NCBI GenBank assembly: GCA_013203355.1
Contig: JABMQH010000197.1
Coordinates: 1 to 49,994 of the forward strand
Length of the DNA stretch: 49,994 nt
Reading direction: 5' to 3'
From: Candidatus Omnitrophota bacterium
GTDB taxonomy: Bacteria; Omnitrophota; Gorgyraeia; JABMQH01
Part shown: piece after piece, positions 1 to 49,994 of the stretch
Position numbering within the stretch: the stretch's first letter is position 1
Layout: every line of letters starts with the position of its first letter
Made by a program: the position numbers and the translations under genes
The notes under the pieces: model-generated
What the model saw: the letters and a program-made list of their open reading frames with translations, nothing else
What the model was told of the DNA's origin: nothing
The model's database searches: none

Positions 1-4
1 CGCT

Positions 5-346
5 GTGGGAGACAGTATAATGTTTGGTGGCCAAAAGCGAGAAGCAAGCATGACTTTAGGTAAGGAAGGCGCGAGTTTTGTACTTATAGATCCACAAGGG
101 GAAAAGTGCGTTCTTAAAAGAGGCCGTAATAAAATTGGAAGGCATAGTGATAATGATATCGTTATTGCTGTTGGAACTGTTTCCCGACAGCAGGCCGAAA
201 TCATTGTATCTCCTATAGGCGAGGTAAGGATATATGATTTGAAATCGAGCAATGAGACTTGGCTGATGTATCCGCGGGTACGAAGCAGGGCTCAGGAACT
301 CGAACTTAACAGATTGGTGAATCTAGAGGTGACTTCAGCTATTTGA
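5..346 (+). CDS. FHA-domain protein, possibly truncated at the 5' edge
   Basis: Small forkhead-associated (FHA) protein, a fold that binds phosphothreonine peptides in signalling complexes. The FHA core is visible as KIGRHSDNDIVI, then VSRQQAEI, then YDLKSSNET, which are the Gly-Arg, Ser-Arg and Ser-Asn positions that contact phosphopeptide in the family. The part after SSNET does not follow the usual pattern well. The reading frame is open to the window edge, so the GTG at 5 may not be the true start. An ATG at 20 has a GGGAG 8 nt upstream and is an alternative. Partners lie outside the window. Two hairpins follow, the second a good terminator, so this gene probably ends its transcription unit. 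Confidence 0.75.
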   Translation: MGDSIMFGGQKREASMTLGKEGASFVLIDPQGEKCVLKRGRNKIGRHSDNDIVIAVGTVSRQQAEIIVSPIGEVRIYDLKSSNETWLMYPRVRSRAQELELNRLVNLEVTSAI

Positions 347-364
347 TCTTGGAAATTATTTTCT

Positions 365-401
365 AACCTGCCGAGTCTAACCAGGTTAGATCTGGCAGGT
401 T
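365..401. repeat. Imperfect 37-nt palindrome
   Basis: AACCTGCC-GAG-TCTAACC, a single A, then GGTTAGA-TCT-GGCAGGTT. The two 18-nt arms match at 15 of 18 positions, with all three mismatches in the centre of each arm. The inner TCTAACCAGGTTAGA is a perfect 15-nt palindrome. It has no T tract, so it is not itself an intrinsic terminator. It lies directly before a separate terminator hairpin. It could be an RNA stem or a dimeric-regulator site. Confidence 0.6.
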
Positions 402-410
402 GCCAATTCG

Positions 411-450
411 AATCCGTTGTAATTGTCAAGATTACAGCGGATTTTTATTT
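411..450 (+). terminator. Rho-independent terminator after the FHA gene
   Basis: AATCCGTTGTAAT, a 7-nt loop, then ATTACAGCGGATT: a 13-bp stem with one G-U pair in RNA, followed by TTTATTT. It would end transcription from the FHA gene and insulate the ACR3 gene. Confidence 0.8.
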
Positions 451-456
451 ACCCCA

Positions 457-485
457 TTGATAGTTTAGGGATTTTATGCTATTTT
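457..485 (+). promoter_or_regulatory. Candidate promoter of the ACR3 gene
   Basis: TTGATA, a 17-nt spacer, then TATTTT, about 35 nt upstream of the ACR3 start. AGGGAT (467-472) and ATCCCT (495-500) form an inverted repeat flanking the -10 element and could be an operator. This is pattern matching only. Confidence 0.45.
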
Positions 486-520
486 ATATAGTACATCCCT
501 TAATATAGAGGTAATGTAAT

Positions 521-1582
521 ATGGAAGAAAAAAAATTGAGTTTTTTTGAAAGATATTTAACTTTATGGGTTACAGGATGTATTGGCTTTGGGATATTACT
601 TGGTAAGTTATTTCCCGAAATTGCTTATACGTTAGATAAAATATCTATCTATCAGGTTTCGATCCCTATTGCTATATGCCTATTTTTTATGATGTATCCT
701 ATAATGGTTAAAATAGATTTTGCAGAAGTAATTAAGGCAGGGAAGACACCTAAGCCAGTCATCCTTACCTTGTTTATAAACTGGTGCATTAAACCTTTCA
801 CCATGTTTGCTATCGCAACTCTATTTTTAGGAGTGTTATTCAAAAAGTTTTTACCCGGAACCGAACTCATCAAAGGTGTCTCTGAAGTTGAGCTGTTCAG
901 ATCATATATATCAGGATGCATTTTACTCGGGATCGCGCCTTGCACCGCCATGGTTCTGGTATGGGGACATCTGGCAAAGGGGAATGACGGCCACACCCTT
1001 GTTATGGTAGCTATCAATTCACTTACGATGTTATTTCTTTATGCACCATTGGGAGGATGGCTATTAGGAGTTAATATGATGCCGATCCCCTGGCAGACCA
1101 TTGTCTTATCTGTTGTAATTTATGTGGGGGTCCCGCTTTTCTTAGGATATCATACGAGAAAATTTATCCTTGCAAAAAAAGGTATCAAGTGGTTTGAGGA
1201 TAAGTTTCTTCATTATCTTACTCCTGTGTCTATCGGGGCGCTGCTTGTTACGCTTATATTGCTTTTTTCCTTTAAAGGTGAACTTATTATTAATCAGCCT
1301 CAGATAATATTTTTAATTGCAATACCGTTGTTCATACAAACCTGCCTTATCTTTGCTTTAACCTATGCTTTAGCTAAGTGGCTAAAATTACCATACAGAG
1401 ATGCGGCACCTTCAGCCTTGATTGGCGCAAGTAATCATTTTGAAGTTGCTATTGCTACATCAACGATACTTTTTGGTTTATCGTCAGGCGCCGCATTGGC
1501 AACCGTTGTGGGCGTGCTTATCGAGGTTCCTGTTATGCTTATGTTGGTGAAGGTGTGTTTAAAGACTAAGCGTATTTTTTAA
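521..1582 (+). CDS. ACR3-family arsenite efflux permease
   Basis: Inner-membrane exporter expected to remove arsenite (possibly antimonite) from the cytoplasm using the proton gradient. The 353 residues form about ten hydrophobic helices, the usual ACR3 size. Two segments are diagnostic: [10 protein letters not shown], with the conserved thiol-bearing helix, and [19 protein letters not shown], with the second conserved cysteine. The start is ATG with AGAGG upstream (the AT-AGAGG-TAATGTAAT run). The gene stands alone between two terminators; no arsR, arsC or arsM is present, so any regulation would come from elsewhere or from the inverted repeat at its promoter. Family assignment is strong; the substrate is inferred from the family. 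Confidence 0.9.
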
Positions 1583-1597
1583 CCTCATCGAACGCAG

Positions 1598-1630
1598 CCT
1601 CAAGATAAAACTTGAGGTTGTTTGTTTTTA
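1598..1630 (+). terminator. Rho-independent terminator after ACR3
   Basis: CCTCAAG, loop ATAAAA, CTTGAGG: a perfect 7-bp stem followed by the T-rich TTGTTTGTTTTTA. Its 3' arm also contains the -35-like TTGAGG of the next candidate promoter. Confidence 0.75.
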
Positions 1631-1640
1631 GGAGTATAAT
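1612..1640 (+). promoter_or_regulatory. Candidate promoter for the small ORF-GYD-MBL unit
   Basis: TTGAGG, a 17-nt spacer, then a consensus TATAAT at 1635-1640, 35 nt before the small ORF. The -35 element lies inside the preceding terminator stem, so termination and re-initiation are packed into about 45 nt. Confidence 0.6.
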
Positions 1641-1674
1641 TTAAATTTGTAGAGTACAAAAGAAAGGATAGAAT

Positions 1675-1812
1675 ATGGGCCAGCAAAGGCGGTTTCAAAT
1701 AAGGCATCAGCAGAAACTGAAGAGGCTTAAAAAACGGAACAAGCTTGTACAGCAGAAACTGAACCCGGAGGATTTTTTTGTTGAAGGGTATTATGTTGGC
1801 CACAAAAAGTAA
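1675..1812 (+). CDS. Small basic protein of 45 residues, unknown function
   Basis: This ORF is too short for the supplied track. It reads MGQQRRFQIRHQQKLKRLK..., ending ...FFVEGYYVGHKK. The N-terminal 30 residues are rich in Arg, Lys and Gln and probably helical; the C-terminal part is aromatic and acidic-to-neutral. Support for coding is an AGAAAGGA ribosome-binding site 6 nt before the ATG, a consensus -10 and 17-nt-spaced -35 upstream, and a spacing of 23 nt to the next gene. The basic helix suggests binding to nucleic acid or ribosome, but I do not recognise a family. Confidence 0.65.
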   Translation: MGQQRRFQIRHQQKLKRLKKRNKLVQQKLNPEDFFVEGYYVGHKK

Positions 1813-1835
1813 ACGAAATTGCAAGGAGGTGCGGG

Positions 1836-2114
1836 ATGGCGAAGTTTTTGATGTTAGGTAAGTATTCGGCAGAAGCGGTTAAAGGGATGAGCGCAGAGCG
1901 CACAAAAAAGGTATCCGAGACTATTGCGGGATCCGGAGGTAAAGTCGATGCAATGTATGCCACATTAGGATGTCATGATCTGGCTTTGATCGTGGATTTT
2001 CCTGGAACCGGCGAAGCGATGAAGGCATCGACAGCGCTTACAAAATTAACAGGCATCGGATTTAATACATCACCGGCTGTGACGGTGGCAGAGTTTGATA
2101 AATTGATAGGTTAA
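1836..2114 (+). CDS. GYD-domain protein
   Basis: A 92-residue cytoplasmic protein matching the GYD family (ferredoxin-like alpha/beta fold, function unknown). Characteristic parts are the opening FLMLGKYSAEAVKGM, the central GGKVDAMYATLGCHDLALIVDFPG and the closing TSPAVTVAEFDKLI. The ATG follows AAGGAGGTGCGGG, a strong ribosome-binding site. It lies in a row with the small ORF upstream and the beta-CASP hydrolase downstream (29 nt gap), and probably shares their promoter. No catalytic residues can be named. The family call rests on motif recognition. Confidence 0.8.
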   Translation: MAKFLMLGKYSAEAVKGMSAERTKKVSETIAGSGGKVDAMYATLGCHDLALIVDFPGTGEAMKASTALTKLTGIGFNTSPAVTVAEFDKLIG

Positions 2115-2143
2115 TTTTAAAAAGGCACACGGAAAGGTATTAG

Positions 2144-3556
2144 TTGACGGTAAAGATTAAATTTTGCGGTGGGGCGCGAACGGTTACGGGTTCCATGCAC
2201 CTAGTATCTACAGACCGGTCTAATGTATTGTTGGATTGCGGAATCTTTCACGGACGCAGAGATGAGTCTTACGACGTAAATTCAAACTTCGCTTTTAATC
2301 CTCAGGATCTAAATGCCTGCATAATATCACATGCCCATATAGACCATTGCGGGAATTTGCCCACGCTTATAAAAAAAGGATATAAATCGCATATATTTGC
2401 TACTCCTCCCACAAAAGAGTTGTGTCATTATATGTTGCCCGATAGCGGCTATGTGCACGAAGAAGACATCAGGTATGTAAATAAAATAAATAAACGCAGA
2501 GGCCTGCCGCCCCGAGCCCCTCTTTATACAAGAAGGGATTCAGAGGATGCCCTTAGATACATCAGATCAGTCGAATACCATCGTAAATTTGCTGTTTCGA
2601 AAGATATAGATTTGACCTTTTTTGAAGCCGGCCACATCCTTGGCTCTGCAGTAACAATTCTGGATATAAAAACCTCCAGAAATAAAATAAGGCTGGCTTA
2701 CGCCGTGGATTTGGGCAGATACGACATGCCGCTTCTCAGGGACCCCGAGATACCCAAGGATATTGATTACCTTATTCTTGAGAGTACTTATGGTGGGAGG
2801 GCCCACTCAAGCATACGGGAAGCGGAGGATAAATTAACCGATGCCGTAAACCGTACGGTAAAGCGCGGCGGTAAAATTATTATCCCCTCGTTTGCCCTTG
2901 AGAGAACGCAGCTGATAGTATTTTTTATAAGCGAACTGATAAAAAGAAAAAAGATAAAGAGGATACCTATCTATGTTGATAGCCCCCTGGCTGTAAATTT
3001 GACTAAAGTTTTTAGGCAGAATTGGGAGTACTTTGACGATACAACTAAAGAGGCTTTTTCAAGAGAGGGCGATCCTCTCGGCTATGGGAATATTAAATAC
3101 ATAACAAAAGTGAATGATTCAAAAAAATTGAATAATGAAAAACGGCCCATGATAATAATATCAGCTTCAGGGATGTGTGAAAATGGGCGCATACTGCATC
3201 ATTTGAAAAATAATATTGAAAGTCCGCACAATACGATCCTTGTGATCGGGTTTATGGCAAAAAACACACTGGGGCGGCGCATAGTAGAGAAGGAAGAGAC
3301 CGTTAAGATATTCGGGCAGCCGCACCAATTAAATGCCGAGGTTGTCACGCTGAATGCCTTCAGCTCACATGCCGATAAAAATGGATTGGTACAATATGCC
3401 AAAGGGTGCGGAGGAAAATTAAAGCAAGTCTTCATCGTCCATGGGGAAGAGGAACAGTCGGAGATTTTAAGGACTAATATCAAGAAGCTCAATATTAAGA
3501 CACAGATACCGGCTAAAGACGAGATCGTTTTCCTGTCAAGCAGGGAAAAGAGATAG
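2144..3556 (+). CDS. Metallo-beta-lactamase/beta-CASP RNA-processing hydrolase
   Basis: Predicted zinc-dependent ribonuclease of the Ysh1/CPSF73-like group (COG1236). The metal-binding signature SHAHIDHCGNLP lies near residues 63-74. The distal beta-CASP features follow: IPSFALERTQ, ASGMCENGRILHHLK, and SSHADKNGL with the terminal histidine motif. The 470-residue length is normal for this bacterial and archaeal group. The start is TTG at 2144 with GGAAAGG 6 nt upstream; the first residues, VKIKFCGGARTVTGS, are the family's normal N-terminus, which supports the choice. Expected role is RNA cleavage or decay in the cytoplasm; the exact substrate cannot be read from sequence. Confidence 0.9.
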   Translation: MTVKIKFCGGARTVTGSMHLVSTDRSNVLLDCGIFHGRRDESYDVNSNFAFNPQDLNACIISHAHIDHCGNLPTLIKKGYKSHIFATPPTKELCHYMLPDSGYVHEEDIRYVNKINKRRGLPPRAPLYTRRDSEDALRYIRSVEYHRKFAVSKDIDLTFFEAGHILGSAVTILDIKTSRNKIRLAYAVDLGRYDMPLLRDPEIPKDIDYLILESTYGGRAHSSIREAEDKLTDAVNRTVKRGGKIIIPSFALERTQLIVFFISELIKRKKIKRIPIYVDSPLAVNLTKVFRQNWEYFDDTTKEAFSREGDPLGYGNIKYITKVNDSKKLNNEKRPMIIISASGMCENGRILHHLKNNIESPHNTILVIGFMAKNTLGRRIVEKEETVKIFGQPHQLNAEVVTLNAFSSHADKNGLVQYAKGCGGKLKQVFIVHGEEEQSEILRTNIKKLNIKTQIPAKDEIVFLSSREKR

Positions 3557-3611
3557 CGGATAGAATTCTGGGAAAAGGGAAAGAGAACGTTTGGAGCTAT
3601 AGTTAATAGAT

Positions 3612-4331
3612 ATGTCAATTTCAGTTGTAATGCCATGTTATAACGAGGGTGAAGTTATTGGAAAAACGGTCAGGGCTTACTATAATGAGATTATCCGCAA
3701 GATTGACGATTCAGAATTTATAGTGGTTGACGATTGCAGCAAAGATAACACACATGATATTTTGGAAGGATTAAGGGGTGAGTTTCCAAGGCTAAAAATT
3801 TTGAAAACACCTGTTAATAGTGGACATGGTAAAACTATACGGATGGGATATGAAGCCGCCAAAAAAGACTACGTGTTTCAGGTAGACAGCGATAGGCAAT
3901 TTGAACCCAAAGATTTCTGGAAATTATATACGCTGAAAGATAGCTATGATTTTATTCTTGGTTTTCGTAAAAGAAGGCATGACCCCTTGAGCAGGCTGAT
4001 TCTGACTAGGATAACGCGTCTTCTAAATCTTGTCTTTTTTGGGGTGTGGATAAAGGACAGCAACTGCCCTTTTCGTATAGTCAAAAAAGAAATTCTTGAT
4101 AAGTTCCTTAACCTGATAGCCAAAGAGGCGGTAGCGCCCAATGTTATGATTTCTATTCTGGCGAAGAAAAAAGGGATTAGGGTGGCAGAAGTACCCGTAA
4201 CGCATTATAGAAGAAGGGCTAATTCCGTCTCCCTTGCTCATTGGAAATTGATTAAGTATGGCCTGGAAGGCCTGGTAGAGCTGGTCGCGTTTAAAAAATC
4301 TAAGCTAGGGGAAATACATATAGGGAGGTAA
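3612..4331 (+). CDS. Family 2 glycosyltransferase, dolichol-phosphate-mannose-synthase-like
   Basis: GT-A-fold sugar transferase using a nucleotide-sugar donor. The N-terminal MSISVVMPCYNEGEVIGKT, the EFIVVDDCSKDNT segment and the metal-binding VDSDRQ around residue 97 are typical of GT2. The HGKTIRMGYEAA and RIVKKEIL parts resemble enzymes that glycosylate polyprenyl phosphate. There are no clear membrane helices in the 239 residues, so it would act on the inner face of the membrane. No good ribosome-binding site precedes the ATG (GGAG sits 15 nt away). The next gene follows after 5 nt. No cell-wall or polysaccharide cluster surrounds it, so its acceptor is unknown. Confidence 0.85.
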   Translation: MSISVVMPCYNEGEVIGKTVRAYYNEIIRKIDDSEFIVVDDCSKDNTHDILEGLRGEFPRLKILKTPVNSGHGKTIRMGYEAAKKDYVFQVDSDRQFEPKDFWKLYTLKDSYDFILGFRKRRHDPLSRLILTRITRLLNLVFFGVWIKDSNCPFRIVKKEILDKFLNLIAKEAVAPNVMISILAKKKGIRVAEVPVTHYRRRANSVSLAHWKLIKYGLEGLVELVAFKKSKLGEIHIGR

Positions 4332-4336
4332 AGGAG

Positions 4337-4615
4337 ATGACAACAAAAAAACATTTTACGGAAGAAGAGGCAAAATCAATCGGTGAAAAATTAGGGATCA
4401 GATGGGATAAGTTTGATGTTGACCAATTTAGAAGGGGTATAGATGTGGAATTAGAGCATGGTCTGCATGATTCCGCCACAAACGTAACTGATGACAACGC
4501 CTTAACTACAGGTAAGATCGCCTTGGCCCATCTTAATGAGTTTCCCGATTACTATGATCGATTGGATGAGATGGAGGAAGAGGCCGAAAAATTTTGGCAG
4601 GATAAGCAGAAATAG
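4337..4615 (+). CDS. DUF5661-like small protein
   Basis: A 92-residue acidic protein recalling the DUF5661 family: HFTEEEAKSIGEKLGIRWDKFD, then FRRGIDVELEHGLHD and TGKIALAHLNEFPDYYDRL. It is probably all-helical and cytoplasmic. The start follows GGGAGGTAAAGGAG. It is 5 nt after the glycosyltransferase and probably cotranscribed with it. Function is unknown; the family name is recalled from the motif pattern and was not searched. Confidence 0.75.
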   Translation: MTTKKHFTEEEAKSIGEKLGIRWDKFDVDQFRRGIDVELEHGLHDSATNVTDDNALTTGKIALAHLNEFPDYYDRLDEMEEEAEKFWQDKQK

Positions 4616-4635
4616 CTATAAGAACATCCCTGCCC

Positions 4636-4664
4636 TTGACACCGCATTAAACGTATGGTAAATT
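4636..4664 (+). promoter_or_regulatory. Promoter of the repeat-protein gene
   Basis: Consensus TTGACA, exactly 17 nt, then TAAATT, 39 nt before the ATG at 4703. It gives the repeat protein its own transcription unit, closed by the terminator at 5364. Confidence 0.65.
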
Positions 4665-4702
4665 TACTATAAAAAGTACATAGAATATAAAAGGAGGTGG
4701 CA

Positions 4703-5314
4703 ATGAAGAAAATTTTAGTTATTTTAGTAACTTTATCACTTGTAGTTTTATTTTTGCCCGATAGCGTCAAGGCGCAGGATGGTCGCGCTGAGCATGTCAA
4801 AGCTGAAATACAAAAGCATAAGCGAGCTATACACCAACTAAAGGCAGAGCTACATACTTCAGGGGAAGCTTCGGCTGAAGGGGGGTATTCCGATGAAGGA
4901 TATGAAGGAGAAGACTACTCTGGCGGCGGGTATGAAAGAGGTTATTCCGGAATGGATGAAATGGAAGCTAAGACACAACAGATGGGTGCTCCATCAGAGG
5001 GAGCCGAAGGAGGACCAGGAATAAATCCCCCCGGACCCAAAGGTGGTCCCGGCAGAGGCAAAGGACAAAGAATAAATCCCCCAGGACCTAAAGGTGGTCC
5101 CGGCAGAGGTAAAGGCCAAAGAATAAATCCCCCAGGACCTAAAGGTGGTCCTGGTAAAGGACGAGGCAAACAGCATCCTGGAATGGGCAAAGGACCCGGC
5201 GGACATGGCAAAGGAAAAGGAATAAATCCCCCAGGACCCAAAGGCGGTCGCGGAAAAGGCCCAGGTGGAGGTAAAAAAGGCGGCGGCCGAAAAGGCGGCG
5301 GCAGAAAGAGATAG
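4703..5314 (+). CDS. Secreted Gly/Pro/Lys-rich repeat protein
   Basis: Unrecognised exported protein. The track starts at GTG 4697, but that GTG lies inside the ribosome-binding site AAGGAGG (4691-4697); the ATG at 4703 is the better start. Residues 1 to about 24 form a signal peptide (KKILVILVTLSLVVLFLP, then VKA before QDGR). A short charged helical stretch follows (to about residue 50), then an acidic Gly/Tyr/Ser region with GYSDEGYEGEDYSGGGYERGY, then a strongly basic region with tandem 17-residue units INPPGPKGGPGRGKGQR and a KKGGGRKGGGRKR tail. It thus joins an acidic middle to a polycationic C-terminus. The role could be binding of surface polysaccharide, nucleic acid or silica-like anions; none is shown. 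It is flanked by its own promoter and terminator. Confidence 0.75.
   Translation: MKKILVILVTLSLVVLFLPDSVKAQDGRAEHVKAEIQKHKRAIHQLKAELHTSGEASAEGGYSDEGYEGEDYSGGGYERGYSGMDEMEAKTQQMGAPSEGAEGGPGINPPGPKGGPGRGKGQRINPPGPKGGPGRGKGQRINPPGPKGGPGKGRGKQHPGMGKGPGGHGKGKGINPPGPKGGRGKGPGGGKKGGGRKGGGRKR
5021..5272 (+). repeat. In-frame 51-nt tandem repeat inside the secreted protein
   Basis: Units of 51 nt (17 codons) begin at 5021, 5072 and 5123. A diverged fourth copy starts at 5222 after a 48-nt spacer. Copies 1 and 2 encode the same 17 residues but differ at several silent third positions, so selection on protein sequence is more likely than very recent duplication. Confidence 0.85.
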
Positions 5315-5363
5315 AGGACAGCCGTAAAATAATTTTCGACGGAAAATCGACATAGATTGACAT

Positions 5364-5404
5364 AAATAAATCCCAGGCAGAAATGCTTGGGATTTATTTT
5401 TTTG
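5364..5404 (+). terminator. Strong rho-independent terminator
   Basis: AAATAAATCCCAGGCA, a GAAA tetraloop, then TGCTTGGGATTTATT, about 16 bp with one G-U pair, followed by a run of T. It separates the repeat protein from the efflux operon. Confidence 0.9.
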
Positions 5405-5410
5405 CAGGCC

Positions 5411-5439
5411 TTGACAAAACAGATTTTACATGATATATT
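5411..5439 (+). promoter_or_regulatory. Promoter of the marR-tolC-RND operon
   Basis: TTGACA at 5411-5416, a 17-nt spacer, TATATT at 5434-5439. It is 47 nt before the marR start and directly after the preceding terminator. Confidence 0.8.
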
Positions 5440-5445
5440 TAATAG

Positions 5446-5460
5446 TGTTGATAGTTAACA
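5446..5460. promoter_or_regulatory. Possible MarR operator
   Basis: TGTTGATAGTTAACA is a partial dyad (TGTT...AACA) lying at the expected transcription start, 7 nt after the -10 element. MarR proteins usually autorepress from such sites. The dyad is imperfect, so this is tentative. Confidence 0.35.
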
Positions 5461-5485
5461 GCCTTAAATATCAAGGAGGTTAGAT

Positions 5486-5947
5486 ATGTCGCATATGCCT
5501 ATATCGGATTTTGCCGATAAAATGACCAAGATCATGCCTGTTCTTATAAAGGAATTTTCGAGGCGCAATGTCGGTGAGCTATATAAGGATAAGGTCACCA
5601 TGCCTCAATTCTTTATACTGAACTTCCTAAATCAAGAGGATGAGTCTACGATGACCGATATGGCAAAATTTATGGATGTGACAACCGCTGCGATGACAGG
5701 TATTGTGGACAGACTGGTTAAATACGGCTATGTCCTAAGGCTGTCTGATCCTGATGACAGGCGGGTAATCAAAATAAAAGCTACAGCAAAAGGCGAAGAC
5801 TTGGTAAAAAAGATTAATAAACAAAGACGGCAAATGATTATGGAGATATTCAGTACAATATCGCAGCGTGAGCGGGAAGATTATTTAAGGATTCTTACGC
5901 GTATATACAGTATGCTGACCGGAGCCAAAGAAGGGAATGCAAACTAA
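5486..5947 (+). CDS. MarR-family transcriptional regulator
   Basis: A 153-residue winged-helix repressor-type protein. The DNA-binding part is TMTDMAKFMDVTTAAMTGIVDRLVKYGYVLR (residues about 52-82), followed by the wing DPDDRRVIKIKATAKG, the family hallmark. Flanking helices form the dimer interface. It has an excellent ribosome-binding site (AAGGAGG, 6 nt from ATG). It overlaps the next gene by 11 nt, so it is translated with the efflux genes and most likely represses them in response to a small toxic ligand. The ligand cannot be predicted. Confidence 0.92.
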   Translation: MSHMPISDFADKMTKIMPVLIKEFSRRNVGELYKDKVTMPQFFILNFLNQEDESTMTDMAKFMDVTTAAMTGIVDRLVKYGYVLRLSDPDDRRVIKIKATAKGEDLVKKINKQRRQMIMEIFSTISQREREDYLRILTRIYSMLTGAKEGNAN

Positions 5948-7421
5948 GCGCATCGTTTATCCATTATTGGGATGTATTGTACTTCTGTTGTGCGTTGGTA
6001 TTTATATTGCCAATGCCCAGGAAGGCAAACTGCTAGTTCCATCCGAGGAGCCCTTGTCTTTACAGGAGTGCATCAAACTCACCGCCCAGAACAGCTTTGA
6101 AGTGAAATTAGCGCGGTTAGACTTTTTGATTGCCGAAACAGACATAGGTATTGCAGAGGCGGTATTTGACACTTCTCTTTTTGCAGATATAAATTATGAA
6201 AGAGATAAACAGGAACAGGTATCTGTTTTTGGTACTGATGAAACGATAACAAATACATATTCAGCCGGTGCTTCAAAAACATTTCCGTCCGGCACCGAGT
6301 TTACCTTAACCCTTTCCGATAAAAGAAATTGGAGCGATTCTCAATATGTTTCAAGAAACCCTTCTCATGAAGCTGAGACTTCTTTAGGAATTCGTCAGCC
6401 GTTAGCTAAGAACTATTTTGGATATGCCGACAGAAGGACAGTTTCCGCAACGCGCCTGGCCGTTCAAAATGCGGATTTAGATACAAAGGAAAGGATCGAG
6501 TTGCTTTTTGCCGACGTTGAAAAGGCCTACTGGGAATGGGCATTTTCGAAAAAGCGCCTTGAAATTTACCGCGAGATTTTGGCAAAGGCCAAAGAGCTGC
6601 ATGAAGTAAATACTAACAACTATGATGTGGGGCGGATAGAAAAAGGGGACTTCCTGGCCTCTCAGGCAAATGTCGTCATAAGAGAAAAAGACGTTCTTAT
6701 CGCGGAGAATAAATATCGACGCGCCGAAGAAAATATGAAACTTCTTATAAATATCAATGCCGATGATAGGATTGACCCGCGGGAAAGCCTGGAATACAGA
6801 AAAGAATTGTTCAATTTAACGGGCTGCCTTAAAAAGGCATTTCAGATAAGGCGGGATTATCAGAAATCCAAGACAGAACTGGCGCGGCAAAAGATTATTT
6901 TAGAAACCAAGGCAAACGAGAAATGGCCTGAGATTGACCTTGTGGCGAGCATGACAGCGAATGGTATAGCTTCAGAATTTAGCAAGGCAGCCGATAGGGT
7001 AGGGACGGGCAACGCGGATTATTATGCGGGCCTGGAGATTTCCGTACCGCTTGAGAATAATCTGGCTAAGAGTGAGTTTAAAAAGGCCGCGCACAATAAA
7101 GAAAAGGCCATTATAGAGTTAAAAAATATAGAGAGGGCTATTATCACAGAGGTAGGTAATAGCTTTCGTGATTATGTTACCTACGAGGGTAACGTTACCA
7201 ATCTTATTGAAGTTGCCGAATTGCAGTATGAGAAGCTTGACGAAGAGGGAAAGCAGTTTAAGTACGGCCGGTCTACGACAAAGCGGCTCATAGATTACCA
7301 GCAGGATTATCTTACCGCAAAGCTGCAGGTGGCGCAGGGACTGCTTGACCTTGAGACATCACGAACCAATCTCGGAAAAACCCTCAATGCCATTCTTGAA
7401 AAATATGAGAGGATGTTATGA
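5937..7421 (+). CDS. TolC-family outer-membrane efflux protein
   Basis: Forms the outer-membrane channel and periplasmic alpha-barrel of an export pump. A signal peptide covers about 27 residues (VYPLLGCIVLLLCVGIYIANA). The first family landmark LSLQECIKLTAQNSFEVK follows, and the long helical repeats of an OEP-type protein continue, closing with YQQDYLTAKLQVAQGLLDLETSRTNLGKTL. The 494-residue length is typical. The start overlaps marR and the stop overlaps the RND gene by 4 nt (ATGA), so the three genes are translationally coupled. It is expected to act with the downstream RND protein. Confidence 0.92.
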   Translation: MQTKRIVYPLLGCIVLLLCVGIYIANAQEGKLLVPSEEPLSLQECIKLTAQNSFEVKLARLDFLIAETDIGIAEAVFDTSLFADINYERDKQEQVSVFGTDETITNTYSAGASKTFPSGTEFTLTLSDKRNWSDSQYVSRNPSHEAETSLGIRQPLAKNYFGYADRRTVSATRLAVQNADLDTKERIELLFADVEKAYWEWAFSKKRLEIYREILAKAKELHEVNTNNYDVGRIEKGDFLASQANVVIREKDVLIAENKYRRAEENMKLLININADDRIDPRESLEYRKELFNLTGCLKKAFQIRRDYQKSKTELARQKIILETKANEKWPEIDLVASMTANGIASEFSKAADRVGTGNADYYAGLEISVPLENNLAKSEFKKAAHNKEKAIIELKNIERAIITEVGNSFRDYVTYEGNVTNLIEVAELQYEKLDEEGKQFKYGRSTTKRLIDYQQDYLTAKLQVAQGLLDLETSRTNLGKTLNAILEKYERML

Positions 7422-10400
7422 GTCTGGCCCGATTTAGCGTTAAGCAGTCATTATTTGTAAATTTGGTGTCCGTTATTGTCGTGATCATTGGGCTAATCGT
7501 ATTGTTAGGGATGAACAAAGAGGTGTTCCCGAATGTAACATTTGATATTGTTACCGTTACAACAATCTATTCGGGCGCCACGCCGGTAGATGTCGAAAAA
7601 CTTATAACTGTGCCGATAGAGAAGGAGCTCAGGCAGGTTGACGGGATAAAGGAAATAAATTCTTCCTCGGCATCGAGCCTTTCTTACCTTCGCATAAAAA
7701 TCGATCCTGACGAATCAGACAAACAGAAGGTTATAAGAGATATCCAGAGTGCCGTAGACAAAGTAAAGGGCCTCCCGAGAGATGTTGAAGACCCGGTGGT
7801 GACTGAAGTTACAAGTAAACAGTATCCGATAATAGAGGTATCCTTGTCCGGGGATATGACGGAGCAGGGCCTACAAAAGCACGCGGATACGCTTGAGGAT
7901 ATACTTGAAGATATAAAAGGTGTCGCGCGTATAACGAAATCCGGATATAGGGATAGGGAAATTCAGATCCTGGTCGACCCGAAAAAAATGAGTGAATATT
8001 ATGTTTCGTTTGATGAAATAGAAGGTGCCCTTGCAGCCCGCAACATAAGCCTCCCGGCGGGGAAGATAGACACTGAGACGACAGAGTATAGCATAAGGAC
8101 CACCGGGGAATTTTTAACCGCTCAAGAGGTCGGAGATGTCATTATACGGGCCAACGATTCCGGTAACTGGTTAAGGGTAAAGGATGTCGCCCGTGTCATT
8201 GACACATTCAAGGATGAAGACATAATAAGCAAAACCCTTGGCACCCGCTCCATTAATCTTATTGCGCTTAAAAAAGGATCCGGGGATGCCTTAGATATAG
8301 TAGATAACATAAGGAAAAGGTGTGCAGAGTATCTCAAAAATCATTCGGACGGGCTTAAAATATCATATGTTAATGATTATTCCTTTTACGCCAGAAGACG
8401 TCTTAATGTGCTGAGAAATAACGGCTGGCTTGCCGTACTTATAGTTATCGGAATGCTGGTTATATTCTTACAAAGAAATGTTGCAGTCATAACTTTTCTT
8501 GGTTTGCCGATAGCATTTTTTGCCACATTCATCGCTATGAATGCTATGGGTATCACTATAAATCTTATGAGCATGTTTGGATTGATCATAGTTCTTGGCA
8601 TGTTAGTTGATGACGGCATCATAGTGGCAGAAAATGTTTACCGGTATATGGAAAACGGCACTCCCCCTCGCGAAGCCGCCATTAAGGGGACAGAGGAGGT
8701 TACGGGCGCTGTTTTAACAGCTGTCTTCACGACGATTGCCGCATTTTCTCCTTTATTGCTGATGACCGGTATTATCGGTAAGTTTATCAGAAATATACCG
8801 ATGGTTCTTATAGCCGCGCTCCTCGCGTCACTTATCGAGGCGCTTATTATTTTACCGTCCCATTTAGCAGATTTTGTAAAGATCAAGCTTGATGGCAACG
8901 GCAATCCTATAGGGGTGGCCAAAAACATGCCCTGGTTCAAGAAACTCGTTTCTTTCTATACGCGGATTGTCCAGGCGGCTATCCGCAGGAAATATAAGGT
9001 TGTTGCGGGATTTGTAGCAGCGCTGATTATGGTTATGGTTTTGGCGTTTACAGTTATGAAATTTGTTCTTTTCCCACACGCCGGCATAAACTTCTTATTT
9101 ATAAGAGGCGAGGCCCCCATAGGCACGCCTTTGAATAAGGCACATGAGCTTATTTTACCGATAGAACGCATCGTCTCCAAATTGCCTAAGAGCGAGCTTG
9201 ATACATTTATTACTACTGTGGGGCAAATATCCGAAGACCGCCACGACCCATTCGCGGGGCAGGCAAGCAATCTTGTGCAGGTAAGCGTTTATTTAACTCC
9301 GGAACAGAATAGAAAAAGGAATGCCGATCAGATTATCACGGAACTACGGGAGAAGACAAAAGATGTTAAAGGATTTGCGGATCTTAGATTTGACAAACCT
9401 GAATCCGGACCACCCGTCGGTAAACCTGTTGAGGCAAGGGCGAGAGGCGAGGATTTTGATATGCTGGATCAAATCGCCAAAGAGTATGTAGATTATTTAT
9501 CTACAATAGACGGGACATCCGATGTTACATGGGATCATAAGCCCGGGAAAGAGGAGATCCGTGTTAGCGTTGATCGCAATAAAGCCACTATGTCCGGCTT
9601 GAGCGTTGAGCAGATAGCCAAGACCATACGGGCAGTTTTTGAAGGGGGGATAGCGACAAAGATCAAACCGGTTAAGGCCGAGGAAGAAACCGATGTGACA
9701 GTGAGGTTCGATAAGGGCGACACAAAGGATATATCCGCATTTGAAAATATCCTCATCTCCAACAAGTTTGGTAATTTAATACCTTTAAAAAAGGTTGCGT
9801 CAATAAAAAAGGTCCCGGGCACGACAACCATTCATCATCTGGATGGGAAGCGTGTAGTTACAACTTCTTGCAATATCGATACCAATAAGACGACCTCGAT
9901 GAAGATAAACGGACTGCTTGCAAAAAAATTCCATGATATCTCAAAAAGATATCAAGGCTATTCCGTTAAGTACGGAGGAGAACAGCAAGAGTCCGTGGAG
10001 TCCCTGCAGAGTTTGGCAAAGGCGTTCTTTTTTGCGACGCTTATCATTTTTTTGATACTGGCCTCATTCTTTAGATCATTGATCCAGCCGTTTGTGGTCC
10101 TGCTGGCTATACCTTTTGGCCTTATAGGTGTTATCTCTGCTTTTCTTCTGCACGGGCTGCCTTTATCCTTTATGGCGATCCTGGGGATCGTGGGATTGAA
10201 CGGTATTGTTGTAAATGATTCTATCGTCCTCGTTAGTTTTATTAACAAATTGCGTAATACAGGTATGAGTAGAAAAGAGTCTATTGTAAAAGCAGTGCAA
10301 ATAAGATTGCGGCCTGTTTTATTGACGACCATTACGACGGTCGGAGGGCTTGCAACAGTAGCTTATGGTATTGGCGGCAAAGACCCCTTTCTGGTTCCCA

Positions 10401-10573
10401 TGGCGCTTGCTATATGCTGGGGGCTTTCATTCGCGACTGTCCTTACCCTTATAGTAATCCCATGTATTTATTCCATCCTCGATGATTTGACCTTAAAGAT
10501 CACCCACAGGTCCAGTATGATAAAATCCGCTAAGGTGAACAACGGAAATAACGGAACGAAACCGCAAAACTAA
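7418..10573 (+). CDS. RND-family efflux transporter (AcrB/COG0841 type)
   Basis: Proton-driven inner-membrane exporter of 1051 residues, the usual size. It has an N-terminal helix (FSVKQSLFVNLVSVIVVIIGL), a periplasmic pore domain starting PNVTFDIVTVTTIYSGATP, then the helix bundle with GMLVDDGIIVAENVYRY. The paired Asp in that bundle carries protons in the family. The second half repeats the fold, with GLNGIVVNDSIVLVSFIN. The gene overlaps tolC by 4 nt. No periplasmic adaptor (HlyD/AcrA type) gene is adjacent, which is unusual for a tripartite pump. Substrate is unknown; MarR control suggests a toxic organic compound. Confidence 0.93.
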   Translation: MSLARFSVKQSLFVNLVSVIVVIIGLIVLLGMNKEVFPNVTFDIVTVTTIYSGATPVDVEKLITVPIEKELRQVDGIKEINSSSASSLSYLRIKIDPDESDKQKVIRDIQSAVDKVKGLPRDVEDPVVTEVTSKQYPIIEVSLSGDMTEQGLQKHADTLEDILEDIKGVARITKSGYRDREIQILVDPKKMSEYYVSFDEIEGALAARNISLPAGKIDTETTEYSIRTTGEFLTAQEVGDVIIRANDSGNWLRVKDVARVIDTFKDEDIISKTLGTRSINLIALKKGSGDALDIVDNIRKRCAEYLKNHSDGLKISYVNDYSFYARRRLNVLRNNGWLAVLIVIGMLVIFLQRNVAVITFLGLPIAFFATFIAMNAMGITINLMSMFGLIIVLGMLVDDGIIVAENVYRYMENGTPPREAAIKGTEEVTGAVLTAVFTTIAAFSPLLLMTGIIGKFIRNIPMVLIAALLASLIEALIILPSHLADFVKIKLDGNGNPIGVAKNMPWFKKLVSFYTRIVQAAIRRKYKVVAGFVAALIMVMVLAFTVMKFVLFPHAGINFLFIRGEAPIGTPLNKAHELILPIERIVSKLPKSELDTFITTVGQISEDRHDPFAGQASNLVQVSVYLTPEQNRKRNADQIITELREKTKDVKGFADLRFDKPESGPPVGKPVEARARGEDFDMLDQIAKEYVDYLSTIDGTSDVTWDHKPGKEEIRVSVDRNKATMSGLSVEQIAKTIRAVFEGGIATKIKPVKAEEETDVTVRFDKGDTKDISAFENILISNKFGNLIPLKKVASIKKVPGTTTIHHLDGKRVVTTSCNIDTNKTTSMKINGLLAKKFHDISKRYQGYSVKYGGEQQESVESLQSLAKAFFFATLIIFLILASFFRSLIQPFVVLLAIPFGLIGVISAFLLHGLPLSFMAILGIVGLNGIVVNDSIVLVSFINKLRNTGMSRKESIVKAVQIRLRPVLLTTITTVGGLATVAYGIGGKDPFLVPMALAICWGLSFATVLTLIVIPCIYSILDDLTLKITHRSSMIKSAKVNNGNNGTKPQN

Positions 10574-10677
10574 GCTATTTTCGAAGAGGACCCAAGGACT
10601 GATTGGCGGATGCTATTGCAAGAGAGTTTCTTACCGCAATTTAACAAGCGCCTCCCTCAAATTTTTTATATTGCCTG

Positions 10678-10707
10678 TTGACAAACTAACTTTCTTTATA
10701 ATACAAT
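10678..10707 (+). promoter_or_regulatory. Promoter upstream of lysS
   Basis: TTGACA, 18-nt spacer, TACAAT, 22 nt before the ATG. The preceding 100 nt (10574-10677) show no convincing hairpin or gene. Confidence 0.65.
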
Positions 10708-10729
10708 ATAAGGCTATATAGGGGGAATT

Positions 10730-12199
10730 ATGTCTCATGAGATAAATGAGCTAATAAAACAGAGGTTAGGCAAGTTGGATGCGCTAAAGAAGGCAGGGGT
10801 TAACCCTTACGGCGGCGCATTTCCTAACTTATTTGGCATAAAAGGGTTAGTGGATGAATTTACGGCTGATAACTCAAAATTTGCGGCAAAAGAAGTTATT
10901 GTAGCCGGCAGGATTATGGCCATGCGCCTTCACGGGAAGAGCGCATTTTGCGATCTTAAGGATCAGCAGGCAAAGATCCAGATATATATAAAAGAGGATA
11001 TCATAAGCAAAGAGAAGTTTGAAATATTTGAAAAAATTGATATTGGTGATATACTTGGCGTAAAGGGAGAGGTTTTTAAGACGCGCACCGGAGAATTGAC
11101 GGTAAAGGTTACGGATTTTACGCTTTTGTCGAAGTCCTTAAGGCCGCTTCCCGAGAAGTGGCATGGGTTGAAGGATGTCGAGACAAGGTATAGGCAGCGC
11201 TACGTCGATCTTATCGTAAACGACGAAGTAAAAAGTATTTTTTATACCCGGAGCAAGATCGTTACCAAGATCAGGCAATTTCTGGATGGGCGGGGGTATC
11301 TAGAGGTTGAAACACCCATGATGCATCCTATCCCGGGAGGGGCGGCAGGGAAGCCGTTTAAGACGCATCACGAAGCGCTGGATATGGATTTGTATCTTAG
11401 AATAGCCCCGGAGATATATCTTAAAAAATTATTAGTAGGCGGTTTTGAAAAGGTGTACGAGGTCAACAGGAGTTTTCGGAATGAGGGAATTTCCACCAGG
11501 CACAATCCGGAATTTACAATGCTTGAGGTGTATACCGCCTACTCTGATTGCAGCGGCGTAATGAGATTGACTGAGGAATTGATACGCTTTGCCGCAAAGG
11601 AGGTTTTGGGGAAAGAGGAGCTGGAATACCAGGGGCTTAAGATCGATCTTACTAAATGGGAAAAGGTTTCCTTTGCCGATTTAATGAAGCAGAATTTTGA
11701 TATAAACCCGGATGACGATACAAAAACATGGATTCAAAAATTGAAAAAGAAAGATATTCAGCTGGAAAAGAGCATAATATCAAGGACACAGGTTTTGAAT
11801 ATTATCGCAGACCTAATAGAGCCAAAGTCAAAAACCCATCCGGTATTTGTTGTGGATGTCTTTACGGAATTATGCCCTTTGGCTAAGGCAAAACCCGATA
11901 ATCCGCTTTTGACGGATAGATTTGAGTTATTCATTGCCGGGATGGAAGTTGCCAATGCATATTCTGAGCTAAACGACCCTATCGAACAGCGGAAGCGGTT
12001 TAAAGAACAGGCAAAGGATGAAGGTGGCGCCCCGGAGGTAAAGGGCAAGACAGACGAAGATTTTATCCGCGCCCTTGAATACGGCATGCCTCCCGCAGGC
12101 GGGCTCGGGATAGGCATTGACAGATTGGTTATGTTGCTTACCGACGCGGCATCCATCAAGGATGTGATACTGTTTCCGCAATTGAGGAAAGAGGCGTAA
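10730..12199 (+). CDS. lysS: Lysyl-tRNA synthetase, class II
   Basis: Charges tRNA-Lys with lysine in the cytoplasm. The N-terminal OB-fold anticodon-binding domain spans about residues 55-145. The class II catalytic core follows, with motif 2 as FRNEGISTRHNPEFTMLEVY and motif 3 as GLGIGIDRLVMLLTD. The HHEALDMDLYLRIAPEIYLK segment is specific for class II LysRS. The length of 489 residues is normal. The start is ATG after a GGGGGAA ribosome-binding site. It heads the long housekeeping run and is followed after 8 nt by lolC/E. Confidence 0.97.
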   Translation: MSHEINELIKQRLGKLDALKKAGVNPYGGAFPNLFGIKGLVDEFTADNSKFAAKEVIVAGRIMAMRLHGKSAFCDLKDQQAKIQIYIKEDIISKEKFEIFEKIDIGDILGVKGEVFKTRTGELTVKVTDFTLLSKSLRPLPEKWHGLKDVETRYRQRYVDLIVNDEVKSIFYTRSKIVTKIRQFLDGRGYLEVETPMMHPIPGGAAGKPFKTHHEALDMDLYLRIAPEIYLKKLLVGGFEKVYEVNRSFRNEGISTRHNPEFTMLEVYTAYSDCSGVMRLTEELIRFAAKEVLGKEELEYQGLKIDLTKWEKVSFADLMKQNFDINPDDDTKTWIQKLKKKDIQLEKSIISRTQVLNIIADLIEPKSKTHPVFVVDVFTELCPLAKAKPDNPLLTDRFELFIAGMEVANAYSELNDPIEQRKRFKEQAKDEGGAPEVKGKTDEDFIRALEYGMPPAGGLGIGIDRLVMLLTDAASIKDVILFPQLRKEA

Positions 12200-12207
12200 G
12201 AACGATT

Positions 12208-13377
12208 ATGTGGGAATTTTTTGTCAGTACAAGATATTTATTGGCGAAACAGAAAGAAAGGTTCATATCGCTTACGGGACTTATCTCGATCTTGGGGATT
12301 ACCGTTGGCGTCGCAGCACTTATAGTAGTGATAGGGGTGATGAGCGGATTTGATGAAGAGCTCCAGAATAAGATCATGGGGATGAATGCCCATTTGGTCA
12401 TAGTAACAGATACCCCGATCAAAGAGACAGCTCTTACTGAATTACGGGGGATTGAGGCGGCAGCTGATTTTGTAAGCGGACAGGCCATGGTTAGTAGCGG
12501 CAAAGAGGCGTTCGGGGTTTTGCTGAGAGGTGTAAATTCTGCCGATGAGGTTAAGGTTACTAAAATAAACGAGTACCTAAAAATAGGGCACCTCCCCGCT
12601 GGTGATGATGAGGTTGTTATTGGGAGTGAGTTGAAGAAAAGATTCGGTTTGGGTATCGGGGGTCGGCTATCGATCTTGTCCCTGGGATCAAAAAAACCGA
12701 TCGAGCTTAAGGTGTGCGGGATCTTTACCTCAGGGATGTATGAATACGATTTAAATTTAGTAATGACTAATGTTAATACGGCCCAAAGGGTTTTAGGCCT
12801 TGATAAATCGATAAGCGGCGTTGCCCTTAGGCTGGATCACCCTTTAGAGGCCCCACAGATAAAGAATCAGCTTCAAAAGACGCTTGGTTATCCATACTGG
12901 GTCAGGACCTGGATGGATATGAATAGAAACTTATTTGCAGCATTGAAATTGGAAAAACTGGTTATGTTTATAATTCTGACGCTTATCGTTTTGGTTGCCT
13001 GCTTTAATATTGCAAGCACATTGATCATGATGGTCATAGAAAAGACCAAAGATATAGGGATCCTGAAATCGATAGGCGCGCCAAATGCAAGTATCATGAA
13101 AATATTTGTTTTGGAAGGCCTGCTGATAGGCACGATAGGTTCATTTATAGGTGGGCTAGGCGGCTTATGGATCGCGCGCCTTATAAATAAATATCCGTTG
13201 GTCAAGATATTTGGCTTGCAGGAGATTTATTACTTTGATAGGCTGCCTGTCAGGATCCAGGCGACTGATTTTATTTTAGTTATCGGAATGGCTATTGTCA
13301 TTAGCCTGCTGGCGACGGTTTATCCCGCATTTAAGGCGGCGCGTCTTAACCCTGTTGATGCGCTAAGGTATGAATGA
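12208..13377 (+). CDS. LolC/LolE-type lipoprotein-releasing ABC permease
   Basis: Inner-membrane subunit that extracts outer-membrane lipoproteins from the membrane for handover to LolA. The N-terminal part (FISLTGLISILGITVGVAALIVVIGVMSGFDEELQ) carries the first helix. A periplasmic domain of about 200 residues follows, then the FtsX-type three-helix unit (MFIILTLIVLVACFNIASTLIMMV to YPAFKAARLNPVDALRYE). The length of 389 residues fits. Only one permease gene is present, so the complex is probably a homodimer (LolF-like) with LolD, rather than LolC plus LolE. It is direct evidence of an outer membrane. Confidence 0.92.
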   Translation: MWEFFVSTRYLLAKQKERFISLTGLISILGITVGVAALIVVIGVMSGFDEELQNKIMGMNAHLVIVTDTPIKETALTELRGIEAAADFVSGQAMVSSGKEAFGVLLRGVNSADEVKVTKINEYLKIGHLPAGDDEVVIGSELKKRFGLGIGGRLSILSLGSKKPIELKVCGIFTSGMYEYDLNLVMTNVNTAQRVLGLDKSISGVALRLDHPLEAPQIKNQLQKTLGYPYWVRTWMDMNRNLFAALKLEKLVMFIILTLIVLVACFNIASTLIMMVIEKTKDIGILKSIGAPNASIMKIFVLEGLLIGTIGSFIGGLGGLWIARLINKYPLVKIFGLQEIYYFDRLPVRIQATDFILVIGMAIVISLLATVYPAFKAARLNPVDALRYE

Positions 13378-13389
13378 GGGAAGCTTAAA

Positions 13390-14061
13390 GTGTTAGAGGC
13401 AAAAAATATCCGCAAAGGCTATAAGAATGGGGTTAAAGAATTACACGTTTTAAAGGGGATAGATATAAAAGTTGAAGAGGGAGAATTTATTTCGGTTTTT
13501 GGGCCTTCCGGCGCTGGTAAGTCTACGCTGCTGCATATCTTGGGCGGGCTTGATAGGCCGACAGACGGCACGGTTTTCTTAGACGGTAAGGATATTTACA
13601 AATTAAGCGAGAAAGAGAAGGCATGGACACGGAATACGAAGATCGGTTTTGTGTTTCAGTTTTATCATTTGTTGCCTGACTTTACCGTTCTTGAAAATGT
13701 AATGATGCCGTTGTGCATAGGGAAAAAAGGGGTAGGCGAAGAAGGTCAAAAGAAAAGCAGGGCCAAAGATATACTTGATCTGGTAGCGCTGACAGATCGA
13801 CTTGACCATAAACCGCCCCAGCTTTCCGGAGGCGAGAAACAAAGGGTTGCCATCGCAAGGGCGGTTGTTAATAGGCCACGGCTTCTTTTGTGCGACGAGC
13901 CGACCGGAAATTTGGATTCCGAATCCGGTAAGCAGATAATAGAACTGTTGGATGAACTGAATAAGAAAAATAGAACAACAGTAATTGTGGTAACTCATGA
14001 AGAAAAGATCGCCCAAAGGGCAGACAGGGTTTTTCGAATAAAGGACGGGAAGATTTATTAA
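13390..14061 (+). CDS. lolD: LolD-type ABC transporter ATPase
   Basis: ATP-hydrolysing subunit of the lipoprotein-release transporter, paired with the permease 12 nt upstream. Walker A is GPSGAGKST (about residues 38-46), the Q-loop is VFQFYHLLPDFT, the signature is LSGGEKQRVAIARA, Walker B is LLLCDEPTGNLD, and the switch histidine is in VVTHEE. The 223-residue length is standard for the LolD/MacB-like group. The start is GTG (GTGTTAGAGGC), with GAGGGAAG about 8 nt upstream. Specific assignment as LolD depends on the neighbouring permease. Confidence 0.93.
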   Translation: MLEAKNIRKGYKNGVKELHVLKGIDIKVEEGEFISVFGPSGAGKSTLLHILGGLDRPTDGTVFLDGKDIYKLSEKEKAWTRNTKIGFVFQFYHLLPDFTVLENVMMPLCIGKKGVGEEGQKKSRAKDILDLVALTDRLDHKPPQLSGGEKQRVAIARAVVNRPRLLLCDEPTGNLDSESGKQIIELLDELNKKNRTTVIVVTHEEKIAQRADRVFRIKDGKIY

Positions 14062-14087
14062 TGGAAGATTAGGAGGCTGGGATTAGC

Positions 14088-15041
14088 ATGAAGAAGAAGA
14101 AAAAAAAGATTAAAAAGATCAAGAAGCACATCAAAAGAAAGGCAAGGACTGTAAAAAAAGAGGTTGTAGTCCAAAAGATTTATATTAATGGGCGCCTCAT
14201 AGAAAAAGAACATGCCAAGATATCTGTTTTTGATCACGGGCTCTTGTATGGAGATGGAGTTTTTGAAGGGATACGGGTGTATGATAACCTGATCTTTAAG
14301 TTAAGGGAGCATATCGATAGGTTGTATGCATCTGCCCAGGCGATAGCGCTTGATGTACCTATCGGAAAAAGACAGATGGTAGACGCGATGATCAAGACTT
14401 TAAGGGCGAACAGGTTAAGGGATGGGTATATACGCGTTATCGTGACAAGGGGCGTAGGGGACTTAGGTCTTGATCCTAGGAAGTGCAAGGGGAATGCCTG
14501 CATTATCATTATTGCAGACAGCATAGCTCTTTACCCCGAAAAACTTTATAAAGACGGCCTTTCTATTATGACCGTTCCGACCAGGAAGAATATACCGGAG
14601 GCCATCAATTCCCAGATTAAGTCTTTAAATTATTTGAACAACATTTTGGCAAAGATTGAAGCGATGAATTCCGGAGCGGAAGAGGCGATAATGCTTAATC
14701 AGGATGGTTTTGTATCGGAGTGTACGGGGGATAATATATTCATTGTGAAAAATCAGAAACTCATGACGCCTCCGGTCCATTGCGGGGTTTTGAAAGGGAT
14801 AACAAGGGGAGCAGTTATAGATTTAACGAACAGATCGAAGATTGCGTGCTCTGAGGAAGTATTGACAAGATATGATTTGTATAACGCCGATGAATGCTTT
14901 TTAAGCGGGACCGCGGCAGAGATAATCCCTGTTGTAAAGATCGACGGTAGAATCATTTCCGCAGGAAAGCCCGGGCCTATAACACTAAAGCTCACGCGGG
15001 ACCTTAGCTTGCTGACAAAGATTGACGGCGTAAGATATTAA
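14088..15041 (+). CDS. ilvE: Branched-chain amino-acid aminotransferase with a polylysine N-terminal extension
   Basis: Fold-type IV PLP aminotransferase expected to make valine, isoleucine and leucine from their keto acids, completing the pathway begun by the ilv genes at 42-47 kb. The catalytic lysine is K178 in QIKSLNYLNN; FVSECTGDNIFIV and the DHGLLYGDGVFEGIRVY segment are typical. The enzyme normally begins near IYING, so about 25 extra residues (MKKKKKKIKKIKKHIKRKAR...) precede it. AGGAGG lies 11 nt before this ATG, supporting the long form. A D-amino-acid aminotransferase or aminodeoxychorismate lyase is the alternative within this fold. Confidence 0.85.
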   Translation: MKKKKKKIKKIKKHIKRKARTVKKEVVVQKIYINGRLIEKEHAKISVFDHGLLYGDGVFEGIRVYDNLIFKLREHIDRLYASAQAIALDVPIGKRQMVDAMIKTLRANRLRDGYIRVIVTRGVGDLGLDPRKCKGNACIIIIADSIALYPEKLYKDGLSIMTVPTRKNIPEAINSQIKSLNYLNNILAKIEAMNSGAEEAIMLNQDGFVSECTGDNIFIVKNQKLMTPPVHCGVLKGITRGAVIDLTNRSKIACSEEVLTRYDLYNADECFLSGTAAEIIPVVKIDGRIISAGKPGPITLKLTRDLSLLTKIDGVRY

Positions 15042-15074
15042 AGGCAGAGGGTAGAGAGCAAGGAGAGAATAAGT

Positions 15075-15581
15075 ATGCAATGCGATATATGCGGGAAGAA
15101 TGAATCAACAGTCCATCTTACGGAGATAATCAATAACGAAGTCACAAAACTTCATCTGTGTGAGGCCTGTGCGAAGCAAAAGGCATACGAGATGGAAGAG
15201 CACTTCGGCCTTGCGGAACTTTTGGGTGGGCTTGCGGATTTTGGAGTCGAGATTGAATCAGGCGGGATGTCAAAATTAAAATGCAAGAGTTGCGGTTTCA
15301 GCTATATGGATTTTAAAAAAGCCGGCCGTCTTGGTTGCGGTGAATGCTATGAGGCGTTTAGTAAAAACTTGACGCCACTTCTTAAGAGGATACATGGTTC
15401 AGATCAACATTATGGAAAGGCCCCCTCGAAGGCCAAGAAGATGGTTAAGGTAAGAGATGATATCCAAACCCTAAAGGCCCGTCTTCAAAAGGCGATTCAT
15501 ATGGAAGAGTTTGAAGAAGCGGCCAAGCTGCGTGATCAGATAAAAGGGCTAGAAAAGAAGATGGACAAGGAGAAGAAATGA
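15075..15581 (+). CDS. mcsA: McsA, protein-arginine kinase activator
   Basis: Zinc-binding activator and adaptor of the McsB arginine kinase. Four CxxC pairs are visible: CDIC at residue 3, CEAC near 34, CKSC near 70 and CGEC near 88, as in Bacillus McsA. The C-terminal QTLKARLQKAIHMEEFEEAAKLRDQIKGLEKK is a UVR motif, shared with UvrB/UvrC and used for protein contact. AAGGAG precedes the ATG. It overlaps mcsB by 4 nt. No ctsR repressor gene lies upstream, where it would be found in Firmicutes. Confidence 0.93.
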   Translation: MQCDICGKNESTVHLTEIINNEVTKLHLCEACAKQKAYEMEEHFGLAELLGGLADFGVEIESGGMSKLKCKSCGFSYMDFKKAGRLGCGECYEAFSKNLTPLLKRIHGSDQHYGKAPSKAKKMVKVRDDIQTLKARLQKAIHMEEFEEAAKLRDQIKGLEKKMDKEKK

Positions 15582-16624
15582 AGATAGATGGTAATTTGAA
15601 TAAGATCGGTGAATGGTTAAAAGGCACCGGACCAAATTCAGATATTGCGATCTCAACAAGGGTCCGCCTTGCAAGGAATATTGATAAAATACCTTTCACC
15701 CATTGGGCAAATAAAAAACAGAGGGAGCAAGTCCTTTCGCTTGTCAAAGGGGCTGCCGAGAATAGTAATTTATTAAAAGGTTCCCTATACATGAGGATGT
15801 CCGATGTCTCCGAACTAAATAGGCAGTTTTTGATCGAACGGCACCTTATGAGTATAGAACATGCACAGGATCCGGGATACAAAGCCCTTGTGATTGAGCC
15901 GAGGGAGATTATAAACGTAATGGTAAACGAGGAAGATCATTTGAGAATACAGGTAATACAGTCCGGTTTCAATCTTACGGATTCATGGCGGCTTGTGGAT
16001 AAGCTGGATATGGAGCTTAACCAGACTTTAAGTTATGCACATTCGATAAAGTGGGGATACCTGACTGCCTGCCCGACGAATACAGGGACAGGTATGCGGG
16101 CATCTTTGATGCTGCATCTGCCGGCATTGGCTATGACAAAGCAGATCAATAAAGTGCTTCAGGCGCTTGCAAAGTTGAATGTTGCGGTAAGAGGCATTTA
16201 CGGAGAAGGTACAGAGGCGTTGGGGAATTTCTTCCAGATTTCAAATCAGGTTACATTAGGAAGGCCCGAAGAATATATTATCGGAGACTTTGAGCGTGTG
16301 ATGCACCAGGTTATTGGCCGTGAGGCCCAGGCCCGAAAGTATTTATTAATGAAAGAAAAGGCCCAGCTTTCAGATAAAATTTTGCGTGCTTATGGAACGC
16401 TAAAAAGCGCGAGGATAATTACAAGCAGCGAAACCATAAACCTTATGTCCAGCATTAGGCTCGGTGTTCATATCGGTATCTTGCCCGATGTTAACATCAA
16501 GACGATTAATGAGATATACATAATGACTCAGCCGGCGCACCTACAAAAACTGGAAGGTAAGATTTTAACGGCGGATCAGCGCGATATGAAACGGGCTGAT
16601 TTGATAAGGGCAAAATTAAAATAA
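15578..16624 (+). CDS. mcsB: McsB, protein arginine kinase
   Basis: Phosphorylates arginine residues of misfolded proteins, marking them for ClpC. It belongs to the phosphagen-kinase fold. Visible features are ISTRVRLARNIDKIPF (nucleotide phosphate contacts), NEEDHLRIQ at 117-125 with the catalytic acid, and CPTNTGTGMRASLMLHLP with C165. The C-terminal RDMKRA (335-340) matches the RDxxRA phosphoarginine-binding motif through which Bacillus McsB is allosterically activated. The 348-residue length is close to other McsB proteins. The gene is coupled to mcsA and lies 27 nt before clpC. Confidence 0.95.
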   Translation: MKIDGNLNKIGEWLKGTGPNSDIAISTRVRLARNIDKIPFTHWANKKQREQVLSLVKGAAENSNLLKGSLYMRMSDVSELNRQFLIERHLMSIEHAQDPGYKALVIEPREIINVMVNEEDHLRIQVIQSGFNLTDSWRLVDKLDMELNQTLSYAHSIKWGYLTACPTNTGTGMRASLMLHLPALAMTKQINKVLQALAKLNVAVRGIYGEGTEALGNFFQISNQVTLGRPEEYIIGDFERVMHQVIGREAQARKYLLMKEKAQLSDKILRAYGTLKSARIITSSETINLMSSIRLGVHIGILPDVNIKTINEIYIMTQPAHLQKLEGKILTADQRDMKRADLIRAKLK

Positions 16625-16651
16625 CGGATAACGACATAGAGGAGGAAAGAA

Positions 16652-19120
16652 ATGTTCAATCGCTTTACAGAAAGGGCAAGAAAGGTAGTACTGCTGGCAA
16701 AGGAAGAGGCAAAGCGCTTCAACCATGACTATATAGGCACAGAGCATATATTGCTTGGCTTGATCAGGGAAGGGGAAGGCGTTGCCGCTGCCGTATTGGA
16801 GAATTTAGGCCTTGATTCGGAAAAGATACGCTTAGAGGTCGAGAAGCTTGTTCACGCAGGGCCGAGCACAGTTATTTCCGGAGATATACCGTTTACGCCA
16901 AAGGCAAAAAAGGTAATAGAGCTTGCTATGGATGAGGCACGAAACCTCGGCCACAATTATATCGGCACAGAGCATTTGCTTTTGGGGTTGATCCGCGAAG
17001 GCGAAGGTGTTGCCAGCCAGGTTTTGATGAATTTGGGCCTTGATCTGAATAAAGTTCGCGATGAGGTTATGCAGCTTTTAGGTTCGGCAACTCCCGGGTT
17101 TGACGTAGGACAAAAAGCACCTATGACACCTGGTGGTGCACCGACAAAAACAAAGACACCAGCCCTGGATGCATTCGGAAGAGATCTTACGATGCTGGCA
17201 AAGCAGGGTAAGCTAGATCCCGTGATAGGGCGCGCGAACGAGATAGAGCGCGTAATACAGATATTATCGAGGAGGACAAAGAATAACCCCGTTCTTTTGG
17301 GCGAGGCAGGTGTTGGGAAAACTGCCATTGTTGAAGGATTGGCTCAAAAGATAATCGTAGGGGACATCCCCGAAATATTGAGTGGCAAGAGGATCGTAAT
17401 ATTAGACCTTGCGCTTATGGTAGCAGGTACAAAATATCGCGGTCAGTTTGAAGAAAGGATTAAGGCAGTGATGGATGAGCTTAAGCGCTCCGAGGAAGTA
17501 ATCATCTTCATAGATGAGCTGCATACATTAGTCGGTGCAGGCGGGGCCGAGGGAGCGATAGATGCCTCGAATATTTTAAAACCGGCGCTTTCCCGCGGAG
17601 AGATTCAATGCGTTGGGGCAACAACGCTTGATGAATATAGAAAGCACATCGAAAAGGATGCGGCCCTGGAGAGAAGGTTCCAGACGATTATGGTAGAGGC
17701 CCCATCAGTGACGGAGACAGTCGCGATATTAAAAGGGTTGCGCGACAAGTATGAAGCTCATCATAAAGTGAAATTTACAGAGGAGGCGCTTGTGGCGGCA
17801 GCGAAGTTGTCCGATAGGTATATAAGCGGAAGATTCTTACCTGATAAGGCGATAGATTTAATTGATGAAGCAGGCTCAAGGGCAAGACTTTCGGTTATGA
17901 CTACTCCGCCCGACCTTAAAAAGATAGAGGAGAAGATTGAAGGGTTATGTAAGAAGAAAGAAGCGTCGGTGGAAGGCCAGGATTTTGAAAAGGCAGCTAA
18001 GTTTAGGGACGAAGAAAGAAAAGCGAAAGCGGAACTTGTGAAGACTAAGAAGGACTGGAAGGAGAAAAAAGGCACCCCTGAAGTTATTGTGAACGAAGAG
18101 GACATAGCTGTGATTGTTTCGAAATGGACAGGCATTCCGCTTGTGAGGCTTGAAGAGAAAGAAACAGAAAAGTTTCTTAAAATAGAGGAAGGCTTACACA
18201 AAAGGGTTATTGGGCAAAATGAGGCGATTACTGCAATTTCTAATGCGGTGAGGCGTTCAAGGGCCGGCATAAAAGACCCAAAAAAGCCTATAGGCTCATT
18301 TGTCTTTCTGGGGCCTACGGGTGTAGGAAAAACCCTTTTGGCAAAGGCGCTTGCGGAGTATCTCTTTGGTGACGAGAATGCGATTATTCAACTTGATATG
18401 TCCGAGTATATGGAAAAGTTTAATGTATCAAGGCTTGTCGGTGCCCCTCCCGGGTATGTGGGGTATGAAGAAGGGGGCCAGCTTACAGAGAAGGTGAGGC
18501 GGAGGCCTTATTCGATAGTCCTATTGGATGAGATAGAGAAGGCGCACCCGGATGTTTTTAACCTTCTCCTTCAGATTTTGGAAGAAGGGCGCCTGACCGA
18601 TGCGTTTGGAAGAAAAGTGAATTTCAAAAATGTTATTTTGATCATGACTTCCAATATCGGGGCTGAGATGCTGAAGAAAAAGGGGTCACTTGGGTTTAAG
18701 GCGCAAGGGAAAGATACCGATTATCAGTCTATGAAGGAACGCTTGCTTGAAGAGGTAAAGAAGACATTTAAGCCGGAGTTTTTGAATAGGGTTGACGATA
18801 TGATCGTCTTCCAATCTCTTACAAAAGACGACCTTTACGAGATTATACACATTGAGATAGCAGAGGTTGAGAAGAGGCTACTGGAACAGAATATAACGCT
18901 TGAGCTTACGAAAGACGCCAAAGAGTTTTTGATTGAAAAGGGATTCGACCGGGTGTTTGGCGCCAGGCCCCTTAAGAGGACGATTCAGCGCTTCCTGGAA
19001 GACCCACTCGCTGAAGATATTATATCCGGGCACTTCAAAAAAGGCGGTTTTGTAAAGGTCTCAAGTAAGGTGGACCATCTGGTATTCGAGCAAATAGATG
19101 CGAAGAGCACAGTTAGCTAG
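16652..19120 (+). CDS. clpC: ClpC, AAA+ unfoldase of the Clp protease
   Basis: Hexameric ATPase that unfolds tagged proteins and feeds them to ClpP (not in this window). The N-domain has two Clp repeats; E31 and E107 in the GTEH motifs correspond to the glutamates that bind phosphoarginine in Bacillus ClpC. AAA-1 has [13 protein letters not shown]; a middle domain carries a UVR-type helix ([17 protein letters not shown]); AAA-2 has [16 protein letters not shown]. The LGF in [11 protein letters not shown] is at the expected ClpP-docking loop. The 822-residue length is normal. AGGAGGAAAG precedes the start. The operon order mcsA-mcsB-clpC links it to arginine phosphorylation. Confidence 0.97.
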
Positions 19121-20924
19121 AAGAAGAAAGTTTTCCGGGGTATTAGTTATTGCGGCCCTATCTTGGGTAGGGGTAGGTATGGGTTTTGATATGAAAACCG
19201 GCCTGATGGCTAAAGACTTTAGGATTTTTTTAGAGGATAAGCTAAACAAAATCCTTGTAAATAAAGAAGTAAAGCTGTCGCGGATTTCAGGCCGGGCGTT
19301 TGAAAATGTGACGATAAACGAATTCAGCATTTCCAACAGATCGGCCGAATCCCAAAAGTCGCCCCCAATATTTTCAGTGGATAAGATAATAATCAAATAT
19401 GACCTGCTGAATTTGTTTTTCAAGCGTTTTGAAAGACTGAACGGTGTTTATCTTATATCACCGTCTCTGTCTTTTGCCCCGAAAGAAACGCAGGGTATTG
19501 CCCCGATGGTCTCCGCGGCCCCTTTTGTCAACGGAACACTTTACGGTGATAACCGTATAAAATTTTATATATTGAATGGCAACATTTCCGGCTTTGGAAA
19601 TAAACCGATTTTGACCAATTTGGCGGGCGGTGTTACATTCCGTAATTCTACGCTATTTTTCAATAATTTAAGAGGCAACTTTTTAAACCTTCCGGTGCGG
19701 GTAAGAGGGAGGATACAGGACCCATTTGGATCTCCTGTGATAAAGTTAAAACTTCTCATGGAAGACAAGTATTATACGGCAAGGTTTGCGTTAAAGAGCG
19801 TGGGCCAAGAGGGTGAGGTAGCTGTTTCTGGAAACCTGCGGTTCCTTGATAAGTTCAGTTTCTACTTTCAAGGAAGGATAAATATTATCTCGGACGGCGT
19901 CATAGAAGTAAAGGATCTTCTGGTTAATGATTCGTTTAACATAAATGGCGGCATAGACCTTGCTGCCAAATCGAGTAAATTTGTCATGCAATCAAAGGCG
20001 GGCCTTATTGAGGTCACCAGCACAATCAGTCAGAAAAAAGGTCTGTCTATTGATGCAAAGCTAAGTCACGTGAATCTCTTTGGACTTGATGTATTGAGTC
20101 AGATATACATAAATACAAGTCTTCACAGGCCTGGCAATTCCCCTGAAATTTTAAGGGGCAGTCTTAAAACACAAAATTCAATCTTAAATTATAAACCTTT
20201 CCAGGAGATACAGGCAAGGTGGGTATTAAAGGAGAACGAGCTTTTTATTACCCGTCTTTCTTTAGGTGATGCATACAAGTTGTCCGGGATATTCAATCTG
20301 GATGCCCCGTATAACATGGATTTGAATTTGGCGGTTAAGAATGCCTTTTTAGAGGATTGGCTCATATTTGCAGAACCTGACTCCGACCAACCTCGCCCGT
20401 TATCCGGTGTGGCAAACGGCCAGATGAGCATAAAGGGCCCCCTGAAGGAAGCGGTGAGTAGTGGGAGATTTGAAGTTCGCAACGGGAATATACAGGAAGT
20501 AAAGTTTAACGTTATGAATTTTAATCTGGACGGGAAAGGCCCCATACTTTTAGTCGCCGACTCAAAGATGGTAAAGGAAGGCGGCTTTCTTCTGATGGAC
20601 GGAGAGATAAATATGAGGAAACTGGGCAAGAGGAATATATTTGAGGACATAAAGATAGAAACGGATCAGAGGGTTATAGTTTGGGAAGGGTGGGATATTT
20701 CCAAAGACATATATACCTCAGAGGTGAACTTAGAGAAGGATATAAGTGAGGATTTTAAAGTTAACCTTAAGACATATACGAGTGCAGGCAATGATAATAC
20801 CGACCCTGACCGCAAAAGAAGCGAGATAGGCCTAGATTATAAAATCCAAAAGGACGATAGTATAAATTTACGGATGAAGGAAGACAGCGCCTTTATGGGT
20901 GTTGAGCGTAAGATTAAGTTTTAA
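19098..20924 (+). CDS. TamB/AsmA-like envelope protein
   Basis: A 608-residue protein with a basic N-terminus and one hydrophobic segment (FSGVLVIAALSWVGVGMGF), then long beta-rich sequence. The early part SVDKIIIKYDLLNLFFKRFERLNGVYLISPSLSF and repeats such as GPLKEAVSSGRFEVRNGNIQ resemble the AsmA/TamB superfamily. The end (IGLDYKIQKDDSINLRMK..., VERKIKF) resembles the DUF490 C-terminus of TamB. Such proteins form periplasmic grooves moving lipid between membranes. It is about half the length of E. coli TamB. The start overlaps clpC by 23 nt; ATG at 19179 is an alternative that would lose part of the anchor. It precedes mlaE by 32 nt, which supports a lipid-transport role. Confidence 0.65.
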   Translation: MRRAQLARRRKFSGVLVIAALSWVGVGMGFDMKTGLMAKDFRIFLEDKLNKILVNKEVKLSRISGRAFENVTINEFSISNRSAESQKSPPIFSVDKIIIKYDLLNLFFKRFERLNGVYLISPSLSFAPKETQGIAPMVSAAPFVNGTLYGDNRIKFYILNGNISGFGNKPILTNLAGGVTFRNSTLFFNNLRGNFLNLPVRVRGRIQDPFGSPVIKLKLLMEDKYYTARFALKSVGQEGEVAVSGNLRFLDKFSFYFQGRINIISDGVIEVKDLLVNDSFNINGGIDLAAKSSKFVMQSKAGLIEVTSTISQKKGLSIDAKLSHVNLFGLDVLSQIYINTSLHRPGNSPEILRGSLKTQNSILNYKPFQEIQARWVLKENELFITRLSLGDAYKLSGIFNLDAPYNMDLNLAVKNAFLEDWLIFAEPDSDQPRPLSGVANGQMSIKGPLKEAVSSGRFEVRNGNIQEVKFNVMNFNLDGKGPILLVADSKMVKEGGFLLMDGEINMRKLGKRNIFEDIKIETDQRVIVWEGWDISKDIYTSEVNLEKDISEDFKVNLKTYTSAGNDNTDPDRKRSEIGLDYKIQKDDSINLRMKEDSAFMGVERKIKF

Positions 20925-20956
20925 CCTAGCCCTTTTTTAAGAGGGACCAAAAGATA

Positions 20957-21736
20957 ATGTTAGAGCGACTAAGGGAACTCGGAGCAAAATTTTTGAATTT
21001 CATGAAATACATAGGTGGCCTCTGGACGCTTTTTGTCGAGACCTTATTATGGACATTCCAGCCTCCTTTTAAAAGAAAAGAGATCATGGATCAGATGAAT
21101 AAGATCGGCGTGAATAGCGTTCCCATAGTATTCCTGACCAGTCTTTTTACGGGAATGGTCTTGGCGCTTCAAAGCGCGTACCAGATGCAGAAGATTTCCG
21201 CCACGATGTATGTCGCCTCGCTGGTTTCTCTTTCTATGTGCAGGGAGTTAGGGCCGGTGCTTACGGCATTGGTTGTAGCGGGCCGTGTGGGCGCTTCCAT
21301 AACGGCAGAATTGGGAACCATGAAGGTTACCGAGCAGGTGGATGCCTTAGAGACACTGGCAACAAATCCAATTAAATATCTGGCGGTCCCGAGATTTGTA
21401 GCACTATTTTTTATGCTTCCCCTGTTGACCATATATGCGGATTTTATCGGGATCCTGGGAGGATATTTAGTTGGGGTTGGAAAATTAGGGGTTACTTCAA
21501 GTTTATATTGGAGGATGACATATGACCCATTGGTCCTCAAGGATTTTTTTACCGGGCTCATAAAATCATTTGCGTTTGCAATAATCATCTGTATAGTTGC
21601 CTGTTATCAGGGACTGAATAGCGAGGGCGGGGCCGAAGGAGTCGGCCGCGCTACTACGCTTTCGGTTGTGAGCAGCTTTATTTTAATTATTTCAGCTGAT
21701 TGCTTTTTTACGGCGCTGTTTTATTTCGCATTTTAA
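20957..21736 (+). CDS. mlaE: MlaE-family lipid ABC transporter permease
   Basis: Inner-membrane permease of the Mla-type phospholipid transport system. The 259 residues include an N-terminal interfacial helix and about five membrane helices. Family segments are VPIVFLTSLFTGMVLALQSAYQM, CRELGPVLTALVVAGRVGASITAELGTMKVTEQVDALE, which contacts the ATPase, and the C-terminal VVSSFILIISADCFFTALFY. It is followed 5 nt later by mlaF and then by mlaD. No mlaC or mlaB gene is present. Confidence 0.95.
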   Translation: MLERLRELGAKFLNFMKYIGGLWTLFVETLLWTFQPPFKRKEIMDQMNKIGVNSVPIVFLTSLFTGMVLALQSAYQMQKISATMYVASLVSLSMCRELGPVLTALVVAGRVGASITAELGTMKVTEQVDALETLATNPIKYLAVPRFVALFFMLPLLTIYADFIGILGGYLVGVGKLGVTSSLYWRMTYDPLVLKDFFTGLIKSFAFAIIICIVACYQGLNSEGGAEGVGRATTLSVVSSFILIISADCFFTALFYFAF

Positions 21737-21741
21737 AGCCT

Positions 21742-22491
21742 ATGATAGAGATAATTAATTTATGTAAATCATTTAACGGGAAGAAGGTATTAGAGAACCT
21801 GAACCTGACCGTAGAGAAGGGTGAGACGATGGTTATTATCGGCAGGTCCGGTTGCGGTAAGAGTGTTCTGTTAAAACATATAATAGGTATATTAAAGCCG
21901 GACTCGGGACAGGTAATTATCGATGGAACGGATATAACGAAGTTAGAGGAAAAGGATTTAAAAGAATTCAGGATGAAATTCGGAATGCTTTTTCAGGGAG
22001 CTGCTCTTTTTGATTCGTTGACCGTATATGAAAATGTAGGGTTCAATTTAATTGAGCATACAGATCGGTCAAGAGAAGAGATCAGGGGGAGGGTAAGCGA
22101 ATGTCTTCAACTGGTAGGATTAAAAGGTATCGAGGATTTGAAGCCGGCGGAGTTATCAGGAGGTATGAGGAAAAGGGTGGGTCTGGCAAGGGCAATCTGC
22201 ATGAAACCGGAGATTATTCTCTATGATGAGCCTACGACAGGAGTCGACCCTATCATGGGCGATGCCGTTAATGATTTGATAAAGGATTTGCATGATAAGC
22301 TGAATCCCATCTCTATTGCTGTTACGCATGACATGGTGAGTGCGTATAAAATTGCCTCGAGGTTGGCGATGTTATATAATGGAAAGATTATTAGTGTCGG
22401 AACGCCGGAGGAGATTAAGAATACAACTAACCCTGTGGTGAAACAATTTATCACTGGCGCGGCAGTAGGCCCTATAACCGAAGGAGGATAA
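21742..22491 (+). CDS. mlaF: MlaF-family lipid ABC transporter ATPase
   Basis: ATPase that drives the MlaE permease. Walker A is GRSGCGKSVLLKHI, the Q-loop is FGMLFQGAALFDSLT, the signature is LSGGMRKRVGLARA, and Walker B is IILYDEPTTGVDP. The track start at 21700 would place 14 extra residues inside mlaE; ATG 21742, 5 nt after the mlaE stop, gives MIEIINLCKSFNGKKV, the normal beginning of an ABC ATPase. The LSGGMRKRV signature and GVDPIM after Walker B are typical of the MlaF subgroup. Confidence 0.95.
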   Translation: MIEIINLCKSFNGKKVLENLNLTVEKGETMVIIGRSGCGKSVLLKHIIGILKPDSGQVIIDGTDITKLEEKDLKEFRMKFGMLFQGAALFDSLTVYENVGFNLIEHTDRSREEIRGRVSECLQLVGLKGIEDLKPAELSGGMRKRVGLARAICMKPEIILYDEPTTGVDPIMGDAVNDLIKDLHDKLNPISIAVTHDMVSAYKIASRLAMLYNGKIISVGTPEEIKNTTNPVVKQFITGAAVGPITEGG

Positions 22492-22496
22492 ACCCT

Positions 22497-23153
22497 ATGG
22501 AATCAAAGCCATTGAATTTTGAAATAAAGGTTGGCATCTTTGTATTTTTGGGAATCTTGATAATGTTTCTTATAGTATTTTCGATAGGGGAATTCTATAT
22601 ATTAAGGCCCATGTATAATATAAAGGTTCTATTTGGTTTTGCAAATGGTATCGCTACGGGGGCACCGGTGAGGCTTGCGGGTGTCAATATTGGGGAGGTT
22701 GAAGATATAAGTGTATTTTATGATACAAAGCTGCAGCAGACGCGGGTTATGCTTGTGGCAAAAATAAAAAAGCACGCCAAGATTGAAAAAAATGCCATTT
22801 GCAGAATTAATACATTAGGCCTCCTCGGAGAAAAATATCTGGAGATTACACCGGGTACGGTAGAGACGGGATTTTTAGAGGATCAAGAGGCCGTTGTCGG
22901 GGAGGATCCTGTTCCCATGGAGGAGATCACCGAGACCATGAAAGAGCTTTCGGAGAATGCAAAGGCGATTACCGAGTCGACAACTGTGGTATTGGGAAGG
23001 CTTGAAAGAGGAGAGGGCACTATTGGAAAACTTTTGGTTGAGGAGAAGGTCTATAATGACCTCCAAGAGTTTGTCGAAGATATAAAGGAACACCCGTGGA
23101 AACTGTTGGTTAAGCAGAGAAAGAAACGGAAGGAGCAGGAGGATAAAAAATGA
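22497..23153 (+). CDS. mlaD: MlaD/MCE-domain lipid-binding protein
   Basis: Single-pass inner-membrane protein whose MCE domain forms a hexameric ring in the periplasm for lipid passage. The anchor is VGIFVFLGILIMFLIVFSIG (about residues 12-31). The MCE core follows: YNIKVLFGFANGIATGAPVRLAGVNIGEVEDI, with GLLGEKYLEITPG further on. The end is a charged helix (VKQRKKRKEQEDKK). At 218 residues it is somewhat longer than E. coli MlaD. It has an AAGGAGGA ribosome-binding site and overlaps yacL by 4 nt. Confidence 0.93.
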   Translation: MESKPLNFEIKVGIFVFLGILIMFLIVFSIGEFYILRPMYNIKVLFGFANGIATGAPVRLAGVNIGEVEDISVFYDTKLQQTRVMLVAKIKKHAKIEKNAICRINTLGLLGEKYLEITPGTVETGFLEDQEAVVGEDPVPMEEITETMKELSENAKAITESTTVVLGRLERGEGTIGKLLVEEKVYNDLQEFVEDIKEHPWKLLVKQRKKRKEQEDKK

Positions 23154-24181
23154 CACTCTTATTCATACGAATTTTCTTTATTGTCTTGAGTACCGCGGTG
23201 GGCTATTTTTTAGGTAATACTTTTATTATTCAAGAGCCAAGGTATGGAGCCATAGGCGCTGCAATAGGTTTTGGACTTGCTGTATTCTTAATATTGCTTG
23301 AAGGCTCTATGCGTAAAATCTCTGTGAGGAATTTATCGGCGGCGGTATTTGGTTTAATATTCGGTCTATTTATGTCCTGGGTGCTGTCGAGCGCAATTAA
23401 ACTCATACCCATGGACCTAAGGATGTTTTCAACCATCCAGATAGTGCTTACCCTTATCTTTTGTTACCTTGGTATGGTAATAGCTATTAGGGGAAAGGAC
23501 GAATTTAATTTGATTATCCCTTATGTAAAATTTATGAGGCAGGATCAAAAGGACGAGATTATACTATTGGATACAAGTATAATTATAGACGGCAGGATTG
23601 TCGATATATGCTCAACCAAATTCATTGAAGGCAGGCTGGTTATCCCGAGATTTGTACTGAAGGAACTTCAGCAGGTTGCAGATTCGGCGGATGCCTTAAA
23701 AAGGAACAGAGGTAGGCGCGGACTCGACGTGTTGAACCAGCTTCAGAAGAGCCCGCACCTCGATGTAAAGATAGAAGAAGAAAATTTTCCAGCTATAACG
23801 GATGTAGACGCGAAGCTTGTTAAGCTTGCGAAAGTATTAGGAGCCAAAATTCTTACAAATGATTACAATCTGAATAAGGTTGCCGAGATTCAGCAGGTAA
23901 CTGTCTTGAATATAAATAATCTCGCGAATGCCTTAAAGCCGGCTGTCCTGCCAAGCGAAGTCTTGGAGGTGAAGATTATCAAAGAGGGTAAGGAGTTCAA
24001 TCAAGGGGTAGCATACTTAGATGATGGGACCATGATTGTCGTAGATAATGCAAGGCATCTGATCGGCCAGACGGTTAAGGCCTTGGTTACAAGTGTACTT
24101 CAGACCTCTGCAGGGCGTATGATTTTTGCTAAAGTAGAAAATACCAATTATCATCATAGCGGCCGGAAAGGGCACAAGTAA
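23150..24181 (+). CDS. YacL-like PIN/TRAM-domain membrane protein
   Basis: Integral-membrane protein with about four N-terminal helices, a PIN nuclease-like domain beginning ILLDTSIIIDGRIVDI (about residue 139), and a C-terminal TRAM domain (KEGKEFNQGVAYLDDGTMIVVDNARHLIG). The PIN acidic residues are kept (LLDTS, the VLKELQ segment and ILTNDYNLNKVA). The arrangement and length (343 residues) match Bacillus YacL. In Firmicutes the gene sits between clpC/radA/disA and ispD, as it does here except that the Mla block replaces radA-disA. Probable role is membrane-associated RNA cleavage or signalling. Confidence 0.9.
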   Translation: MTLLFIRIFFIVLSTAVGYFLGNTFIIQEPRYGAIGAAIGFGLAVFLILLEGSMRKISVRNLSAAVFGLIFGLFMSWVLSSAIKLIPMDLRMFSTIQIVLTLIFCYLGMVIAIRGKDEFNLIIPYVKFMRQDQKDEIILLDTSIIIDGRIVDICSTKFIEGRLVIPRFVLKELQQVADSADALKRNRGRRGLDVLNQLQKSPHLDVKIEEENFPAITDVDAKLVKLAKVLGAKILTNDYNLNKVAEIQQVTVLNINNLANALKPAVLPSEVLEVKIIKEGKEFNQGVAYLDDGTMIVVDNARHLIGQTVKALVTSVLQTSAGRMIFAKVENTNYHHSGRKGHK

Positions 24182-24222
24182 TTTCCGCGAAATCATTTCT
24201 GTGATATAGCGTAGACAATGAA

Positions 24223-24295
24223 CCCCGCACCTTTGTATTATTCAAGGTGCAGGGAATAGGTAAAAATGAATTTTGAATATTTAAAAGGTGCGGGG
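24223..24295 (+). promoter_or_regulatory. Candidate RNA switch sequestering the ispD start
   Basis: CCCCGCACCTTT (24223-24234) is exactly complementary to AAAGGTGCGGGG (24284-24295), which holds the ispD ribosome-binding site and the first base of its GTG start. Within it TATTCAA (24239-24245) pairs with TTGAATA (24273-24279), giving one coaxial long hairpin. A competing short hairpin can form because AAGGTGCAGGG (24244-24254) also complements the first arm with one mismatch. The two folds are mutually exclusive, as in attenuators or translational switches. Ligand or trigger is unknown. Confidence 0.5.
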
Positions 24296-24298
24296 TGA
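24266..24298 (+). CDS. Putative 10-codon leader peptide overlapping ispD
   Basis: ATG at 24266 encodes MNFEYLKGAG, ending at TGA 24296-24298, which overlaps the ispD GTG (24295-24297) as GTGA. AATAGG lies 5 nt before the ATG as a possible ribosome-binding site. Translation of this ORF would move ribosomes through the hairpin and deliver them to the ispD start. It may be a chance ORF. Confidence 0.35.
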   Translation: MNFEYLKGAG

Positions 24299-24978
24299 AA
24301 AGCGAAGCGATAGTCGCCTCTGCTGGTATTGGCAAGAGGTTGCGAGCAAAGATAAGGAAACCATATTTAAACCTTTTAGGAAAACCCATCCTTGTTCATA
24401 CCTTACAGGCCTTGAGCAATTCTAAAGATATAGATAATATTATCGTAGTTGTGAACAGGCTTGATAAAAAGCGGTGTGAAAGAATAATAGAAAGATACAG
24501 GATAAAAAAGGTTAAGGCGGTAGTCGTGGGGGGCAGATATAGATACAGTTCTGTCCGCAACGGGCTTAATTCTCTGGATAAGGATACCGATATAGTCATT
24601 ATCCACGATGCAGTAAGGCCATTTATTGACGATGATATTATCGGAAGGTCGGTAAGGTGCGCTAAAAGGTTTGGCGCATGTGTTGTCGGCGCGCCGGTTA
24701 TCTCTACTATAAAAGAGGTAGACGGGACGTTGAAGATTCTTTCTACGCCGAAGAGAAAAAGGTTTTGGTTTGCGCAGACACCGCAGGTTTTCAGAAAGGC
24801 TTTGATTTTGAGGGCCTATAATGTGAAAGGGAACGGCCGTTTTACCCTTACTGATGATGCGGCTTGTGTTGAGCGTCTTGGGGTTAAGGTTAGAATGATA
24901 ATGGGGTCTTACAGGAATATAAAAATTACCACGCCGGAAGACCTCGCAGTGGCCAGGGGACTAGCAAAATGCGCATAG
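24295..24978 (+). CDS. ispD: IspD, 2-C-methyl-D-erythritol 4-phosphate cytidylyltransferase
   Basis: Third enzyme of the MEP isoprenoid pathway; it joins MEP to CTP, forming CDP-ME. The nucleotide-binding opening is SEAIVASAGIGKRLRAKIRKPYLNL, a slightly altered form of the usual AAGxGxRM. Other landmarks are VVVGGRYRYSSVRNGL, IIHDAVRPFI, FAQTPQVFRKAL and LTDDAACVE. The 227-residue length is normal. The GTG start is chosen because the protein begins at the expected point and an AAAGGTG site lies just upstream, though that site is also part of a stable complementarity. It overlaps ispF by 10 nt. Confidence 0.95.
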   Translation: MKSEAIVASAGIGKRLRAKIRKPYLNLLGKPILVHTLQALSNSKDIDNIIVVVNRLDKKRCERIIERYRIKKVKAVVVGGRYRYSSVRNGLNSLDKDTDIVIIHDAVRPFIDDDIIGRSVRCAKRFGACVVGAPVISTIKEVDGTLKILSTPKRKRFWFAQTPQVFRKALILRAYNVKGNGRFTLTDDAACVERLGVKVRMIMGSYRNIKITTPEDLAVARGLAKCA

Positions 24979-25454
24979 GCATAGGCTATGATATACATAA
25001 GTTAGTTTCAGGGCGAAGACTTATCCTCGGAGGCCTCGAAATACCTTACGAAAAGGGTCTCGAGGGCCATTCTGATGCGGATGTACTTTTGCATGCCGTC
25101 TCAGATGCGCTATTAGGAGCAATTTCAGAAGGAGACATCGGTCAGCACTTTCCTGATACGGATCCCCAGTACAAGGGTGTATCCAGCGTGGAATTATTGA
25201 AAAAGGTATATGCCTTGGTCCAAAGTAAAGATTATAGGATTAATAACATAGATACCGTGATAATTGCCCAGGGGCCTAAGCTTACGCCATTTAAGGAACG
25301 GATTCAAAAACAAATAGCTCATGTTTTAAATATTGAAGAAGATAAAGTTAACATAAAAGCCAAAACAAATGAGGGATTAGGTGATCTTGGTAAGAACAAA
25401 GCGATTGCAACTTATGCCGTTGTCTTAATAACCAAGAAGGCCAAGGAGGATTAA
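24969..25454 (+). CDS. ispF: IspF, 2-C-methyl-D-erythritol 2,4-cyclodiphosphate synthase
   Basis: Converts CDP-ME 2-phosphate to the cyclic diphosphate in the MEP pathway. Metal ligands are visible in GYDIHK (D8, H10) and in [20 protein letters not shown] (H42). [18 protein letters not shown] and the C-terminal [25 protein letters not shown] are further hallmarks. The 161-residue length is standard for a trimer-forming subunit. It overlaps ispD, so two successive-but-one steps of the pathway are made together; ispE is not nearby. Confidence 0.97.
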
Positions 25455-25455
25455 G

Positions 25456-26133
25456 ATGTCACTGTGCCTAAAAATATTATTTATAATCATAGGATTGGTC
25501 GTATTGAAAATTGGTTTGATCGCAGCATTTTTCTATGATGAGATCAAAGCCGCCCAGAAGAAGGACCCGGCCGCAAAAGGCTTTCTGGCGGTGCTTTTGC
25601 TGTATCAGGGATTGCATGCCTTGGTAACTTACCGTATTTCGCATGTGTTCTATAAAATGCACCTGTTTTTTATAGCGCGTTTGATCAGCCAGATCTCGCG
25701 GTTCATGACCGGAATTGAAATCCATCCAGGCGCCAGAATAGGAAAAGGTTTCTTTATCGACCATGGTATGGGTGTCGTAATCGGGGAGACCTCTATTATC
25801 GGAGATAACGTGCTTTTATATCAGGGTGTAACGCTCGGCGGGACAGGATTGGAAAAAGGCAAACGCCATCCCACAATCGGCAACAATGTTGTTATTGGCG
25901 GAGGGGCAATGATCCTGGGCAATATAACCGTGGGTGACAATTCCTACATAGGCGCAAATGCGGTAGTGATTAAGGATGTACCGCCGAATTCAACGGTAGT
26001 TGGTGTGCCGGGAAGGATTACAAAGCAGGATGGGAAGAAATTGGATGTTACCTTAGACCATATTCACGTACTCGACCCCATAATGCAGAACATTGACGAA
26101 CTTAAAAAACGGCTAGACCGATTAGAGAAATAA
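25456..26133 (+). CDS. cysE: Serine O-acetyltransferase
   Basis: Makes O-acetylserine from serine and acetyl-CoA, the first step of cysteine synthesis. A hydrophobic N-terminal segment ([26 protein letters not shown]) is followed by the left-handed beta-helix of hexapeptide repeats: [58 protein letters not shown]. The catalytic His is in FIDHG. The final [14 protein letters not shown] is typical. It resembles the short EpsC/Gram-positive form, with the hydrophobic N-terminus as its unusual feature. AAGGAGG precedes the ATG. It is 20 nt before cysS, so precursor supply and tRNA charging for cysteine are adjacent. Confidence 0.92.
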
Positions 26134-26153
26134 CGAAGTCGCGGCCGAAACTT

Positions 26154-27557
26154 ATGCCTATAAAAATATATAACTCGCTCACACGCAAAAAAGACGACCT
26201 CAAGCCCCTCAAAAAAGACTCTATTAAAATGTATGTCTGCGGGCCGACTGTTTATGATGAACCTCATATCGGGCATGCCCGCTCGGCGTATATATTTGAA
26301 GTGATCAGGCGATACCTGGAGTACAAGAAGCTGAAGGTTACTTTTGTTAAGAACGTAACCGATGTTGACGACAAGATTATTGAAAAGGCAAAAAAGGTAT
26401 TTGCAGGAGAAGACTTAAACGAGGCAGTAAAAAAGGTGTCTGCTAAGTATCTTGAGGCGTATCACCGTGATATGGAGGAATTGGGGATTAAGCGTCCCGA
26501 CAAAGAGCCTAAAGCTACTGAATATATAGGTAAGATGATAGGGTTTATAGAGAAGCTAATAGAGCGGGATGCAGCATATGTGTCTGATGGGGATGTTTAC
26601 TTTAACATTAAGAAGGCAGAAAAGTACGGGAAACTATCTGGCCAGTCATTGGATAAGATGGAGGTAGGTGCCAGGGTTTCTTCTGGTGAAAATAAAAGAG
26701 ATGCGCTTGATTTTGCATTGTGGAAAAAGGCTAAGGAAGGTGAGCCGTTATGGGACAGTCCTTGGGGCAAGGGCCGGCCCGGTTGGCACATAGAATGTTC
26801 GGTAATGAGTTCGGATATATTAGGGGATGAATTCGATATTCACGGCGGAGGAATAGACCTGATATTCCCGCATCACGAAAATGAGATCGCCCAGTCCGAA
26901 GCCGCCGGTAAAAAATTTGCCAAGGTCTGGATGCATCACGGCCTGCTTACGATAAACAATCAAAAAATGGCCAAATCCCTGGGAAATTTTATTACGATAA
27001 AGGATTTTGTAAATAAATACCATGACCTTGATTTTCTGAAATTTTTCTTTTTAACAACCCACTATGCCCATCCGGCCGATTTTTCGGGTGAAAAAATTAA
27101 GGAAACCAGAGAGTCCCTGGAAAGGATCATGATATTTCTTAATAAGTCAAAAAAGGAAGTGTGTTCTACCGGGCATAGTCATAAAAAAATAAAAGAGATA
27201 GAGGGCCTCAGGCATAAATTCGAAGAAGCCATGGATGTTGATTTTAATACCCCAAGAGCGGTGGCTTGTATTTTTGAATTGGTAAATATCGCTAATAAAA
27301 AAATGGAAGATTCAGGGTTTGTTTGCGTTGCCGCTGCAACCATAAAAGAATTATTGTTATTTTTTGGAATATCTCCTGAAAAGGGAGAGCCCGGAGGATC
27401 TGCTGATTTAGAAATCAATACTAAAATTGTTGAAAGAAATGTAGCGCGTCAGAATAAAGATTACGCCTTATCTGATAAAATAAGGGTTGAGCTGGAATCA
27501 AAGGGTATCATTTTAGAAGACACAAAGGATGGGACGACATGGCGAAGAAAAATTTAA
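26154..27557 (+). CDS. cysS: Cysteinyl-tRNA synthetase
   Basis: Class I synthetase charging tRNA-Cys. MYVCGPTVYDEPHIGHARSAYIF contains the first zinc cysteine and the HIGH signature; WHIECSVMSSDILG and the HHENEIAQSEA segment supply further zinc ligands; KMAKSLGNFITIKD is the KMSKS loop. The 467-residue length is normal, with a C-terminal helical anticodon-binding part. The gene overlaps tmk by 19 nt. Confidence 0.97.
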   Translation: MPIKIYNSLTRKKDDLKPLKKDSIKMYVCGPTVYDEPHIGHARSAYIFEVIRRYLEYKKLKVTFVKNVTDVDDKIIEKAKKVFAGEDLNEAVKKVSAKYLEAYHRDMEELGIKRPDKEPKATEYIGKMIGFIEKLIERDAAYVSDGDVYFNIKKAEKYGKLSGQSLDKMEVGARVSSGENKRDALDFALWKKAKEGEPLWDSPWGKGRPGWHIECSVMSSDILGDEFDIHGGGIDLIFPHHENEIAQSEAAGKKFAKVWMHHGLLTINNQKMAKSLGNFITIKDFVNKYHDLDFLKFFFLTTHYAHPADFSGEKIKETRESLERIMIFLNKSKKEVCSTGHSHKKIKEIEGLRHKFEEAMDVDFNTPRAVACIFELVNIANKKMEDSGFVCVAAATIKELLLFFGISPEKGEPGGSADLEINTKIVERNVARQNKDYALSDKIRVELESKGIILEDTKDGTTWRRKI

Positions 27558-28192
27558 GAAAAGGAATATTTATTACATTCGAAGGCCCTGAGGGGAGCGG
27601 TAAAAGTACGCAATCTAAACTCTTGTATGAGTGTTTAAAAAAACGCGCATATACCTGTATTCATACCCGCGAACCAGGGGGCACAGAGGCCGGAGAGCAT
27701 ATACGAAGGATCCTTCTGCACTCAGACGGTATACATATATCTGACCTTACGGAGCTATTTCTGTTTGAGGCGAATCGTTCTCAAATCGTAGAGGAAGTGA
27801 TTAAGCCAGGTTTAGCCGGGAACAAGGTTGTGATATGCGATAGATTCAGTGATGCGACTGTTGCCTACCAGGGCTATGGAGGGCAGATCCCGCTAGAGAA
27901 GATTAGGCTGATAGACAAGGCAGCAACAAAGAGCCTCAAGCCCGACCTTACCATTCTTTTAGATGTAGATACAGCTACGGGTTTAAAGCGGGCGAAGAAG
28001 AAAGGCGCCGACAGGATGGAGGCAAAGACAATCGCGTATCACAGAAGGGTAAGACAGGGGTATTTGAAGTTAGCCAGGAAAGAACCTCATAGAATCAAAG
28101 TGATTAAGGTCAGGGAGCATGTTAAGGATACCCAGAAAGAAGTCCAAAGGATAGTTTTAAATGTCATTTCAAGATATAAAAGGCCACGATAA
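27539..28192 (+). CDS. tmk: Thymidylate kinase
   Basis: Phosphorylates dTMP to dTDP for DNA synthesis. The P-loop is FEGPEGSGKSTQSKLL (about residues 14-29), followed by the DR motif in VVICDRFSDATVAYQGYGG and the TREPGGTEAGEHIR substrate loop. The lid sits around RAKKKGADRMEAK. The 217-residue length is usual. It overlaps cysS at the start and holB by 32 nt at the end, so the replication genes are tightly coupled. Confidence 0.96.
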   Translation: MAKKNLRKGIFITFEGPEGSGKSTQSKLLYECLKKRAYTCIHTREPGGTEAGEHIRRILLHSDGIHISDLTELFLFEANRSQIVEEVIKPGLAGNKVVICDRFSDATVAYQGYGGQIPLEKIRLIDKAATKSLKPDLTILLDVDTATGLKRAKKKGADRMEAKTIAYHRRVRQGYLKLARKEPHRIKVIKVREHVKDTQKEVQRIVLNVISRYKRPR

Positions 28193-29162
28193 CATAACCC
28201 GTTTTTTTAAAAGGGAACTCGAGTTAAAAAGGCAAGCCTCTGCGTACCTTCTTTTTGGCCCGGATGCAACAGGAAAGACCCTTCTGGCAACTACGCTTTC
28301 CAAAGCCATGAATTGCCTGGAAAAAGATAACGATTCTTGCGATAAGTGCATCCCCTGCACCAAGATCGACCGCAGGAATCATCCGGATTTAGTGATCATT
28401 GAAAACAAGGAGGGGAAGGACTTAATAGGCATTGCCGCGATCAGGGATCTGCAGAAAAAGATAAGCCTTAAGCCGTATGAAGGGCGGATGAAGGTTTTTA
28501 TTATCCAGGACAGCCATACGATGACCGAGGAGGCGCAGAACTGCCTGCTTAAGACACTTGAGGAACCGCCGCAGAATTCGGTTATAATCTTGATTACCTC
28601 TAAGATAGAGGGACTTTTATTAACGGTGAGGTCGCGATGCAAGCAGATTAAGTTCGGATCCCTGGATCTAAAACTTAGGGTTGAATTGGCTGAAAGGCAG
28701 GGGTTTTTAAAGGAGGACGCTCTATTTTTATCAAGATTGGCAAACAGCGGTATCCCTTTCTCCGTAAGTTCAGAAGAGAAGGAAGAAAATCGCGGATTGA
28801 TCGATTATAAAAATACCATTTTAGATGAATTCAATACCGGAAAAACGCTGTTTGATGAAAGGAGTTCTATATTCAGCGGCTCGAAAGAGAAGATGAAATT
28901 TGTGATTTCAATAATCGAGAGCTGGTTCAGGGATATAGCAGTTTTAAAGTCGACTAAAGATGCTTCCCTTGTTATCAATTTTGACAGGACCGATGAGTTA
29001 GGGAAGATGCAGGCGAAACTTTCTTATGAGGAATTAGAGGAGATCCTAAACCAGATCAAAACCGCCCAGTTTTACATTGAGAGAAATGTTGGACCCAAGC
29101 TGGCATTCAATGTCTTAAAGATGAAGACGAAAGAATTGACGGGCGCAAAGGAGACTATATAG
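28161..29162 (+). CDS. holB: DNA polymerase III delta' subunit
   Basis: Clamp-loader subunit. It has an AAA+ fold with P-loop GPDATGKT, a zinc module CDKCIPCTKIDRRNHPD (preceded by NDSCDKC), and VFIIQDSHTMTEEAQNCLLKTLEEPPQNSVIILIT. The sensor and arginine-finger SRC motif appears as TVRSRCKQI. The 333-residue length fits. The start at 28161 overlaps tmk by 32 nt and gives the normal MSFQDIKGHDNI opening. The tmk-holB-ricT order is the same as in Bacillus apart from small genes. Confidence 0.93.
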   Translation: MSFQDIKGHDNITRFFKRELELKRQASAYLLFGPDATGKTLLATTLSKAMNCLEKDNDSCDKCIPCTKIDRRNHPDLVIIENKEGKDLIGIAAIRDLQKKISLKPYEGRMKVFIIQDSHTMTEEAQNCLLKTLEEPPQNSVIILITSKIEGLLLTVRSRCKQIKFGSLDLKLRVELAERQGFLKEDALFLSRLANSGIPFSVSSEEKEENRGLIDYKNTILDEFNTGKTLFDERSSIFSGSKEKMKFVISIIESWFRDIAVLKSTKDASLVINFDRTDELGKMQAKLSYEELEEILNQIKTAQFYIERNVGPKLAFNVLKMKTKELTGAKETI

Positions 29163-29164
29163 AG

Positions 29165-29968
29165 ATGAGCAATAATGTGGTAGGGATCAAACTAAGAGAG
29201 GGCGGAGAGGCCGAGATTTTCAGCGCCTCTGCTAATTTAGATTTGAAAATAGGAGATTATGTAGTCGTCGAACAAGAGAGGGGATGCGAGTATGGCATTG
29301 TTACCTCTGATCCGCATCCGCTTTTGGAAAAGCAGGCTCAGAAAGGAACGCTTTTAAGGGTTGTCAGGAAGGCGACTCCGGGAGACATGCATCAGATAGG
29401 GAGGAACAAAAAAAAGGTTACGGAACTTGTAGATACCTGTGAAAAAAAAATACAGGAGCACAATCTTCCGATGAAGCTGGTAGACGCGGAATATTCTTTT
29501 GATAGAAGCAAGGTCATGTTTTATTTTACTGCGGACACCAGAGTTGATTTCCGAGATCTTGTTAAGGACCTGGCCTCTATATTCAAGGCAAGGATCGAGC
29601 TTAAGCAAATCGGCGTCAGGGACGAAGCAAAGCTCCTGGGAGGTTTTGGTCCTTGCGGCCGGGGCCTCTGCTGTTCGAAATTCCTAAAGGATTTTAAGGC
29701 CGTCACCATAAAAATGGCTAAGGAGCAAAACCTGTCTTTGAATCCCACAAAGATATCGGGCCTATGCGGCAGGCTTATGTGCTGCCTTTTTTATGAACAT
29801 GATACCTATAAAAAGCTGATGGCAGGGCTTCCCCGCGAAGGAGACAAGGTAAAGACAAAGGATGGTGTTGGAAGGGTAATAACTGTTAATGCCATAAAGA
29901 GGATGGCCGTGGTGGAAATGGCAGATGGGCGCCAGATAGAGATAAGTTATGAAAAAGGGAAACAATAA
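29165..29968 (+). CDS. ricT: PSP1-domain protein, RicT (YaaT) homologue
   Basis: Conserved protein of the PSP1 family; in Bacillus RicT forms the Y-complex with RicA and RicF, binds Fe-S clusters and guides RNase Y mRNA maturation. Cysteine clusters GGFGPCGRGLCCSKFL and SGLCGRLMCCLFYEHDTYK are present. The N-terminal YVVVEQERGCEYGIVTSDP is the PSP1 opening. The 267-residue length is typical. No ricA or ricF is seen nearby. It overlaps metG by 20 nt. Confidence 0.9.
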   Translation: MSNNVVGIKLREGGEAEIFSASANLDLKIGDYVVVEQERGCEYGIVTSDPHPLLEKQAQKGTLLRVVRKATPGDMHQIGRNKKKVTELVDTCEKKIQEHNLPMKLVDAEYSFDRSKVMFYFTADTRVDFRDLVKDLASIFKARIELKQIGVRDEAKLLGGFGPCGRGLCCSKFLKDFKAVTIKMAKEQNLSLNPTKISGLCGRLMCCLFYEHDTYKKLMAGLPREGDKVKTKDGVGRVITVNAIKRMAVVEMADGRQIEISYEKGKQ

Positions 29969-31466
29969 ATTTTATATCACAACTCCGTTATACTACGTGA
30001 ATGCCTCGCCTCATATAGGGCACTCTTATACCAATATTGCGGCAGATGCAATAGCAAGATATAAGCGCTGGGCCCTACAGGATGAAAAAAACGTCCACTT
30101 TTTAACCGGTACGGATGAACACGGTCAGAAGATACAGGCGGCGGCGGACGAGGCGAAGATGAGCGCTCAAGACTTCGTAGATAAGACAGTCTTGCAATTT
30201 AAGGATCTCTGGAAAGGGTTGGATATCTCATGCGATGATTTCATTCGTACTACCGAAGACAGGCACATCAAGACCGTGCAGAGGGTCCTGGAAATATTGC
30301 ACAAAAAAGGCGATATATATGAGGGTAAATATGAAGGATGGTATTGTACGCCTTGTGAATCTTTCTGGACCGAATCGCAAGCGGTCGGTAAACTTTGTCC
30401 GGATTGCAAAAGACCGGTAGAAAAAATTACCGAAACAAATTATTTCTTTAAGCTGTCTAAATACCAGGAGTGGCTGATTCAGTATATCAAGAATAGCGAC
30501 AATGTCAATTTTATCAAACCGCCGAAGAGGATGAACGAGGTTTTAAGTTTCTTAGAGCTTAATAAATTAACTGATCTCTGTATCTCCCGTCCCAAGGAAC
30601 GTTTAAACTGGGGGATACCTGTGCCTTTTAGCTCTGAGCATGTAACATATGTCTGGTTTGACGCCTTGATAAATTATATAAGTGCCGTCGGACATTTCGA
30701 CGAAAAGGATAAATATGTCTCTAAATGGTGGGGGCCGGATGTCGAAATCGTGCATTTAATCGGCAAGGATATCCTGAGGCAGCACGCCAGCTATTGGCCT
30801 ATCATGCTTCATGCCTTAGGAATAAGGCAGCCGGATACGATATTTGGCCATGGCTGGTGGTTGATTGATCAGGCAAAGATGTCCAAGTCAAAGGGCAATG
30901 TAGTTTCGCCTCTGGATATGGTAAATCAGTTCGGTATAGATACGTATCGTTATTTTTTATTGCGCGATGTCCCTTTTGGTTTAGATGGGAATTTTTCAGA
31001 GGAGGGAATAGTCAAAAGGTATAATAGCGATTTGGCAAATGACCTGGGAAATCTTGTTTATCGTACACTTACGATGGTTGAAAAATACTTCGAAGGCAAT
31101 GTCCCGGAAATAGGTGCACTAAATGAGCGCGGACAGCAAATCGCAAAGAAGACAAAGGCTTTAGCGCAAGATATCGGTTTTCCTTTGGCTGCGGACGCTG
31201 GTTTTGATTTTAGCGCAACATTAGGGAAGATTTGGCAACTGATAAATATGGCCAACAAATATATCGAAGATACGAAACCATGGAATTTGGCGAAAGAGAA
31301 TAAGACAGAGGAACTAAAGACATTTATACGTTTGTTAATTGACGTGATACGGGCAGTCGCCGGTGGAATTGTATTTTTTATGCCGCATACAGCAGAATCA
31401 ATCTTAGAACAGATCGGTAAGGAAAAGATCAAGAAGGGCAAGCCTCTTTTCCCGCGAATAGTATAG
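29949..31466 (+). CDS. metG: Methionyl-tRNA synthetase
   Basis: Charges tRNA-Met, for initiation and elongation. The HIGH motif is in YVNASPHIGHSYTNIAADAIARYKRW; a four-cysteine zinc knuckle lies in CTPCESFWTESQAVGKLCPDC; the KMSKS loop is AKMSKSKGNVVSP. At 505 residues it ends after the helical anticodon-binding domain and lacks the C-terminal EMAP-type tRNA-binding extension found in many bacterial enzymes. It overlaps ricT and is 8 nt from the TatD fusion gene, the order found in Bacillus (metS-tatD). Confidence 0.96.
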   Translation: MKKGNNKFYITTPLYYVNASPHIGHSYTNIAADAIARYKRWALQDEKNVHFLTGTDEHGQKIQAAADEAKMSAQDFVDKTVLQFKDLWKGLDISCDDFIRTTEDRHIKTVQRVLEILHKKGDIYEGKYEGWYCTPCESFWTESQAVGKLCPDCKRPVEKITETNYFFKLSKYQEWLIQYIKNSDNVNFIKPPKRMNEVLSFLELNKLTDLCISRPKERLNWGIPVPFSSEHVTYVWFDALINYISAVGHFDEKDKYVSKWWGPDVEIVHLIGKDILRQHASYWPIMLHALGIRQPDTIFGHGWWLIDQAKMSKSKGNVVSPLDMVNQFGIDTYRYFLLRDVPFGLDGNFSEEGIVKRYNSDLANDLGNLVYRTLTMVEKYFEGNVPEIGALNERGQQIAKKTKALAQDIGFPLAADAGFDFSATLGKIWQLINMANKYIEDTKPWNLAKENKTEELKTFIRLLIDVIRAVAGGIVFFMPHTAESILEQIGKEKIKKGKPLFPRIV

Positions 31467-31474
31467 CTCGCCAT

Positions 31475-32848
31475 ATGTTGATAGACACGCACTGCCACTT
31501 GGATTTTAAGGATTTTGAAGCCGATAGAGACAAGGTCATAGACAGGGCAAAGGCCTCAGGTGTAGGCCTTATCCTAAATGTGGCAAGCTCTCTTGAGGGT
31601 TCAAGGAATTCGATAGCGCTTGCAGAAAAATATGATCTGATCTATGCCTCTGTCGGGATACACCCTCATGATGCCGAAAAAGTAAATGCTGCCGCCCTTA
31701 AGGAATTAGAGGGTATGGCCTCACATAAGAAGGTAGTCGCTATTGGGGAGGTAGGACTTGATTATTACAGAGCATTATCCCCGAGGGATGTTCAGAGAAA
31801 AGTCTTCAGTGAATTTATCTCGCTAGCCAAAAAAACAAACCTGCCCTTGATCCTGCACAATCGCGATAGCCATCAGGACATGCTTGATATATTAAAAGAT
31901 GGATTCAAAGATAAAAAGCCAAAGGGCGTTATGCATTGCTTTTCTGGCGATGAAAGGTTTCTGAAAAAGTGTTTGGATATGGGCCTTTATATTTCCTTTA
32001 CATGCAATCTTACCTTTAAGAGCGCAGAGCGTTTAAAAGGCGTTGCCAAACAGGTCCCGACAGAGAAGCTTCTATTGGAAACGGATGCCCCGTTTTTGGC
32101 CCCCCAGGCTTACAGGGGCAAGAGAAATGAACCCGCGCATATCGTCCTTCTCGTCGAAGAACTTTCAAAGATCCATAATTTATCAATGGAAGACATAGAA
32201 CGCATAACGACCCGCAATGCAGTTGAACTTTTCAGCCTCAAGGAAGCAGGGCCCGCAAGGATTGCCTACGAGATAAGAGATTCCCTGTATCTAAACATTA
32301 CAAACCGCTGCACAAATGAATGCGGTTTTTGCGTCAGGTCTTTTTCGGATTTTGTTAAAGGGCACAACTTAAAATTGGCAAAAGAACCATCGACTAAGGA
32401 GATACTGAACGCAATAGAGAAGATGGGAAAGTATAACAAGATTGTTTTTTGCGGTTTTGGAGAGCCGACACTGCGGCTTGATGTTATAAAGGAGGTCGCC
32501 GCCTCTCTTAAGCAAAGATCAAAAAAGGTCCGGCTTGTCACCAACGGACATGGAAATTTGATCAACGGACGTTCTATCGCAGAGGAGCTGAAGGGTCTAG
32601 TTGATAAGGTTTCCGTGAGTTTAAACGTAGATACAAAGGAAAAGTATAATAAGGTATGCAGATCTCAATTCGGCGAGAATACATTTGAGGAGGTAAAGCG
32701 GTTTATTCGCGAATGCAAAACCGCCGGACTTGAAGTTGAGGTAACTTGTCTGGATATACCAGAGACGGATATCGAAAGATGCAGGGTCATTGCCGAGAAG
32801 GAACTCGGTGCGAACTTCCGCCTGAGAAGGCATAATGTAGTTGGATAA
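31475..32848 (+). CDS. TatD-family hydrolase fused to a radical SAM domain
   Basis: Residues 1 to about 257 are a complete TatD-type metal-dependent hydrolase: DTHCHLDFKDFEADR (H6, H8), GEVGLDYYR, LILHNRDSH, MHCFSGD and LLLETDAPFLAP. Residues about 265-457 are a compact radical SAM domain with C279-x3-C283-x2-C286 (CTNECGFC) for the 4Fe-4S cluster and FCGFGEPTLRLDVIKEVA for S-adenosylmethionine binding. A separate TatD-linked radical SAM family is known; here both are one chain without a frameshift. TatD proteins are DNA exonucleases or proofreading hydrolases in some species; the radical SAM substrate is unknown. The next gene begins 2 nt after the stop. Confidence 0.92.
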   Translation: MLIDTHCHLDFKDFEADRDKVIDRAKASGVGLILNVASSLEGSRNSIALAEKYDLIYASVGIHPHDAEKVNAAALKELEGMASHKKVVAIGEVGLDYYRALSPRDVQRKVFSEFISLAKKTNLPLILHNRDSHQDMLDILKDGFKDKKPKGVMHCFSGDERFLKKCLDMGLYISFTCNLTFKSAERLKGVAKQVPTEKLLLETDAPFLAPQAYRGKRNEPAHIVLLVEELSKIHNLSMEDIERITTRNAVELFSLKEAGPARIAYEIRDSLYLNITNRCTNECGFCVRSFSDFVKGHNLKLAKEPSTKEILNAIEKMGKYNKIVFCGFGEPTLRLDVIKEVAASLKQRSKKVRLVTNGHGNLINGRSIAEELKGLVDKVSVSLNVDTKEKYNKVCRSQFGENTFEEVKRFIRECKTAGLEVEVTCLDIPETDIERCRVIAEKELGANFRLRRHNVVG

Positions 32849-32850
32849 AA

Positions 32851-33948
32851 ATGATGCGTATAACCCTTCCAAAAATTCGTAACTTCATAATAAAAGAGCG
32901 GATGTATGTTTGGCTTTTAATATTTATCATCTCCGTTAGCATTACCTTGGCCTTAACAAAGGATGCAGAGAAACTTTCCCCCCTTGAAGATAAGGTCGGG
33001 CAGTTGGAACAAGCCTCCTCCAGGGTTGAGGAGCTTTCCGCCAAGCTCTTAAAAAAGCCCATGACAAAGGAGGAGTTGACAAAATTTATCCAGGAGAATA
33101 AAAAGGCCGCGTCCATCCTTTCGGTTTTAAGTTTTATTATCCTGTTTGTGATCGCAGCAGGGCTTTTTTTGGATTTTATAATATTTATCCTGAAGCGGGA
33201 GGGTGGCGTGATATTATTTCCGACCCTTTCGCACAAAGACCCGAAATGGGGGGTATGGGATGTATGCAAGGTGATGATCCTCTTTGTGTGGTTTGCGTAT
33301 ATGCTGATGCTGATAGAGTCGGCCATATCCGCGATTCTACCGTCGATGAAGATGAGCAACAATCTATATTCAGTGCTGAATGCGACTATCACAGACCTTT
33401 TGGCATTCGTGTTCATAATATACTTTGCAGTGTATTTGTGCAGGGAGAACTTGAGCTCTTTAGGGTTTTCTGCTAAGAATCTTTTAAGAAATATTTCTTA
33501 TGGCATAATGGGATATCTTGCGACTATCCCGGTTTTGATAGTGGCATTGCTTTTCATAGTGTGGGTTAGCGCCGCCTTTAACTACAAACCGCCTATGCAG
33601 CCGGTTGTGGAGATCTTTTTGGTAGAGAAGAAGATGGCGCTGATAACGTATCTTACGATTTTTGTTACTATCTTTGGGCCTATCGTAGAAGAAGTCTTCT
33701 TTCGAGGTTTTATGTATCCAGCAGTAAAAAAGAAATGGGGCTTTAAGGTTGCCCTGCTTTTAACATCCGGTTTGTTTGCGCTTTTGCATGCGAATCTTGC
33801 CGGATTTTTGCCGATTATGATTTTAGGCATGCTTTTGTGCTATCTATTTGAAAGGACGGGGACGCTGGTTGCTTCCTGCACAGTACATGTCTTGCATAAT
33901 ACTGCAATGGTAGGGATGGTTTTTTTAATTAAAGGATTATTTCAGTGA
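32851..33948 (+). CDS. CPBP-family intramembrane metalloprotease
   Basis: Polytopic membrane protein of 365 residues. A first helix (YVWLLIFIISVSITLAL) is followed by a charged, probably coiled segment (about 40-85), then further helices. The CPBP/Abi signature is complete: E280-E281-x3-R285 in VEEVFFRGFMY, then H313 in FALLHANLAG and H346 in CTVHVLHN. The family includes Rce1-type CAAX proteases and bacteriocin-immunity proteins. The N-terminal coiled section is additional to the basic domain. It is coupled to the next gene by a 4-nt GTGA overlap; substrate unknown. Confidence 0.88.
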   Translation: MMRITLPKIRNFIIKERMYVWLLIFIISVSITLALTKDAEKLSPLEDKVGQLEQASSRVEELSAKLLKKPMTKEELTKFIQENKKAASILSVLSFIILFVIAAGLFLDFIIFILKREGGVILFPTLSHKDPKWGVWDVCKVMILFVWFAYMLMLIESAISAILPSMKMSNNLYSVLNATITDLLAFVFIIYFAVYLCRENLSSLGFSAKNLLRNISYGIMGYLATIPVLIVALLFIVWVSAAFNYKPPMQPVVEIFLVEKKMALITYLTIFVTIFGPIVEEVFFRGFMYPAVKKKWGFKVALLLTSGLFALLHANLAGFLPIMILGMLLCYLFERTGTLVASCTVHVLHNTAMVGMVFLIKGLFQ

Positions 33949-35060
33949 TACGGTCTTCAGTCTCTATTGTAAGATGTAAAACCTATAAAACAAAAGAAGT
34001 CGAACTCGCCGTTAAAAGGGCAGTTGACCTTTTAGGCGGCATGGAAAAATTTGTGAAGGCCAAAAGCAGGGTTCTGATAAAACCAAACCTTTTATCCGCA
34101 AGGACCCCGGAAGAAGGCGTAGATACGCACCCTGAGGTGATCAGGGCGGTTGCGCGACTCGTCAAGCCTATTACGCCTCACATTTTCGTAGGGGATTCAC
34201 CCGGTGGCTGGGAGTTAAAAGAGGTGGATACGGTTTATGAAAAGTCGGGGACAAAAAAAGTCTGTGAAGAAGAAGGGCTGCAATTGGTAAAGTTTGATAA
34301 GGCGACGGACATGGAAGGTTTTCCCATTGCCTCTATTGTAAAAGAGGTTGATTCAATAATCTCTATCCCAAAACTTAAAACCCATTCAATTACAACATTG
34401 ACAGGGGCGGTAAAGAATATGTTTGGAACAGTTATCGGCCTTGCTAAGGCACAGTGCCATTTAAAGGCCCCCATGCCGGATGAACTTTCCCGTTTATTGG
34501 TTAAGATATTCGCTCTCACCAAGCCCACCCTTTCGGTTATGGATGGGGTTGTCGGGATGGAGGGAGAAGGACCTGGCGCCGGCCCATTAAGAGATATCGG
34601 CCTTGTGATCGCAAGCCAGGATGCCGTAGCGCTGGATAGTGTTCTGGCAAAGATAGTCGGAGTGAACCCATCTAAAGTCCCTACAAACCTGGAGGCCTCT
34701 AAGAGGAATGAGGGGATATCTGATTTGAGCAGAATAGATACCTTTGGCGAAAAGCCGGAGGATGTAAGGATAAAGGATTTTAAATTGCCTAAGGCCTCTT
34801 TTGTGTACAATCTTCCAAAACCGTTACTCCGCCTCGGTCTGAAGAATATAAGATTTCATCCGGATATAAATAAAGACAAGTGTCAACGGTGCGAGCTTTG
34901 TTTTAAGATTTGTCCCAACGGCGCGATAAAAAAATTGGAAAACGGGGTTTTTGAAATCAACATCAAAAAATGTATTTATTGTTTCTGCTGTCATGAAGTA
35001 TGTCCGCATAAGGCCATCGCGCTTAAAAAATCCCTTATGGCCAGAATTATTATGAGGTGA
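33945..35060 (+). CDS. DUF362 protein with C-terminal 2x[4Fe-4S] ferredoxin domain
   Basis: Residues 1 to about 290 are a DUF362 domain: VLIKPNLLSARTPEEGVDTHPEVIRA, VGDSPGGWE, ISIPKLKTHSITTLTGAVKNMFGTVIG. The C-terminus holds two clusters, CQRCELCFKICP and CIYCFCCHEVCP, each CxxCxxCxxxCP. It is a cytoplasmic redox protein of unknown substrate. The start is GTG, overlapping the CPBP stop; the stop overlaps the next gene by 4 nt. The tight coupling to a membrane protease and a phospholipid-type transferase hints at envelope or lipid chemistry, an inference only. Confidence 0.9.
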   Translation: MIRSSVSIVRCKTYKTKEVELAVKRAVDLLGGMEKFVKAKSRVLIKPNLLSARTPEEGVDTHPEVIRAVARLVKPITPHIFVGDSPGGWELKEVDTVYEKSGTKKVCEEEGLQLVKFDKATDMEGFPIASIVKEVDSIISIPKLKTHSITTLTGAVKNMFGTVIGLAKAQCHLKAPMPDELSRLLVKIFALTKPTLSVMDGVVGMEGEGPGAGPLRDIGLVIASQDAVALDSVLAKIVGVNPSKVPTNLEASKRNEGISDLSRIDTFGEKPEDVRIKDFKLPKASFVYNLPKPLLRLGLKNIRFHPDINKDKCQRCELCFKICPNGAIKKLENGVFEINIKKCIYCFCCHEVCPHKAIALKKSLMARIIMR

Positions 35061-35668
35061 TCGCTATAAAAAAAGGATTTATTAGACATGTCCCGATGGC
35101 ATTGGTTGCGCTGAGATGTTTGATCGCTGTCCTTTTAGTGATAGATGCCTTAGATGGGAAAACAGGCCTCTGGTTTGTTATAGGATTTGCGATTGCCGGC
35201 ATATCCGATATGCTTGATGGAATGGTTGCGCGCCGCTATAAGGTAGTAAGCACCATAGGCAGTGCAATGGATGGTTATGCCGATGCGTTTCTTTATACCT
35301 GCATAGTGTTCTGTATATGGCGGGTTCACCCTGAGATAATAAAGTCATTTTTTATACCGGTCTTAACCATAGGGGCAACGCAAGTTATATCTTGGCTGAT
35401 CAGTCTTTTTAAATACAGCAAGATAACCTCTTATCATACATTTGGCGCAAAGGTCTGGGCAGTTACGCTTTTTGTCGCAACATTTTCAATTTTCGCGTTC
35501 AATTACGCGGGGGTATTCCTTTGGATCGCGATCATTGTCGGGGTTGCCAGCAATATAGAAGATATGATGATCACCTTGGTTACTCCTTATTGGGCGCATG
35601 ATGTCTCTAGCATTCGAGGCGCCTTTAAACTGCGGGAAGAACACAAACTAAAAATAAAAAAGCTTTAA
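35057..35668 (+). CDS. CDP-alcohol phosphatidyltransferase
   Basis: Membrane enzyme transferring a phosphatidyl-type group from a CDP-linked lipid to an alcohol. The full signature is present: DMLDGMVARRYKVVSTIGSAMDGYADA, i.e. D-x2-DG-x2-AR-x8-G-x3-D-x3-D. Around it lie about six helices in 203 residues, a normal size. It begins with GTG overlapping the DUF362 stop (GTGA). Phosphatidylglycerophosphate synthase is one possibility, but the acceptor cannot be deduced. Confidence 0.9.
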   Translation: MIAIKKGFIRHVPMALVALRCLIAVLLVIDALDGKTGLWFVIGFAIAGISDMLDGMVARRYKVVSTIGSAMDGYADAFLYTCIVFCIWRVHPEIIKSFFIPVLTIGATQVISWLISLFKYSKITSYHTFGAKVWAVTLFVATFSIFAFNYAGVFLWIAIIVGVASNIEDMMITLVTPYWAHDVSSIRGAFKLREEHKLKIKKL

Positions 35669-35686
35669 AAAATTAATAGTTAGGAA

Positions 35687-35692
35687 TATAAT
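35687..35692 (+). promoter_or_regulatory. Isolated -10 element
   Basis: TATAAT 24 nt before the 35716 ORF. The correctly spaced -35 position reads TTTAAA, which is poor, so the promoter is doubtful. Confidence 0.3.
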
Positions 35693-35715
35693 ACATTACA
35701 CGAAACGGTCTAATT

Positions 35716-35910
35716 ATGGCAAAAGAAAAGTTCACGAAGAGGCAGAAAGACCTGTCTCGGTTATTAAGAGAACGCAAACAGATTTATGGGGATAAGCTGA
35801 ACTCAAGAATATTTTCGCGTAAATCATCTATAAGAAAGGGAAACCAAAATGGAAGCTCTGAAAACAAAATCTCTCAAAAACATCGAACAAAAGATGGAGA
35901 ACCTCGATGA
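35716..35910 (+). CDS. Small basic ORF of 64 residues, uncertain
   Basis: Highly charged, Lys/Arg/Ser-rich (FTKRQKDLSRLLRERKQIYG...). There is no clear ribosome-binding site, though TATAAT lies upstream. It overlaps the next gene by 62 nt in another frame, and its last 20 residues may be non-conserved. The first 45 residues look like a plausible basic helix. It may be a real small gene, coupled to the next one, or merely an open leader. Confidence 0.4.
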   Translation: MAKEKFTKRQKDLSRLLRERKQIYGDKLNSRIFSRKSSIRKGNQNGSSENKISQKHRTKDGEPR

Positions 35911-36502
35911 GAATTCACTCAGGTTTCATATCCTGCAAAGTGCCAAGAGTTTTAAGACCTCATGGATAGACCTTGGCAGGGCGCTTCATTCCGTATGGAA
36001 GGATAAACTGTATAAGGGGTGGGGTTACAGCACTATGGAGGCGTACACGGCCCGCGAAATAGGTATAAAGAAACCGACGGCGATGAAACTTTTAAAATCC
36101 TATTATTTTCTGGAGAAAGAAGAGCCAGGATACCTTAAAAAGGATTATTCCAATTCGGCCAACGCGGCTTCGCTGCCGCATTATGAGTCCATTAATTTAT
36201 TGCGCCTTGCCAAAAATAAAAAGGCATTGGGCCATGAGGACTACGCGAGTCTAAAAAAGTCAATTTTTGAGAAGGGCAAGGAGGCACCGCAGGTAAGGAA
36301 AGATTTAAGCACGATAATGAGACAAAGGGAAGAGCTGGAGCCCCAGGAGGCAAGGCAAAAAAGAAAGATGGCCACGGTAAAAAGATTTTTGGGTATTCTG
36401 AAAGCGCTAAAGCAGGAAATCGAAATATCGAAATTGGTCTCTGCGTCCGTTATCAAAGAGACGGCAAACCTTATAACCAAATTAGAAAGCGAGATAGGTT
36501 AA
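35849..36502 (+). CDS. Unrecognised helical protein with HTH-like segment
   Basis: A 217-residue protein that I cannot assign. Residues about 37-85 (WIDLGRALHSVWKDKLYKGWGYSTMEAYTAREIGIKKPTAMKLLKSYYFLEKEEP) have the look of a DNA-binding helix-turn-helix found in some plasmid and phage proteins. The rest is Lys/Glu-rich helix, probably coiled (KDLSTIMRQREELEPQEARQKRKM). The start is well supported: a TAA lies in frame 18 nt upstream and GAAAGGG lies 8 nt before the ATG. It lacks membrane segments. The neighbour downstream is a small membrane protein. Confidence 0.75.
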   Translation: MEALKTKSLKNIEQKMENLDENSLRFHILQSAKSFKTSWIDLGRALHSVWKDKLYKGWGYSTMEAYTAREIGIKKPTAMKLLKSYYFLEKEEPGYLKKDYSNSANAASLPHYESINLLRLAKNKKALGHEDYASLKKSIFEKGKEAPQVRKDLSTIMRQREELEPQEARQKRKMATVKRFLGILKALKQEIEISKLVSASVIKETANLITKLESEIG

Positions 36503-36524
36503 AAAAGAAGGGGAGGCAAAACAC

Positions 36525-36737
36525 ATGAAGGCATTCTTGGTAGGATTGATTTTTTTGCTCGCTGTGATGATATTAGGCGTGGTAGGTATATTGCTCTTTC
36601 CGCTTCTTTTCGTCTTGGCCTGGATCTTTCGCGCGATAATAATGTTTGTGCTTGTTATAGTCGCTGTTTGGCTCTTAGGAAAGTTTATTATTTTCGTTTG
36701 GGAAGCAATGAGGAAGGAATATCCGCCAAATGGGTAA
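36525..36737 (+). CDS. Small two-helix membrane protein
   Basis: A 70-residue, very hydrophobic protein with two transmembrane stretches (FLVGLIFLLAVMILGVVGILLFPLLFVLAWIF and AIIMFVLVIVAVWLLGKFIIFVW) and a short charged tail (EAMRKEYPPNG). AAGGGGAGG lies upstream of the ATG. Its last 8 nt overlap mtnA. No family recognised. Confidence 0.7.
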   Translation: MKAFLVGLIFLLAVMILGVVGILLFPLLFVLAWIFRAIIMFVLVIVAVWLLGKFIIFVWEAMRKEYPPNG

Positions 36738-37776
36738 GGTATTCTCGACAATTGAATGGAAACAGGGCAAGGTAAGGCTTATTGACCAGACACGGCTTCC
36801 TGGGAAGTTGGTATATATTGACTGCAAGGACATAAAACCACTCTGGTATGCGATAAGGAAGCTTAAGGTCAGAGGCGCACCCGCCTTAGGGATCGCAGCC
36901 TCCTTGGGAGTTGTCTTAGGTCTAAAGGATTCCACGGCAAGGAATTTTTCTGATTTCGTAAAAGAGCTAGACGGTATAATCAGATATTTGGCTTCGGCAA
37001 GGCCTACGGCAGTTAATCTGTTCTGGGCACTCGAGAGGATGAAGAGGACTGCCTTAAAAAATGCCAAAAGACCCATAAGCCAGATAAAAAAGATATTGCT
37101 AAAAGAGGCCCTCAGTATAATGGAAGAGGATAAGAGGGCTTGTAGGCGGATGGCAACTTTCGGCGCGCGTCTTATTAGATCTGGGGATAGGATATTAACA
37201 CATTGTAACGCGGGGGCCCTGGCAACGGCCGATTACGGAACGGCCCTGGGTGTCATGTACAGGGCGAAGCAGGAGGGTAAAGATATCAAGGTGTACGTAG
37301 ATGAGACGCGTCCCCTTTTACAAGGCGCTCGCTTAACCGCCTGGGAACTGTTACAACACAAAATTGATGCAACCCTGATCTGCGATAACATGGCCGCTAC
37401 GTTAATGGCGCAGGGTAAGGTTGATAAGATTATTGTCGGGGCCGACAGAATTGCTTCGAACGGCGATGTGGCAAATAAAATAGGTACATATAGTTTAGCC
37501 GTATTGGCAGATTATCATAAAATTCCTTTTTACGTTGTCGCGCCTGTCTCAACTTTTGATTTTGCCTTAAAAAATGGGCGGAATATCCCAATTGAACAAC
37601 GGGACCCTAGAGAGGTAGCCGAAATCTGCAAAAAACGAATAGCGCCGAAGGGCGTTAAGGTGTACAATCCGGCATTTGATGTTACGCCAAACGCACTTAT
37701 TACGGCTATTGTGACTGAAAAAGGAATTTTCAAAAGAAGACCTTTTAGCAAGACGCTACGGAGACTTTACGTATAA
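36730..37776 (+). CDS. mtnA: S-methyl-5-thioribose-1-phosphate isomerase
   Basis: Aldose-ketose isomerase of methionine salvage, related to eIF2B. Landmarks: KVRGAPALGIAAS, ILTHCNAGALATADYGTALGV (catalytic Cys), VYVDETRPLLQGARLTAWEL, and GADRIASNGDVANKIGTYSLAVLA (catalytic Asp). The C-terminal VTPNALITAIVTEKGIFK is typical. The 348-residue length is normal. No mtnK, mtnB or mtnC is adjacent. The ribosome-binding site AAGGAA lies inside the preceding small gene. A ribose-1,5-bisphosphate isomerase is the alternative in this family, but the bacterial MtnA pattern fits better. Confidence 0.92.
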   Translation: MGKVFSTIEWKQGKVRLIDQTRLPGKLVYIDCKDIKPLWYAIRKLKVRGAPALGIAASLGVVLGLKDSTARNFSDFVKELDGIIRYLASARPTAVNLFWALERMKRTALKNAKRPISQIKKILLKEALSIMEEDKRACRRMATFGARLIRSGDRILTHCNAGALATADYGTALGVMYRAKQEGKDIKVYVDETRPLLQGARLTAWELLQHKIDATLICDNMAATLMAQGKVDKIIVGADRIASNGDVANKIGTYSLAVLADYHKIPFYVVAPVSTFDFALKNGRNIPIEQRDPREVAEICKKRIAPKGVKVYNPAFDVTPNALITAIVTEKGIFKRRPFSKTLRRLYV

Positions 37777-37861
37777 ATAGAGACGTCTACCAAGCTAAAT
37801 AGGAACCTGTCTTGAATCCAAATAGGAAGCTGTAGCCCAGACGCTACAAGGGACTTAATCA
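37777..37861 (+). other. Intergenic segment with direct repeat and hairpin
   Basis: AAATAGGAACCTGT (37797-37810) and AAATAGGAAGCTGT (37820-37833) are a 14-nt direct repeat with one mismatch, spaced 23 nt. TGTAGC-CCAGAC-GCTACA (37831-37848) is a perfect 6-bp hairpin just before the ribosome-binding site AAGGGA of the next gene. AGACGCTAC occurs here and at 37751. No T tract follows, so it is not a terminator. Confidence 0.5.
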
Positions 37862-38854
37862 ATGGAAGATGCAATAAAGAAATTCCGGCACTTTTTGGTT
37901 AAAGCCATAAAATTTGTTGTACGGGAAATAACATGCCGCCTGACAGCGATCCTTACGATTTTAAGGCCTTCATATAATTATTATCGGTATATATATATTA
38001 AGAAGATCCTATCTTCTGCGCCTATTGTTTGCAAAAAAGATTGTGCTCTGGAAATACATATCCTGATATGCGAGAAGGACGTTTATAATTTTTTATGGGC
38101 GATCAAGACGTTTTATCATTATTCAAGGATAGATTTTAATCTGATTCTACATGAAGACGGGACCTTAAGTCATAACTCACAGGATCTTATCCTCGAACAT
38201 ATACGGGATTGCAGGATCATCAAAAGGGCAGATGCCGACAAACAGCTAAAAACATTTCTAAAAGATTATCCGCTTAGTTTTAAATACAGATTTGACCGTC
38301 TGAATCCATTCAATCATCTCGCGCTTAAAATGTTTGATTTCTTTTTCTATTCTAATTCTGAATATTTTTTAAACTTGGATTCGGATGTTCTATGCTTTAA
38401 AAAACCGGATGACATTTTAGGCTATATAAAAGATAAACGTGCTTTTTCCAGTAGCGACCATAGATATGCATATTCCCTTCCGGTTGACGATTTAAAGAGG
38501 TTGTTTAAATTGGATATGCAGACTAATATTAATATCGGCGTCTTTTATTTCGATAAAAAAGCATGGGATGTAGAAATGATAGAATCCTTTCTCGCAGAGG
38601 CATTCAGAAACAATAAGCAATTTAGGCATTTTTGGGTCGACCAGACTAGTTATGCGCTACTTATCGCAAGGCACAATAAACCTTTTGTGCGATTAAATGA
38701 GAATTACCAGATATCTAAACAGAAAATAACCGCTCAGACAATTAGTCATCATTTTGTAAGTCCAGTCCGAAAGAATTTTTATCTCAAAGGACTCAGGTAC
38801 TTAAGAAAAATAAATTTCCTGGAAGAATTTAACAGAACACAACAACATACCTAA
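37862..38854 (+). CDS. Putative GT-A-fold glycosyltransferase
   Basis: A 330-residue protein with the metal-binding DxD motif in YFLNLDSDVLCFKKPDDI (about residues 170-187), then AFSSSDHRYAY, NINIGVFYFDKKAW and FRHFWVDQTSYALLIARH. These recall glycosyltransferases in which an Asn/Gly acceptor loop and a late WVDQ segment follow the DxD. The N-terminus is basic with one short hydrophobic patch, suggesting membrane association. Composition is more AT-rich, by eye, than mtnA and thiL on either side, and no polysaccharide cluster surrounds it, so it may have been acquired. Sugar and acceptor are unknown. Confidence 0.7.
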   Translation: MEDAIKKFRHFLVKAIKFVVREITCRLTAILTILRPSYNYYRYIYIKKILSSAPIVCKKDCALEIHILICEKDVYNFLWAIKTFYHYSRIDFNLILHEDGTLSHNSQDLILEHIRDCRIIKRADADKQLKTFLKDYPLSFKYRFDRLNPFNHLALKMFDFFFYSNSEYFLNLDSDVLCFKKPDDILGYIKDKRAFSSSDHRYAYSLPVDDLKRLFKLDMQTNINIGVFYFDKKAWDVEMIESFLAEAFRNNKQFRHFWVDQTSYALLIARHNKPFVRLNENYQISKQKITAQTISHHFVSPVRKNFYLKGLRYLRKINFLEEFNRTQQHT

Positions 38855-38865
38855 AACATATTCGC

Positions 38866-39774
38866 ATGAAACTAAACACAATAGGGGAGTTTGGGTTTAT
38901 AGAGAGACTTGCGAAGGGCATCAGGCCTAAGAGGTCCGTGGTAAAGGGCATAGGGGATGACGCTGCAGTGTTGCCCTGGATGAGGGATAAACATCTTCTG
39001 GCTACCTCGGATATGTTGATAGAAGGCGCGCATTTTAAAAAGACACAGCCGCCTGAGAAAATCGGCTGGAAGGCCGTCTGCTGCGGCGTAAGCGACATTG
39101 CCGCAATGGGAGGTCTTCCTAAATGGGCGCTGGTCTCTTGCGGCCTTCCAAAGGACCTGCCGGTTAAATATGCTGATGGGATCTATCGCGGCATTAAAAA
39201 AGCAGCGAAGTGCTTCAGCATAGATTTAGTCGGAGGCGATACAAACCGGTCTAAAAAAATAATTTTAGAAGTTGTTTTGCTTGGTGAAGTGAAAAAGAAA
39301 AATTTGGTATTAAGAAGCGGAGCAGAAGTCGGAGATTTTATTTTTGTTACAGGCTCACTTGGCGGCTCTATATATGGCAGGCATTTGAATTTTGTACCAA
39401 GGCTCAAAGAGGCACAGACGCTGGTTTCAAATTTTAAAGTAAATTCCATGATAGACTTGTCGGACGGGCTATCAAGCGATTTAAACCATATCGTAAAACA
39501 AAGCAAAGTCGGCGCGGCCATATATAAAGAATTGATACCAAAGTCAAAAAAGGCAAGGGGTGTCGAAGGGGCGATTTCCGACGGTGAAGATTTCGAACTT
39601 TTATTCACAATGCCGAAAAGTGATGCCTTCAGGCTGCTTGACTTAAAGCATAAACTATTTGGTATTCCGATTACAAGGATCGGAACGGTGACCGATAAAG
39701 AATTCGGCACAAGGATAATAGACATATTTGGCGGGATGCAGGCAGTAAGACCGAAAGGGTTCAGGCATTTTTGA
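38866..39774 (+). CDS. thiL: Thiamine-monophosphate kinase
   Basis: Last step to thiamine diphosphate. Features: GEFGFIERL opening, VKGIGDDAAVLPW (metal-binding Asp), ATSDMLIEGAHF, KAVCCGVSDIAAMGG, LVGGDTNRS, MIDLSDGLSSDLNHI and SDGEDFELLF. The 302-residue length is slightly short but complete. There is no room for a TPP riboswitch in front of it (11 nt gap). It overlaps tsaE by 4 nt. Its product is the cofactor of acetolactate synthase encoded downstream. Confidence 0.95.
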   Translation: MKLNTIGEFGFIERLAKGIRPKRSVVKGIGDDAAVLPWMRDKHLLATSDMLIEGAHFKKTQPPEKIGWKAVCCGVSDIAAMGGLPKWALVSCGLPKDLPVKYADGIYRGIKKAAKCFSIDLVGGDTNRSKKIILEVVLLGEVKKKNLVLRSGAEVGDFIFVTGSLGGSIYGRHLNFVPRLKEAQTLVSNFKVNSMIDLSDGLSSDLNHIVKQSKVGAAIYKELIPKSKKARGVEGAISDGEDFELLFTMPKSDAFRLLDLKHKLFGIPITRIGTVTDKEFGTRIIDIFGGMQAVRPKGFRHF

Positions 39775-40190
39775 AGACATATATAACGAAAACCAGAGAG
39801 GCAACGATAAAATTAGGCGAAAAACTCGCCAGGACCCTTAAAGGCGGACAGATAGTAGCGTTGATCGGTGAGCTGGGAAGCGGGAAGACTACGCTTACGA
39901 AAGGGATCGCAAAAGGCCTGGGTGTAAAAAATTCCCGTTATGTAAATAGCCCTTCTTTCGTGATCATTAAAGAGTATCGCGGCAAAAAGCCCCTTTATCA
40001 TTTTGATATATTCAGGCTGGATTCTGTTAAGGATTTGGACACCATTGGATATGAAGAGTATTTTTACGGCAACGGTATATGTGTAGTTGAATGGGCCGAC
40101 AAGATAAAGAAATTGTTGCCTAAAAAGTATTTAGAGATCAAGATCAAGATACTGAAGAACAATGATCGGAAGATCAAGATAAGGAAATAA
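39771..40190 (+). CDS. tsaE: TsaE, tRNA t6A synthesis ATPase
   Basis: ATPase of the TsaBDE complex that makes N6-threonylcarbamoyl-adenosine at position 37 of ANN-decoding tRNAs. Walker A is GELGSGKTTLTKGIAKGLG; other motifs are SPSFVIIKEYRG and HFDIFRLD, and VVEWADK follows. The 139-residue length is normal. The start is TTG overlapping the thiL stop; it gives the expected N-terminus with TREATIKLGEKLA. tsaB follows after 2 nt. Confidence 0.94.
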   Translation: MKTYITKTREATIKLGEKLARTLKGGQIVALIGELGSGKTTLTKGIAKGLGVKNSRYVNSPSFVIIKEYRGKKPLYHFDIFRLDSVKDLDTIGYEEYFYGNGICVVEWADKIKKLLPKKYLEIKIKILKNNDRKIKIRK

Positions 40191-40192
40191 GC

Positions 40193-40876
40193 ATGAGAGT
40201 TTTGGCGATAGACACCTCAAGTAAGGTCCTGGGGGTGGCGGTTTTGGATGAAGACGGACGCGAGGTGGAATTTAATCATAGTTTTGAGTTAAGGCATGCC
40301 TCGCACCTTATTCCGACGATAAAAAAGTTGCTTGATTTTGCCAACCTGAAACTGAAAGACTTGGATGCCTACTGCATCAGCATAGGGCCGGGCTCATTTA
40401 CGGGCTTGAGGATCGGGGTGTCAACGGTAAAGGCGTTAAATATCGTTTATAACAAGAAGATTATTGCAGTACCAAGCCTGGATGTTTTGGCGTATAATAT
40501 ACCATATACAAAAGCAACGATCTGCGTGGCCATTGATGCCAAGAAAGAAAAATTTTATTCGTGTTTTTATAAATATAAGGGCACTGCGTTAAAACGGTTT
40601 TCGACTTGCAAATTAATGGGCCTGGATGAATTATCGGAAAGGATCCAAGCCGCCAGGCCTATTGTGCTTCTGGGGGACGGGATAGATAAATTGAAAACAA
40701 AAGATCAAAACCCAAAAAGCGGCATAAAAATTACCAAACAGGAACTCTGGCTTCCAAGAGCGATGAATACAGCCAGGATCGGGCTGGAGATGCTGAAAAA
40801 AGGTAAGGTCGTAAAGGATGCGGATAAATTGACCCCTCTTTATTTGCACCCGAGGGATGTGCAATGCAGAAAATGA
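40193..40876 (+). CDS. tsaB: TsaB, tRNA t6A synthesis subunit
   Basis: ASKHA-fold scaffold that pairs with TsaD (not in this window). MRVLAIDTSSKVLGVAVLDEDG, LIPTIKKLLDFANLKLKDLDAYCISIGPGSFTGLRIGVSTVKAL and VAIDAKKEKFYSCFYKY are the family landmarks. The 227-residue length is standard. The C-terminal LTPLYLHPRDVQ also fits. It overlaps alr by 13 nt. Confidence 0.93.
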   Translation: MRVLAIDTSSKVLGVAVLDEDGREVEFNHSFELRHASHLIPTIKKLLDFANLKLKDLDAYCISIGPGSFTGLRIGVSTVKALNIVYNKKIIAVPSLDVLAYNIPYTKATICVAIDAKKEKFYSCFYKYKGTALKRFSTCKLMGLDELSERIQAARPIVLLGDGIDKLKTKDQNPKSGIKITKQELWLPRAMNTARIGLEMLKKGKVVKDADKLTPLYLHPRDVQCRK

Positions 40877-41991
40877 CTCATTATAGACCAACCTGGGCTG
40901 AAGTAGACCTGAATGCCATAAGGTATAATTTTGACCAGATAAGGCATTTTGTTTCAAAGGGCATTAATATAATGGTTGTCGTTAAAGCGAACGCGTATGG
41001 CCATGGCATAACCGAGGTGTCAAAAGTATTAACAAAGGCAGGCGTGGATTTTTTAGGCGTGGCAACCATGGATGAGGCGGTTAAGTTAAGAAAGGGCGGT
41101 ATAAAAAAACCCATCCTGGTGTTGGGCTCAATTTTGTCGGGAGAGATCGGGATTGCCCTTGAAAATGATATCACGCTTACACTATGCAATAACGAGTTGT
41201 TAAGAGAGTTGGATAAAGCCGCCCAAGCAAAAAAGGTTAAGGCGAAGGTCCACGTGAAGGTAGATACGGGGATGGGCCGCATCGGTGTATGGCATCAGGA
41301 CGCCTTTAATTTTGTAAGGCGGCTGGCAAACCACGGGACGATCATCATCGACGGCATTTATACCCATCTTTCGAGCGCGGGCCGAGACGACTTTTTTACA
41401 AATTACCAGATTGAATCCTTTGAGGAATTGCTTAACCGCCTGGATAGGAGCGGCATAGAGATCCCTCTCAGGCATGCCGCCAATAGTATTGCGACAGTTG
41501 ACTTTAAGAGGGCGCACTTGAATATGGTAAGGCCCGGCATAATAATCTACGGGATGTACCCGAAGAAAAATTTCAGCAAATTTTTGAAATTAAAACCCGC
41601 CTTGAGTTTAAAGACAAAAGTTGTTTATTTGAAACAAATTCCCCCGGGCAGGTCCATCAGTTATGGCAGAACCTACATAACGGATAAGGACACAAATATC
41701 GCGACGATCCCTATAGGATATGCGGACGGTTATGGGCGCATCCTCTCCAATAAGGCGTATGTATTGGTAAAAGGTAAGAGGGCAAGGGTAGTCGGCAAGG
41801 TTACAATGGATCAGGTTATGATTGATGTCGGTCATATAAGGGGAGTCAAGCTTGGAGATGAGGTTGTTCTGATCGGAAAACAGGGGAAGGATCAGATAAC
41901 AACCGAAGAACTCGCAAGACTTTGCGGCACAATACCTTATGAAATAGCCTGCTCTATCGGTTCCCGCGTCCCGCGTGTCTACAAACCCTAA
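40864..41991 (+). CDS. alr: Alanine racemase
   Basis: PLP enzyme making D-alanine for peptidoglycan. The PLP lysine is in MVVVKANAYGHG (about residue 42), the second catalytic tyrosine is in GRSISYGRTYIT, and VKVDTGMGRIGV, RHAANSIA and RPGIIIYGMYP are typical. The closing SIGSRVPRVY is standard. The 375-residue length is normal. ATG at 40864 lies inside tsaB; an ATG at 40873 is only three codons further. It shows the cell has a peptidoglycan wall. Confidence 0.96.
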   Translation: MQKMTHYRPTWAEVDLNAIRYNFDQIRHFVSKGINIMVVVKANAYGHGITEVSKVLTKAGVDFLGVATMDEAVKLRKGGIKKPILVLGSILSGEIGIALENDITLTLCNNELLRELDKAAQAKKVKAKVHVKVDTGMGRIGVWHQDAFNFVRRLANHGTIIIDGIYTHLSSAGRDDFFTNYQIESFEELLNRLDRSGIEIPLRHAANSIATVDFKRAHLNMVRPGIIIYGMYPKKNFSKFLKLKPALSLKTKVVYLKQIPPGRSISYGRTYITDKDTNIATIPIGYADGYGRILSNKAYVLVKGKRARVVGKVTMDQVMIDVGHIRGVKLGDEVVLIGKQGKDQITTEELARLCGTIPYEIACSIGSRVPRVYKP

Positions 41992-42004
41992 ATCGGTAAT
42001 TTTT

Positions 42005-42032
42005 TTGACTTTTATATATAATATGATATAAT
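42005..42032 (+). promoter_or_regulatory. Promoter of the ilvDBNC-leuA-aroE operon
   Basis: TTGACT, 16-nt spacer, TATAAT at 42027-42032, 47 nt before ilvD. The 88-nt gap has no room for a T-box or peptide attenuator, so control is probably by repressor or by IlvN feedback. Confidence 0.7.
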
Positions 42033-42079
42033 TAACGGTTGACATACGCTATATAACCTAATCATACAAAGGAGTACTT

Positions 42080-43738
42080 ATGAAGAGCGATAAGATTAAA
42101 AGAGGACTCGAAAGAATGCCCCATAGGGCATTACTATATGCCACGGGTGTGTCAAAACCGGACATGGCAAAACCTTTTATTGCAGTTGCCTCAAGTGCTA
42201 CCGATATAATCCCTGGCCATATTGGAATGAAGCGCCTCGAAAGGTTTGTTGAGCGCGGGATTTGCGCGGGAGGAGGAGTGCCATTTTTCTTTGGAGTACC
42301 GGGTATATGCGACGGCATTGCCATGGGGCATACCGGAATGAAATGTTCCCTTCCTTCAAGAGAATTGATTGCCGATATAGTCGAAATGGTTACCATGGCC
42401 CATTGTTTTGACGGGCTGGTTTGCCTTACTAATTGCGACAAAATTACGCCCGGGATGCTTATGGCGGTTGCGAGGCTCAACATCCCTTCGATAATTGTTA
42501 CCGCGGGCCCAATGCTATCAGGCAGGTACAAGGGCAAGAGGCTCTCTTTGGTTGCGGATACATTCGAGGCAATAGGCAAGTTTAAAAAAGGACAGATCTC
42601 ACAGGAGGACTTACAGGAGTTGGAGATCCGCGCCTGCCCCGGGATGGGGTCCTGCCAGGGGCTTTATACAGCCAACACAATGAGCTGTTTGACGGAAGGG
42701 ATGGGATTGAGTTTACCGGGCTGCGCGACATCGCTTGCCATTTCCGCAGATAAGGATAGAATTGCATATGCCAGCGGAGAACGAATTGTAAATCTGGTGA
42801 GGAGAAATGTTTCTCCCTCCACCATCATGACAAAGGCAACATTTGAAAACGCAATACGTATAGATATGGCTTTGGGTGGCTCAACCAATACGGTATTGCA
42901 CCTTGTAGCCATTGCGAAGGAAGCGGGTATTGATTTGCCGCTTAGCCTTTTTGATAAGATCAGCAAAACCACTCCCCATATTTCAAGTATATTGCCCAGC
43001 GGGAAATACTATATGGAAGACCTGGATGCCGCAGGAGGCATACCTGCTGTGATGAAAAGGCTTGGAAGCCTATTGCATGACCGCATGACCTTAAGCGGTA
43101 AGTCCATCAACCAGATTGCAAGAGAGTCCAAGATTTTCGATGAGGATGTGATCCGGCCGGTTAAGAACCCCTACCACAAAGAAGGGGGAATTGCTGTATT
43201 GAAAGGAAATATTGCGCCAAACGGGGCAGTGGTGAAGCAAATCGCCATTTCCTCGAAAATGCTTAAATTCAAAGGAAAGGCGGTTGTTTTTGACGCTGAA
43301 GAAAGAGCGATGAAAGCGATCTTAGACGGCGACATTAAACGAGGCAGTGTCGTAGTAATTAGATACGAAGGCCCAAAGGGCAGCCCCGGGATGAGAGAGA
43401 TGCTGAGCCCGACCTCCGCGATAGTTGGTATGGGCCTTGCTGAAGATGTAGCATTAATTACCGACGGCCGGTTCTCAGGTGGGACGCAAGGACCTTGCAT
43501 TGGACATATTTCACCCGAGGCAGCGGCAGGCGGGCCGATAGCCGTCTTGAAAGACGGGGATGAGATCATAATAGATATTCCCAACAGAAAATTGGATGCA
43601 AAACTGACACAGTTCGAGATAAGGTCGCGGCTTTCACATTGGAAGCCGCCTGAACAAAAAGTGAAAAATGGATATCTGGCAAGGTATGCGAAGCTTGCTA
43701 CTTCTGCCGATAAAGGTGCCATTTTGGAGGACGAATGA
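42080..43738 (+). CDS. ilvD: Dihydroxyacid dehydratase
   Basis: Fe-S enzyme producing the keto acids of valine and isoleucine. Cluster cysteines are in [22 protein letters not shown] and [18 protein letters not shown]. Later motifs are [12 protein letters not shown] and [30 protein letters not shown]. The 552-residue length is normal. AAAGGAG precedes the ATG. It is first in the operon and overlaps ilvB by 4 nt (ATGA). The metabolic order of the pathway is not the gene order. Confidence 0.97.
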
Positions 43739-45417
43739 AACTTACAGGCGCAAAGATATTAATTGAGTGTTTAAAAAAGGAAGGCGTTGATGTGATGTTT
43801 GGTTATCCCGGCGGTGTGCTTTTGCCTATCTTTGATGTTCTATATGATGCACCGATAAGATTTATCCTGGTAAGACATGAGCAGGCCGCGGCACACGCGG
43901 CGGATGGATATGCAAGGGCAACCGGCAAGGTTGGTGTCTGCATGGCCACCTCCGGACCCGGAGCCACCAACCTGGTTACGGGTATTGCAACGGCTTATAT
44001 GGATTCAATACCTATGGTTGCGATCACAGGCCAGGTAAAAACCGCATTGATCGGCAATGATGCTTTCCAGGAAGCCGATGTAACAGGTATCACAAGACCC
44101 ATTACGAAACATAATTATCTGGTTAAAAGGATCGAAGATTTAGCCACAACTGTTAAAGAGGCGTTTCATATTGCCTCAACGGGTAGGCCAGGGCCTGTTC
44201 TTATCGATATACCTGTAGATATCCAGATGATGGAAACCGAGTTTAAATATCCACCAGAAGTCTCAATGAAGGGATATAAGCCGACGTATTCCGGGCATCC
44301 GGGTCAGATTAAAAAAGCGGCTAAGGCGATAGCGAACTCCAAAAGGCCGATAATCTATGCAGGTGGCGGAGTAATTATATCCGGGGCCGCAGCGGAATTA
44401 AAAGAACTGGCAGAAAAGATTAAGGCGCCTGTTACTACAACGCTTCTGGGGTTAGGGGCCTTCCCTGAGACACATGAGCTTTCTTTAGGCATGTTGGGGA
44501 TGCATGGCACCGCCTATGCGAACCACGCTATCATGGAAAGCGATATGATAATCGCGGTTGGTTCGCGTTTCGATGATCGCGTTACGGGCCGCCTTGATGC
44601 GTTTGCACCGAATGCAAAGGTCATTCATATTGATATCGATCCTTCAAGCGTCTCAAAGAATGTAGCGGTTGATATCCCTATCGTAGGGGATGCAAAAAAT
44701 ATTTTAATAGAGTTGAACAAGGTTATAAAAAAACCGGATACCGATCAGTGGCTAAAGCGGACATACGATTGGGTGAAGCATCATCCATTGCGCTACAACG
44801 ATAGCGACAAGAAGATAAAACCGCAGTATGTTGTCGAGCAAATTTACGAGGCCGCTAAGGACAATGCCATAATATGCACTGAGGTGGGGCAGAATCAGAT
44901 GTGGGCGGCTCAATTCTATAAGTATACGCAGCCGCGTACGTATATTTCAAGCGGCGGACTGGGCACGATGGGCTATGGTTTCCCCGCAGCTATCGGCGCC
45001 AAGATAGGCTGTCCCGAGAAAACAGTTTTTGATATCGCGGGCGATGGTTCGATCCAGATGAACATTCAGGAATTGGCAACGGCAGTTATAGACAAGATCC
45101 CTGTTAAGGTAGCGATTTTAAACAACGGCTACTTAGGCATGGTGAGGCAATGGCAGGAGCTATTTTATAAGAAAAGGTATTCGCATACGTACCTTACTCG
45201 CGATATACCGGATTTTGTTAAGGTGGCCGAGGCCTATGGCGCAGTTGGCATAAGGGTTACGAAGAAGGGCGAAGTAAGGCCCGCTATAGAAAAGGCAATG
45301 GAGATTGATAAACCAGTATTTCTGGATTTCATCGTAGAAGAAGAGGAAAATGTGTTCCCAATGGTGCCGGCAGGCGAGGCGATAAACAAGATGATTATGA
45401 TAGGGAGCTTAGCATGA
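43735..45417 (+). CDS. ilvB: Acetolactate synthase, large subunit
   Basis: ThDP-dependent enzyme that condenses pyruvate with pyruvate or 2-ketobutyrate. The catalytic Glu lies in [43 protein letters not shown] is typical; the ThDP motif is [17 protein letters not shown] with [17 protein letters not shown]. The 560-residue length is normal for the biosynthetic, FAD-binding form rather than the catabolic one, and the adjacent small subunit supports this. The gene overlaps ilvD and ilvN by 4 nt each. Confidence 0.97.
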
Positions 45418-45887
45418 AACATATAATATCTGCTTTAGTAGAGAATAAATTCGGAGTACTTGCGCGCATTGCGGGATTATTCAGCGCCCGTGGTTTTAAT
45501 ATCGGTTCCCTGGCGGTGGGAGAGACGGAGGATCCAAGCGTCTCGAGGATAACTATTGTTGTTAATGCCGATGACAGGATCTTGGAACAGGTCAAAAAAC
45601 AGTTAAATAAACTGGTAGATATTATAAGCGTAACGGACCTTACAAAAAAAGGTTTCATCGACAGAGAGCTTTTGCTTTTTAAGGTGGATGTGGACCAGTC
45701 CAACAAGGCAAAGGTCGGACATTTTCTGGAAAAGAATCATGCCAAGATTCTGCATTCGGGGGCACGTTCGGTAACAGTGGAATTCGTTGGCGACCAGCAG
45801 CATGTGTCAAAGCTTTTAGAAAGCTTAAAGGAATATGGCATAAACGACGTGGTGAGAACCGGCCGTATTGCTTTAGCAAAGGAATAA
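45414..45887 (+). CDS. ilvN: Acetolactate synthase, small regulatory subunit
   Basis: Regulatory partner of IlvB that carries the valine feedback site. The N-terminal ACT domain is [48 protein letters not shown]; the C-terminal domain contains [27 protein letters not shown]. The 157-residue length is that of the IlvH-like form. It overlaps ilvB by 4 nt, which would keep the two subunits in proportion. Confidence 0.96.
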
Positions 45888-45918
45888 TCAATTCACAAAA
45901 CGCGAGGAGGAATTTCGA

Positions 45919-46908
45919 ATGGCAAAGGTTTATTACGACAATGATGCGGATCTGAATATACTGAAGGGTAAAAAGATCGCGATAATCGGGTATGGCATTC
46001 AGGGAAGGGGCCAGTCCTTGTGCCTGCGCGATTCAGGCTGCGATGTTATAGTATCGGAGCTGCAGGGGACACCGAATTATGAGAAGGCAAAAGCCGACGG
46101 CTTTAATCCGGTTCCGGTATTTGAGGCGTGCAAAGAAGCGGATATAATTCAAATCCTCACGCAGGACCATATCCAGGCAAAGGTTTACAAAGAAGGTGTT
46201 AAGCCAAATCTAAAAAAAGGAAAGGCCCTCTGTTTTTCTCACGGTTTTAACATACGCTTTAAACAGATAAAGCCTCCGAAAAAAGTAGATGTATTTATGG
46301 TTGCGCCAAAAGGACCGGGGGCGCTTGTGAGACAGATGTATGAACAGGGTAAAGGCGTGCCGTGCCTTCTGGCCGTATTTCAAGATTCATCGGGACAGGC
46401 AAAACAGATAGGCCTTGCTTATGCAAAGGCGATCGGTGGCACAAGGGCAGGCGTTATAGAGACGACCTTTGACGAAGAGACCGAGACGGATCTTTTCGGA
46501 GAGCAAACCGTTTTGTGCGGAGGCGTGACAGAGTTGATAAAAGCAGGGTTTGACACCCTTATTGAAGAAGGCTATCAACCGGAGATCGCGTATTTTGAGG
46601 TTCTGCACGAATTAAAATTGATTACTGACTTGATCCAGCAGCATGGGATAGGCGGGATGCGCCGCCGTGTTTCAGATACCGCCTGTTACGGAGATTTAAC
46701 GCGCGGGAAGAAGATCATTACCGAAAAAACACGCAAGGATATGAAGAAGATCTTAAAGGCGATTAAGTCCGGTAAGTTCGCGAGGGAATGGATCAAGGAA
46801 AACGAAGCCGGAAGACCTGTTTTTGATAAATTGCTGAAAGAAGGGGATGAGCATCGGATAGAGAAGGTAGGCCGGGAATTACGCAACATGATGCCATGGA
46901 TGAAATAA
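45919..46908 (+). CDS. ilvC: Ketol-acid reductoisomerase, probably NADH-preferring
   Basis: Converts acetolactate and acetohydroxybutyrate to dihydroxy acids. The dinucleotide fold is [21 protein letters not shown]. Active-site residues are in [43 protein letters not shown] and [12 protein letters not shown]. The 329 residues match class I. The cofactor loop reads [15 protein letters not shown], where NADPH enzymes typically have an Arg and Ser pair (GLRxGSxSWxKA). A Glu in that position usually goes with NADH use. AGGAGGAA precedes the ATG. It lies 31 nt after ilvN. Confidence 0.95.
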
Positions 46909-46912
46909 AACG

Positions 46913-48424
46913 ATGACAAAAAAAATTACAATTTTTGATACAACATTGCGTGACGGCGAACAATCGCCCGGGGCAAGTCTTACATCGCAGGGCAAGCTGG
47001 AGATTGCTTATCAGCTTGCCAATTTAGGGGTTGATGCTATTGAAGCGGGATTTCCTGTTTCATCGCCGGGGGATTTTGAATCCGTAAGGATCATAGCCAA
47101 AAATGTAAAGGGACCGATAATCTGCGGATTGGCGCGCTGCATGAAAAAAGACATAGAGGCCGCGGGGAAATCATTAAAACCGGCAAAAAGGCCTCGGATA
47201 CATGTATTTTTGGCAACCTCGAAGATACACATGAAATATAAATTGAGAAAACTGGAGAATGAGATTATAAAGCTTGCGGTTGAGGGGGTAACATATGCCC
47301 GCAGGTTTGCGGATGACATCGAATTTTCACCGGAGGATGCCTCCAGAAGCGAGAGGGAGTTTTTGTACAGGGTTGTCGAAGAGGTGATAAGGGCTGGCGC
47401 AAAGACGGTAAACATACCGGATACGGTAGGGTATGCGGTTCCGGATGAATTCGGCCATTTGATTGGATCCATAAGGGGCAACGTACCGAATATTGACAAG
47501 GCAGTCATAAGCGTCCACTGTCATAATGACCTGGGTCTTGGCGTTGCAAACTCTTTAGCGGCCATAAAGAACGGTGCCGGTCAGGTTGAATGCACCATAA
47601 ATGGTATCGGAGAAAGGGCAGGGAATGCCTCACTGGAAGAGATTGTAATGGCACTTTGCGTAAGACAGGACATGTTGAATTTCAAGACAGGAATAGCCAG
47701 AAAAGAGATTTACAAAACGTCCAGGCTTGTTTCGAAATTAACAGGTATGCTCGTTCAGCCAAACAAGGCGATAGTAGGGCAGAATGCCTTCGCGCATGAG
47801 TCCGGGATCCACCAAGACGGCGTTTTGAAAAAGCGGATTACTTACGAGATCATGAAGCCGCAGGACGTTGGGTTCTCCGGTTCAAAGATCGTGCTTGGTA
47901 AACACTCAGGCCGCCATGCCTTTTCAGAAAGGTTGAAGGCCTTAGGATATAAACTGAATGAAAAAGACGTAAACAAGGCTTTTGCGAGATTCAAGATAGT
48001 AGCGGATAAGAAAAAAGAGGTATTTAACGAAGATCTGGCTACTATTGTTGAAGATGAGGTCATGGTTATCCCCGAGATTTACCATCTGGAAAATTTTAAG
48101 GTGACCAGCGGCACAAAGATTTTGCCTACCGCAACGGTTGAGCTTTCGAAAAGCAAAAAGATATTTAAAGCGACCTCAAGCGGAGACGGGCCAATTGATG
48201 CCTGCTATAAGGCGATTGATAAGATCGTCGGCTTAAGGGGGAGTTTGGCAGATTACGGCATTCGTTCGGTGACCAGCGGCAAGGATGCCCTTGGAGAGGT
48301 CAGCATCCGGGTAAAGATCAAAAAAAATGAGATATCGGGGCGAGGCGCATCAACCGATATTATTGAAGCGAGCATAAAGGCATACCTGAATGCCATAAAT
48401 AAGATCGCGGGAAAACGCAAGTGA
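46913..48424 (+). CDS. leuA: 2-isopropylmalate synthase
   Basis: First committed step of leucine synthesis, joining acetyl-CoA to 2-ketoisovalerate. The catalytic TIM barrel starts IFDTTLRDGEQSPGASL; VISVHCHNDLGLGVANSLAAI provides the metal histidines and QVECTINGIGERAGNASLEE is typical. The C-terminal part (about 390-503) is the LeuA dimer regulatory domain with leucine feedback, including DGPIDACYKAIDKI and GRGASTDIIEASIKAYLNAIN. Together with the 503-residue length, this favours LeuA over homocitrate or citramalate synthase. It overlaps aroE by 4 nt. leuB and leuCD are not in the window. Confidence 0.95.
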   Translation: MTKKITIFDTTLRDGEQSPGASLTSQGKLEIAYQLANLGVDAIEAGFPVSSPGDFESVRIIAKNVKGPIICGLARCMKKDIEAAGKSLKPAKRPRIHVFLATSKIHMKYKLRKLENEIIKLAVEGVTYARRFADDIEFSPEDASRSEREFLYRVVEEVIRAGAKTVNIPDTVGYAVPDEFGHLIGSIRGNVPNIDKAVISVHCHNDLGLGVANSLAAIKNGAGQVECTINGIGERAGNASLEEIVMALCVRQDMLNFKTGIARKEIYKTSRLVSKLTGMLVQPNKAIVGQNAFAHESGIHQDGVLKKRITYEIMKPQDVGFSGSKIVLGKHSGRHAFSERLKALGYKLNEKDVNKAFARFKIVADKKKEVFNEDLATIVEDEVMVIPEIYHLENFKVTSGTKILPTATVELSKSKKIFKATSSGDGPIDACYKAIDKIVGLRGSLADYGIRSVTSGKDALGEVSIRVKIKKNEISGRGASTDIIEASIKAYLNAINKIAGKRK

Positions 48425-49272
48425 TGAGAATTGTAGGAGATACAAAAATATTCGGAGTGATTGGTTACCCGATCACACATAGTTTATCGCCGGCAATGCA
48501 TAATGCCGCGTTCAATCACATGAATATAGATGCGGCTTATGTTGCTATTGAAGTTAAGCCGGGAGGTTTAAAAGAAGCTATTGAAGCTGTCAGGGGCCTG
48601 GGGATTTCAGGCATAAACGTTACTATTCCTCACAAGGAAAATGTCAGAAGGCATCTTAGCAGTGTGGATAGAGAAGCAAAACTTATTGGTGCTGTCAATA
48701 CGATCGTAAATAAAAACGGATCGCTTCATGGCTATAACACGGATTGCTATGGTTTTATAAGATCCCTTAAAGAAGATTTAAAGCTCAACCCGAAAGGGAA
48801 GAATGTATTTATTATCGGAGCCGGTGGAGCGGCAAAGGCGGTAGCATACAGCCTTGCTCTAAACAAGGCCGGAAGGATAACCTTAACGGATGAAATAGAT
48901 GATAAGGCAGCTGAACTCGCCTGCGATATTGAGCTTAAAACCGGATGCGAATGTTTTGCTTTGCAAATGGGGTCGATAGCGGCATGGGACATTATCCTGA
49001 ACTCAGATCTTTTAATCAATGCCTCCCCTTGCGGCATGAGAGACAAAGATCCGGTTGTTGTTAATCCGGCACTCTTACATAAGGGGCTTCGTGTTTTTGA
49101 TTTAGTGTATAACCGGGATACAAAACTATTGAAGGCCTGCAGGAGGAAGGGGATCAACTCAACAGGCGGCCTCAATATGCTGCTGTATCAGGGAGCCAGG
49201 GCATTTGAGTTATGGACGGGCAAAAGACCGCCTGTAGGTGTGATGAAAAAGGCTTTGGGGAAGCTGAAATAA
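48421..49272 (+). CDS. aroE: Shikimate dehydrogenase
   Basis: NADP-dependent reduction of 3-dehydroshikimate in aromatic amino-acid synthesis. Substrate residues are in GYPITHSLSPAMHNAAF, NVTIPHKENV (catalytic Lys) and GYNTDCYGF (catalytic Asp). The nucleotide-binding loop is IIGAGGAAKAVAYSL. The closing GGLNMLLYQGARAFELWTG is typical. The start may be GTG 48421 (overlapping the leuA stop) or the ATG at 48424. Its place at the end of a branched-chain amino-acid operon is unusual. Confidence 0.96.
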   Translation: MMRIVGDTKIFGVIGYPITHSLSPAMHNAAFNHMNIDAAYVAIEVKPGGLKEAIEAVRGLGISGINVTIPHKENVRRHLSSVDREAKLIGAVNTIVNKNGSLHGYNTDCYGFIRSLKEDLKLNPKGKNVFIIGAGGAAKAVAYSLALNKAGRITLTDEIDDKAAELACDIELKTGCECFALQMGSIAAWDIILNSDLLINASPCGMRDKDPVVVNPALLHKGLRVFDLVYNRDTKLLKACRRKGINSTGGLNMLLYQGARAFELWTGKRPPVGVMKKALGKLK

Positions 49273-49302
49273 AATAAGGTTTAAAGGAAATAAAAAATAA
49301 AA

Positions 49303-49994
49303 ATGGAACTAAAATTTCTTTTTTTTATATTTGGCCTTTTTATAGGCAGTTTTCTGAATGTATGCATATACAGGATGCCGAGGTCTGAATCGGTAGTCAG
49401 GCCGCGCTCTCATTGCGTGCATTGCAAAAAGATTGTTAAGTGGTATGAAAATATTCCATTGCTGAGTTATATATTTTTACGAGGCAAGTGCTCCTCATGC
49501 AAAAAACCCATATCTCCCAGGTATTTTGTGGTTGAGCTGTTGGCGGGGATTTTATTCGTGTCGTTCTACTCCAAGTTCGGCTTAGGGCTGGAGCTTCTCT
49601 TATTTTTAATAGTAGGTTGCGGATTAATAGTGGCCAGCTTTATTGACTTAGAGCATCAACTTATACCGGATACTGTGTCTTTAGGCGGCCTTGCGCTCGG
49701 ATTGCTTGCGAGTATATTTTATTCAGGCATATCTTTCCTTGATTCCTTATTGGGAGCGGTGGTTGGCGGCTTGAGCCTTTACTTAATAGGAGTAGTAGGG
49801 CAGGCGATATTTAAAAAAGAGGCGATGGGTTTCGGAGACGTGAAATTTTTAGCTATGCTGGGCTCCTTTCTGGGCTGGCAGAAGGTGTTGCTTATATTTT
49901 TCTTGGCTCCGTTTTTTGGAGCCGGGGTTGGAATTGTCGCAAAGTTTAAATATAAAATTGACACCATTCCATATGGACCATACTTGTCATTGGC
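49303..49994 (+). CDS. Prepilin peptidase (type IV leader peptidase), 3' end outside window
   Basis: Not in the ORF track because it has no stop within the window. It begins MELKFLFFIFGLFIGSFLNVCIYRMPRSESVVRPRS and continues for 230 codons. The cytoplasmic zinc loop has CVHCKK and CSSCKKPISPRYF. The two catalytic aspartates are in SFIDLEHQLIPD and in MGFGDVKFLAML (the GxGD motif). It would cleave and N-methylate type IV pilins or type II secretion pseudopilins. AAAGGA lies 14 nt before the ATG, longer than ideal. The reading frame runs to the last base. Confidence 0.93.
   Translation, partial: MELKFLFFIFGLFIGSFLNVCIYRMPRSESVVRPRSHCVHCKKIVKWYENIPLLSYIFLRGKCSSCKKPISPRYFVVELLAGILFVSFYSKFGLGLELLLFLIVGCGLIVASFIDLEHQLIPDTVSLGGLALGLLASIFYSGISFLDSLLGAVVGGLSLYLIGVVGQAIFKKEAMGFGDVKFLAMLGSFLGWQKVLLIFFLAPFFGAGVGIVAKFKYKIDTIPYGPYLSL

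Follow-up and report, generated by a model that had tools for sequence, protein, structure and literature searches.

Small interspersed repeats, often palindromic and mostly located near genes, include the pneumococcal BOX and RUP and the enterobacterial ERIC and REP; we know of no targeting of start codons by any of them. The element described below differs from these repeats in sequence, and no REP-type GTAG is conserved beside its arms among the copies listed; BOX and RUP are the subject of PMC3049150. Among named kinds, MITEs and the Rickettsia palindromic elements (RPEs) come closest (review PMC10969869). With MITEs the element shares its short length, terminal inverted repeats, lack of an internal transposase gene, flanking target duplication and dispersed copies. 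It differs in that its start-codon subfamily inserts only in start codons and restores a Shine-Dalgarno (SD) sequence and a start, and in that no autonomous partner was found at 20 loci. MITEAba12 is without a recognisable target motif, unlike the start-codon subfamily, and the term "start codon" is absent from the MITE review (PMC10969869). The RPEs are likewise palindromic, occur across many genes, which tolerate them, and carry a conserved frame for a short peptide, but they insert within reading frames and add a peptide, whereas here the start codon is hit and the protein is usually unchanged. The RPE class was rejected for our element, which occupies start codons rather than in-frame sites inside coding regions that would give a fused peptide.

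A second point of comparison is translational coupling. Coupling in which translation of the upstream gene melts a structure that masks the next start is an established mechanism (PMC6728339), and gaps of about 20 nt nearly abolish reinitiation (PMC10666635). Like systems that couple through a sequestered downstream initiation region or through ATGA termination-reinitiation, the element has an SD sequence predicted to be hidden by pairing with upstream translated sequence and a 4-nt stop-start overlap. In those systems the sequence is native, whereas here the entire device is a portable repeat between two genes.

The locus lies upstream of ispD in a window of 49,994 nt (the whole stretch of DNA that was analysed, from contig JABMQH010000197.1 of a Candidatus Omnitrophota bacterium), where Pfam profiles identify the products of the genes flanking the hairpin as PIN-TRAM (YacL-type), IspD and IspF proteins. 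The first-pass annotation had described this hairpin as a translational switch belonging to ispD. Our preferred reading, to which we give a probability of roughly 0.78, is that a dispersed palindromic element has inserted here and that the hairpin is one of its copies, which rebuilt the ispD SD sequence and start and brought a coupling leader; on this view it is not a conserved ispD leader. The features of the junction are collected in Table 1.

Table 1. Features of the yacL-ispD junction, in positions of the window.
Feature	Positions	Strand	Basis or remark
Upstream gene, YacL-type PIN-TRAM membrane protein	23150..24181	+	ORF; Pfam PIN and TRAM
Ancestral ispD start ATG	24218..24220	+	Now lies upstream of the insertion; start reads ATGAAAACGGAAGCG or ATGAAGACCGAAGCG in relatives that lack the element; hisD and nrdR alike
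Leader ORF opened by old start, MNPAPLYYSRCRE then stop	24218..24259	+	Family frame MNPAPS...EGAG then stop
TGAA, left copy of 4-bp direct repeat (target-site duplication)	24219..24222	+	Same 4 nt on either side in 89 copies, TGAA in 82
Palindromic element, 73 nt	24223..24295	.	Covariance-model match in own genome, E 3e-12 (window copy was in the model), and family copies
5′ arm CCCCGCACCTTT, anti-SD-like	24223..24234	+	12/12 complementary to 24284-24295; old-start frame gives MNPAP
Internal sense copy AAGGTGCAGGG, competitor of the 5′ arm	24244..24254	+	91% match; sense motif in 33/74 copies
MNFEYLKGAG then stop, leader frame beyond TAG 24257-24259	24266..24298	+	TGA overlaps ispD GTG
3′ arm AAAGGTGCGGGG	24284..24295	+	Pairs with 5′ arm
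Shine-Dalgarno AAGGTG in the 3′ arm of the element	24285..24290	+	4-nt spacer CGGG, then GTG; conserved in family
ispD	24295..24978	+	ORF; Pfam IspD
New ispD start GTG, made of the element's final base and TG from the right repeat	24295..24297	+	Sole upstream start in frame; IspD Pfam 3.9e-57
TGAA, right copy of direct repeat	24296..24299	+	Same flanking-repeat evidence

The pairing described in the first-pass annotation was confirmed at all 12 positions of the outer arms, and the inner extension of the stem was borne out: 24222-24245 and 24273-24296 form two 24-nt inverted-repeat arms that are 88% complementary and 27 nt apart. The 3′ segment 24284-24295 holds the SD sequence and start of ispD, as had been claimed. 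The RNA fold of 24215-24305 reaches -34.3 kcal/mol (z -6.7), and an equally low energy was obtained in 0 of 200 shuffles. The proposed competing partner at 24244-24254 does match the 5′ arm, but the energies of the two folds are unequal, with about -15 kcal/mol for the alternative hairpin, so that a balanced two-state switch was rejected. During synthesis this inner hairpin is predicted to form first, to last only until the 3′ arm is made and then to be displaced. The ORF MNFEYLKGAG does end on the ispD GTG, its stop codon overlapping the start, but rather than standing alone it forms the latter half of a 26-codon frame that starts at ATG 24218 and is broken by TAG 24257-24259, and the whole frame reads MNPAPLYYSRCRE, stop, VKMNFEYLKGAG, stop. 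The direct repeat TGAA that brackets the hairpin was absent from the earlier description. No intrinsic terminator was found at the element. A search of the window against Rfam gave no match at the gathering score, which led us to reject a known RNA family, and returned at E ≤ 1 sub-threshold matches only, mostly microRNA-like.

Comparison of the yacL-ispD gap among relatives decided against a device specific to ispD. The gap is 113 bp in the window, 3 bp in two relatives whose YacL is 79% identical (L040, L042) and 9 bp in two others at 71% identity (L013, L043), and it is short also in most other Omnitrophota. No arms were found in the junctions of the nearest relatives or in the other Omnitrophota junctions listed; missing arms beside retained flanking genes are an outcome that the first-pass annotation had itself named as refuting its proposal. 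Since the arms are absent where yacL and ispD are both kept side by side, and since unrelated gene starts carry the same element, the idea of a dedicated ispD leader or riboswitch was abandoned, and a product of the MEP pathway, one of the suggested triggers, has no support. What stands of the switch layout is its set of parts, namely an anti-SD arm, a decoy SD-like copy, an SD arm and a coupled short ORF, which recur in other copies and are not ispD-specific. The yacL-ispD gap of several other lineages (L023, L031, L035, L062, L080, and L097) contains different palindromic or repetitive inserts.

In a search of 384 genomes from one class of Omnitrophota, mostly draft metagenome assemblies, single arms as well as the complete palindrome were matched on both strands. 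The family has the form (C/T)CCCGCACCTT, variable middle, AAGGTGCGGG(G/A), and most copies measure about 45-78 nt. Copies occur in two settings, intergenic regions or RNase P RNA versus gene starts, the window copy being among the latter. A pattern of arms followed by RTG was present in 28 of the 384 genomes, and the reversed pattern, used as a control, gave 0 matches. Exact 4-nt flanking repeats were found in 66 of the 101 copies picked by arms and RTG alone, for which only the right TG had been required beforehand, and in 81 of these 101 copies a reading frame of 60 codons or more opens downstream. In a wider rescan, 89 copies had exact repeats of 4 nt (TGAA in 82, TGAG in 4, TGGA in 3). The old start, read from the unconstrained base before the left repeat, is ATG in 74 of them, GTG in 12, TTG in 2, and CTG in 1; the new start, formed by the last base of the element and TG, is GTG in 57, ATG in 30, and TTG in 2. 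The TGAA repeats and the mostly ATG old starts identify the start-codon context ATGAA as the target. Of the 101 copies, 31 have an upstream gene whose stop codon ends 1 nt 5′ of the element, as expected where an ATGA stop-start overlap has been split.

Each rebuilt start carries the element's own AAGGTG upstream, and the protein is unchanged from codon two on. The length of the element is 1 mod 3 in 54 of the 89 copies, and only the 22 copies with a length of 2 mod 3 could give an in-frame N-terminal extension. Unrelated genes with the element at their start include ispF, hisD, nrdR, alaS, ileS, topA, and the gene for ribosomal L9. These names were read by eye from N-termini, profile searches having covered the window genes, and by this reading the downstream proteins look like ordinary housekeeping genes. 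The window copy fits the pattern in its flanks, its old and new starts and its length (Table 1). Tandem copies at a single site (L266, L288, L291) suggest that the target, rebuilt as ATGAA/GTGAA, was hit more than once.

Filled and empty versions of the same site were found at two genes. At hisD, five loci of one genus (L344, L351, L352, L354, and L362) have the empty form aagttATGAAAATAATCC or one near it, and filled sites are seen in L342, which reads gggttATGAA[CCCC...GGGG]TGAATATAATCC, in L347, with a TTG start, and in L370, with a TGA repeat. At nrdR, the site is filled in L391 and L259/L328, a remnant persists in L402 and many sites are empty; L411 is empty, yet nearly identical to L402 around the site. 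A target-site duplication is thus supported both by the 66 of 101 exact repeats and by the empty hisD and nrdR sites. The hisD ATGA start site of L348 holds a different, unrelated insert, ATGAcgcgttttgcttcgctcagg...gtcaggaaATGAAAATAATCC.

A covariance model built from 19 copies was positive at E ≤ 0.001 in 44 of 292 genomes of the class, often with several copies per genome. The window genome (1.57 Mb, 206 contigs) has one good copy and one weak one, so that a high-copy repeat within this genome was rejected and there is no sign of present activity there. The weak match (contig 157 of G000, 347-439; L238), CCCGTCCCTTTT...AAAAGGGGCGGG, probably represents an intergenic relative that has diverged. 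The arms form conserved and complementary terminal inverted repeats across 189 distinct copies, the search having demanded near-matching arms. The outer pair is C-G in 109 copies and T-A in 49, and joint changes within the arms give A-T at position 4 in 11 copies and T-A at position 5 in 10, in a set for which near-matching arms were required; palindromic DNA may also retain such arms on grounds unrelated to RNA structure. No match was found in viral contigs, plasmids or phages, which led us to reject a phage or plasmid element, and the element was not found in any of 57 genomes from other Omnitrophota classes. Neither a mobilising enzyme nor an autonomous transposon with the same ends was found, 20 loci with the right ends giving short elements only. 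We found no earlier description of the family or of its start-codon targeting in the open-access papers searched.

In most copies the frame from the old start begins MNPAPS, and in many it ends EGAG, after some 26 codons, at a TGA overlapping the new start. Because the copies share ancestry, within genomes and as orthologues, comparisons with shuffled sequences overstate significance and are descriptive rather than strict tests: the frame is open through to the overlap in 27 of 89 copies (shuffled middles, mean 13.6, maximum 24), an in-frame ATG leader ending on the start occurs in 23 of 74 copies (8.4 in loop shuffles), and an internal copy is present in sense in 33 of 74 and in antisense in 1 (shuffles, mean 2.0). 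The predicted probability that the SD sequence is unpaired is 0.002 in the free window RNA and 0.51 with the 5′ arm covered; the medians of 65 copies are 0.001 and 0.555, respectively. By prediction, the downstream SD sequence is paired with upstream translated sequence, as in coupling by a sequestered start.

We propose that the element entered the ispD start codon within ATGAAAAGC, duplicating TGAA, with the old ATG staying upstream. It supplied the new start, from its terminal G and TG, together with its own SD sequence AAGGTG, leaving the IspD protein unchanged. The flanks, the empty sites and the many copies show this arrangement, and from these sequence patterns we infer the act of insertion itself. 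In free mRNA the 5′ arm is predicted to hide AAGGTG, and in many copies the old start would open a short leader that runs through the 5′ arm and stops at the TGA over the new start. Ribosomes from the upstream gene would translate this leader, open the hairpin and hand over downstream, and the element would thereby keep operon coupling across an insert of about 73 nt. Given the loss of reinitiation at gaps of about 20 nt, a 73-nt insert should break coupling unless the leader bridges the gap, something that a leader overlapping at each end would achieve. The TAG divides the leader of the window copy into MNPAPLYYSRCRE and MNFEYLKGAG, so that coupling would be weaker or two-step. As this anatomy recurs in other copies above shuffles, a role of the element in translation is plausible, and leader translation is a better candidate trigger than a MEP product.

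The strong fold, the competing partner and the coupled ORF behind the notion of a dedicated ispD switch responding to a MEP-pathway product all exist, but such a switch is very improbable: relatives keep yacL-ispD without the arms, many unrelated genes are preceded by the same element, the outer fold is far stabler than the alternative, and Rfam gave no match at the gathering score. It is a real, if doubtful, possibility that the same insertion history produced a near-neutral passenger, tolerated through its rebuilt SD sequence and start, with a hairpin and short ORF that have no regulatory effect. Seamless rebuilding would account for tolerance in housekeeping genes, and many leaders are broken, including that of the window. 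A passenger is harder to reconcile with a leader frame and an internal sense copy above shuffles, or with arm pairing kept through the double changes counted above, although selection on the ends linked to mobility could also explain the latter. It seems quite unlikely that the hairpin acts on the stability or processing of mRNA, a role proposed for other intercistronic palindromes, rather than on initiation. The intercistronic stem is very stable, and copies in RNase P RNA helices and at intergenic sites involve no start codon, as such an effect would allow, but the exact start-codon placement and the SD and start cargo of the subfamily would be left unexplained.

The reading as an inserted element with a coupling leader has points against it as well: just 27 of 89 copies have a fully open leader, and the window copy has a broken one; the search for a mobilising enzyme found none; the window genome shows no sign of present activity; and a second subfamily shares the arms but lacks the TGAA repeat. 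For the family as a whole, we incline to the view that it is mobile and targets the start codon itself, turning the old start into a mini-gene of about 26 codons, rebuilding SD sequence and start, keeping coupling and invading essential genes without damage. A mobile repeat landing on a gene start is expected to damage the gene. In this family the insertion point, the duplication and the element ends fit together so as to restore the start codon and leave the protein unchanged, and the element can therefore enter essential genes. Wrong start codons and missed leader ORFs are the annotation errors predicted for these genomes, and the element offers a testable natural case of a portable module for translation initiation and coupling.

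A second subfamily with the same arms is intergenic and lies inside a larger palindrome, GAATT..A[element]T..AATTC, without the TGAA repeat. Copies of this kind (L123, L130, L134, and L182-L204) include several beside hairpins of the form AATGAG..ATAACTTAC..GTAAGTTAT. The RNase P RNA genes of two genera (L125, 1464-1922; L181, 1311-1759) contain four element copies each, which in the Rfam alignment form the stem at the P3 position and fill other helix tips. In G364, two identical copies (C18, 6348-6420 and 8534-8606; L318) lie 2.2 kb apart before glycosyltransferase-like genes, probably as the result of a recent duplication.
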